Source of the DNA: Nitrospiraceae bacterium
GTDB taxonomy: Bacteria; Nitrospirota; Nitrospiria; Nitrospirales; UBA2166
Direction of reading: 5' to 3'
Assembly: GCA_002726235.1 (NCBI GenBank)
Contig: PBSN01000012.1
Location: forward strand, 1-39,306
Length of the DNA: 39,306 nt
The position numbers and the translations under genes are program-made. Positions 1 to 39,306 of this stretch are shown here, in pieces. Positions within the stretch are counted from its first letter, which is position 1, and every line of letters starts with the position of its first letter. The notes beneath the pieces were generated by a model. It saw only the letters and a list, made by a program, of their open reading frames with translations, was not told the origin of the DNA and did no database searches.

Positions 1-20
1 GATCGCGAATGGGAATGCGT

Positions 21-96
21 GGGGGGTTAGCTCAGTTGGGAGAGCGCCAGAATCGCACTCTGGAGGTCGTGGGTTCGACTCCCATACCCTCCACCA
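21..96 (+). tRNA. tRNA-Ala (anticodon CGC)
   Basis: A complete cloverleaf folds by hand. The 7-bp acceptor stem is 21-27/86-92, the D stem 30-33/42-45, the anticodon stem 47-51/59-63 and the T stem 69-73/81-85 with a TTCGACT loop. The anticodon CGC lies at 54-56. The acceptor has the G3:U70 wobble pair that identifies alanine tRNAs and an A73 discriminator. The terminal CCA (94-96) is encoded. It reads alanine GCG codons. A rho-independent terminator follows 45 bp downstream, and an AT-rich decayed gene lies beyond it, so the tRNA 3' end could mark an old integration site. Confidence 0.96.
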
Positions 97-140
97 CCGT
101 TTCGTCCACCTTGATCCAATAAAGACCGAGTAGGTCCATT

Positions 141-166
141 AAACCCGCTGAAATGGCGGGTTTTTT
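141..166 (+). terminator. Rho-independent terminator after tRNA-Ala
   Basis: A perfect 8-bp stem, AAACCCGC (141-148) with GCGGGTTT (156-163), encloses a 7-nt loop and runs into six T residues (161-166). Its position just downstream of the tRNA fits termination of the tRNA transcript. Confidence 0.85.
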
Positions 167-232
167 GTTGTTTGTGTTATATTTATTTTGATGGTTATTA
201 AAAATTTAAATAATTTTAAGTATATATAATAG

Positions 233-691
233 ATGAGTGATTCATTAATAAGATTTAAAAAAATAATTTCATTAGCTAATCTGGAACCTCATAAATTACC
301 TGAAAGAATGAGTAATATTTCTCAGGTATCATTGAAAAGGGCTTAAATGCACTTGAGGAAATTGAATATTTCTTAAATTTTGGTAAAGATTTTTCTTCTG
401 GTAGATCAAAAATTCTAATTTTTAGAAACAAATGGGAGAATGGGATTTTAAGTGAAAGTAAATTTCTAATTGAAGATACTTTACGAGAATTTATTCAAGA
501 AAATGAAAAATATACATATGATCAGTACCTATGGGATTGTAGGTATAGTTTGAAATATTCTACAGATAAAAGTTTCATAAAAACTGTTTTTAATGGGCAA
601 TATAATTCTTAATAGTTGGGAACCCAAAAGACCATGGCAACCAAGTGTAAATGCAATAAAACAATTAAAGAAAAAAATGATGACGGTTTAA
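233..691 (+). pseudogene. Decayed AT-rich gene of unknown function with two compensating frameshifts
   Basis: An ATG at 233 opens a frame that stops at 344-346. The next frame is open from about 316 to 612 and reads as convincing protein (including GLNALEEIEYFLNFG and YDQYLWDCRYSLKYS). The original frame resumes at about 593-602 and reads through NSWEPKRPWQPS to TAA at 689-691. Joined, the three pieces give about 150 residues, a plausible cytosolic protein with no recognised family. One shift of -1 and one of +1 restore the original frame. The region is far richer in A+T than everything to its right, which suggests foreign origin. Its stop overlaps the stop of the convergent radical SAM gene. 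Sequencing error is an alternative to true decay. I do not recognise a function. Confidence 0.6.
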
Positions 692-2295
692 ATGTCGCTT
701 TTACGGGGAGGTGAAGTTTCTTTCTCTCGGTATAGACCATGAGATTTGTCTGCTGGAGGTTCGCGTGAGCCTAAGAGAAGGGAGGGAGGAAGCTGGGGCA
801 AAGATTGCTTTAAGCGAGACGCTAATGAGCTTGCATATGACGGAAACAACCAGATAGTGTTGATGTATAGCGAGTACAATTTCGGGTATGCTCTTAAAAA
901 AGATCCTGCCATCTTCGCCAAAATTTTCAGGAGAGGCCAATGCCCTTTATACACTCGCCACCAGAAAACAATAAATTCAAACCGGATTCTTCTACTGGAA
1001 AATCTGTCCATATCTAATAGCGCCAATCCTCTTTCTGCTTTGGTTGCTCCCGTTGGGGTCAATTCTTCATGAGTGACTAGGCCCATATTGATTGCCATAG
1101 TTGCTAGGTCGGTGCCAAGATAAGGAAAAAATATCGCAACATAGCAATTGTCGGGTTGTGCATTACGAGCCGCTTTTACGGTTTCGTAGTAGTCTTCAAG
1201 CGTTTCTCCTGGAAGGCCAAGAAGTACGTAGAAAATTACGCGCACATTGTATTTTTTTGCCATTTTGCAAAATTCTACTAATTCGTTGTTTGTATATTTT
1301 GGTCGTAAAAGAATCTCTTTCCGCATTCTTTCTGATCCGCTTTCCAATCCAATATGAATGATGGCTAAATTCGCAGCTCGCGATTTCTCAAACAACTCTG
1401 TTATGCGTTCATTGGTTTCCATGAAATGGGATGTCAGGGCAAGATTGACTCCAAACTGTATTGGGTTTTGCAAGTGTTTGTTGTAGGCGGCCAAGGCATC
1501 AAAGATACGGTAGGAAGCTGGGCGATTGGCCCCAAAGGTTTCGACCTCGAGAAAGATTCGTTCAACGGAGGGATAATTTTCGAGTATGTAATTGATTTCC
1601 CCATGAATACTGTCAGGCGACCGAAAGCGAACATATTTTCCTCCGGACAACTTCTCCATGGCGTGATTAGAGCAATAGGTGCATTTAAACGGACACCCTC
1701 TTCCTAACAAGAGCGATGGGTACTCGTTGGGCAGTTCGATCCATTTATCCCATATCGTTCTGTTAATGTAGGGTAACCCGTCGAGGTCCCCATCAAAGTC
1801 ATTTGTATGATTTTTGGTGACCTGGCCTGTTTCGCGGTTCCTCACCCATATGCTGCCGATGTTATGGACAGGCATTGTATTGTTTATGGCATCTGCAAGT
1901 TCTACGACAGCGTTTTCACCTTCCCCGATACATATTGCGTCAAAGATTCCGTCATTAATGACCTCGTCTGAGTTTAGCGACGCGTGGTGACCGCCAAGCA
2001 GACAAAAAATATTTTTATCGAGCGTGGCAAGATAACGAGCAACGTTTTTTACTTGCCAATATTGGGTTGATACTGCGGTGAAACAGAATAACGATGGCTG
2101 GTGATCTTTGACGTAACGACCGATGTATTCGTCCAATGGCGTTTTCGGTGTCACCACAAAAAGCTCTACGTCGTGTCCTGCCTTTTGAAGTACGGTAATA
2201 ATCATCGCAAGGCCAAATGGAATTAGCGTTGCCATATTCAGAGGCTTTTTTACGCTATGGTACGGATCAGTTGTATATACGCAGCCAATGTTCAT
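688..2295 (-). CDS. B12-binding domain radical SAM protein
   Basis: The product has 535 residues. Residues 1-140 form a Rossmann-like cobalamin-binding type domain (LLGGHHASL at about 99-107, IGEGE at 123-127) without the DxHxxG base-on histidine motif. The radical SAM core follows, with the [4Fe-4S]-binding CxxxCxxC at C201, C205 and C208 within GRGCPFKCTYC. The C-terminal 150 residues are variable and basic. This class performs radical methylations, ring contractions and similar reactions on lipids, cofactors or natural products. The substrate cannot be read from sequence, and no biosynthetic partner lies next to it, since its neighbours are the AT-rich pseudogene and a lipoprotein. The start is ATG with only a weak purine-rich stretch upstream. 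The gene is somewhat AT-richer than the housekeeping genes, so it may be acquired. Confidence 0.88.
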   Translation of the reverse strand: MNIGCVYTTDPYHSVKKPLNMATLIPFGLAMIITVLQKAGHDVELFVVTPKTPLDEYIGRYVKDHQPSLFCFTAVSTQYWQVKNVARYLATLDKNIFCLLGGHHASLNSDEVINDGIFDAICIGEGENAVVELADAINNTMPVHNIGSIWVRNRETGQVTKNHTNDFDGDLDGLPYINRTIWDKWIELPNEYPSLLLGRGCPFKCTYCSNHAMEKLSGGKYVRFRSPDSIHGEINYILENYPSVERIFLEVETFGANRPASYRIFDALAAYNKHLQNPIQFGVNLALTSHFMETNERITELFEKSRAANLAIIHIGLESGSERMRKEILLRPKYTNNELVEFCKMAKKYNVRVIFYVLLGLPGETLEDYYETVKAARNAQPDNCYVAIFFPYLGTDLATMAINMGLVTHEELTPTGATKAERGLALLDMDRFSSRRIRFEFIVFWWRVYKGHWPLLKILAKMAGSFLRAYPKLYSLYINTIWLFPSYASSLASRLKQSLPQLPPSLLLGSREPPADKSHGLYREKETSPPRKSDI

Positions 2296-2727
2296 TCGGT
2301 ATCTTTTCCCTGATGAGTAGGGACGCTAGCCCTATGCTTTGCACAATTGCCGTCTCTTGCTGAACGTCGTAATTGTAATACAAATGTATGATTTGGAAAA
2401 AGCATTGCTCTGGTTTCACACTCGCAACATGTCTTGTAGTATGTGAAATTTGCGTGATGAATCGTGCCAAAGCATTTTTCCGAAAATTGTTTTTAACTTC
2501 TTTTCCTGTATGCGATGGGTAGATCAAATCATGGGATGGCGTAGTTATCAAAATTAGTATCGCAAAACGTCGGAGTCGATAATCGTATACCACCCTCATA
2601 TGGCACGAATGATTGATTCCCTTCTTAAGGTCAGCTAGAGGCGTGTCATAGTCCGTAGCACACATGATGCGACAAGGCGTGAAAACGCTGCATGAAAAGA
2701 ATCATTGCCTTTATATGCGCACAATTT
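2296..2727. other. Non-coding gap (432 bp)
   Basis: A minus-strand open frame covers most of this gap but has no recognisable domain, signal sequence or ribosome-binding site. I see no RNA gene or clear terminator. It probably holds the upstream region of the radical SAM gene and the 3' end of the lipoprotein transcript. Confidence 0.4.
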
Positions 2728-4095
2728 TCAGGGTGTCGAAAGGATGGCTGACTGTGCTTCGAGGCTGAGGTTCATGAAATTATCAAACTCAATATAGAAC
2801 GCGTCGGGGGTTAGACCAAAGTGCTTGGTAAATGAGGCGATCCACCCTAAGGACGCATTGTCCTGTAGAAAAGAGAGATAGAACGTGTCCAATGAGGTTT
2901 TGCGAACGAGCCATGCAGTGGCCCACTGTCCTGTTTCAAATTGGAGTTGGCCCATACAGCGTCCACAAAAGGCCAATACTCTATCACGCAACTGCTCAGT
3001 TTCTATGTCGTGAAGGCGCAATCTCGGGATCAATGACCGTAGCCTGCTGGCAGTTGCGAGTGCTACCTCCATTTCTTGTTTGAAGGAACCCCATCCTTGT
3101 TGATCTCCCAGATACAGAGCTAAGAATTCAGCGGATCCTTCCTCCAGCCATCTAGGCATTCCTTCATCGTAAAGTAGGTGTGCATTCTGATAAATATGCA
3201 CATATTCATGCACTGCAATCTTGTTACCGCTTCCCGACTCGGGGTTGCCGATGACAAATGATTGGGTTGGTGACGCAAGCGAACTCGAATGTTGCGCGAA
3301 GCCATTGTTTCCCTGAAATTGCGCGATCTCACGTATCCCCACTCCTTGATCATGCTCAACACAGCTATTGAAATTATCGGTGCTAGCGCTGTGTGCCCAT
3401 GAACAAAAATCTTGAACAATTGGCTCTGTAGCCGAGACATCAGTCCCAACAACAAAAACACGCAATGGGCCGTAGGTTCCCAGATAGGCTTCGGTAGCGC
3501 TAACGCCTTTCCGTACCTCGGAGATCGCGTCCTCGGAAAGGTCTGCTGTTTTTACATATGTGGTCGGGATGCTTGTTGGTCGATTCCAGCCAGCACTGAG
3601 CAAACGGGTGGCCTCGCCTTGCGCATCGGCATCCGGGGGGGGGAAGGGAGAACGTTCAGGGGGTATCGAGACAAACTCGCGATATGACTTGTATTCCCAG
3701 CACTCTTCCGAATCTGTTTGCTTACATGCGTTTCTTTTGGCGATGCGGAATCCGAACTCCCGATTGAAGGCTTCGCAGACATCCAAGTCCTCAGCGCAAT
3801 TACCTATTGCTTGAAGTAGCTCATCTTTAGTTACTTGTTCCCACGCGACATCATCCCACTCCCAGCACATTATTTGAGTCTTCTCTGTGCACTTGCCGCC
3901 AGCCGTCTCTACGGAACTCGCCGTTATTGGGGGAGGTGGCGCAGGCTCAGCCGTGGGAGCAGCGGTAGACGCCGGCTGACTCATGATTTCAGGTGGAGGC
4001 CCATCATCATCCCCACCATAATTACTGCACGATATGGCAACGAGTGAAAATGTTGCCATGACAACGATTTTTGTGAGTTGTGCGTATCGAGTCAT
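2728..4095 (-). CDS. Putative lipoprotein with gluzincin-type (HExxH) metallopeptidase domain
   Basis: The product has 455 residues. A lipoprotein signal peptide ends in the lipobox AISC (C23), followed by a low-complexity Pro/Ala/Glu linker to about residue 60. A cysteine-rich section (C69, C77, C100, C107, C124, C132) follows. The catalytic module carries H296-E-x-x-H300 in AVHEYVHIYQ and, 18 residues later, WLEEGSAEF. E319 of the EG motif is the probable third zinc ligand. This layout matches the MA-clan, peptidase-MA-like fold. It should be anchored to a membrane facing the periplasm or outside and act on protein or peptide, although substrates are unknown. The start is ATG without a strong Shine-Dalgarno. 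No partner gene adjoins it. The lipoprotein call is strong and the protease call is good but motif-based. Confidence 0.82.
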   Translation of the reverse strand: MTRYAQLTKIVVMATFSLVAISCSNYGGDDDGPPPEIMSQPASTAAPTAEPAPPPPITASSVETAGGKCTEKTQIMCWEWDDVAWEQVTKDELLQAIGNCAEDLDVCEAFNREFGFRIAKRNACKQTDSEECWEYKSYREFVSIPPERSPFPPPDADAQGEATRLLSAGWNRPTSIPTTYVKTADLSEDAISEVRKGVSATEAYLGTYGPLRVFVVGTDVSATEPIVQDFCSWAHSASTDNFNSCVEHDQGVGIREIAQFQGNNGFAQHSSSLASPTQSFVIGNPESGSGNKIAVHEYVHIYQNAHLLYDEGMPRWLEEGSAEFLALYLGDQQGWGSFKQEMEVALATASRLRSLIPRLRLHDIETEQLRDRVLAFCGRCMGQLQFETGQWATAWLVRKTSLDTFYLSFLQDNASLGWIASFTKHFGLTPDAFYIEFDNFMNLSLEAQSAILSTP

Positions 4096-4486
4096 GTGTT
4101 GTCTATTCTTTGCTGAGTGAGTGCGCCTATCCTACGCTGCTTGTGAGTGGCTATCATAAGGTAGGGAGGAACGCCCTACTGCTTTTAGCCTCAGCCTGAT
4201 TTTCCAAATGATATCGTCCCTACAAAATGGGGGGAGCAGGGTGGAGCATAAAAGGCTAGAACTGCTCTTGATTCACGTTATAGGCCGACATCAAGATTTT
4301 TGAATCCGATGTGATTGCACGTGAAGAACGCTTCTAAGGTAGCGTCTGACCGAAACGCTTACATATCTCTTGGTATACTTATCATGGTTGATGTTTGCTG
4401 TACATTGTTTAGGAGGTGAAGCCAAAAAGCGTCAAGTTTGTGCTTCGATTATCCGCTGACTGTGTTCCAGTTCTGGAAAGGCTTCC
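4096..4486. other. Non-coding gap (391 bp)
   Basis: No gene is visible. A weak 6-bp hairpin, GTAGGG (4161-4166) with CCCTAC (4174-4179), is followed by TGCTTTT and could be a minor terminator on the plus strand. The remainder is presumably leader for the lipoprotein gene. Confidence 0.35.
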
Positions 4487-5014
4487 CTAAGGAATTTGGG
4501 CTGCTAGCCTTTGTCTATCGATTTGTGTCAGGCCAGTTTCTGTCTGTGGACGATCTGTGACATCGTATATACCATATCCAAAACCAGCAGCGGTTCCGCT
4601 AACAAAAAGCCAGCGCATTATTTCGCATGCAGGACCTCCAGGCACTGCTGCTGCAATGGCCATGCCGATTATTAATCCTCCCAAACCACCCCACACCGTG
4701 CCTTTGGCTATCGACATGACAGGATTTTCTCCGCTTTTCCGAGTGCGATCTTTTCGGGTCATGTCGTCAGTTTGAGTCTCACTTTTCGACGGCTCTTGGA
4801 CCTGACTCGTGTCGTTCATTGCCATGTTCACATTCACGTCAATATCGAGACTGTTGCCATGTTCACTCACAGGTAAAACAAATTCCCCATGAGACTCCAT
4901 GAGGCCTTGTGTGTCTAGAGAAAACACTGAATTGCCATAGTCTTGTGCAAAGCTAAACGGTACCACTAGGCATACACCGAGGACGCAGGTCAAAGCACAC
5001 CAAACCCATCTCAC
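4487..5014 (-). CDS. Hypothetical exported protein with glycine-rich hydrophobic C-terminal half
   Basis: The first ATG, at 5023, touches the Shine-Dalgarno GGAGGG (5024-5029) and is too close to use. The GTG at 5014 is in frame, 9 nt away, and is preferred, giving 175 residues. A signal peptide (hydrophobic run ending SFAQ) is followed by an acidic, Ser/Thr-rich middle. The C-terminal half has two glycine-rich hydrophobic segments (GGLGGLIIGMAIAAAV and LFVSGTAAGFGYGIY), resembling glycine-zipper membrane segments. I do not recognise the family. It stands alone, with long gaps on both sides. It could be a small envelope-associated protein. Confidence 0.6.
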   Translation of the reverse strand: MRWVWCALTCVLGVCLVVPFSFAQDYGNSVFSLDTQGLMESHGEFVLPVSEHGNSLDIDVNVNMAMNDTSQVQEPSKSETQTDDMTRKDRTRKSGENPVMSIAKGTVWGGLGGLIIGMAIAAAVPGGPACEIMRWLFVSGTAAGFGYGIYDVTDRPQTETGLTQIDRQRLAAQIP

Positions 5015-5023
5015 AATATACAT

Positions 5024-5029
5024 CCCTCC
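5024..5029 (-). promoter_or_regulatory. Ribosome-binding site deciding the start at 5014
   Basis: GGAGGG on the minus strand lies directly against the upstream ATG but 9 nt before an in-frame GTG, which favours the GTG start. Confidence 0.55.
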
Positions 5030-5831
5030 ATTCTTGCCTTAGCGATTGAACTCAGAACCAATGAATAAAGGACTACACTCTCTCCACGCATGGACTCTCT
5101 CCATCTCATCATTGGATGTCAGACACCCATCTTATTTTACATGCCCAAAAAGGGAAGTGCGCGAAAAAGAGCGCGAGGACTTCAATTGCGAAAATGAAGT
5201 CAAAACAAACGGGCCACCTCCGAACAGGAAGACAACCCGCTTGCCGGCACTTAGGATGCCAGTATCTGGTATTTACCTGTTGCTAGAATCCGCCTGTCAG
5301 TGGGTGTTGGATGCGTTGCCCCTTTGCCATGGTAACTGCGGGGTACCCATTTTTGAGCCTTCTTTGCAAAGGCACCTGGATCTGACTCGCGTCATTTGGT
5401 GGTACTGAACAGGCGCTTCAGGCGCCCACTGTTATCCAGGCTGGTGGGAGGCAGCACATGATAGAGCACTCACGTCCAAGCACGGCACAGAAACCATCGT
5501 ACCGCAGGCGGACCTAAATGGCCTGGTGGACTAAGCTCGCTATCCAATAAGCCCTCCTTTCTTTCGACCCCAGGGCTCTCTAGACAGGTGCACGCCGTCC
5601 GTTGCCCTTGCGACTTTCTGGGTCATGACCGTCGCTTACTTTCATGCTACGCTCCTCCGTTATGAGTGTCAACAACAGAAATTTGACGTCTTCATGGGCT
5701 TGGGAAGATTGGAGAAGAAGTGGAGGGTGGGGGGGTCGAGTGGATTGGATATGCGGGCATTCACAAGAAAATAAGCGCGGTATTACAAGCGATATTCGAA
5801 ATGCAGTGTTCTCGCGCTGGTCAATGCTTCT
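5030..5831. other. Long non-coding gap (about 800 bp)
   Basis: No convincing full-length gene appears on either strand. Plus-strand open frames here lack ribosome-binding sites and coding character. The only translation-like signal is a short minus-strand frame at 5580-5645, listed separately. A small hairpin (GGCGC-TTCAG-GCGCC) lies near 5411-5425. Confidence 0.4.
5580..5645 (-). CDS. Possible 21-residue peptide or gene remnant with strong Shine-Dalgarno
   Basis: On the minus strand a GGAGGA sits 7 nt before an ATG at 5645, starting a 21-residue frame (begins MKVSDGHDPESRKG) that ends at a TAG. The next frame stays open for about 40 further residues, so this may be the head of a frameshifted gene instead of a true micro-ORF. 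I recognise no family. It lies alone in a long gap. Confidence 0.25.
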   Translation of the reverse strand: MKVSDGHDPESRKGNGRRAPV

Positions 5832-6560
5832 CTACAGCATGAACTGTATTCCCATCGTCACAGGAATAAGTTGTAATTCATTAATGGTTCCAGCTCCCCG
5901 ATAGTATGATGCTTCTACATAAAGGCTGATGGTGTCGGTCACATCAAAATCCATCCCACCCCCAATGTGAACCATCAGACCATGCTGCTCAATAACACGA
6001 TGGACCCCGATTAATTCCCCCCATCCGACACCGGCAAGTGCATAGGGGTGAATCTTGCTTGTGCCGGGATTGTTCTGAAGGTAAACCTTGCCGTTCATGG
6101 AGGCCACCCCTCCTTTGTCAAAGGCATCTGAAGTATTAATGCCATTTAGTAGAAGAATATTGAGTTCCAAGGCAAAGCGTGGCTTGAAGTGATATCCAAA
6201 TTTCATGTTCCCAGCAAAGCCAGTGTTATGATCTCCGCCTACCGATTCCACAACACTTCCCCCTACGGCTCCATATGATCTGGACTTCCCAAGAGGCACA
6301 TTGCTTGGGTCAGCAGACGACAGAGCAGGAGTTGGTTTTGTTTTCTTTTTTCTCAGGTCATGGGGAAACTGATTTCGGCACGAGTGAAGTATTGCGTCAG
6401 CCGTGACGTTGTTCTGTGTATCCTTCATTGCTTTGATGACACAGTCGTCAAAATTGCGTGGAGCAGACAGAAGCCCAACATCACCAGCAGACTGTGCGAG
6501 TATGGTGCTTGTAAATGTGCTTACGAACAGAAAGACTCCGGCACAAAAGATGCTTTTCAT
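5832..6560 (-). CDS. Outer-membrane beta-barrel protein (OmpW/porin-like fold)
   Basis: The product has 242 residues with an N-terminal signal peptide cleaved near ILAQ-SAG. Residues 23-85 form a soluble linker with two cysteines and a basic stretch (RKKKTKP). From about residue 90 the sequence alternates polar and hydrophobic residues in strand-sized segments rich in glycine and aromatics (GYHFKPRFALELNILLL, PYALAGVGWGEL, SLYVEASYYRGAG). It ends in a strand closing with hydrophobic residues (TMGIQFML), as in small outer-membrane barrels. The likely location is the outer membrane and the ligand is unknown. The start is ATG with an AGGGATGA upstream. It is a single gene with gaps on both sides. 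A second barrel of similar size but different sequence lies at 37351-38031. Confidence 0.72.
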   Translation of the reverse strand: MKSIFCAGVFLFVSTFTSTILAQSAGDVGLLSAPRNFDDCVIKAMKDTQNNVTADAILHSCRNQFPHDLRKKKTKPTPALSSADPSNVPLGKSRSYGAVGGSVVESVGGDHNTGFAGNMKFGYHFKPRFALELNILLLNGINTSDAFDKGGVASMNGKVYLQNNPGTSKIHPYALAGVGWGELIGVHRVIEQHGLMVHIGGGMDFDVTDTISLYVEASYYRGAGTINELQLIPVTMGIQFML

Positions 6561-6747
6561 GTCTTGATCATCCCTACAGCGTGGTTTCTAATACTTATTC
6601 CAGCTGAGGTATCAAATTTGGGGACTGCCAAGGCTACAGGAAGAGGAGAGCCTCAACGAAGAAACCACTCTCGCCTAGATTAAGGTTCAAGATGCTTAAA
6701 TGGAAGAGTTTGGCATCGAGTGGGATGTCCCAAAGGTTGACAGATCT

Positions 6748-9129
6748 TCAACCATCACCATCAGGACAGCCAATGTTCAAAAACTCACACTCAAGCGCAT
6801 CAGGGGTAAGGGGAGGTTCGAGTGTAGGCGCGGACTCAGCAGGCTCGGAGTTGATAGGTGAGACCTCGGCAAAGATGGCGATTACCGACCTATTCTGAAG
6901 CAACGGAACAAACTGGCAGGTTCCGCTCCGCAAATCATTGGCGATGAGGGTAACGTTACATGCGTCGCCGCTCCATCCCGTGAACACAGAGCCCGGATCA
7001 GCCGTGGCCGTGAATAGGACGGTCGCGTTGGATGAAAAATTGCTGGCGCATCCTGTTGCCGTGATGTCAGTTGACACACATGCGATGCCTTCTGGAGCGC
7101 TAGTGATCATACCACTTCCACCTCCGGCACGAGTGACGGTCACGAGGGGGAAACTATCAGGAGTGGCGGTAATACTGGGGGCATCCTCGATCACTTGTGC
7201 CACGGTGTTATTGTGTATGTTTCCTTCGCCGACAACAGGATCAAAGGTGGCAATTGCAAACATGCCAGTAACAGCTCCTAGTCCCAAGACTGTAATATTT
7301 TTGTGTTCCTCTTCACCGGCCGCGACGTCTTCTTCGATGATGATGGTTTGGAGAAGGGCATCCCGCTCATCAAGGTTTTCATCGGCAGACAAGAATAGGG
7401 AGAGAGCAAAGGGATTACTGGCTACTTCTGTCCCGATATTGCTGATTGTTATTTTGACTTTGAGTTTGTTGCCGGTTTCTTTTGTCTTCACTTTCAGTTT
7501 CGTGATGGTCACGGCAAGGTCAGGCATAGACTTCACGAACATCTCCGCGGTGGCGAGGCTGCCAATGCCCCCTGTCAGGAGAAGTTGTCCACTCTGAAGC
7601 AAGGTGGCTGTGTGCAGTTGACGCGGTGTCGTCATCGGAGTGCTGGCGGTGAAGGAGGCGTTCGCAGGATCAAATGTCTCCGTGGCTGCGTTATCGCCAA
7701 CCCCGCCTGAGAGAAGCACGTGTCCGCTTGGAAGTAAGGTGGCCGTATGGAGTTCGCGTGCCGTCGTTAGAGTGCCGATCGTGAGGAATGATTCGGCGGT
7801 CGGGTCAAATAGCTCGGCTGTCGCGGCTGCCGTAGCCTCCTGACCGATTCCGCCTGCGATAAGGACGGTGTCGTCAGGCAACAACGTGGCGGTATGGAAA
7901 CTCCGTGCGGTCACCAACTCGCCGGTTGCGGTAAAGGACCCCGTGTGTGGGTTGAATACTTCGGCGGTGGCAAGTGCGAAGATATCACCTAGACCGCCGG
8001 TGATGAGGACGCGGCCATCTGCTAGCAGGGTGGCGGTGTGGCGACTTCGGGCGGTAGTCATATTGCCGGTTTTGGTGAATAATCCGATAGTCGGGTCGAA
8101 CACTTCGGCGGTGGCAAGCGCGCGGCCGTCTTGGCTGATTCCGCCGGTGATAAGGATGCGGCCATCAGGCAACAGGGTGGCGGTATGGCGGTTTCTGGCG
8201 GTCGTTAACTCTCTGATCAGCGATATGAATGTCGCCTTGTCTGGGTCGAACACTTCGGCGGTGGCGAGCGTGTGGCCGTCTTGGTTGATTCCGCCTGCGA
8301 TTAGCACGCGACCGTCTAACAACTGCACTGCGGTGTGCTCGTGGCGAGCCACGGTCATGGTTCCCGTCGGGAAAAACGACTCAAACACAGGGTCAAATAG
8401 TTCGGCTGTCGCGCCGCCGCCAAACCCTCCGGCAATGAGAACCTGTCCCGTCGATAAGAGGGTTGCCGTATGATTCTGGCGAGCTGCGCTCATGCTGTTT
8501 GTTGCTCGAAAGCTTCCTTCAAGCAATGGAAGTCCCGGCGGCGCAGGGTCAAACGTCGCTGTCACGGTACGCTTGGCACTCATCGTCACCTGGCATTGTT
8601 CCATTCCAGAGCAGCCGCTCCCTCTCCATCCGGAAAATATTGAGCCGGACGTGGCCGTCTGATTGAGTGTGATCACTGTGTCCACGTCATAGGATGCGGC
8701 ACAAATTCCAGTAGAGCAACTGATCCCTGATGGTGACGATGTCACAGTCCCATCGCCATCCCCGTCTGTGGTCACGAACAGGATGATCTGGGGTGTATGC
8801 ATCAGCTCAAATGTTGCGGCGACAGCCTGATTCTCCGTCATTGTCACTGTACAGATGCTGGTGCCGGAACAGCCCCCCCCACTCCAGCCCGTAAACGTCG
8901 AACCCGCCGCCGGGGTTGCGGTCATTGTGATTACCGTGCCTACGTCATAGGTTGCGGTACAGATATCCCCACAACTAATGTCTGTTGATAACGTGATGTC
9001 TTTTGCGGAGGTCACCGTTCCTGTGCCTGTGCCTGCTGGCGTTAAGGTCAAGATGAGTGCTGCTGCAGGAGTGGCAGACAACGCGAAGAATCCGGCGACG
9101 AGAACAATGCCCGGAAGAATACGTCTCAC
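6748..9129 (-). CDS. Large exported Kelch-propeller protein with CARDB and bacterial beta-repeat domains
   Basis: The frame extends upstream to a TTG at 9276, but the first 49 residues would precede the signal peptide. The GTG at 9129, with GGAG 7 nt upstream, puts the signal peptide (VRRILPGIVLVAGFFAL, cleaved after AAA) at the true N-terminus and gives 793 residues. Two cysteine-containing repeats of the GTVTS...GWSGGGCSGT type (InlB-B/bacterial-repeat-like) span about 28-194. Seven Kelch-type units (HTATLL...VLIAGG...ATAEVFDP) span about 215-531, enough for one seven-bladed propeller. A CARDB-like beta-sandwich follows at about 536-650. A third beta-repeat covers about 663-754. It is probably secreted or surface displayed, with binding or adhesive roles. 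No anchor or enzyme residues are evident. The mutual identity of the Kelch units suggests repeat amplification. Confidence 0.85.
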   Translation of the reverse strand: MRRILPGIVLVAGFFALSATPAAALILTLTPAGTGTGTVTSAKDITLSTDISCGDICTATYDVGTVITMTATPAAGSTFTGWSGGGCSGTSICTVTMTENQAVAATFELMHTPQIILFVTTDGDGDGTVTSSPSGISCSTGICAASYDVDTVITLNQTATSGSIFSGWRGSGCSGMEQCQVTMSAKRTVTATFDPAPPGLPLLEGSFRATNSMSAARQNHTATLLSTGQVLIAGGFGGGATAELFDPVFESFFPTGTMTVARHEHTAVQLLDGRVLIAGGINQDGHTLATAEVFDPDKATFISLIRELTTARNRHTATLLPDGRILITGGISQDGRALATAEVFDPTIGLFTKTGNMTTARSRHTATLLADGRVLITGGLGDIFALATAEVFNPHTGSFTATGELVTARSFHTATLLPDDTVLIAGGIGQEATAAATAELFDPTAESFLTIGTLTTARELHTATLLPSGHVLLSGGVGDNAATETFDPANASFTASTPMTTPRQLHTATLLQSGQLLLTGGIGSLATAEMFVKSMPDLAVTITKLKVKTKETGNKLKVKITISNIGTEVASNPFALSLFLSADENLDERDALLQTIIIEEDVAAGEEEHKNITVLGLGAVTGMFAIATFDPVVGEGNIHNNTVAQVIEDAPSITATPDSFPLVTVTRAGGGSGMITSAPEGIACVSTDITATGCASNFSSNATVLFTATADPGSVFTGWSGDACNVTLIANDLRSGTCQFVPLLQNRSVIAIFAEVSPINSEPAESAPTLEPPLTPDALECEFLNIGCPDGDG

Positions 9130-9136
9130 GAGGTTG

Positions 9137-9140
9137 CTCC
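9137..9140 (-). promoter_or_regulatory. Ribosome-binding site deciding the start at 9129
   Basis: GGAG on the minus strand lies 7 nt before the GTG at 9129 and directly precedes the signal peptide, favouring this start over the upstream TTG (9276) or ATG (9267). Confidence 0.6.
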
Positions 9141-9788
9141 GCGACGGGAACCACGTCGCGCGAACGACCTGATGTAGCAACGCTCGGGATTTTTGTTTTT
9201 GGTGTTGGTCCCTAAGATCACCATCAGGCACGTTTTGAAATCGTTTTGCTTTTCGCTCACACATCATATCGTCCAATCCTCAGGCAACTTGGCATTTGGG
9301 ACTGTTGGAACTCGATCCCCCAATGTCATACGCACAGTTTTTTCAGAAGCCTGTGAGGTGGCTCACGGAATCACCCGAACACGCACAATAGCACGCACAA
9401 TAGAATGGGTAGCGTAACGGCTGATTAATTTAGGCTTGGCTGGAAGCCTGGACTATGGAGTGAAAAGACACGAACCATGGGTGCAGTATTTCAATATTTT
9501 TGATGGTGTTGAGCACGGAACGGAACTCGAATATTCAAAGCCTTGACTGGGGTAGGGTGAGCTGTCCTCCACAACCCCGTTATCCATGGATATGCGTTAG
9601 GATCAAGTCACGGACAAAGCGCGGTGACAGTGAGTGTCTATGGCAATGACCGTTAAGATAACTTTCCTATGTGTATGTGCCGACCAATGTGTATTTGTTC
9701 GTCCTTTTTACTTTTGCGTTTCGTGATTGTGCCCTGCTGAGGCAACACGTTTCACACGTTGAGCGTACTAGTGCCACTTCTAGCGTTT
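9141..9788. other. Non-coding gap (about 650 bp)
   Basis: I see no gene here. Short direct repeats occur (ACGCACAATAG twice near 9380-9405 and ACACGTT twice near 9745-9760). The left end may include promoter and leader of the Kelch protein. No tRNA or obvious terminator was found. Confidence 0.4.
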
Positions 9789-10010
9789 TTATTCTACAGG
9801 CGGAGTAGTTAGGGGACGGGTTGAGCTTTTGAGACTACGAAATCCAAAAACGGAAAGACTTCCTGCGACAACAACAGTAATCCAAGATGCCCACACTGGA
9901 AACGACCACGCGCTGATTGATACGGTCCATCCCATTGATGCACGAATAAGGTGGATCAATGCGACTGTACCAAAAATGGCAGCTGAAATGACGGTATACC
10001 TATTGTTCAT
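9789..10010 (-). CDS. Small two-helix membrane protein
   Basis: The product has 73 residues with two hydrophobic helices (about 8-26 and 36-56) separated by a short Trp-rich loop and followed by a polar tail. A strong Shine-Dalgarno (AAAGGAGG) lies 5 nt before the ATG, which supports translation. I do not recognise the family. It is the second gene of a likely two-gene unit with the DUF6868-like membrane protein at 10076-10324 (66 bp apart). It is likely an inner-membrane protein. Confidence 0.62.
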   Translation of the reverse strand: MNNRYTVISAAIFGTVALIHLIRASMGWTVSISAWSFPVWASWITVVVAGSLSVFGFRSLKSSTRPLTTPPVE

Positions 10011-10075
10011 GATGTCCTCCTTTGCCGAACGTATGTGCCGATCTGATCAGCAACGTCATGTTCGATCGCTGACGG

Positions 10076-10324
10076 TCATTCGACAATGCGCAATGCTATA
10101 TAAGGGACAAGATTGAACAGGATGATGCCTGCCTTGAAGAGTCCAAGGCCTGCATAGTTAAACGTGTTAAAGTGTTCTTCCGACAACTGCTTGATGAACC
10201 ACTTTTTCTGTAGGAGATATACCCAATCGTGGGCTAGTCTGATCCACAGAAACCACCATAGCAGAATGCCGAAGTTGATAACCGTGCACCATCCTAACAC
10301 TTCACGAATGAACTCAATGGTCAT
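10076..10324 (-). CDS. DUF6868-like small membrane protein
   Basis: The product has 82 residues. The pattern (IRxxLGWCTVINFGILLWWF, then LAHDWVYLLQKKWF, then FNYAGLGLFKAGIILFNLVPYIALRI) resembles the DUF6868 family of short two-helix membrane proteins of unknown function. Hydrophobic helices span about 12-30 and 58-78. A strong Shine-Dalgarno (GGGGAGGAG) lies just before the ATG. It is followed by the 73-residue membrane protein on the same strand. Family recognition is from memory of the sequence pattern. Confidence 0.7.
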   Translation of the reverse strand: MTIEFIREVLGWCTVINFGILLWWFLWIRLAHDWVYLLQKKWFIKQLSEEHFNTFNYAGLGLFKAGIILFNLVPYIALRIVE

Positions 10325-10634
10325 TGCTCCTCCCCGAATTCAGGTAGTGGCCCATCACCATTCGCAACGCATGAGACGATAAGGGACCGTGTGGCAAACA
10401 ACAAACATGCATTGCGTACTGATACGAGTAGTGTACGCCTCATGGGAACGCGATTCAATGTTTGTTGCATGCTAGGAGAAAGTACATTCGCTGGAGTACG
10501 CGTAGGTATCTTGGCGGTAACGTTCAGGCACTCGCGCTCTCAGTGAAAAGGAGAACGCTTACATTGCAACTGAGGAGTATAAATGTGAAGAGCTGGGTAT
10601 CCCCGCTCTTCACATTTATGGGGTAAGTAAGAAA
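10325..10634. other. Non-coding gap with inverted repeats
   Basis: There is no gene. It contains a perfect 15-bp inverted repeat (10579-10619) and a looser pair of 10-bp arms, CAACAAACAT (10399-10408) and ATGTTTGTTG (10458-10467), 49 bp apart. Confidence 0.45.
10579..10619. terminator. Perfect 15-bp inverted repeat, possible bidirectional terminator
   Basis: The arm at 10579-10593 is the exact reverse complement of 10605-10619, with an 11-nt loop between. It lies 15 bp beyond the stop codon of the minus-strand collagen-like gene, which suits a terminator. No clear U tract follows on either strand, so a protein-binding site or mRNA-stabilising hairpin remains possible. Confidence 0.5.
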
Positions 10635-11096
10635 CTATTCGGTGGAGACGACCGCACAAACCAGCGTGAGTTCTACAAAGCTGACTGGTGGGCATCCATT
10701 ATCATTGGTGCAAGTAACCCATCCTCCCCACGTTGAATTGTTGAGGGGTTTGTTATTTCTCACTACATACCCGTCGGGCAGAAAAAACCATCCTGCCGAA
10801 AACACATTGCTGCCTTCAGGGCAGCTTCCTTTAAAGCCGTTTTTATCATTAACGGGCACAGTGATGTCGACTTGAGTGTAGCCAGAAAGGCCAGAAGTGC
10901 CTTGGGGGCCTTGCGCTCCTTGGAGGCCTTGCGCTCCTTGGGGACCCTGTGTGCCTTCCGTTCCTTGCTGACCTTGAGAACCCTGTAGTCCGTCTGGGCC
11001 TGGCGGTCCCACCAGTAGATCAGATAGTGCACATCCCTGCAGAACCAAGCAGGATAAGACAACGCCAAAACCATTCAGGACAGTTCGTTTCAACAT
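10635..11096 (-). CDS. Collagen-like repeat lipoprotein
   Basis: The frame opens at 11255, but an ATG at 11096 has GGGAGGT (11101-11107) 4 nt upstream and begins a lipoprotein signal peptide, so it is the likely start (153 residues). The lipobox is LQGC (C22). Residues 30-72 are 14 consecutive G-x-y triplets (GPPGPDGLQGSQ and onward), rich in glutamine and proline as in bacterial collagen-like proteins. The C-terminal 80 residues form a small domain with four cysteines that may be a trimerising or binding head. It should be lipid-anchored and project as a trimeric stalk. Known relatives act in surface adhesion or spore/cell-surface structures. The role here is unknown. An inverted repeat follows the stop. 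Confidence 0.8.
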   Translation of the reverse strand: MLKRTVLNGFGVVLSCLVLQGCALSDLLVGPPGPDGLQGSQGQQGTEGTQGPQGAQGLQGAQGPQGTSGLSGYTQVDITVPVNDKNGFKGSCPEGSNVFSAGWFFLPDGYVVRNNKPLNNSTWGGWVTCTNDNGCPPVSFVELTLVCAVVSTE

Positions 11097-11100
11097 ACGC

Positions 11101-11107
11101 ACCTCCC
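11101..11107 (-). promoter_or_regulatory. Ribosome-binding site deciding the start at 11096
   Basis: GGGAGGT lies 4 nt before the ATG at 11096 and directly upstream of the lipoprotein signal peptide. The 53 codons further upstream look non-coding. Confidence 0.65.
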
Positions 11108-11447
11108 AATTAGGAACTACCGCTGGTCTCTCAAGTACCTCTATACAGGGGGGATGATACACTTTGGGGTATCGTAAAATCAACGTTTTTTGCTTAAGCC
11201 ATGCTCCATATTTTCCGAATTCTTTTCTGGGAATGAGAGGATAGCATTCATCCATGAGCGAGTAAACGGATGAAAATCTTTGTCAAGACACGTCTTGTGG
11301 ATGGGGCATTGTAAGTAACATCATTGAATGAGGTGATAAAATGTCCACCACGTTAAGGACGGTTTGTGATGGACAAAGCTTGAGTAGATTGTTGTACGGA
11401 GTGTACGCGATTCCCAACTGCGTTGCCTGTTTCTTTTTGGGTAACGG
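11108..11447. other. Divergent intergenic region (340 bp)
   Basis: It separates the minus-strand collagen-like lipoprotein from the plus-strand hydrolase and should contain both promoters. No confident -35/-10 pair or operator can be named. A short inverted repeat, GTAC-GGAGT-GTAC, occurs near 11394-11406. Confidence 0.35.
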
Positions 11448-12236
11448 ATGTCAAGATTCGTTTGCATAGGGTTCGCCATGGCGCTTGTCTTAAGTGCCTG
11501 TGGGGATTCAAGCGAACATGGAGCAGAAATCACTGCGTCCAGTATCACGGGCTCGGGAGACAACGGATCTGTAGTAGATAATGGTGGCGATGTTTTCGAG
11601 GTCATGGTCGTAGAACTCACTGATGGTTCCTATGTGTGTAGTCCGTCCGGCCAAGGACTATTCCCCGGTGTGCTCTACAACCATGGCGGGCTAGGTACGG
11701 CAATTGGAGGTGATTTGAAAGGAACCTGTCAGGCATTGGCAGAAGCCGGTTTCCTTGCCCGCTCGGAGAAGCGACCAGAGACCGTACCACTCGTAGGGCA
11801 TCTTGATGAGGTCTTGGCCGGTCTTGATATGCTTCGATCCCATGCGAAGATCGACCCGAGCCGCGTTGGCATCATGGGATTTTCGCGTGGAGGCTTGTTG
11901 ACCCTACAGGCTGCGATTGCTAGGCCTAATGATGTCCACGCTATCCTGATATTGGCACCGGCGTCTGGGAGGGGGGGGCTGCGACAAGCGCTTGAAAATG
12001 CATTGCCCATCTCAGCGCCCCTCAGCATCCATGTTTCAGAAAACGACCTGCTTCGGGCGAACCATGTTCAACTCTCCCGTGATGTTGAGAATGCATTACG
12101 GGAAATAGGCAAAGATGTTGAGCTGACAATCTACCCGCCCTTTGGCGAAGATGGACATCGACTATTCTTCGAAGTCAGGGACCCATATTGGAGCGATGTC
12201 ATCGCGTTTCTCGACACCACAATCGGTAGCCTGTAG
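11448..12236 (+). CDS. Lipoprotein alpha/beta hydrolase (dienelactone hydrolase/prolyl oligopeptidase-like)
   Basis: The product has 262 residues. A lipoprotein signal ends in LSAC (C18), then a Ser/Gly-rich linker runs to about residue 50. The alpha/beta-hydrolase core shows an oxyanion-type YNHGG at 78-82 and the nucleophile elbow G144-F-S146-R-G148. The probable acid is D200 (SEND) and the probable base H237 (EDGHRLF), in the order Ser-Asp-His expected of the fold. It probably cleaves an ester or peptide in the periplasm or at the outer membrane, with unknown substrate. The segment between the first strand and the elbow is short, so there is no large lid. The start is ATG with weak upstream purines. 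It is a single gene, 179 bp before the ABC operon. Confidence 0.8.
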   Translation: MSRFVCIGFAMALVLSACGDSSEHGAEITASSITGSGDNGSVVDNGGDVFEVMVVELTDGSYVCSPSGQGLFPGVLYNHGGLGTAIGGDLKGTCQALAEAGFLARSEKRPETVPLVGHLDEVLAGLDMLRSHAKIDPSRVGIMGFSRGGLLTLQAAIARPNDVHAILILAPASGRGGLRQALENALPISAPLSIHVSENDLLRANHVQLSRDVENALREIGKDVELTIYPPFGEDGHRLFFEVRDPYWSDVIAFLDTTIGSL

Positions 12237-12415
12237 CCATACTGTGGATTATACTGGTATCGTTGACCACGCAGTTTGTTTTTTGGTAGCATGCGCCCCT
12301 GTTTGGACTGGTAATTAGAGCTCATGAGCGAAGGCGAGTGGTATTTTGCCTTGCACGCCGAGTAACGTGAGTCATAAGTGATACTCCTCAAAAGCTGTTC
12401 GGGTACGGGGAATCA

Positions 12416-13378
12416 ATGCCAAAGTTGATGGTAGAAGCTCGCGATCTCTATAAGAGTTTTGGTGAAACCCAAGCGGTTGACGGGGTCTCATTCTCTGTAC
12501 CTATTGGCCAAGTCGTTGGGTTTCTTGGTCCCAATGGCGCGGGGAAAACCAGTACGCTCCGCATGTTTGCGGGGTACTTAGAGCCGACCAAAGGCCAGGC
12601 CATCATCGACGGAGTGGCTGTGAGTGACGATCCTCTGCTGGCGCGCGAGAAGATCGGCTATCTGCCTGAGAATTGTCCCCTCTATGACGATATGATGGTG
12701 GTGGATTTTCTCCGCTTTGTTGCTGAGGTTCGTATGATTCCGCCATCTCAGCAGGATGCCAGGTTGCGGCTGGTGTGTGATCGATGTGGAATTTTGTCGG
12801 TCTTGGGAAAGGATATTGGCCAGCTTTCAAAAGGCTATCGGCAACGAGTCGGACTTGCGCAAGCGATCGTGGGGGATCCGGACCTGTTGCTTCTCGATGA
12901 ACCCACTTCGGGTCTTGACCCCAATCAGATTCTTGAAATTCGTGCCTTGATCAAGGAACTTGGCAAGGAGAAAACGATCATTCTGTCGACGCACATTCTT
13001 CCCGAAGTTCAGGCGTCTTGCGACCGTGTCATCATCATCTCAGATGGAAAACTTGTGGCCGATGACACTCCGGATGCATTGATGACCAAGGGAACCGCTT
13101 CCCGCGTTAGCATGCTTTTTGGGCCGATGGATAGTGCGACGGTTGATGTTCACCGCATTCGCGAGATTCTTGCCGATATTCCGGAAACTCGAAGTGTGTC
13201 TTCACGGCCCGGTGAAGGTGATGGAACGCTTGGGTTCTCGGTTGATGTTGGTGGTGATGGTGATGCGCGGTCGGCATTGTTTCAGACCGTGGTGCAGCAC
13301 GGTCTGCCTTTGTTGGAGATGCACCGTGAGCAAGTCAGTCTTGAAGAAACGTTTCGCAAATTGACGCAAGGTGATTGA
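12416..13378 (+). CDS. ABC transporter ATP-binding protein (GldA/ABC-2 exporter type)
   Basis: The product has 320 residues. Walker A is GPNGAGKT (38-45). The signature appears as LSKGYRQR, the variant common in ABC-2 drug and Gld-type exporters. Walker B is LLLLDEPTSGLDP, followed by the H-loop in STHILPEV. A C-terminal extension of about 90 residues follows the nucleotide-binding domain, as in DrrA/GldA-like proteins. It energises the permease encoded immediately downstream. GGGG precedes the ATG. It is the first gene of a four-gene plus-strand operon (ATPase, permease, GldG-like, DUF4340) with gaps of 19 bp, an 8-bp overlap and 20 bp. The transported substrate is unknown. Confidence 0.92.
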   Translation: MPKLMVEARDLYKSFGETQAVDGVSFSVPIGQVVGFLGPNGAGKTSTLRMFAGYLEPTKGQAIIDGVAVSDDPLLAREKIGYLPENCPLYDDMMVVDFLRFVAEVRMIPPSQQDARLRLVCDRCGILSVLGKDIGQLSKGYRQRVGLAQAIVGDPDLLLLDEPTSGLDPNQILEIRALIKELGKEKTIILSTHILPEVQASCDRVIIISDGKLVADDTPDALMTKGTASRVSMLFGPMDSATVDVHRIREILADIPETRSVSSRPGEGDGTLGFSVDVGGDGDARSALFQTVVQHGLPLLEMHREQVSLEETFRKLTQGD

Positions 13379-13397
13379 GTAGGTTGAGGACCCACGT

Positions 13398-14114
13398 ATG
13401 ATATTTGTACGCCGTACATTGAGCATTGCAAAACGAGAATTCCAGAGCTACTTTAACTCTCCCATCGCGTATATCGTGATCGGCGTATTCTTGCTTCTGT
13501 CTGGCTGGTTCTTTTTTACGCCGCTATTTCTGGCTGGGCGCTCTACCCTTCGCGGGTTTTTTTCGTTTACCCCAGTTCTGTTCATCATGTTTATTCCTGC
13601 GATTACTATGCGATTGCTTGCAGAAGAAGTGAAAACCGGAACACTTGAATGGCTAACCTCAATGCCGCTGCGTGATCTTGAAGTGGTGCTCGGAAAATTC
13701 CTTGCGGCGCTTGGATTCATTGCGGTTGCACTTGCCATTACCATTCCCTATCCGATTTCTGTAGATATGATCGGGGCGCTTGACTGGGGGCCGGTAATCG
13801 GGGGGTATTTGGGGTTGCTTCTGTTGGCTGGGGCATTTCTTGCGGTGGGGCTCTTTGCGTCAAGTCTGACGGAAAATCAGATTGTGGCCTTTATTATAGG
13901 CGTCACCTTCTGTTTTACGCTCTATATGGTGGACAAAGTCCTGTTTTTCCTGCCGGAGCAGCTTGGCGCGATTTTTCAATATCTCTCAGTCGACTACCAC
14001 TTTCGAAATATTGCCAGGGGCGTGATTGATACTCGCGATATCATTTTTTATTTTGGCCTGATGATTGTTGCACTCTTTCTCACCATGGAATCTTTGAAAC
14101 GACGTCATGCTTGA
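13398..14114 (+). CDS. ABC-2 type transporter permease (GldF-like)
   Basis: The product has 238 residues with about six hydrophobic helices (near 22-42, 55-75, 100-125, 132-155, 163-185 and 215-233), the usual topology of ABC-2 permeases. The N-terminal ...IAKREFQSYFNSPIAYI and the EEVKTGTLEWLTSMPL segments are typical of GldF/NosY-like permeases. It forms the membrane channel for the ATPase encoded 19 bp upstream. Its last 8 bp overlap the following GldG-like gene, indicating translational coupling. Confidence 0.9.
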   Translation: MIFVRRTLSIAKREFQSYFNSPIAYIVIGVFLLLSGWFFFTPLFLAGRSTLRGFFSFTPVLFIMFIPAITMRLLAEEVKTGTLEWLTSMPLRDLEVVLGKFLAALGFIAVALAITIPYPISVDMIGALDWGPVIGGYLGLLLLAGAFLAVGLFASSLTENQIVAFIIGVTFCFTLYMVDKVLFFLPEQLGAIFQYLSVDYHFRNIARGVIDTRDIIFYFGLMIVALFLTMESLKRRHA

Positions 14115-15789
14115 GTCACCGTCAAGATCGCAAAGCACAAAAAAGCGTGTTGATCGAACTACCTACGGGTTGGCCATCATCGGCATCGTTATCCTTGTGA
14201 ATATTTTAGCTGTTGGGTGGTTTGCACGTGTCGATCTGACCGAAGAGGGGCTTTACACTCTCTCTGATGCCTCGCGAGCCACCGTGGGAAATCTCGAAGA
14301 TCCGGTTTCCATCCGGGCGTATTTTACCGCGGATCTTCCAGCGCCGTACTCGTCGACGTCACGGTATGTTAAAGACCTGCTGGATGAATACGCCACATAC
14401 TCTCATGGAATGCTACGGTATCAATTCATCGATCCTGTTGAGGAGGAGACGGAGGAGGACAAAGCCAAGAAAAAAGCGTTTAGCCAGGATATTTTTGGGC
14501 GGACCATTCGTGAACGAACGGATAAAGAATATGAGCTATTGAGCTTGGGCATTCCACCAGTACAAATTCAGGTCAACGAGGGGGACAAGCTTGAGGTCAA
14601 ACAGGCTTATATGGGAATCTTGCTTCGGCATGGCGACAAGCAGGAAGTGATCCCCTTGGTTCAAGATACGGCAGGTCTTGAGTACGACCTGACGTCTTTA
14701 ATTCGCAAGCTGGTTCGTCCAAAGACGCCTGAAATTGCATTCATTACCGGCTCTGAAGGTTCGGATTTGCGGCGAGAGTTGGGACGAACCTATGGGCGAA
14801 TGGAAGAGTTGTATAACGTCAGAGAAGTTGATCTGTCTCAGGAACAGGAAATCGAAGATACCATCGACGGGATCATCATCGTGGGAACCTCCACCCCGTT
14901 TAGCGATGTGGAACAACGCACTATCGATCAATTTATCATGAGTGGCAGGGGTGCTGCGTTTCTTCTTGACCGGATTAGCGTCGACGTGCGGACACTGAAT
15001 CAGGAGCCTGTGGATCATGGGCTTGATCGGGTGCTTGAACACTATGGGGTAAAGGTTGGAGATGGGTTAGTACTTGATGTTGAATCATCGATGGTGAATG
15101 TGTCACAACAACGACGTTTTATGCAGCTTGCTCAGCCGGTTCACTATCCGTATATTCCCGTTCCGAGACAACTGGATCCAGAGCATCCGCTAACACGTGG
15201 GTTGATTGGCGTCAGCTTTCCGTTTGTGAGTCCGCTTGAGAATGTTGCGTTGCAAGACTCTGGTTCAGCCATTGATATGTTGGTGACATCGTCCGAACAA
15301 AGTTGGATACGGCAACGACCGTTTGAGCTCCATCCGCTGCAAGAGTGGGGAGCGGGAGGCATTGAATTCGAAGGCAAACAGAATCTTGTCGCGACTATCT
15401 CAGGGCCACTTAAGACTGCTTTTGATGAGCCATCCGATGTCGCGGTGAGTGAGGAATCCGTATTGAGTGCGGTCCCAGAACCACGATTGACGAAAACCGA
15501 TCATGCGAGGGTTGTGGTGGTTGGCGGGTCCTCAATCCTTCGTGATAAGTATACCTCTGAGTCGAACCAGGCATTCGTTCTGAACCTTTTGGATTGGATG
15601 TTGCTGGATGATGCGATGCTGTCGATTCGGACGCGAGGGTTAACGGTTGCTCCTCTCAACGAAGTGTCTGATACGGCTCGCAATGCCATAAAATATCTTA
15701 ATATGCTGGGGCTACCTGCGGCGTTGGTTGCATTTGGTCTTGTGCGGTGGCGTATTCGAGAAGCTCGGCGTCGTGGACTGACACTGTAG
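14107..15789 (+). CDS. GldG-like ABC-transporter auxiliary protein
   Basis: The product has 560 residues. An N-terminal transmembrane helix (about 18-40) is followed by a large extracytoplasmic region of the GldG/IFT52-like 'ABC-type uncharacterized transport' family (LYTLSDASRATVGNLEDPVSIRAYFT at the start of the domain, given here as its position 52-77). A C-terminal helix lies near 530-548, then a basic tail RWRIREARRRG. In Bacteroidetes GldA, GldF and GldG are linked to gliding. Outside that phylum the same trio is widespread in non-gliders and the substrate is unknown. The gene overlaps the permease stop by 8 bp and is followed by the DUF4340 gene. Confidence 0.85.
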   Translation: MLESPSRSQSTKKRVDRTTYGLAIIGIVILVNILAVGWFARVDLTEEGLYTLSDASRATVGNLEDPVSIRAYFTADLPAPYSSTSRYVKDLLDEYATYSHGMLRYQFIDPVEEETEEDKAKKKAFSQDIFGRTIRERTDKEYELLSLGIPPVQIQVNEGDKLEVKQAYMGILLRHGDKQEVIPLVQDTAGLEYDLTSLIRKLVRPKTPEIAFITGSEGSDLRRELGRTYGRMEELYNVREVDLSQEQEIEDTIDGIIIVGTSTPFSDVEQRTIDQFIMSGRGAAFLLDRISVDVRTLNQEPVDHGLDRVLEHYGVKVGDGLVLDVESSMVNVSQQRRFMQLAQPVHYPYIPVPRQLDPEHPLTRGLIGVSFPFVSPLENVALQDSGSAIDMLVTSSEQSWIRQRPFELHPLQEWGAGGIEFEGKQNLVATISGPLKTAFDEPSDVAVSEESVLSAVPEPRLTKTDHARVVVVGGSSILRDKYTSESNQAFVLNLLDWMLLDDAMLSIRTRGLTVAPLNEVSDTARNAIKYLNMLGLPAALVAFGLVRWRIREARRRGLTL

Positions 15790-15809
15790 CGATCGTACGG
15801 AATTCTCAT

Positions 15810-17204
15810 ATGCACAAACGAACCGTTATAGTCTTCGTGCTTTTCGTTGCCCTGCTGGGGTTGGTGATGATCACTGTCTTCAAACCCCAGGAACGAAATA
15901 TCAGTCGTCTGCTTATCCCCACAGTTCTGCCTGAGACAGTCGACAAAATCGCCTTTGATGCAGATGAAACATTTGAGTTACTGAAGGAAAGCGAGCAATG
16001 GGTTCTTGATGACGGACGACTTGCCGATCCTGAAATGATTGAGCGTGCATTGGAGAGCTTGGGGAATCTCGCCTCGACAGAATTGGTGTCGAGCAATCCA
16101 GAGAAACATGCCATCTATGAGGTTGATGAGGAAAAGGGCCATCGGGTAACGGTATTTGTTCAGAACCAGCCCGTGGTTGATTTCGTGATCGGGAAGGCGT
16201 CGACGTTTACCGGAATGTATGTGCGGCTGGCCGATACCGATGATGTGTATCTGGCCCAAGGTAGTTCCGTAAAATCATACTTTGCCTCGTCTAAAGCTGA
16301 CTGGCAGAGGTTGCAACTCTTTGATGAAAGCCTTGCGGATGTTGTGTCATTGGCGATGGTTTTGCAGGATGGCACTGGCCTTGACCTTGTGCAGGGTGAA
16401 AATAAGGAATGGGCACTCCGCGATATGTCTGTCCTTCCCAAAGGATTTCGATTTGACGGTTCCAGAGTACGATCCCTCGTCTCCGAGTTTCTGAATCTGA
16501 AGGCAAAGGAAGTCTTGGTCATGTCACCTGATCCTGCGGTCTCTGGCCTAGGCACTGATGGGAACGCAGACACGTATTCCCTCTCCTTGCGAAATGGTGT
16601 GACACATACGTTGCGTGTAGGCAACCTCGATTCTATACGGACGAGCAACCTGGATGAACAAAATCGTTACGCGCAGTTCGATGAAGACCGTCTCCTTTTG
16701 ATTGAGGTATTTAGGGCGGACAATCTTCGAAGAGCGCTCAATGATTTTCATGCGCTGAACCTCATGGAATTTGATCCCAACAACGTGACGCGACTGTCGA
16801 TCAAATCGAAAACAGAGCGACGCGCATTTGAGAAAAAAGGTGGTCAGTGGTCGGTGGCGGGTGACTCGGTTCAGCCCTCGCCAGATTTTGTCTTAAATGG
16901 GGCAGTGGTGGAGCGATCGATTCAGGAATTGTCTCGTGTAGTGGCGATGTCCCATCTTGAGAGTGTGTCACCCTCCGATAAAGACGGGTTGCGAGATCTG
17001 ACGTTTGAGATCGCGGTTGCACTTGAGTCAGATGAAACCATAACCTTGGTTCTTGGTGCCGAGTTGAAAGAACTTGGTGCCGAGTTGAAAGCAAGCGCGC
17101 AAACTGCTTATTACGCGCGAGGAAATACTGATGATGGCGCCTATCTTGTGACGGATCGAGCAGTCGCACAATTTATTGTCGCGGGGTTTGATCGCTGGAG
17201 ATAG
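15810..17204 (+). CDS. DUF4340 domain protein, ABC export locus
   Basis: The frame is open from 15747, but the ATG at 15810 directly begins a single N-terminal membrane anchor (TVIVFVLFVALLGLVMI) and lies 20 bp after the upstream gene, so it is preferred (464 residues). The periplasmic part contains repeated DUF4340-type segments (VDKIAFDADETFELLKESEQW early, TRLSIKSKTERRAFEKKGGQWSV later; each about 20 residues). DUF4340 proteins accompany GldA/F/G-type loci and probably form an extracytoplasmic component. A 21-bp exact tandem duplication near the C-terminus (17052-17093) repeats LGAELKE in frame. The gene ends the operon and is followed by a strong hairpin. Confidence 0.82.
   Translation: MHKRTVIVFVLFVALLGLVMITVFKPQERNISRLLIPTVLPETVDKIAFDADETFELLKESEQWVLDDGRLADPEMIERALESLGNLASTELVSSNPEKHAIYEVDEEKGHRVTVFVQNQPVVDFVIGKASTFTGMYVRLADTDDVYLAQGSSVKSYFASSKADWQRLQLFDESLADVVSLAMVLQDGTGLDLVQGENKEWALRDMSVLPKGFRFDGSRVRSLVSEFLNLKAKEVLVMSPDPAVSGLGTDGNADTYSLSLRNGVTHTLRVGNLDSIRTSNLDEQNRYAQFDEDRLLLIEVFRADNLRRALNDFHALNLMEFDPNNVTRLSIKSKTERRAFEKKGGQWSVAGDSVQPSPDFVLNGAVVERSIQELSRVVAMSHLESVSPSDKDGLRDLTFEIAVALESDETITLVLGAELKELGAELKASAQTAYYARGNTDDGAYLVTDRAVAQFIVAGFDRWR
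17052..17093 (+). repeat. 21-bp in-frame tandem duplication
   Basis: CTTGGTGCCGAGTTGAAAG occurs at 17052 and again 21 bp later at 17073. The two copies differ only at the twentieth base and encode LGAELK twice within the DUF4340 protein. The near identity at DNA level points to a recent slippage event. Confidence 0.9.
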
Positions 17205-17210
17205 GCTGTG

Positions 17211-17240
17211 CTCCCTTCTCCCACGATCGGGAGAAAGGAG
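17211..17240. terminator. Hairpin between convergent genes, likely bidirectional terminator
   Basis: TTCTCCC (17216-17222) pairs with GGGAGAA (17229-17235) around a 6-nt loop. After one mismatch the stem extends by CTCC (17211-17214) with GGAG (17237-17240). It lies between the stop codons of the converging DUF4340 and peroxiredoxin genes. No long T run follows. Confidence 0.65.
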
Positions 17241-17261
17241 AATTGCAAGCCCTCCGTCGCG

Positions 17262-17903
17262 TTAGAGCGACTTCTTGCACAAGTAGAAATCGGTTTTCGC
17301 GTAGTCGCTCGCCAAGCGATCCGCTACTTCTTTTTCGGTTTTCGGTGGTGGGACGATAACCTGATCTCCCGGCTTCCAATTTACCGGGGTCGCACAGGCA
17401 TGTTGTTCGGATGTCTGGAGCGAATCCACTAACCGTATGATTTCATCGATATTTCGGCCGTTGGTCATCGGGTAGTAAATAATCGCCCGAATGGTTTTTT
17501 TCGGATCGATGAGGAACACTGCACGCACTGTTGCCGTTGCACTCGCTCCGGGGTGGATCATGCCGTATTTGTGGGCAACCGCCATGTTGAGATCAGCGAC
17601 CAGCGGGTAGGGAATTTCAACTTTGAGCTTTTCCTTTATATTCTGTGTCCAGGCAAGGTGAGCATGGATGCTGTCGATACTGAGTCCTATCAGTTTCACA
17701 TTGCGTTTTTCAAAGTCATCCTTACGTTTGGCGAACTCGGCCAATTCAGTTGTGCATACTGGAGTAAAATCAGCCGGGTGTGAAAACAGTACGACCCACG
17801 ATTTGTCAGCCCATTTGCTGAATGTAATTTCTCCATGCGTGGTCACTGCCGTAAAATCAGGCGCGGGATCGCCAATTTTCGGTAAGCTTATTGCCTCTGA
17901 CAT
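17262..17903 (-). CDS. Peroxiredoxin, 1-Cys (Prx6) type
   Basis: The product has 213 residues, the usual length of Prx6-type enzymes. The active-site motif HPADFTPVCTTE places the peroxidatic cysteine at C50, with the conserved Pro and Thr at the PxxxTxxC positions. The C-terminal half carries the Prx6-like VNWKPGDQVIVPP extension. Further cysteines occur near residue 172 and close to the C-terminus. It reduces hydrogen peroxide or organic peroxides in the cytoplasm, using a thiol donor not encoded nearby. A strong AAAGGAGG precedes the ATG. It lies downstream of fba on the same strand after a 241-bp gap, so it probably has its own promoter. Confidence 0.93.
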   Translation of the reverse strand: MSEAISLPKIGDPAPDFTAVTTHGEITFSKWADKSWVVLFSHPADFTPVCTTELAEFAKRKDDFEKRNVKLIGLSIDSIHAHLAWTQNIKEKLKVEIPYPLVADLNMAVAHKYGMIHPGASATATVRAVFLIDPKKTIRAIIYYPMTNGRNIDEIIRLVDSLQTSEQHACATPVNWKPGDQVIVPPPKTEKEVADRLASDYAKTDFYLCKKSL

Positions 17904-18144
17904 CGTTCCTCCTTTACGGTTGTGGGTGTGGTTGATGTGACGATATTCAAACGACGAACTCCTCTCTGGTGATTACTTTATCAGATTCCATTGGGCTTAG
18001 CATGGGCTCCACTAGGGACTCAGGCACTTATGATTTCTGACATCCATTTTTTCTTGCTTCTATGGGAGGTGGAAAGTTTTTTTCGTAATAGGCTCACGAC
18101 AATCGATGGGTCATACGACCACCTTGTCATGCTGCCGTGGCAAC

Positions 18145-19068
18145 TCATTTCAATTTGCCAGCATAGATTTTCATGATCGTATCGAGAAACTTTAGAGCCG
18201 TACGTTTTTGTCGTTGAAATGAGTTTCGCCCGATAATTGACCCGTATCCTCCGCCTGTGCGGATGGCTCTGACTTCGTCGAAGATCTTTTTGTCGTCGCC
18301 TTTTGCTCCTCCAGAGAAAATGATGATCCTTCTGCCATCGAAGGTGCTTTGGACAACATGTCGAACTCGTTCGGCTGCCGTTGCAAGTGGTACTCTGCGA
18401 GCGGTATATATTTTTTTCGCTTCAGCCTGTTCGATGTGGGATGTCGGCATTTTCACTTTGACAATGTGCGCTCCAAGTTGCGCGGCAATCTGTGCGGCGT
18501 ATGCAACGACATCAATGGCTGTTTCGCCTTCTTTGCTGAGCCCTGCTCCACGCGGGTAAGACCAGACCACGACAGCGAGACCGTAGGATTTAGCTTCCTC
18601 GGCTATTTCACGCAGGTCTTCATACATATCTTTCGCGAAAGCGGACCCTGGATAAATGGTGTAACCGACAGCTGAGCATCCAAGACGTAATGCATCAGTG
18701 ACGCTGGCTGTTACTGCAGAACAGGGATTTTTGCTTGAGTAGAGGCTCTCACTGTTATTCATTTTTAGGATGAGCGGAATTTGGCCTGCAAACTCCGTTG
18801 CTCCGGCTTCCAGAAAGCCCAACGGGGCGGCATAGGCGTTGCACCCTGCGGTAATCCCAAATTCGAAATGGTAATGAGGGTTGTATCCGGGAGGATTAGG
18901 CGCAAAGCTTCGCGCGGGTCCATGTTCAAAACCTTGATCAACTGGTAAAATCACTAGTTTTCCGGTTCCTCCAAGAGTTCCATGGTTGAGCAAGCGTGAC
19001 AGGTTGGTAAGGATCCCAGGACTGGCGTCCTGATAATAGCCAAGAATTTCTTGAATACGAGCGTTCAC
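18145..19068 (-). CDS. fba: Class I fructose-bisphosphate aldolase, archaeal/DhnA type
   Basis: The product has 307 residues. The DhnA/FbaB pattern is clear: ILPVDQGFEHGP near residue 42, the NNSESLYSS region, WSYPRGAG, and HIVKVKMPT carrying the Schiff-base lysine. The C-terminal FSGGAKGDDKKIF and GGGYGSIIGRNSFQR segments form the phosphate-binding loop. It interconverts fructose-1,6-bisphosphate with dihydroxyacetone phosphate and glyceraldehyde-3-phosphate by Schiff-base chemistry, without a metal. Its start overlaps the fbp stop by 4 bp, so aldolase and bisphosphatase are translationally coupled for hexose synthesis. Confidence 0.93.
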   Translation of the reverse strand: MNARIQEILGYYQDASPGILTNLSRLLNHGTLGGTGKLVILPVDQGFEHGPARSFAPNPPGYNPHYHFEFGITAGCNAYAAPLGFLEAGATEFAGQIPLILKMNNSESLYSSKNPCSAVTASVTDALRLGCSAVGYTIYPGSAFAKDMYEDLREIAEEAKSYGLAVVVWSYPRGAGLSKEGETAIDVVAYAAQIAAQLGAHIVKVKMPTSHIEQAEAKKIYTARRVPLATAAERVRHVVQSTFDGRRIIIFSGGAKGDDKKIFDEVRAIRTGGGYGSIIGRNSFQRQKRTALKFLDTIMKIYAGKLK

Positions 19069-20081
19069 TTCTTGTCCTCCTTTCCGTCCCGCATAAATGT
19101 CTCTGCCAACGATACGTCATCATAACTTCCGATAAAGATAGGCGTACGTTGGTGGATTGTGGTTGGTTGGATATCGAGAATGCGTTTTGTGCCTGTACTG
19201 GCCTTTCCTCCGGCCTGTTCCACGACATATCCCATAGGGGATGATTCGTAGAGAAGTCGAATTTTCCCCTCAGGGTTCTTTGCTTCGCCGGGATAGAGGT
19301 AGATGCCTCCGGTCAATAGTGTTCGATGTACATCTGCGACAAGCGCTCCGATATAGCGACTTGAATAGGGCCTCCCATCATCAGGAATGGGTTTGTGTAA
19401 GTGATCGATGTATCGTTGTGTAGGCGCGGGCCACTTCTGATAGTTACCTTCGTTGACACTGTAGGTGTGTCCACGGCTAGGAATCTTCATGTTTTCGTGT
19501 GACAGCAGAAACTCCCCACTAGCAGGATCGAGGGTGAACCCATGGACGCCTTTTCCACAGCTATAGACCAACATGGTACTTGACCCATATAGGATGTATC
19601 CAGCCGCCGCTTGATCGATTCCTTTTTTCAGGAGGTCAGGGTTCGTTGGCAAGGAAGCCACATCGTTGAGTCTATGGATTGAAAAAATTGATCCGACGGA
19701 GCCGTTCACATCGATGTTCGACGATCCGTCCAACGGATCAAGATAGACAACATATCTTCCTGATGATTGATTTTCTTGGAATACAACGGGATTTTCGTCT
19801 TCTTCGGTGACCATGGCGATAACCTGGGCACCGTGTTGAAATGCCTGCTTGAACGCATTGTTGGCATAGACATCCATCTTTTTGACGACTTCGCCATGGA
19901 CATTGATGTCACCAGTCACACCCAACACGTTCGCAAGTCCAGCGCGGCTCATTTCTCGAGAGATCATTTTTCCGGCAAGGCTGATTTGCGAGAGGAGTAT
20001 GGTGAACTCGTTTGTTGCCTCAGGATGACCTTGCTGTCCTTCTCGAAGAAACAGGGTAAGTGGTGTGCCGATATTGTTCAT
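19065..20081 (-). CDS. fbp: Class I fructose-1,6-bisphosphatase
   Basis: The product has 338 residues, normal for the class I enzyme. Metal-binding signatures are EED at 93-95 and DPLDGSSNID from D115. The MKIPSRGHTYSVNEGN and YSSRYIGALVADVHR segments match the substrate-binding half, and GGKAS near the C-terminus is conserved. It hydrolyses fructose-1,6-bisphosphate to fructose-6-phosphate, the committed gluconeogenic step. GGAGGG precedes the ATG. It lies 15 bp after glk and overlaps fba by 4 bp. Pairing with aldolase suggests carbon flow from CO2-derived triose phosphates to hexoses. Confidence 0.96.
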   Translation of the reverse strand: MNNIGTPLTLFLREGQQGHPEATNEFTILLSQISLAGKMISREMSRAGLANVLGVTGDINVHGEVVKKMDVYANNAFKQAFQHGAQVIAMVTEEDENPVVFQENQSSGRYVVYLDPLDGSSNIDVNGSVGSIFSIHRLNDVASLPTNPDLLKKGIDQAAAGYILYGSSTMLVYSCGKGVHGFTLDPASGEFLLSHENMKIPSRGHTYSVNEGNYQKWPAPTQRYIDHLHKPIPDDGRPYSSRYIGALVADVHRTLLTGGIYLYPGEAKNPEGKIRLLYESSPMGYVVEQAGGKASTGTKRILDIQPTTIHQRTPIFIGSYDDVSLAETFMRDGKEDKK

Positions 20082-20096
20082 GTGTGACTGCCCTCC

Positions 20097-21074
20097 TTAC
20101 ACCAACTGGCTGGCGTGGTGAGCTGCTCCAAGCAATGCCGACTTCGGGTTGAGAATAAGCTGAACTGGAATGTTGGCAAGGATGTCGTGATAGCGTCCTT
20201 TTCCGGTAAACCTCTCCATGAATTCTTCATCTTGAAGGTAGGGGAGAATTTTTGGTCCGATGCCGCCGCCGATGTACAATCCGCCGGTTGCCATCGCTTT
20301 CAGTGCCAGATTTCCCGCTTCTGCTCCATAGAGACGAACGAAGAGGCGCACGGCTGCGACACAGGGTTCAAAGGTGTGATCTAGCGCGTTTTTCGTAATC
20401 ACTACTCCGGCGTCTTCGGCTTTCAGTTGTGTGGTCAACCACTCTGGTTCTGTAGCTTTCTGATCCGCGAGCATAAACCGGTAGAGATTGGCGAGCCCCA
20501 TCCCAGACACAACGCGTTCCCAACTTACATGGCCGAATTCATTTCGAAGAAACTGAAGTAACCGAATTTCTTCATCTGTCTCTGGAGCAAAGTCACAATG
20601 TCCCCCCTCTGAAGCTGAAGGGTGATAACAGTTCCCGTCGTAAAAGATGAGTGATTGGCCAAGACCTGTTCCTGCGGCGATGAGCGCTCGATTTCCTATT
20701 GAGTTGGCGTTTCCTTCGTTGAGGGTGAAAAGGTCGTTTTTTTGCAGCCGTTCAATGCTATTGGCCATTGCTTCCAAGTCATTGAGTAGCGTAACAGAAC
20801 GGACATTGATCGTCTGTGCCAGCTTGTGTGCGTCGATGATCCAGGGAAGGTTGGTCGTTTCGCAATAGCCATTGACCACTGGACCGGCAACACCAAAACA
20901 GACTCCGGAAAGTTCAAGTGCTATGGATCCAATTGCGGCGTGTACTACGGCTTCAAGCCCGTCGTATTCACGGCTGGGGAATGACCACTCTTTGACCGTG
21001 GTCAGACGGTTTTCGTCTGAATTCATCAGGGCCAGAAGGGTCTTGGTGCCGCCGACGTCTCCAGCCAGAATCAT
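20097..21074 (-). CDS. glk: Glucokinase (Glk family)
   Basis: The product has 325 residues. The N-terminal phosphate-1 motif is LAGDVGGTKTLLAL. The substrate region contains GVAGPVVNGYCETTNLPW and LLNDLEAMA, with the catalytic aspartate in LLND. Adenosine-binding GTGLGQSLI and GGLYIGGGIGPKI follow. The layout fits the bacterial Glk (non-ROK) family. It phosphorylates glucose with ATP to glucose-6-phosphate, the substrate of the zwf product upstream. Its ATG overlaps the pgl stop by 4 bp. Confidence 0.92.
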   Translation of the reverse strand: MILAGDVGGTKTLLALMNSDENRLTTVKEWSFPSREYDGLEAVVHAAIGSIALELSGVCFGVAGPVVNGYCETTNLPWIIDAHKLAQTINVRSVTLLNDLEAMANSIERLQKNDLFTLNEGNANSIGNRALIAAGTGLGQSLIFYDGNCYHPSASEGGHCDFAPETDEEIRLLQFLRNEFGHVSWERVVSGMGLANLYRFMLADQKATEPEWLTTQLKAEDAGVVITKNALDHTFEPCVAAVRLFVRLYGAEAGNLALKAMATGGLYIGGGIGPKILPYLQDEEFMERFTGKGRYHDILANIPVQLILNPKSALLGAAHHASQLV

Positions 21075-21811
21075 TGTGTCAACAAGGCTGACGCGGATTT
21101 CTCGATTAGCCAGAGCTGAAAACCGCGTTTTTGGCGAACAAGCTGGGCAGGGAATTCTTGAGGGTTACTCGGTCCTTCGAGAACTTGGCGCAGGGCCTCT
21201 GCTTTGTCCTCACCGGCGACAAGGAAGAGGAGTTGCTTCGCTTCGTTGATGATGGGAAAGGTCATGGTAATGCGCCAGTTCTCCGTTTCTGGAATTTTGT
21301 TGGCCGTCGCCATCTGCGTTGTGACATGAAGCGCCTCACTATGGGGAAAAAGTGAGGCGATATGGCCATCTGCTCCGACACCTAAGAACATGAGATCAAA
21401 AACAGGTAGCTCACCTGGAGCTAAATTAAATGCTTTCATGAGTGTCAATTCATACTTTAGGGCGATGGCCTGAGGGTCTGGACGTTCAGTCATAATCCGA
21501 TGGATATTGCCGGTTGGAATGGGAACTTTAGAGAGGAGACTGTCCGAGGCCATTTTATAATTACTGTCGTCGTGGTCCGGTGGTACGTGACGCTCATCGC
21601 CGAAAAACCAATAGGTGGATTCCCAGGGAATGCGAGACTCAAATTCTTTACTGGCCAGGCGTTCATAGAGTTTTCGCGGTGTCTTTCCTCCCGAGAGCGC
21701 GATCATGCATTTTTTTCGCTCTTGGACCGCACGTTCAATGATTTCGGCCATGTGGTTCGCACCACGCTGGCTCATCTCTTCAACATCAGCCACGATAATT
21801 CGTTCACTCAT
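21071..21811 (-). CDS. pgl: 6-phosphogluconolactonase
   Basis: The frame extends to 21928, but the ATG at 21811 has GAGGAG 6 nt upstream and begins the conserved N-terminus, giving 246 residues. Family motifs are ALSGGKTPRKLYERL, WFFGDERHVPPDHDDSN and FLGVGADGHIASLFP, the last with the probable catalytic histidine. It hydrolyses 6-phosphoglucono-delta-lactone to 6-phosphogluconate. It sits between zwf, which makes its substrate, and glk, whose start it overlaps by 4 bp. No 6-phosphogluconate dehydrogenase or Entner-Doudoroff gene is present in the window. Confidence 0.94.
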   Translation of the reverse strand: MSERIIVADVEEMSQRGANHMAEIIERAVQERKKCMIALSGGKTPRKLYERLASKEFESRIPWESTYWFFGDERHVPPDHDDSNYKMASDSLLSKVPIPTGNIHRIMTERPDPQAIALKYELTLMKAFNLAPGELPVFDLMFLGVGADGHIASLFPHSEALHVTTQMATANKIPETENWRITMTFPIINEAKQLLFLVAGEDKAEALRQVLEGPSNPQEFPAQLVRQKRGFQLWLIEKSASALLTQ

Positions 21812-21961
21812 TGATAACTCCTCATCGAAAGGGGGTTCATCGTCTGCCCATTCGCAGGGTGTGCAAAAAGGCTTGTCCAACCAGTCAGGATTGCATGGGC
21901 GTACGTGCAGACAACAAGGGGGCAACAAGATCTGCCACTGGTAACCTTTTTCAACATCCTG

Positions 21962-23467
21962 CTAAAGTTTACGCCATTTACGTAGATCTTTTCGAATCAG
22001 ATCGTCGGATTCATCCGGGCCCCAACTGCCCGATTGATATTCGGGAAGTTGGGGGCGTGGAATGCCATTCCAGACATGGAGGATGCGAGTCACTAGGTCC
22101 CATGCATGTTCAATTTCGTCGCGTCGTGCAAAAAGGGTAGAGTCGCCGGTCAAGCAGTCAGACAATAATCGCTCGTATGCTTCCGGTTGCGCATCTTGAA
22201 AAGACGTTTCGTACAGAAAATCCATTTGTACGGGATCAATGCGAATGGTTGTGCCGGGCGCTTTGCTTCCAAATCCAAGGGAGATGCCTTCGTTTGGCTG
22301 AATACGCAGTGCCAACACGTTGGGTTCAAGCGTATAACATCCTGCAGATCGGAAGAGGGCATAAGGGGCGTGCTTAAAGTAAATCGCCACCTCTGTGAGG
22401 CGTTTCGCCAGCCGCTTGCCAACGCGCAAGTAGAACGGAACCCCAGCCCACCGCCAATTGTCGATATCCAGACGCATGGCTACAAAGGTCTCGGTGGTTG
22501 ACTTCGGATTCACCTCAGGCTCTTGTCGGTAGCCAACCATTGCGTTCCCGTCGATATTTTTGGCCACGTATTGCGCTCGAACCACATGGTCGGTCACATC
22601 GGTTTGCGAATAGGGGCGGATTGCATGGAGGACTTTTACTTTTTCGTCTCGGATGGCATTGGCTTCGAATGCTACTGGTGGTTCCATGGCAATGAGCGTG
22701 AGTAGTTGCAGGACGTGGCTCTGGATCATGTCTCGCAGAATTCCAGCTTCTTCAAAATATGATCCGCGTTCTTCAACGCCGAGTGGCTCGGCAACTGTAA
22801 TCTGAACGTGATCTATATAGTGATTGTTCCAGAGCGGTTCAAAAATTCCATTGCTCATCCGGAAGACCAAAATATTCTGAACGGTTTCTTTCCCAAGGTA
22901 ATGGTCGATACGATAAATCTGGTCTTCTTGAAACACGGCAGCAATTTGCTCATTGAGTATTCTCGCAGTTTCAAGGTCACTTCCAAACGGTTTCTCAACG
23001 ATGATCCGTGTCCATCCATCATCATTGGCTTCTTTGGTGACAAGGCCTGCCCCCCCAAGGCGCTGAATGATGACCGAAAAGACGCTTGGGGGTGTGGCGA
23101 GATAAAACAGACGGTTGCTTGGCCCCGTATTCTTTGGGGGAAGAGAGTCTAAGAATTTCAGAAGGCTAGCGTAGTCTTCCGCGTTGGCAAAATCCCCCTT
23201 GTGGTAATAGACACGTTCGGCGAATGTTTTCCACGGGCATTTCCCGCTTTCCTCTGCCTTATCTTTGAATCGCGAATGTTGTTTGATCGCCTCACCTAGC
23301 TCTGTCCTAAACTGCTCATGGCTTTTTTCTTTTCGCGCAAAGCCGACAATCACCACATCGTCAGCAATGAGGGTTTCACAGCTAAGTGCATAGAGTGCTG
23401 GAAGAAGCTTGCGTTTGGTGAGGTCTCCGGAGGCACCGAAAATCACGATATGAGTAGGAGATGACAT
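21962..23467 (-). CDS. zwf: Glucose-6-phosphate 1-dehydrogenase
   Basis: The product has 501 residues. The dinucleotide-binding loop is GASGDLTKRK (11-20) and the active-site signature is RIDHYLGKE (186-194), containing the catalytic histidine region. EKPFGSDLETA lies near 158-168. It oxidises glucose-6-phosphate to the lactone with NAD(P)+, opening the oxidative pentose phosphate branch. It lies 10 bp after the glycosyltransferase gene and 150 bp before pgl, all on the minus strand. Confidence 0.96.
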   Translation of the reverse strand: MSSPTHIVIFGASGDLTKRKLLPALYALSCETLIADDVVIVGFARKEKSHEQFRTELGEAIKQHSRFKDKAEESGKCPWKTFAERVYYHKGDFANAEDYASLLKFLDSLPPKNTGPSNRLFYLATPPSVFSVIIQRLGGAGLVTKEANDDGWTRIIVEKPFGSDLETARILNEQIAAVFQEDQIYRIDHYLGKETVQNILVFRMSNGIFEPLWNNHYIDHVQITVAEPLGVEERGSYFEEAGILRDMIQSHVLQLLTLIAMEPPVAFEANAIRDEKVKVLHAIRPYSQTDVTDHVVRAQYVAKNIDGNAMVGYRQEPEVNPKSTTETFVAMRLDIDNWRWAGVPFYLRVGKRLAKRLTEVAIYFKHAPYALFRSAGCYTLEPNVLALRIQPNEGISLGFGSKAPGTTIRIDPVQMDFLYETSFQDAQPEAYERLLSDCLTGDSTLFARRDEIEHAWDLVTRILHVWNGIPRPQLPEYQSGSWGPDESDDLIRKDLRKWRKL

Positions 23468-23477
23468 CGTTCGGTCT

Positions 23478-24614
23478 TTACGAGAATGATTCGTGTATGG
23501 TCGGAGAAGGCCTCAACTCAGAACATGCGGTGCGATACAATCGTTCTGTCGCTTCGATCATATGATCAAGACTGTAGCTTTTCTCTATCAGGCGTCTGCC
23601 GTTGATTCCCATTTGTTTACTTGTGTATGTGTCTTTGATGCCCTGCTCAACACTTTGCGCCAAAGCCAGTGCGTCCGCTGGAGGAACGAGTAACCCGGTG
23701 TAGCCGTGGAGCACCACCTCCTTAGTCCCTCCTGTATCGGTTGCCACCACTGGTTTTTCCAGTCCAAGGGCTTGGAGGAGGACCTGCGAGATGCCTTCAC
23801 TGCCGGTGGTGGGGAGCACGAGGACATCGAGTGCAGCCAAAATCTGCGGGACGTCCTCACGGTATCCCAACAAGTGCACGCGATTCTCTAGTCCAAGCTC
23901 ACGAATGCGTGCTCGGACCTTTTCCTTGATTGGCCCATCTCCAGCAATGCAAAACCAGCAATTCTTGACCGATTGGAGCAGGTGTTTGGCGGCATCCACG
24001 AAGTAGAGCACTCCTTTTTCAAAACGAAGAAATCCTACCATTCCCACCAAAATCGCGTCTGCAGGAAGTGATAGTTCTTTACGAAGATGGGAATTGCGGC
24101 TGCCATTTTGCAACTTTAGAAGATCTACTCCCGTTGGAATGGAGAATATGCGTGTTTGGTCAAAGCCGTTTTGAATATGCATTGCGTTTCGGATCGTTTC
24201 ACCTGTCGTAATGATGCGATCAGCGAGCTTCTCGTAGAGAAACCGACTCAGCCAGCCAGTCGAGATTGGTGTGGCTTTGTGTCGTGTCCGAATCAGGATC
24301 GGGCGTTGCGGGGCCAAGCGGGCTGCAATGCCAGCGATCCATGTGTCAGTTGACCCGTGAGTGTGGACAATATCAGGAGAAAATCGGTCGATCAGTTTGT
24401 AGACCATGTGTACTCCGCAGGGAAGTGTCCAACGATTCATGTTGATCGGTTCCACTGCAAGTCCGGCGTTTCGAGCGAGGCTCTCCATTTGACTGTCGAT
24501 CTGAGTTACGAGGAGAACGTCATGTCCTCTTCGAGCCATGCTTTCTGACTCAGCAAGGGTTCTGAACTCTTGTCCCCCTAGTCCTTCTGAGCTTTCGGTA
24601 TGCATAATTCTCAT
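23478..24614 (-). CDS. Glycosyltransferase family 4 (GT-B fold)
   Basis: The frame extends to 24725, but homology-like sequence begins at MRIMHTESSEGLGGQE, so the ATG at 24614 is preferred (378 residues); no good Shine-Dalgarno is seen. The N-terminal Rossmann domain has GGQEFRTLAESESMARRGHDV. The C-terminal donor-binding domain shows VGMVGFLRFEKG, ahead of IAGDGP and the GT4 signature PTTGSEGISQVLLQALGLEK with the E-x7-E-type retaining motif. The family transfers sugars from nucleotide donors to lipids, cell-wall or polysaccharide acceptors. The acceptor is unknown. It is 10 bp upstream of zwf, which ties it to sugar metabolism by context. Confidence 0.87.
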   Translation of the reverse strand: MRIMHTESSEGLGGQEFRTLAESESMARRGHDVLLVTQIDSQMESLARNAGLAVEPINMNRWTLPCGVHMVYKLIDRFSPDIVHTHGSTDTWIAGIAARLAPQRPILIRTRHKATPISTGWLSRFLYEKLADRIITTGETIRNAMHIQNGFDQTRIFSIPTGVDLLKLQNGSRNSHLRKELSLPADAILVGMVGFLRFEKGVLYFVDAAKHLLQSVKNCWFCIAGDGPIKEKVRARIRELGLENRVHLLGYREDVPQILAALDVLVLPTTGSEGISQVLLQALGLEKPVVATDTGGTKEVVLHGYTGLLVPPADALALAQSVEQGIKDTYTSKQMGINGRRLIEKSYSLDHMIEATERLYRTACSELRPSPTIHESFS

Positions 24615-24746
24615 GGCATGGCGTTTACTTGAGTGGTATGTCGAAACGCCGAATGTTACCAAATCCTGACCAATGCTGTAACTGTTTTTATGGTCTGATG
24701 GGGGGGGCGTGTGTGGCGTTAGCAAATTCCAGAAAATGCTATGGGT

Positions 24747-25934
24747 TTATCTGAGTGCGTTAACGGTATTTAGCCCAACCTTGCCGTCGACTACCATTCC
24801 CTTCTGCTTTTGGAAGGTTCTGACGGCACGATCGGTTTCCTTGCCAAAAATACCGTCGATGCGATCAGCTGGAAATCCGAGGGCGCGTTGTAGCGCAGCA
24901 ACATCCTCTCCGCGCATGAGTGGCGTCTTCAGAAATAAAATGCGGTTTTGCTGTAGTGAAGTCCGCTGTTTACGCGCTTCATATTTGGTGTGAATTGCTT
25001 GTGTCTGTGCTTTGATTTTGCGTTCCAATCTCTGGATGTGGTCGTCTTCAACGGCGGTGATGCGATCTGTGGCATCATCCGATGAATCTTCTTGTTCCAA
25101 AGGTTGTTGCTGTATTTTTGATGAGACCATTTGTTCTGGACGAGAGGGAGGTGTCTCTACTGTGGGTGGGTGTATCGGTTTTGATTTCTGTAACGTTGTG
25201 TTCATGGGGAGTAATTGGCCAATACTGGACGGTCCTTCACTGGCCATATTTGTTGCCAATGGTGTGGCTGATGACTGGATAGAGGTGTAGTCGATGATAA
25301 TCTCTTTTCTTTCCTGTCCGAAGAAGTGCTTGCCAAAACCGACGAAATGTTCCTTCCTGGTAAAACTCAGATCATATGTCTGAGGGCGTATCGCTGACGG
25401 GTGAGGGGATACATATGTCCTTCCGCAGAGTGAACTCGGACTATTATCAGCGTCAATCGATTGAAAACAGTTGAGGGTGAGGTGGAGCGTATTTTCTTTA
25501 ACGAACATTTCTCCCGCCGTGACCTCATAGCGGTTTCCGACCGGATTGATCATTGCAAAAATGACACGTTCCTGTGGTGTGGCTTGCAGAAAAGCCTTAT
25601 GGATGTGGGGTGCGAAGAGCGTGATGTCGTGTTTGGAAAAGACCCTCATCTGTTTGGCGGGTCCCTTAAACGCGTGCTGAAAAAATGACCGATGTTCTTC
25701 AACGCGTGTTGAGTCGAAAATGGTGTGGATCTGGCCCGTCTCAATGTCTATCGGATGGGTATAGCGGCGGGGGTCATCTGGTCCCCCAATGCTTCGATCA
25801 AGATCCAGACGCACAAGGTACGGGTCGCCTTGAAAAATGATTGTAGGGGGCATCTTTATTCCGGCGCATCCGGTGATGAGAAGGGTGGCTAGGATGACGA
25901 CGACGCGTTGAAAAGATGGGAGCAATACCATCAT
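24747..25934 (-). CDS. Lipoprotein with C-terminal peptidoglycan-binding domain
   Basis: An upstream start at 25982 exists, but the ATG at 25934 follows GGAGG by 7 nt and begins the signal peptide, so it is preferred (395 residues). The lipobox is ITGC (C23). The middle contains a beta-rich region, then a Pro/Gln/Ser-rich stretch and a charged coiled-coil-like segment (DDHIQRLERKIKAQTQAIH). The last 60 residues form a PG_binding_1 module (GEDVAALQRALGFPADRIDG, FGKETDRAVRTFQKQKG). It should tether the envelope lipid layer to peptidoglycan. The upstream domain is not recognised. It lies between pyrD and the glycosyltransferase on the same strand. Confidence 0.82.
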   Translation of the reverse strand: MMVLLPSFQRVVVILATLLITGCAGIKMPPTIIFQGDPYLVRLDLDRSIGGPDDPRRYTHPIDIETGQIHTIFDSTRVEEHRSFFQHAFKGPAKQMRVFSKHDITLFAPHIHKAFLQATPQERVIFAMINPVGNRYEVTAGEMFVKENTLHLTLNCFQSIDADNSPSSLCGRTYVSPHPSAIRPQTYDLSFTRKEHFVGFGKHFFGQERKEIIIDYTSIQSSATPLATNMASEGPSSIGQLLPMNTTLQKSKPIHPPTVETPPSRPEQMVSSKIQQQPLEQEDSSDDATDRITAVEDDHIQRLERKIKAQTQAIHTKYEARKQRTSLQQNRILFLKTPLMRGEDVAALQRALGFPADRIDGIFGKETDRAVRTFQKQKGMVVDGKVGLNTVNALR

Positions 25935-25994
25935 CAGCTCTCCTCCAGTTATAGATTTATGAGGGATGGGGCTACGTGCCAAAACGAGAGGGTT

Positions 25995-26921
25995 TCAGAA
26001 CTCTTTAAGCCTTCCCACAGCCTCTGTGGCTGAGCGAAGACCTTTCCTCTCGACAATGGTCGTGAGTTCCTGCTCAAGTCGGACAAACACTTGCGGGCCT
26101 TCTTCGACGAATGCGGTGCCAATCTGTACTGCCGATGCGCCTGCTAGTAGGTGCTCATAGATATCCTGTCCAGTTTCAATGCCACCCACGCCGATGATTG
26201 GGATATGGCCCTGAAATCTGAGGGCAAAGGCCCGAACATTTGCCAGCGCGACGGGCTTGATAATAGCTCCACCTAGTCCTCCAAATCCACCTTTAGGTTT
26301 AATGATGACGGCATCTGTTTCTGGATTGATGACCAGTCCATTGCCTATTGAGTTGATTACGGAGATGAAGTTAACGCCACATCGCTTGAGGATTGTTGCC
26401 ATGTGGTCGTGGTGAGCGGGATCGAAGTATGGAGGAAGTTTTGCGCCCATCGGACGATTTACCACGTTTCGAATTCGGGTGAGGAGTTGCTCTGCAGTTT
26501 CGAAGTCGTATGCGATTTGAGGATGTCCCTCGATGTTTGGGCAGGAGAGGTTGATTTCCATCAGGTCAGGTTTTACAGCATCAATTGCCGTTGCAATGTC
26601 AAGAAACTCAGCGGGGCTGAAACCTGCGATGCTCGCAATGACAGGTTTCTTGAATTCCTTGAGACGGGGAATGAGGTCGACATATGCCTGATATCCGAGA
26701 TTCGGGAGTCCCATTGAGTTGATCGAACCGTGTGGGAACGTGACATATCGTGGGGTTGGGTTTCCGTCTCGTGCATTGAGTGTCATCGACTTTGTCACGA
26801 TGGCACCTGATCGCGAATTTCCAATTGCCTCAAGCTCTTCAGCGGTCACACAACGAGCACCAGCGGCATTCATGATGCAAGTAGGGAATGTGATACCAGC
26901 AATTTCAACAGTAGGGTTCAT
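25995..26921 (-). CDS. pyrD: Dihydroorotate dehydrogenase, class 1 (1A-like)
   Basis: The product has 308 residues and no N-terminal membrane helix, so it is a class 1 cytosolic enzyme. The catalytic cysteine is C127 in INLSCPN, the class 1 base, and the following IEGHPQIAYDFE matches the class 1A consensus. FMN-binding features include KSMT near 44-47, NSMGLPN, and the C-terminal GVGGIETGQD plus GASAVQIGTAF. It oxidises dihydroorotate to orotate in pyrimidine synthesis. Class 1A enzymes use fumarate, and no PyrK-type partner lies next to it. It is 30 bp downstream of coaBC. Confidence 0.92.
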   Translation of the reverse strand: MNPTVEIAGITFPTCIMNAAGARCVTAEELEAIGNSRSGAIVTKSMTLNARDGNPTPRYVTFPHGSINSMGLPNLGYQAYVDLIPRLKEFKKPVIASIAGFSPAEFLDIATAIDAVKPDLMEINLSCPNIEGHPQIAYDFETAEQLLTRIRNVVNRPMGAKLPPYFDPAHHDHMATILKRCGVNFISVINSIGNGLVINPETDAVIIKPKGGFGGLGGAIIKPVALANVRAFALRFQGHIPIIGVGGIETGQDIYEHLLAGASAVQIGTAFVEEGPQVFVRLEQELTTIVERKGLRSATEAVGRLKEF

Positions 26922-26951
26922 GCTCTTGGGTCCTGACTTTTCATGAGGCGC

Positions 26952-28163
26952 TCACTGGCGGTTGTCTAAGCAGACCCGGATGAGATCGAGGATTTTCATG
27001 GCCATTCCACGTTTGGGCATCAGAGGCATATCTTCAACAATGCCGTGCGCATCTAAGACAATGGCTGCATTGGTATCGGAGCCAAATCCAGCGTCGGGTT
27101 GGGTGACATCGTTTGCAACGATCATGTCGAGCCCTTTCTCCTTAAGCTTTCGTGTGGCTTCTTCAATGAGGTTTTCCGTTTCTGCTGCAAATCCCACCAT
27201 GAATTGCCCGGTTTTTTTTGCGGCCAAGTTGCCCACAATATCTGGGGTTAGAGATAACGCGAGTGACAAGTGCTTTTGTCCTTGTTTTTTGAGCTTGGTT
27301 TCTGCAGGGTGAGTGAGTCGGTAGTCTGCAACGGCCGCGGCCATGATGACAACCGTTGCGCGTGCAAAATGTTTGTGCACTTCATCCTGCATTTCCTCAG
27401 CCGTTGAAACCGATATGGTGTGAACGCCTGGTGGTGGTGTGAGGGATGTCGGCCCCGTAATGAAGGTGACTTGGGCTCCTCGTTTCTGGGCAGATTGTGC
27501 CAGAGCGTATCCCATTTTTCCCGACGATCGGTTTGTGATATATCGAACTGGATCAATTGCCTCGTGTGTCGGTCCGGCAGTGATCAACAGCACTTCGTTG
27601 TGATAGTCACCAGGCATCGTGAGCAGGGAGATGATTGACGACATGATTGTCTCTTCGGATGGGAACCGGCCCCATCCAATATGTCCAGAAGCGAGAGTGC
27701 CAAATTCCGGATCGAGGACCTCCACGCCAGTCTCGCGTAGGGTTTTCACATTTTGCTGGACCAGCGGATGTTGCCACATGCCCCCATCCATGGCTGGGAC
27801 AAGTAATAGCGGTGCATGTGACGCGAGGATAAGCGTAGACAACAAGTCATCGGCTAGCCCTTGTGCAAAGCGCCCTATCAAATTTGCTGTCGCGGGACTA
27901 ACCAAGATGAGATCTGCAGTTTCTGCCAGTCTGAGGTGAGTCATATTGTCGTCAGTGGCAAACAAATCGGTATGGACTGGATGACCGGATAAGGTTTGAA
28001 AGGTGAGAGGAGTGATAAATTGACGGGCGGACGCCGTCATCACTACTTCCACGTCAGCGCCTAGGTCAGTAAGTCGTCGAAGCAGAAGGATTGCCTTATA
28101 TGCGGCAATGCTCCCACCCACTCCGAGCACGATACGCTTTCCAAATAGTTGTTTTGTGGTCAC
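26952..28163 (-). CDS. coaBC: Bifunctional phosphopantothenoylcysteine decarboxylase / phosphopantothenate-cysteine ligase
   Basis: The product has 403 residues with a GTG start. The N-terminal CoaC domain has the flavin-binding VGGSIAAYK (15-23), the active-site histidine in MTHLRLAETAD, SPATANLIGRFAQG and a substrate clamp reading PAMDGGMW, where many enzymes have PAMN. The C-terminal CoaB domain shows ITAGPTHEAIDPVRYITNRS, SSGKMGYALA, KKQG and VGFAAET, followed by the MIVANDV motif. It catalyses two successive steps of coenzyme A synthesis. There is no clear Shine-Dalgarno. It heads a minus-strand block with pyrD 30 bp downstream. Confidence 0.94.
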   Translation of the reverse strand: MTTKQLFGKRIVLGVGGSIAAYKAILLLRRLTDLGADVEVVMTASARQFITPLTFQTLSGHPVHTDLFATDDNMTHLRLAETADLILVSPATANLIGRFAQGLADDLLSTLILASHAPLLLVPAMDGGMWQHPLVQQNVKTLRETGVEVLDPEFGTLASGHIGWGRFPSEETIMSSIISLLTMPGDYHNEVLLITAGPTHEAIDPVRYITNRSSGKMGYALAQSAQKRGAQVTFITGPTSLTPPPGVHTISVSTAEEMQDEVHKHFARATVVIMAAAVADYRLTHPAETKLKKQGQKHLSLALSLTPDIVGNLAAKKTGQFMVGFAAETENLIEEATRKLKEKGLDMIVANDVTQPDAGFGSDTNAAIVLDAHGIVEDMPLMPKRGMAMKILDLIRVCLDNRQ

Positions 28164-28447
28164 TCGAGGGGTTCGACCGTGGTGTGAAAATGAGCAAATC
28201 AGAGCAATGCTGGTCTAACCACACACTATATCAACCATGTTCCATTGAGGTCAAAGTCGGAGTCCTCTTGCACCGTTTTTGGAGCAGACGAGCATTGCTG
28301 CATTAAGTAAACTAAGATTGGGACGCAGCTTGACGGGGATTGAACGGTTTGATTCAATGATAATAGCAATCAAGAGCGTTTTCGGCGGAGAATTGGGATA
28401 TTGCTACCGCAACACTTGGAAGTTGATTTTGTGACTGGAGGAATGTT
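28164..28447. other. Divergent promoter region between coaBC and the binding protein
   Basis: The 284-bp region separates the minus-strand coaBC from the plus-strand binding-protein gene. Apart from the Fur-like sequence listed separately I see no structured RNA or terminator. Confidence 0.4.
28353..28371. promoter_or_regulatory. Weak Fur-box-like sequence
   Basis: The core AATGATAAT (28356-28364) matches the centre of the Fur consensus, but the outer arms match poorly (about 12 of 19 positions). Its place about 80 bp before a ferric-iron-type binding protein makes it plausible but unproven. Confidence 0.28.
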
Positions 28448-29449
28448 GTGAGGTGTACTATCAGGATGACCACGGTTATTGTGGCCGGGGTGATGCTTTT
28501 TTTGGCGACGGTCCCAGTGTTTGGGGCCGACATGATTTTGTATTCTGGGAGAAAAGAAAAGGCCATCAAGCCGGTGGCAGATGCCTTTACCGCAAAGACT
28601 GGTATTACGATTGCTCTCAAAACTGGAAAAACCTCAGGGTTGGCGAACACTCTTCTTCTTGAAAAGCGTAGACCGCGTGCGGATGTGTTCATCGCAACTG
28701 TGGGTGGTGTGATGGAGATCTTGGCCGAGAAAGGTGTGTTGTCTTCCTATAGCTCCTTGGCGACGGAACGATTGCCGGCGGAATTTAAAAGTGCATCGGG
28801 GCATTGGGCTGGGATTTCGGGGCGGGCGAGGATCATCATTTACAATACTGAGCTCGTTGCCACAGATGATGTTCCACAATCGGTGTTCGAACTGGTTGAT
28901 CCTAAATGGCAGGGAAAGGTTGCCGTGGCTGGGACGAGAGAGCGAACCACTCTGAGTTGGGCTTCTTGGCTTGTTCATGAAAGGGGCAAAGATTCGATCC
29001 AAAAGTATTTTCAGCAACTAGGATTGAATGGTCTCACAATCCTGTCTGACAATTCTGAGGTGTGGCGTGGGGTAGGACGAGGAGAGTTTGTGATTGGACT
29101 GACGAACTCTCCAAACTCTCATTTGGCTGTTAAGGCGGGATTGCCGGTTGGTGAAGTGTATCCCGATCAGGATACGATTGGCACGTTGGTCAATCTTAAT
29201 GCCATCGCGGTCGTTCAGGGTGCTCCACATCCTGAGAAGGCGAAGCGATTTGTCGATTTCGTGCTTTCGCCCAACGGACAACGATTGTTGGTTGAAAATG
29301 CCTATGAGATCCCATTACTGGCAAACGTTGACTCCGGATCGGTGAAACCACTTTCAGCGATGAAAACACCGTCAATCACCGTCCGTAGCCTTGCCGCAGC
29401 CGCCGACTCTACGATGGATCTTCTCCGAAACATCGACCCACGCTGGTAA
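28448..29449 (+). CDS. Periplasmic binding protein, ferric-iron (FbpA/AfuA) type
   Basis: The product has 333 residues. The GTG start at 28448 follows GGAGG by 8 nt, and an in-frame ATG at 28466 is the alternative. The signal peptide ends VFGA, and the mature protein begins DMILYSGRKEKAI, typical of iron(III)/2-aminoethylphosphonate-type solute-binding proteins. The two-lobe fold is supported by YNTELV (about 137), DPKWQGKVAVAG and the C-terminal SPNGQRLLVENAYEIPL. It would bind ferric iron or a related anion in the periplasm. No permease or ATPase gene is adjacent, so it is an orphan here. The classical tandem tyrosine ligands are not obvious, so the ligand is uncertain. Confidence 0.85.
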   Translation: MRCTIRMTTVIVAGVMLFLATVPVFGADMILYSGRKEKAIKPVADAFTAKTGITIALKTGKTSGLANTLLLEKRRPRADVFIATVGGVMEILAEKGVLSSYSSLATERLPAEFKSASGHWAGISGRARIIIYNTELVATDDVPQSVFELVDPKWQGKVAVAGTRERTTLSWASWLVHERGKDSIQKYFQQLGLNGLTILSDNSEVWRGVGRGEFVIGLTNSPNSHLAVKAGLPVGEVYPDQDTIGTLVNLNAIAVVQGAPHPEKAKRFVDFVLSPNGQRLLVENAYEIPLLANVDSGSVKPLSAMKTPSITVRSLAAAADSTMDLLRNIDPRW

Positions 29450-29602
29450 ACCTGGTTTTGCTATGTGGGGCTTTCGACCGGTATTTCAGCGTATCCTTCT
29501 GTTCCGACTCTACCATGGAACCGAGGCGTTTAACACCGTACAATGCCACGTTCGGTCAAGGGATGAGGATGTTATGAATAGAACCTTATGTGAGAGGGCA
29601 TC

Positions 29603-30679
29603 GTGTCTAAACTAATGTGGCCAGTGGCGATTGGGGGTGTTTGTGCGGTTGTGACGTGGATTGTCTCTGGGATGCTCCACTTTCCTCTGATCTTTCAATG
29701 GATGTTCATGTTCTATATCGCGCTTGGGACAGGGGTGTTTCTCTTGCTCGCGGCGCCGGAGCTTCCCCTATTGCGTACTGGGAAAGCGATCGTAGGGCTT
29801 GTCGCATTTTATCTCTTCACTTCGGGGGTTTTTTTAGCGGGTGGTGCAATTCTTCCTCAATTCGATCCGACGGTTGAACAGGAGAAGATCAATAAAATTC
29901 TGAAACATCGGCGCGCGCAATTTGAGGCGCCGGATAACACTGAACAACTTCTTAAGAAAGCTCAAGTTTTGTCAGTGCAAGCCAACGACTTGATGGGACG
30001 TGTTGCAAAATTGCAAGGTACGGCTGCCCCCATTCTTGTTGCTTCGGCGGGGGCAACGCTTTCTCCTGTTGAACGAGGCAAGGAAGTCTACAACCTCTAT
30101 GAGTGTTACAATTGCCATAAAATTGGAGGTGAAGGGGGAACCAAGAAACGCGGGCCTGAAATGGGCAATCTTGGCAATCTTCTCACTCCAAAGCAAATCA
30201 TTAAGAAGATCCTGAGTACGAAGGCCGATCCGTACTTCTACGCGGAGGGGTTTGAAAAAGAACACAAGAAGGGGTTGATGCCGGAAAAATACCGCGAGCT
30301 GATGACCGAGGAGGAATTGAGTACTCTCGCGGCGTACTTAATGACACTTAAGAACCCGGCCCATAAAACACCTAAGCCTATCTTCCTGAAGGACGAAGTG
30401 GAACATGGATTCACGGTGTACGGTTATGTTCGAGACGTGAATGGTCAGCCGGTGCCGAATATGAAGGTTGCGGCTCGGCCTTCCACAGCCGGCAGCCACG
30501 CTGCCTCAGCCACCACGAATAAGGATGGGTATTATGAGGCCTTCATCCATCTCCACAATACGGATGCAGGTGCGCTCATTCGCTTGTCGGTTCGCAACCA
30601 GAAGAAAGAACTTCGTGCTGACTTTGACCCATTGGATAAAACAACCAAACGTCAGGCGACCGTGGATTTCACACTATAA
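29603..30679 (+). CDS. Membrane-anchored cytochrome c with carboxypeptidase-regulatory-like C-terminal domain
   Basis: The product has 358 residues from a GTG start preceded by GAGAGGG. Three hydrophobic helices (about 5-24, 30-50, 62-82) are followed by a charged linker. A single c-type haem site, C168-Y-N-C171-H172, has the distal methionine M226 in GLMPEKY, a class I monohaem layout. Residues 265-358 are a beta-sandwich of the carboxypeptidase-regulatory type (FTVYGYVRDVNGQPVPNMKV, TNKDGYYEAF). It probably carries electrons on the outer face of the inner membrane. The redox partner is not in the window. It is followed by the tandem exported paralogs after 191 bp. Confidence 0.88.
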   Translation: MSKLMWPVAIGGVCAVVTWIVSGMLHFPLIFQWMFMFYIALGTGVFLLLAAPELPLLRTGKAIVGLVAFYLFTSGVFLAGGAILPQFDPTVEQEKINKILKHRRAQFEAPDNTEQLLKKAQVLSVQANDLMGRVAKLQGTAAPILVASAGATLSPVERGKEVYNLYECYNCHKIGGEGGTKKRGPEMGNLGNLLTPKQIIKKILSTKADPYFYAEGFEKEHKKGLMPEKYRELMTEEELSTLAAYLMTLKNPAHKTPKPIFLKDEVEHGFTVYGYVRDVNGQPVPNMKVAARPSTAGSHAASATTNKDGYYEAFIHLHNTDAGALIRLSVRNQKKELRADFDPLDKTTKRQATVDFTL

Positions 30680-30870
30680 CCCTGCAATAGCATGGTAGAA
30701 AAGATAGTAAAAATCTCACTGCAATTGGAAGCAAAAAATGGTATGTACAGAACTCTTGCCACGTCACCGGTTTGAATACTTGCGGAACGGATGATTCGTC
30801 GAAGGAGTGAAGGAGCGTGGATGGGCAGTGTGTTACCTGCCTCAAATAATTATGCGAAGGAGGCTCTGAA

Positions 30871-31437
30871 ATGAGAATAGGGACTGTGATCGCAGGATTG
30901 GCGGTGCTGGTTATCTTGGCACCAATTTCGTTTGCCGACGAGGGGCACAACGGCCATGGGAAAATGGGTGCTGCTGGGCCTGTGTCGTCTGAAGCTCTTC
31001 GAGATGTCGGAATAGCCATTGCAAATATGGCCATGGGATGTGCGGTGGAGTGTGGGCTTGAAACCTTCGAACCTTTCAGCCCAGCTCAGCCTAACCACTT
31101 GTGGATTAAGGCAAGCGATAACTACGTATGGTTCCTTCATTTCAACAAGCCTCGGAACCATAAGGCGGCAAAGGTGGTATTCGTTGGAGACGGCGTGAAG
31201 GGGCGTTTTTGTTCCGAGGATCAGCCAGATGGTGGAAAGACGGGTTTTGTTCATTTCCACAGAGCGGAGACATCGGCGGGTGCCATGGGTCATGGTGGCA
31301 AGCCTGGGACTGATGGCTGGTGGCTTCGCCATGTTGCGGTCGGAAAGTCTGAGATGAAAATGAAAGGGATGTCGATGCAGTTTGTGCCTGGGCTTGCGAT
31401 GAAATTTCCGCCGACTCCAGCACCGTCATGCTCATAA
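30871..31437 (+). CDS. Exported protein of unknown family, tandem paralog 1
   Basis: The product has 188 residues. AAGGAGG lies 7 nt before the ATG. A signal peptide ends near SFA-DEGH, and the mature N-terminus is His-rich (DEGHNGHGKMG). The core has FSPAQPNHLWIKASDNYVWF, then FLHFNKP, a central GRFCSEDQPDGGKTGF and VHFHR, and GHGGKPGTDGWWLRHVAV. The C-terminus is Met/Pro-rich and ends PSCS. I do not recognise the family. The His, Met and Cys content would suit metal or haem contact in the periplasm. Compared with its neighbour at 31505 it has an extra MGCAVEC segment near residue 50. The pair arose by duplication. Confidence 0.78.
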   Translation: MRIGTVIAGLAVLVILAPISFADEGHNGHGKMGAAGPVSSEALRDVGIAIANMAMGCAVECGLETFEPFSPAQPNHLWIKASDNYVWFLHFNKPRNHKAAKVVFVGDGVKGRFCSEDQPDGGKTGFVHFHRAETSAGAMGHGGKPGTDGWWLRHVAVGKSEMKMKGMSMQFVPGLAMKFPPTPAPSCS

Positions 31438-31504
31438 AGTATGGCTTGAGTACCCCTCAGAGATTCTCACTGAAGATTCTATTCGCAGAAGAAGGAGAAA
31501 CGTC

Positions 31505-32098
31505 ATGAATTCAGGAATTCGTCGCAGTGGCATTGTCTTCGTCATTCTGGTTGCAGCCTGTGGCCTCTTCGCATCAGGGAGTGTTGCCGATGAAGGGCAT
31601 GGTGGGCATTCCAGCATGAGTGGTCCCGTTCCCTCGTGGACGGCGATGCAGGCTGTTGGTGAAACGCTGGCCAAAGTCTATGACTTCAAACCCTTCAGCC
31701 CAGCTCAGCCCAACCACTTGTGGATGAAGGCGTCAGACAACTATGCAACTTTCCTGCACTTTAATAAGCCTTTTTCTAAGAAAGGCGCAAAGCTCGTTTT
31801 TGTCGGTGATGCTGTGAAGGGGCGGTTTTGTTCCGAGGATCAGCCGGATGGCGGAAAGACGGGCTTTGTTCATTTCCACAGAGCAGTGACGTCGGCAGGT
31901 GTCATGGGTCATGGTGGCAAGCCTGGAACTGATGGCTGGTGGCTTCGCCATGTTGCGGTTCGTCATGCTCCAATGAAAAATCCGAAGACAATGAAGAAAA
32001 TGATAGTCAAGCCTGGCTTGGCCATGATGTTCATGCCGACAAAGGCGCCAGCTTGCTCTTCTTCGGGGAAAGGACCTCTGCTTCCATTACCGGAATGA
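31505..32098 (+). CDS. Exported protein of unknown family, tandem paralog 2, overlapping the fusion enzyme
   Basis: The product has 197 residues, with AGAAGGAG before the ATG. The signal peptide carries a possible lipobox VAAC but is also cleavable at SVA-DEG. The mature part starts DEGHGGHSSM and shares the core with paralog 1: FSPAQPNHLWMKASDNY, FLHFNKP, GRFCSEDQPDGGKTGF, VHFHRA and GHGGKPGTDGWWLRHVAV. Its C-terminal tail is longer, basic and proline-rich after PACSS. The stop TGA overlaps the ATG of the fusion enzyme (ATGA, 32095-32098), strong evidence for co-translation. It may be a partner or substrate of that enzyme, but this is inference. Confidence 0.8.
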   Translation: MNSGIRRSGIVFVILVAACGLFASGSVADEGHGGHSSMSGPVPSWTAMQAVGETLAKVYDFKPFSPAQPNHLWMKASDNYATFLHFNKPFSKKGAKLVFVGDAVKGRFCSEDQPDGGKTGFVHFHRAVTSAGVMGHGGKPGTDGWWLRHVAVRHAPMKNPKTMKKMIVKPGLAMMFMPTKAPACSSSGKGPLLPLPE

Positions 32099-34608
32099 CG
32101 CTTTTGCAAGGGGCTACGGTACTGTACCAGCCCGAGTGTACTGAGTTCGAACGCAACGGCCTGTGTTTTTTTGTTGATGGGGGCCGTCCCAATTGGGTAT
32201 CGACCGATTGGCGCGGCGCGGCGGTGCTTCGTCTGATCGATGGGCGCCGAACGTTGAAGGATCTCGTTTGTGATTATGGCGAGCAGGTTCGGATTGATCC
32301 TCTACGGGCGTGGGTTCATGTTCGTAGGTATGTGCAGGCGGCGCTACGCAGCGAGATTGTCTCCCTTGCTCCCATAATTCCAGAGAGGTATTCCGGACGG
32401 GCGTCGTACCTTCGCCCGTCCGCTCTCAATGAGTTTTGGGTGCATACGAACAATTCATGCAATCTTACCTGTTCCCATTGCCTTGTCTCTTCTCATCCTG
32501 GTGCTGATCCGGGACCATCGACCGCGCATCTACTTCGCGTGATGACAGAAGCAAAAGAACTTGGAGCTTCGCGATTTTACTTTACCGGGGGTGAGCCTTT
32601 TCTTCGCAAGGACATCTTTCAACTTGTTGAGCATGTCACCAAAACACTTGATTCCGAGCTCATTGTGCTCACGAATGCGACCTTGTTTCGTGGCACAGTT
32701 TTAAAGCAGCTTGCTGCGCTTGATCGAACACGATTGAAGCTTCAGATTAGTCTCGATGGCGCGACATCTGAGGTGAATGATCCGATTCGTGGAGAAAAGA
32801 CGTTCGAGAATATCACGCGAGGCATTCAAGCCGCTGTTGGAATGGATATTGAGATCTCACTGACTGCCGTATTGACTGGAACAAACCTGACAGATATTCC
32901 CAAGCTTCCGGCCTTGGCAAAGTCTCTTGGTGTCCAATCGATTCACGTGATGTGGATGCATCGTCGCGGAAGAATTTTAGACCATGCCAATCTGCAGTTT
33001 CCCAGTAATGCGCAAATGCTGGCGTCGATGCGCTTGGTCAAACAGTATGCCGATGAATATGGTGTGACATTAGATAATTTTGAGTCCCTTCATGGGAGGG
33101 TGAATGGACGTCCTGGCGTCAAGGTCGATCTCAGCAATGCCTGCTGGGATAGTCTCTGTCTGAGCTATGATGGGCATGTCTACCCTTCGGCGTCATTTGC
33201 GGGGCATCCTGAGCTTGATCTTGGCGATACCAGAACGGCCTCTTTGCGTTCGTTGTGGTTGGAAAGCGCCGTCGCGAAAGACATTCGAACCGCAACGGTG
33301 GCGAATAAGGCTGGAGTATCGAACGATCCGTTTCGGTTTATTTTGGGTGGAGGAGATATTGAACATAGCTACTTCTTCTCAGACCAGCGGCTTGGTAGGA
33401 GTCATGTGTTGGATGAGGACCCGTACTACGGGCTCTATGTTGAACTGTCCAAGGACATTATGGTCCACCTCGCGGAATCGAAACGGTCTGCTTTCAATGC
33501 AACCTCTGGGTTTGATGGGCCAATCCTGCTTCATGTGATGGGGGAGGGAATGGCCACTTGTGGCAGTCATTTCTGGGATACGCCGGTCACCACGCTGCAT
33601 TCCAATTGTGTGCTGGCGTTTAACGTAGAGACGCCTCATGACATTATTCAGGATTATTACGGGAAGGCAGCAGAGGTTCCTCAACCGGAATTGTGCTGTA
33701 CCATCGATGGCTATTCCGAAGAGGAACTCTCGCATATCCCGCAGGAAGTCCGCGAACGTTCGTATGGGTGCGGGTCGCCCATGAGAAGCGCAGGGATTGA
33801 AGAGAGTGAAACCATCGTGGATTTTGGCTCCGGTGCTGGCATTGATTGTTTTGTTGCCGCACGAAAAACGAGCTGTTCGGGACGTGTAATTGGCGTCGAT
33901 ATGACCGACAATATGCTACAGGTCGCTGAGCGCAATCGATGTCAGGTTTCTAAATTGCTTGGCTATGACAATGTTGAATTTCGCAAAGGATATTTGGAAG
34001 AGATTCCAGTTCAGGATAAAACGGCAGATCTTGTCACCTCCAATTGCGTCATCAACCTCTCTCCTGACAAAAAAGCCGTGTTTTCGGAAATTTGGAGAAT
34101 TCTCAAGAATGGTGGTCGGACGGTGATTTCTGATATCGTCTCCGAGTGCTTGGTGCCTCCCACCATCAAAGTGAACAATCAACTGTGGGGAGAATGTATT
34201 GCGGGTGCGTTGACCGAAGAAGAATTTATCGCCTCACTCGAAGAGGCAGGTTTTTATGGAATAGAGCTACTTCAGAAGGTGGTATATCGTGACGTCGAAG
34301 GACACCGGTTCAATGCTGTAACCGTACGGGGTTATAAATACGAAATGTCCGTTGGGCCTTCCGAGAATGGATTTGTAGCGATTTATCGTGGTCCAATGAA
34401 AATGGTCGTGGATGAGGCCGGGAAGGCCTATCACAGAGGTGAGTCTGTTCCCGTCTCAGCACACACCGCGGCACGGCTTCAAACTTATCCATACACTTCT
34501 CTTTTCACAGTGATTCCCCCCGAACATCAATCGATGGATATTTTGCCGTCGACACAATCCTCAGGAGACTCGCCTTTTATCTCCGGGGAAGTCTCCTGTT
34601 GCTCCTAA
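32095..34608 (+). CDS. PqqD-like / radical SAM / ArsM-type methyltransferase fusion protein
   Basis: The frame is open from 31939, but that part reads out of frame through paralog 2. The ATG at 32095 overlaps its stop by 4 bp and starts the first domain, giving 837 residues. Residues 1-95 resemble PqqD (AAVLRLIDGRRTLKDLV). The radical SAM core has C122-x3-C126-x2-C129, GGEPF at 165-169 and a reduced SPASM-like end (C350, C355). An unrecognised bridge with C489 and C505 covers about 410-510. Residues 512-810 match arsenite methyltransferase: YYGK, ELCC (C534, C535), YGCGSP (C559), SAM loop DFGSGAGID (576-584), NCVINLSPDK (C651), GECIAGAL (C701) and the IYRGPMKMVVDE tail domain. It ends in SCCS. 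It probably builds an organoarsenical or modifies a peptide. Confidence 0.9.
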   Translation: MTLLQGATVLYQPECTEFERNGLCFFVDGGRPNWVSTDWRGAAVLRLIDGRRTLKDLVCDYGEQVRIDPLRAWVHVRRYVQAALRSEIVSLAPIIPERYSGRASYLRPSALNEFWVHTNNSCNLTCSHCLVSSHPGADPGPSTAHLLRVMTEAKELGASRFYFTGGEPFLRKDIFQLVEHVTKTLDSELIVLTNATLFRGTVLKQLAALDRTRLKLQISLDGATSEVNDPIRGEKTFENITRGIQAAVGMDIEISLTAVLTGTNLTDIPKLPALAKSLGVQSIHVMWMHRRGRILDHANLQFPSNAQMLASMRLVKQYADEYGVTLDNFESLHGRVNGRPGVKVDLSNACWDSLCLSYDGHVYPSASFAGHPELDLGDTRTASLRSLWLESAVAKDIRTATVANKAGVSNDPFRFILGGGDIEHSYFFSDQRLGRSHVLDEDPYYGLYVELSKDIMVHLAESKRSAFNATSGFDGPILLHVMGEGMATCGSHFWDTPVTTLHSNCVLAFNVETPHDIIQDYYGKAAEVPQPELCCTIDGYSEEELSHIPQEVRERSYGCGSPMRSAGIEESETIVDFGSGAGIDCFVAARKTSCSGRVIGVDMTDNMLQVAERNRCQVSKLLGYDNVEFRKGYLEEIPVQDKTADLVTSNCVINLSPDKKAVFSEIWRILKNGGRTVISDIVSECLVPPTIKVNNQLWGECIAGALTEEEFIASLEEAGFYGIELLQKVVYRDVEGHRFNAVTVRGYKYEMSVGPSENGFVAIYRGPMKMVVDEAGKAYHRGESVPVSAHTAARLQTYPYTSLFTVIPPEHQSMDILPSTQSSGDSPFISGEVSCCS

Positions 34609-34630
34609 ACGTCGAACGGCTCTCTATTCC

Positions 34631-35332
34631 ATGTTGACTGTTAATCGCCAGACGATTGCCATTGGACTGGTTATTCTTGTGCTTGGCCTTGGGATCGCTG
34701 CGTTTGTGGTCATGGAGTTTTCCGACACGTTTCATATTCCAACACCCGACGAGATCTCAGTATGGGTCGAGGGATATGGAGGAGCCGGTCCGGTGGCGTA
34801 TCTTCTACTTTACACGTTTGCCCCAATGTTGTTTGTCCCCAGCTTTCCGATTAGCATGGCGGCGGGACTTCTATTTGGACCGTTATGGGGCACGGTGTTC
34901 GCCTCGTTAGGATCAACCCTTGGCGCACTTCTCCCCTTCATCATTGCGCGACACTTTGCCCGGCCGTATGTTGCGCGACATCTTCGTGGTCGGCTGAAAG
35001 ACTTAGATCAGAAAATAGAGGCCCATGGCTGGATATATTTGGCCGTTACACGATTGATTCCACTATTTCCATTCGAACTTCTCAATTATGGTTTTGGCTT
35101 GACCAAGGTCAGGTTTGTGACATACATTGTCGTGTCGTGGCTCGGAATGCTGCCAGCAACGATTGCGTACGTGTTTTTCGGGGCATCAATGTTGGATATC
35201 GTTGAGGGTACATTCCGCATCGAGCTTGTTATTGGAGTGGTTCTCTTCGCTGTCCTAGGTCTTTTGCCAGTCATTTATCGGCGATCTCGTTATTTCAAAC
35301 CCAAGCAGAAACCTGAGAAAACGATTGGCTAA
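34631..35332 (+). CDS. TVP38/TMEM64 family membrane protein (SNARE-associated/DedA-like fold)
   Basis: The product has 233 residues with five or six hydrophobic helices. The family core is evident: FVPSFPISMAAGLLFGPLWG, GSTLGALLPFIIARHFARP and TRLIPLFPFELLNYGFGLTK, followed by SWLGMLPATIAYVFFG. A basic tail ends the protein. Such proteins are inner-membrane proteins proposed to move or scramble lipids or other substrates, and they often neighbour metal(loid)-related radical SAM genes. It begins 22 bp after the fusion enzyme stop, so it is very likely in the same operon and could handle its product or membrane partner. Confidence 0.88.
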   Translation: MLTVNRQTIAIGLVILVLGLGIAAFVVMEFSDTFHIPTPDEISVWVEGYGGAGPVAYLLLYTFAPMLFVPSFPISMAAGLLFGPLWGTVFASLGSTLGALLPFIIARHFARPYVARHLRGRLKDLDQKIEAHGWIYLAVTRLIPLFPFELLNYGFGLTKVRFVTYIVVSWLGMLPATIAYVFFGASMLDIVEGTFRIELVIGVVLFAVLGLLPVIYRRSRYFKPKQKPEKTIG

Positions 35333-35383
35333 GGTAAGGTGCGTGTTCGGTGGGTGTGGCACGTTAGCTATGGGTAACTGATC

Positions 35384-36991
35384 ATGGCGAAGTCGACGAC
35401 TCTGCAACAAAAACTTGCCAAGGTGTTGGATGCCGCGCCGATGGGTATTGGGCTCATCGCCTTATCCGGACACGAGACCGAGCCTCTAGTGGCTCAGGCC
35501 ACTCAAGGTCTTATGCCGCGAGAGATTCAAGCGTTACTCCGGTCCATTCCGTTTCACACTGAGAGCGTATCTGCAAATTCAAACACGGATGTCGTGGAGA
35601 ACGATAGTTCATTTCGACTTCGCATTGCAGCACCCAATCATAAATGGATGGTCGGCACGCTGTTCCGGAGTGTGCCTCAAATATCTGTTGCGCTTTTGGT
35701 TGGACGTAAGACGGGAGCTGATATTGCCAAGAAAGAAAAGACGCTCCTCAAAGAATTAGCGAAGCAGGTTCTCACGCTTCTCGATGATGCAGCTGTCCAT
35801 ACAGGCGTGGAAAGCTCTCGTGTGCACGCGGATGTGCCGACGGCCCCTGCGGTAGACGGCGTGGGAGAGGCACTGCAAGAATTTCTGCAGTTCGACCAGG
35901 TCTGGTTGTCGGAATATATGCCCGAAACAAATAGTGTGACGGTGACGCACACCTTTGTCCCAGGGCAGTCAGATCTGAAGATCGGACAGCAGTTTCCCAT
36001 CGACGCTTCTGCATCTGGGTGGGTTATTCGGCATAAGAAGCCACGTGTTGATTTGAAACTCGCATCGACACAGGGACGGTTTATGGATCAGTGTGTGCTG
36101 TACAAGCAGAAATACAAGTCGATGATGGTGCTTCCGCTGCGGGTTGATCGTCGAGTGGTTGGGACGTTGAGTGTGGCGTCAAAGCTTCCCGATCAGTATT
36201 CACGAGAGCAGATTCCAGCACTGGACTCTGTTGTGCGGAAGTTTGCAGAGTATCTGACTCAGGCGGGCAACATTGCTGTCGTGTCCGGTTCTCCTCAGCC
36301 TAGTGTTCCCACCTCTGCGCTCGGACATGCGCAGAGCGTGGAAGACCTTCGTCGTATTCTCGCGAGTGATGTGCGTCCTCCCCTTGTGGTGGTGCATGGG
36401 GCGCTAATGGATATGACGCGTATGCAGGGCATTCCGTCGGGCTTGCGCGCCACGGTTGAACGCGTCGCACATAAAGTGGGACGGATCGGAGACGTTTTGT
36501 TTCAGCTTTTGGAGTATGGGAAGCCTCTCAAACTTAGCCGCATGCCTTCCCAGATTATTCCGTTGCTTGAGGAAGCGGTGGCGTTCGTGCATGAGGATTT
36601 CACAGCAAAAAATATTCAAATTATCCCTGAATATCACGCTCCTCTTCCGTTGTTCCGATGTGATAAGGCCAAGATGAAAAGTGCGTTAATAAGTTTGTTT
36701 CGATGTGCAGAAGAAGTCATTCAAACGGGTGGGACCATTCATCTTGCCGCAACTGCCCATCGTACGGGTCTTCTCATCACCCTAGAGTGTCAGCGAGAGG
36801 AGACGAGGTTGCAGAATGGATCCCTTCGGCCCCAGAATGTGTCGTGGGCGGGTTTTCCTATTGCCAGTCAGATTGTGGAGGATCATGGGGGCAAGGTTTC
36901 TGTCGCAAGCAGTCCCACTCAAGCCATGACGATCGTAATTCACCTTCCCATCAAGGCGAAGCCTCCGTCTCGACGACGTTGGCGGAACTGA
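35384..36991 (+). CDS. GAF-domain degenerate histidine kinase
   Basis: The product has 535 residues without membrane segments. Residues 1-135 look like a diverged GAF/sensor domain. Residues 155-295 are a clearer GAF domain (FDQVWLSEYMPETNSVTVTH, ASGWVIRHKKPRV and SMMVLPLRVDRRVVGTLSVA). The dimerisation motif at 328-334 reads SDVRPPL where active kinases have H-[ED]-x-R-x-P-L, so the phosphoacceptor His is replaced by Ser. In the ATPase-like domain the N-box has R440 in LFRCAEEVI instead of Asn, and no DxGxG is visible, while GFPIASQIVEDHGG (490-503) keeps the G2 shape. It is probably a non-catalytic signalling scaffold. It follows the TVP38 gene by 51 bp. Confidence 0.82.
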   Translation: MAKSTTLQQKLAKVLDAAPMGIGLIALSGHETEPLVAQATQGLMPREIQALLRSIPFHTESVSANSNTDVVENDSSFRLRIAAPNHKWMVGTLFRSVPQISVALLVGRKTGADIAKKEKTLLKELAKQVLTLLDDAAVHTGVESSRVHADVPTAPAVDGVGEALQEFLQFDQVWLSEYMPETNSVTVTHTFVPGQSDLKIGQQFPIDASASGWVIRHKKPRVDLKLASTQGRFMDQCVLYKQKYKSMMVLPLRVDRRVVGTLSVASKLPDQYSREQIPALDSVVRKFAEYLTQAGNIAVVSGSPQPSVPTSALGHAQSVEDLRRILASDVRPPLVVVHGALMDMTRMQGIPSGLRATVERVAHKVGRIGDVLFQLLEYGKPLKLSRMPSQIIPLLEEAVAFVHEDFTAKNIQIIPEYHAPLPLFRCDKAKMKSALISLFRCAEEVIQTGGTIHLAATAHRTGLLITLECQREETRLQNGSLRPQNVSWAGFPIASQIVEDHGGKVSVASSPTQAMTIVIHLPIKAKPPSRRRWRN

Positions 36992-37347
36992 AGAATTCCT
37001 CGTACACCGTCTCCTTTGATCTCGTTCGTAACGGTTTTCGCTGTTCAGTTGCACGTACGCATTGACCTGTCTATCGATTCTCTCACAGATTCGGGTGTGC
37101 TTCGGTTGGCACGTTTGACATGGGGGTTATTAACGTGTTCCCTCCTAATGAGGGACGAAAACGTCTGAAACCAGAGTAATGTGTGCAACTCTCATGTGCA
37201 CATTGCTCTGCAGGTTGAGCAAGTGGTGGTTTTCGTTCTGTAAATTTCTCACAGATAGGGTTCTCCGTACTCGCTAGCCTGTGTCTTAGAAGGTGGACGT
37301 GTGGTGACTAGCCTTATTATCAGGTAGAGATTAACGAGAGGAGGCTT
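36992..37347. other. Intergenic region (356 bp) before the beta-barrel gene
   Basis: It contains no gene. A TTGACA-like element occurs near 37118. TGTGCA occurs twice about 15 bp apart near 37185-37203 within an imperfect AATGTG...CACATT dyad. This presumably is the promoter and leader of the beta-barrel gene, but no site can be assigned with confidence. Confidence 0.35.
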
Positions 37348-37350
37348 ATG

Positions 37351-38031
37351 ATGAGTGAACAACAGGGTAAGCGGTTGGTACGTGGTTTGAGCAGGGTGTT
37401 GCTAGGAACAGTGTTGTTGGTGAGCCTGTTGCTAACAAGCAGTTATGCGCAAGCGGATGAGAATCAGGTCTTCTTCCGTGCCGGTGGCGCGTTTGCCGAG
37501 AGTGATCGTGCGGGTGAAGTATTTACGGATGTTTTTGGGGCAGCCGGAAGTCAAACTGGCAGTGATGATGGGTCGTATATTGGGGCGGGGGTTGAGCTCC
37601 TCTTGTCGAAGGATGTCTTGGGTTTCCTGCCAGGGGCTTCGCTCCTCGGTGAAATTGGCATCGAGTATAAGGATTTTGGCGCGAAAAACGTTGCACAAGC
37701 GGTTCCAACTGTCGCCACAGGTGAAGTTTTCATGAAAGATGTTCAGGTTTCTATGCTCACCGTTGATATCGCGCCTAAGATTAAATTCATGCAGGGAAGC
37801 CGGCTTCGTCCATGGGTCATCCCTATCGGGCTTGATTTTCACGTGATCAGTCCGCCGTCCAACAGTACGACCTATTTAGATGTTGGAGTCCAATTTGGGG
37901 CAGGGCTGGAATACAGGGTATGGAAGGCACTGAACATTGGTGTGGATGCACGGTATCACGCTGCTTCTGGCCAGACCAGTACCGTGAATAATTACAGCAC
38001 CATCGGAGTGTATACAGGACTCTCGTTCTAG
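37351..38031 (+). CDS. Outer-membrane beta-barrel protein
   Basis: Two ATG codons adjoin (37348 and 37351). The second is 6 nt from AGGAGG and the first only 3, so the second is slightly favoured (226 residues). A signal peptide ends SYAQA-DENQ. The mature protein is a run of amphipathic strands with glycine and aromatic residues (VFFRAGGAFAES, SYIGAGVELLL, LLGEIGIEYKDFG, VQFGAGLEYRVW, LNIGVDARYHAA) and ends with the typical C-terminal phenylalanine strand (IGVYTGLSF). It is expected in the outer membrane, and ligand and function are unknown. A hairpin follows the stop by about 25 bp. Confidence 0.8.
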   Translation: MSEQQGKRLVRGLSRVLLGTVLLVSLLLTSSYAQADENQVFFRAGGAFAESDRAGEVFTDVFGAAGSQTGSDDGSYIGAGVELLLSKDVLGFLPGASLLGEIGIEYKDFGAKNVAQAVPTVATGEVFMKDVQVSMLTVDIAPKIKFMQGSRLRPWVIPIGLDFHVISPPSNSTTYLDVGVQFGAGLEYRVWKALNIGVDARYHAASGQTSTVNNYSTIGVYTGLSF

Positions 38032-38054
38032 ACAGATATATTGAAAAAGACCAC

Positions 38055-38074
38055 CAGGGGCGTTCTGGCCCCTG
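38055..38074 (+). terminator. Hairpin downstream of the beta-barrel gene
   Basis: CAGGGGC (38055-38061) pairs perfectly with GCCCCTG (38068-38074) around a 6-nt loop, 23 bp after the stop codon. No T run follows directly, though a second weaker stem near 38110-38127 is followed by a T-rich stretch. Confidence 0.45.
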
Positions 38075-39032
38075 TCCACCTCACCTACTGTCTTGTTGTG
38101 CGCTCCGGGCGCCAACGCCTTGGTGGCTCTTTATTTGTTTATTTGAGAGACGCAGCGCAGTCAGAGCAGGGTGGGGTGGGTATGCGATCGGCGCGCTCTG
38201 TTTAGGTAAAGTCTGTGCAGGCATGCCAATCCCGTTGTTCCTTCTCGTTGGCTAGCTTGGATTGAGCTTCCCCCGACTTTTCGATTTGCCGTGAACGCTG
38301 GCTGTGTGTTTTTGTTTGTGATTCCCAGGTCCCCTCGGCCGGTGTTTGCAATTGCTCGGTCCGCTGTGGTCGTTTGTTTCGCGTTATATACCTTGCCGCC
38401 ACCAATTTGCAGCGGTTTGCGCTTCGGCTCGATTCCAAAATAATTTTCCGTTGAGACACGCGTCTTAGAATTTACCACTGAAGCTCTTGCTAAATCCGTT
38501 TTCCCGCAGGCGCCCATCCAGCGTAATGTAAGCTGGATAGACGTTTGTGTCGCGTAGCCATGTTGTGAGCTACTTTGCGACAAAGTCCAACCCATTGCGA
38601 TTTGGATGGCGCGGGATGAGAAGAGGCACTTCTCGATGAGGCGGTAGTTCACGCGGCTGTTGACGGGTGAGCCGAGGATCGACGCATAAAAACCGACGGC
38701 AGACTGGGCAACACTCTCCACTGGACGATGGACCAAATTGTCATGTCTTGCAACAATATTGTGGTGTCTTTGTCTCGTTATTAACGTAGCTTGATGTGGA
38801 TAATGCAGTTGCGCTTATTCGAACTTGCTGCGCTGGTGTTGGCAAAACGTGACGTCCTATGCCATCAAAGCTTTGAGATGTGCGTGGTGGTATGCTATTT
38901 GCTCCTTCAGTATGACTGCGGAGTGGGATAGCACGAGATCATTCAGGATGGTGGGTCTCATGCAAACTTGTGTTTTTGTGCTATCTGTTACATTATATGG
39001 TGTTTTTTGTCGGGGCCTCGGCGAAGGGTCCG
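38075..39032. other. Region without a convincing gene (about 1 kb)
   Basis: Open frames occur on both strands, the longest on the minus strand at 38161-38736, but none has a ribosome-binding site, domain or coding texture. Small perfect dyads are present: ATCCAGC/GCTGGAT (38516-38538), ACTTTG/CAAAGT (38572-38586) and the palindrome ACAATATTGT (38753-38762). It may be eroded sequence or regulatory DNA of the following gene. I cannot say which. Confidence 0.4.
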
Positions 39033-39038
39033 AGGAGG
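39033..39038 (+). promoter_or_regulatory. Ribosome-binding site for the truncated repeat protein
   Basis: AGGAGG lies 10 nt before the GTG at 39049 and 19 nt before the in-frame ATG at 39058, favouring the GTG start. Confidence 0.6.
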
Positions 39039-39048
39039 GGGGATTTTG

Positions 39049-39306
39049 GTGATAAGCATGGGGCGAGTAGCTGGATATATTTGGGGGCGAAGCCAACTGT
39101 TGCTCGTGTGGGGTGGCGTTTTTGTTTTTGTGATGGGTTGTATGCTCGGCGGGGTGGCGCACGTGGTTGCGGCTGAGTACGTGAACATAATTGAGAGTGA
39201 AGAGAATAGGATATCGCATTTGGCGTCTGGGCAGATGGGTGCGGCGAAGTACCCGGATGTGATTATGCTCGATGATATCGGGGCGGGTGCGGCGAAGTAC
39301 CCGGAT
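39049..39306 (+). CDS. 5' end of a secreted repeat protein, truncated by the window edge
   Basis: Starting at GTG 39049 (ATG 39058 also possible), the frame is open to the window end (86 codons). It begins with a basic N-terminus and a long hydrophobic signal peptide (LLLVWGGVFVFVMGCMLGGV) with a likely cleavage at VAA-EYV. The mature part soon enters a repeat: GAAKYPDVIMLDDIGA is followed directly by GAAKYPD. The DNA of the repeated section (from 39238 and from 39286) is identical over 21 bp. This predicts a 16-residue, 48-bp tandem repeat that continues beyond the window. The family is unknown. It is probably an exported repetitive surface or periplasmic protein. Confidence 0.68.
   Translation, partial: MISMGRVAGYIWGRSQLLLVWGGVFVFVMGCMLGGVAHVVAAEYVNIIESEENRISHLASGQMGAAKYPDVIMLDDIGAGAAKYPD
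39238..39306 (+). repeat. 48-bp tandem repeat (16 residues)
   Basis: GGTGCGGCGAAGTACCCGGA starts at 39238 and again at 39286, 48 bp apart, both in the reading frame of the truncated exported protein. Only one full unit and the start of a second fit in the window. Confidence 0.75.

Follow-up and report, generated by a model that had tools for sequence, protein, structure and literature searches.

The window, a 39,306-nucleotide stretch of a Nitrospiraceae genome, encodes an 837-residue protein in which a PqqD-like domain, a radical SAM domain and an ArsM-type methyltransferase are joined in a single chain. In arsenosugar synthesis a separate radical SAM enzyme, ArsS, attaches a radical-derived group to arsenic after ArsM has acted. 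The normal role of an RRE (PqqD-like) domain is to bind a peptide leader. The question raised by this locus is whether the fusion makes an organoarsenical within one polypeptide or modifies a peptide or protein, two outcomes which the original prediction left as an either/or.

Layout and domain make-up of the fusion

The fusion gene lies on the plus strand (32095..34608), as do its neighbors. The reading frame is open upstream to a GTG at 31939; the start is placed at the ATG at 32095, where the alignment of four genus members begins. This ATG has a 4-bp overlap with the stop of an exported protein (exported protein 2, 31505..32098), which is 197 aa long, has conserved His/Cys residues and belongs to no known family. 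Its paralogue, exported protein 1 (188 aa), is at 30871..31437. A TVP38/TMEM64 membrane protein (34631..35332) begins 22 bp after the fusion stop at 34608 and contains a VTT domain at residues 69-185 (PF09335, 1.5e-27 in Pfam). These coordinates reproduce the originally predicted layout of an overlapping exported gene upstream and TVP38 downstream.

For the N-terminal domain (about residues 1-95, 32095..32380, +), the window protein alone matches PF05402 with no more than E=0.06, which is below the gathering score. However, the same family is matched by 34 of 36 homologues (best 2.2e-13). An AlphaFold2 model of residues 1-515 (pLDDT 91) aligns with CteB from residue 13 (Z 29.9) and with TigE from residue 8 (Z 25.8). 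Both are RiPP maturases with an N-terminal recognition domain, and the overall fold is common to residues 8-475 of the fusion. The model also matches the fold of SuiB, an RRE-rSAM-SPASM maturase. The N-terminus can be regarded as PqqD-like on the basis of the homologues and the structural alignments.

The radical SAM core (about residues 111-315, 32425..33040, +) has a PF04055 match of 1.7e-19 in Pfam and fold matches to the same enzymes. The CxxxCxxC motif (C122-x3-C126-x2-C129) is kept in 36 of 37 homologues, and the remaining row has an ambiguous residue there. It is followed by a degraded SPASM-like region (residues 344-515, 33124..33639, +). The auxiliary-cluster cysteines are complete in the clade of family f34; the window protein retains only C350, C355 and C505.

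The ArsM domain (33640..34608, +) ends in a CCS motif. It matches the NCBIfam arsenite methyltransferase model NF008823 with an E-value of 2.8e-70 and 236.9 bits, narrowly missing the curated cut-off of 263, and it matches the PDB arsenite methyltransferase 8xt7 at 2e-36. NF008823 is matched by all 35 of the fusion members scanned. The C-terminus is therefore of the ArsM type as predicted, and profiles, alignment and model together bear out the order PqqD-like, radical SAM, ArsM. A literature search of open-licence papers found no description of an ArsM/RRE-radical SAM fusion.

The original prediction also listed a set of ArsM cysteines, most of which hold up. C535, C559, C651 and C701 are kept in 36-37 of 37 homologues, but C534 is variable (18 C, 19 Y among the 37). 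C559, C651 and C701 align with cysteines of solved ArsM enzymes and C535 does so only loosely. We take the four to be the As(III)-site cysteines C44/C72/C174/C224 in algal ArsM numbering. The ArsM half thus retains all four of the predicted arsenic-binding cysteines.

The true substrate of the methyltransferase might instead be selenium, antimony or another soft element. ArsM relatives are joined to unrelated domains in the selenoprotein families NF041537 and NF041536, which likewise combine ArsM with a second domain; these second domains are DUF2284 and AhpD, whereas that of the window fusion is radical SAM. The conservation of the four cysteines argues against such a substrate, as do the PiT-type transporters that adjoin the fusion in family f5, and this explanation is highly improbable.

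Exported proteins and the peptide-substrate question

Neither Pfam nor NCBIfam gives a match for the exported protein. Its model is poor (pLDDT 66), and Foldseek gives no match at E<=0.001. It had been proposed as part of the system, but its distribution does not agree with this. A genus-mate, UWMA-0026, has the fusion without both exported genes. Outside the genus the exported protein is found near the fusion only in family f7; it is absent near the fusion in f34, f5, f8, f9 and f12. Exported homologues occur in 7 of 38 fusion genomes versus 4 of 357 without the fusion. The exported proteins were therefore rejected as defining or obligate partners.

These proteins could still be substrates. 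The RRE domain would bind the leader of a substrate, possibly the His/Cys-rich exported proteins, the radical SAM domain would modify it and the ArsM domain would methylate it or load it with arsenic. The modeled resemblance to CteB, TigE and SuiB is consistent with this possibility, as are the overlap of the exported gene with the fusion start and the enrichment of exported homologues in fusion genomes. RREs paired with precursors that bear signal peptides are also known (PMC12710340). The families and the genus-mate that lack the exported gene argue against it. No conserved small ORF is found within 2.5 kb of the fusion, with the exception of a thioredoxin-like gene in three loci. The fusion differs from the RRE-rSAM-SPASM maturases in that no precursor was found, most SPASM cysteines have been lost in the window's lineage and an ArsM domain is attached. 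Since no precursor peptide was found near the fusion, peptide or protein modification is the weaker side of the original either/or, and it seems unlikely. The organoarsenical side is favored by the ArsM cysteines and by the exclusion with ArsS described below.

Relation to ArsS and the arsenosugar genes

ArsS was called as a match to TIGR04167 at E<=1e-40. Within the window's class the fusion is present in 16 genomes and ArsS in 139, with no overlap; this and the other co-occurrence statistics are confounded by phylogeny. The two also replace each other among the genomes of f6, among those of f9 and among those of the window's order. At the same threshold TIGR04167 has no match in the fusion-bearing genomes G000, G001 and G003, and it is not among the best 25 NCBIfam models for the fusion. 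Because the fusion occurs where ArsS is missing, it probably makes a complex organic arsenic compound by an undescribed route. In f34, which belongs to another class, 11 of the 19 fusion genomes also have ArsS, so the f34 fusion is not a simple ArsS replacement.

The pathway of ArsM and ArsS (TIGR04167; cyanobacterial SsArsM/SsArsS) shares with the fusion the pairing of an arsenite methyltransferase with a radical SAM enzyme. It also shares the neighbors TVP38, PiT, TIGR04283 and TIGR04282, which on the fusion side are found at the f15 and f5 loci. The f5 locus has the order GT83-fusion-PiT-TVP38. In the ArsS genome G188, PiT, ArsM, ArsS, GT83 and TVP38 occur together, and G010 has ArsM-ArsS-PiT. 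In other families too TVP38 is linked to the fusion, and in f15 it lies beside the unfused ArsM, in agreement with its predicted co-occurrence; in the window itself TVP38 is the only one of these genes that adjoins the fusion. TIGR04283 is over its cut-off in 16/17 fusion genomes of the class and 13/13 ArsS genomes, compared with 1/12 genomes outside the order with neither; only half of the f34 fusion genomes tested have it over the cut-off. Neither TIGR04282 nor TIGR04283 was found in the window's genome, a MAG that is 90.65% complete, and both are present in its three genus-mates.

The best reading of this pattern is that the RRE/SPASM-type radical SAM half takes the place of ArsS. It is unrelated to ArsS, has a different fold and is in one chain with ArsM. 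We infer, with a probability of roughly 55%, that the fusion is a two-step organoarsenical synthase, and the substrate, the transferred radical and the product are part of that inference. The ArsM half would bind As(III) via C535/C559/C651/C701 and methylate it with SAM. The radical SAM half would then use a second molecule of SAM to form a carbon radical and transfer this group to the arsenic, now methylated and in the trivalent state. The RRE/SPASM framework may have originated in a peptide-maturase family and been re-used. The loss of most auxiliary-cluster cysteines in the window's lineage would be easier to reconcile with the simple addition of a radical than with oxidation of a peptide. 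TVP38 may carry out steps of this pathway at the membrane, and the product may be elaborated by TIGR04283/TIGR04282 enzymes whose genes lie elsewhere in the genome.

An arsinothricin-type pathway of ArsL and ArsM is a related option, in which a radical SAM enzyme and ArsM also act on the same arsenic atom and for which the pair is established (PMC8552651). The NCBIfam model for the arsinothricin-pathway ArsM (NF040538) ranks second for the ArsM half, with a score far below its cut-off. However, ArsL is a protein of its own, and the 25 top-ranked models for the fusion do not include that of ArsL (NF040542). No ArsQ-like transporter gene was recognized near the fusion and the accessory genes are of the arsenosugar-cluster kind, which makes this pathway a doubtful candidate.

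Distribution, and split and reversed forms

The fusion is not a one-off; relatives with the same domain order are present in 38 of 395 Nitrospirota genomes. A split form occurs in f15, where ArsM, TVP38 and TIGR04283, an 'arsenosugar' glycosyltransferase, are in one operon and a separate radical SAM gene adjoins TIGR04282; both glycosyltransferases are over their curated cut-offs. Beyond Nitrospirota, 299 Bacillota genomes were sampled, and one has a fusion of reversed order (ArsM-RRE-rSAM-SPASM). In the ArsM tree, the split ArsM of f15 clusters with the fusions of the window's class (98/93) and f34 is apart. Distant radical SAM enzymes were used to root a tree of the radical SAM domain; long branches break this tree, and it gives no order for the fusion and split forms.

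These forms also bear on whether the two halves work together. The ArsM domain may perform ordinary detoxifying methylation while the radical SAM domain acts on an unrelated small molecule, or is a partner that binds As(III) or has a regulatory role, with the fusion providing co-expression only. Among the nearest models for the radical SAM half are those of AhbD, NirJ and mycofactocin enzymes, and in f34 loci the fusion is paired with a B12-type radical SAM gene (BchE/HpnJ type), both of which would agree with separate functions. On the other hand, the pair is fused in both orders, the split pair still adjoins arsenosugar-type genes and the fusion is exclusive with ArsS, so separate functions appear improbable. 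A stand-alone second ArsM is also present in the window's genus; the fusion is therefore not its sole ArsM.

For the organoarsenical synthase, the odds are about even for a broader claim: radical SAM enzymes of a third arsenic-modifying class, based on the RRE/SPASM peptide-maturase framework and unrelated to ArsS and ArsL, would have become partners of ArsM on two or more occasions (in fusions of both orders, and also unfused) and would make an organoarsenical. The open-licence papers searched describe two routes by which radical SAM enzymes make carbon-arsenic compounds, those of ArsS and ArsL, and no others. If true, a third, non-homologous route on a peptide-maturase-type enzyme would widen the chemistry of that family, and a single-gene organoarsenical synthase could be directly expressed and tested. 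Nitrospirota and at least one Bacillota genome would join the likely makers of complex organic arsenic, and the exchange of ArsS and fusion inside families would be a natural experiment on what each makes.

A mobile origin of the fusion was rejected since no full-length copy was found in the plasmids and viral contigs searched. In one f6 locus (L103) the full gene is interrupted by contig ends. A TGA codon at this locus was considered as selenocysteine and rejected; the in-frame position is glycine in a near-identical second copy, and the TGA is put down to an assembly error or a point error.

Domain make-up of the fusion protein

The 837-residue fusion ORF (32095-34608, forward strand) overlaps the end of a 197-aa exported ORF (31505-32098) by 4 bp, and 22 bp separate it from a downstream TVP38/TMEM64 gene, as in the original prediction. 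A domain-model scan places Radical_SAM at residues 120-269 (1.7e-19) and methyltransferase models at residues 569-719. The C-terminal half matches arsenite methyltransferase NF008823 of NCBIfam (2.8e-70, slightly below the cut-off), and ArsM enzymes are the top solved structures matching the fusion. Among the predicted ArsM cysteines, 535, 559, 651 and 701 are kept in 36-37 of 37 fusion proteins, as are radical SAM cysteines 122, 126 and 129, whereas C534 is variable. In its sequence and its conserved cysteines the C-terminal half belongs to the ArsM family.

The predicted PqqD-like N-terminus is weakly matched in the window's protein alone (E=0.06), yet PF05402 is matched by 34 of 36 homologues (best 2.2e-13). 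Residues 1-515 were modelled with AlphaFold2 (pLDDT 91, pTM 0.91); the best structural match is the RiPP maturase CteB over residues 13-463 (412 aligned, Z 29.9, rmsd 4.1), with TigE also matching over residues 8-475 (Z 25.8). Therefore, the N-terminal half is a peptide-recognition domain (RRE), radical SAM and SPASM-type framework. Modification of a peptide or protein is a rival reading that the maturase fold would favor, but the SPASM cysteine feature of those maturases is not found in the window's lineage. The SPASM cysteines at window positions 347, 350, 355, 365, 408, 411, 417, 421, 445, 500, 503 and 505 are present in 19/19 proteins of f34, a clade in another class of Nitrospirota. Cysteines 347, 365, 421, 500 and 503 are absent from 18/18 fusion proteins of the window's class, and the window's own protein retains only 350, 355 and 505. 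Its SAM-cleaving cluster motif is intact; since the SPASM cysteines are mostly lost, both auxiliary clusters are unlikely to be.

Fused, split and reversed forms

A profile of residues 1-515 was run over 395 Nitrospirota genomes. Fusions of about 800 aa turned up in 16 genomes from the window's class and 22 from another class (families f34, f41 and f43); these totals include G280, whose gene is disrupted into two ORFs, and G152, whose gene is truncated by contig ends. The window's three genus-mates carry the fusion at 81-86% identity. In family f15 the radical SAM gene is unfused (about 480 aa), with TIGR04282 and a glycerophosphodiesterase next downstream. The family also has ArsM as a separate protein (49-50% identity to the fused one), encoded in an ArsM-TVP38-TIGR04283 operon. 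Both TIGR models, named 'arsenosugar biosynthesis glycosyltransferase' in NCBIfam, score above cut-off there.

A second sample of 299 genomes from the phylum of Candidatus Avamphibacillus (Bacillota) contains a 785-aa fusion of the opposite order in G686 (L241:6410-8764, forward strand), in which ArsM (32-254) precedes RRE-like, radical SAM and full SPASM domains with a complete set of SPASM cysteines. Its alignment covers residues 21-513 of an f34 fusion at 31%, and 3.3 kb upstream of its gene there is a TIGR04283-like gene. Because the two enzymes are fused in both orders and also exist as a separated pair, there is strong evidence that ArsM and the radical SAM enzyme work together. Ordinary methylation, with the radical SAM half serving an unrelated function, is a rival reading against which this pairing speaks.

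A near-identical second copy of the middle part of the f6 fusion sits at a contig end (L103:8253-8549, G152:C15) and has, at a glycine position, a single in-frame TGA. The ORF at L175:413-1444 (G193:C37) has a first half unlike ArsM and carries at its C-terminus an ArsM piece with 54% identity to the fused one; this ORF could be either an assembly join or another remodelled ArsM.

Exchange with ArsS and proposed chemistry

The arsenosugar radical SAM enzyme ArsS (TIGR04167) is present in 218/395 Nitrospirota genomes. Within the window's class it occurs in 139 genomes and in 0/16 fusion genomes. Family f6 is divided between fusion (G152) and ArsS (G283), f9 between fusion (G275, G308) and ArsS (G182, G243, G336), and the window's own order between fusion in its genus and ArsS in f2, f3 and f4. 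Fisher's exact p is about 5e-17, with only the seven genomes listed from the same order counted as having neither; shared ancestry makes this value too small, and the three separate exchanges still stand. Since 11/19 fusion genomes of f34 also have ArsS, the exclusion is a trait of the window's class and not of the whole fusion family.

The best-supported reading is that the ArsM half would methylate As(III) and the radical SAM half would then add a SAM-derived carbon group to arsenic, in place of ArsS. We infer the radical, the product and the step order, the last taken from the known pathway, in which ArsM acts and then ArsS (cited in PMC8552651). With no TIGR04167 match, the radical SAM half falls outside the ArsS family. 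ArsL-like chemistry (ArsL being the arsinothricin counterpart) is a less probable rival reading. As predicted, no description of this fusion was found in the literature searched. We rate the fusion as a new form of the known radical SAM and ArsM organoarsenical systems, one that may well prove to be a third, independent class.

Neighboring genes

The expected association with TVP38 is borne out. It adjoins the fusion in the window's genus, f9 and f12, surrounds it together with PiT and TIGR04283 in f5, and is a neighbor of the unfused ArsM in f15. The same genes occur at ArsS loci within the same order: PiT, ArsM, ArsS, TIGR04283 and TVP38 in G188, and ArsM-ArsS-PiT in G010. TIGR04283 is above cut-off in 16/17 fusion genomes of the class (the exception is the window's own), in 13/13 ArsS genomes and in 1/12 genomes outside the order with neither; the corresponding counts for TIGR04282 are 14/17, 13/13 and 1/12. 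Same-order genomes with neither often retain these glycosyltransferases as well (TIGR04282 in 7/7), so their link is not exclusive to ArsS or the fusion.

The exported proteins (30871-31437 and 31505-32098; also L116-L119) share invariant His and Cys residues and form one family, for which no database match was found. The family occurs in 11/395 genomes, seven of which also have the fusion; the remaining four lack it and carry ArsS, and in three of these the threshold used gave no ArsM relative. At three f7 loci the opposite strand carries a homologue three genes away from the fusion. The genus-mate UWMA-0026 lacks both exported genes and retains the order cytochrome c, fusion, TVP38, kinase. 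The predicted linkage is thus not upheld as a defining feature: the exported proteins are not required for the fusion system, to which they may add something.

In most of the 19 f34 loci a B12-type radical SAM gene lies about 30-40 bp downstream of the fusion; such genes (e.g., L095:10436-11920, forward strand; closest models BchE and HpnJ) follow it directly in 19 loci of f34, f41 and f43. A second ArsM of the window's genus (403 aa, stand-alone; L127:8261-9472, forward strand, G000:C8; also L128 and L129) adjoins Pst-type phosphate-transport genes, with an ArsR-like ORF beside it in two genus-mates. Upstream of the fusion is a cytochrome c with a carboxypeptidase-regulatory-like C-terminus (29603-30679), and a 53% homologue (L133:1367-2437) lies about 5 kb from the G010 ArsM-ArsS-PiT cluster.
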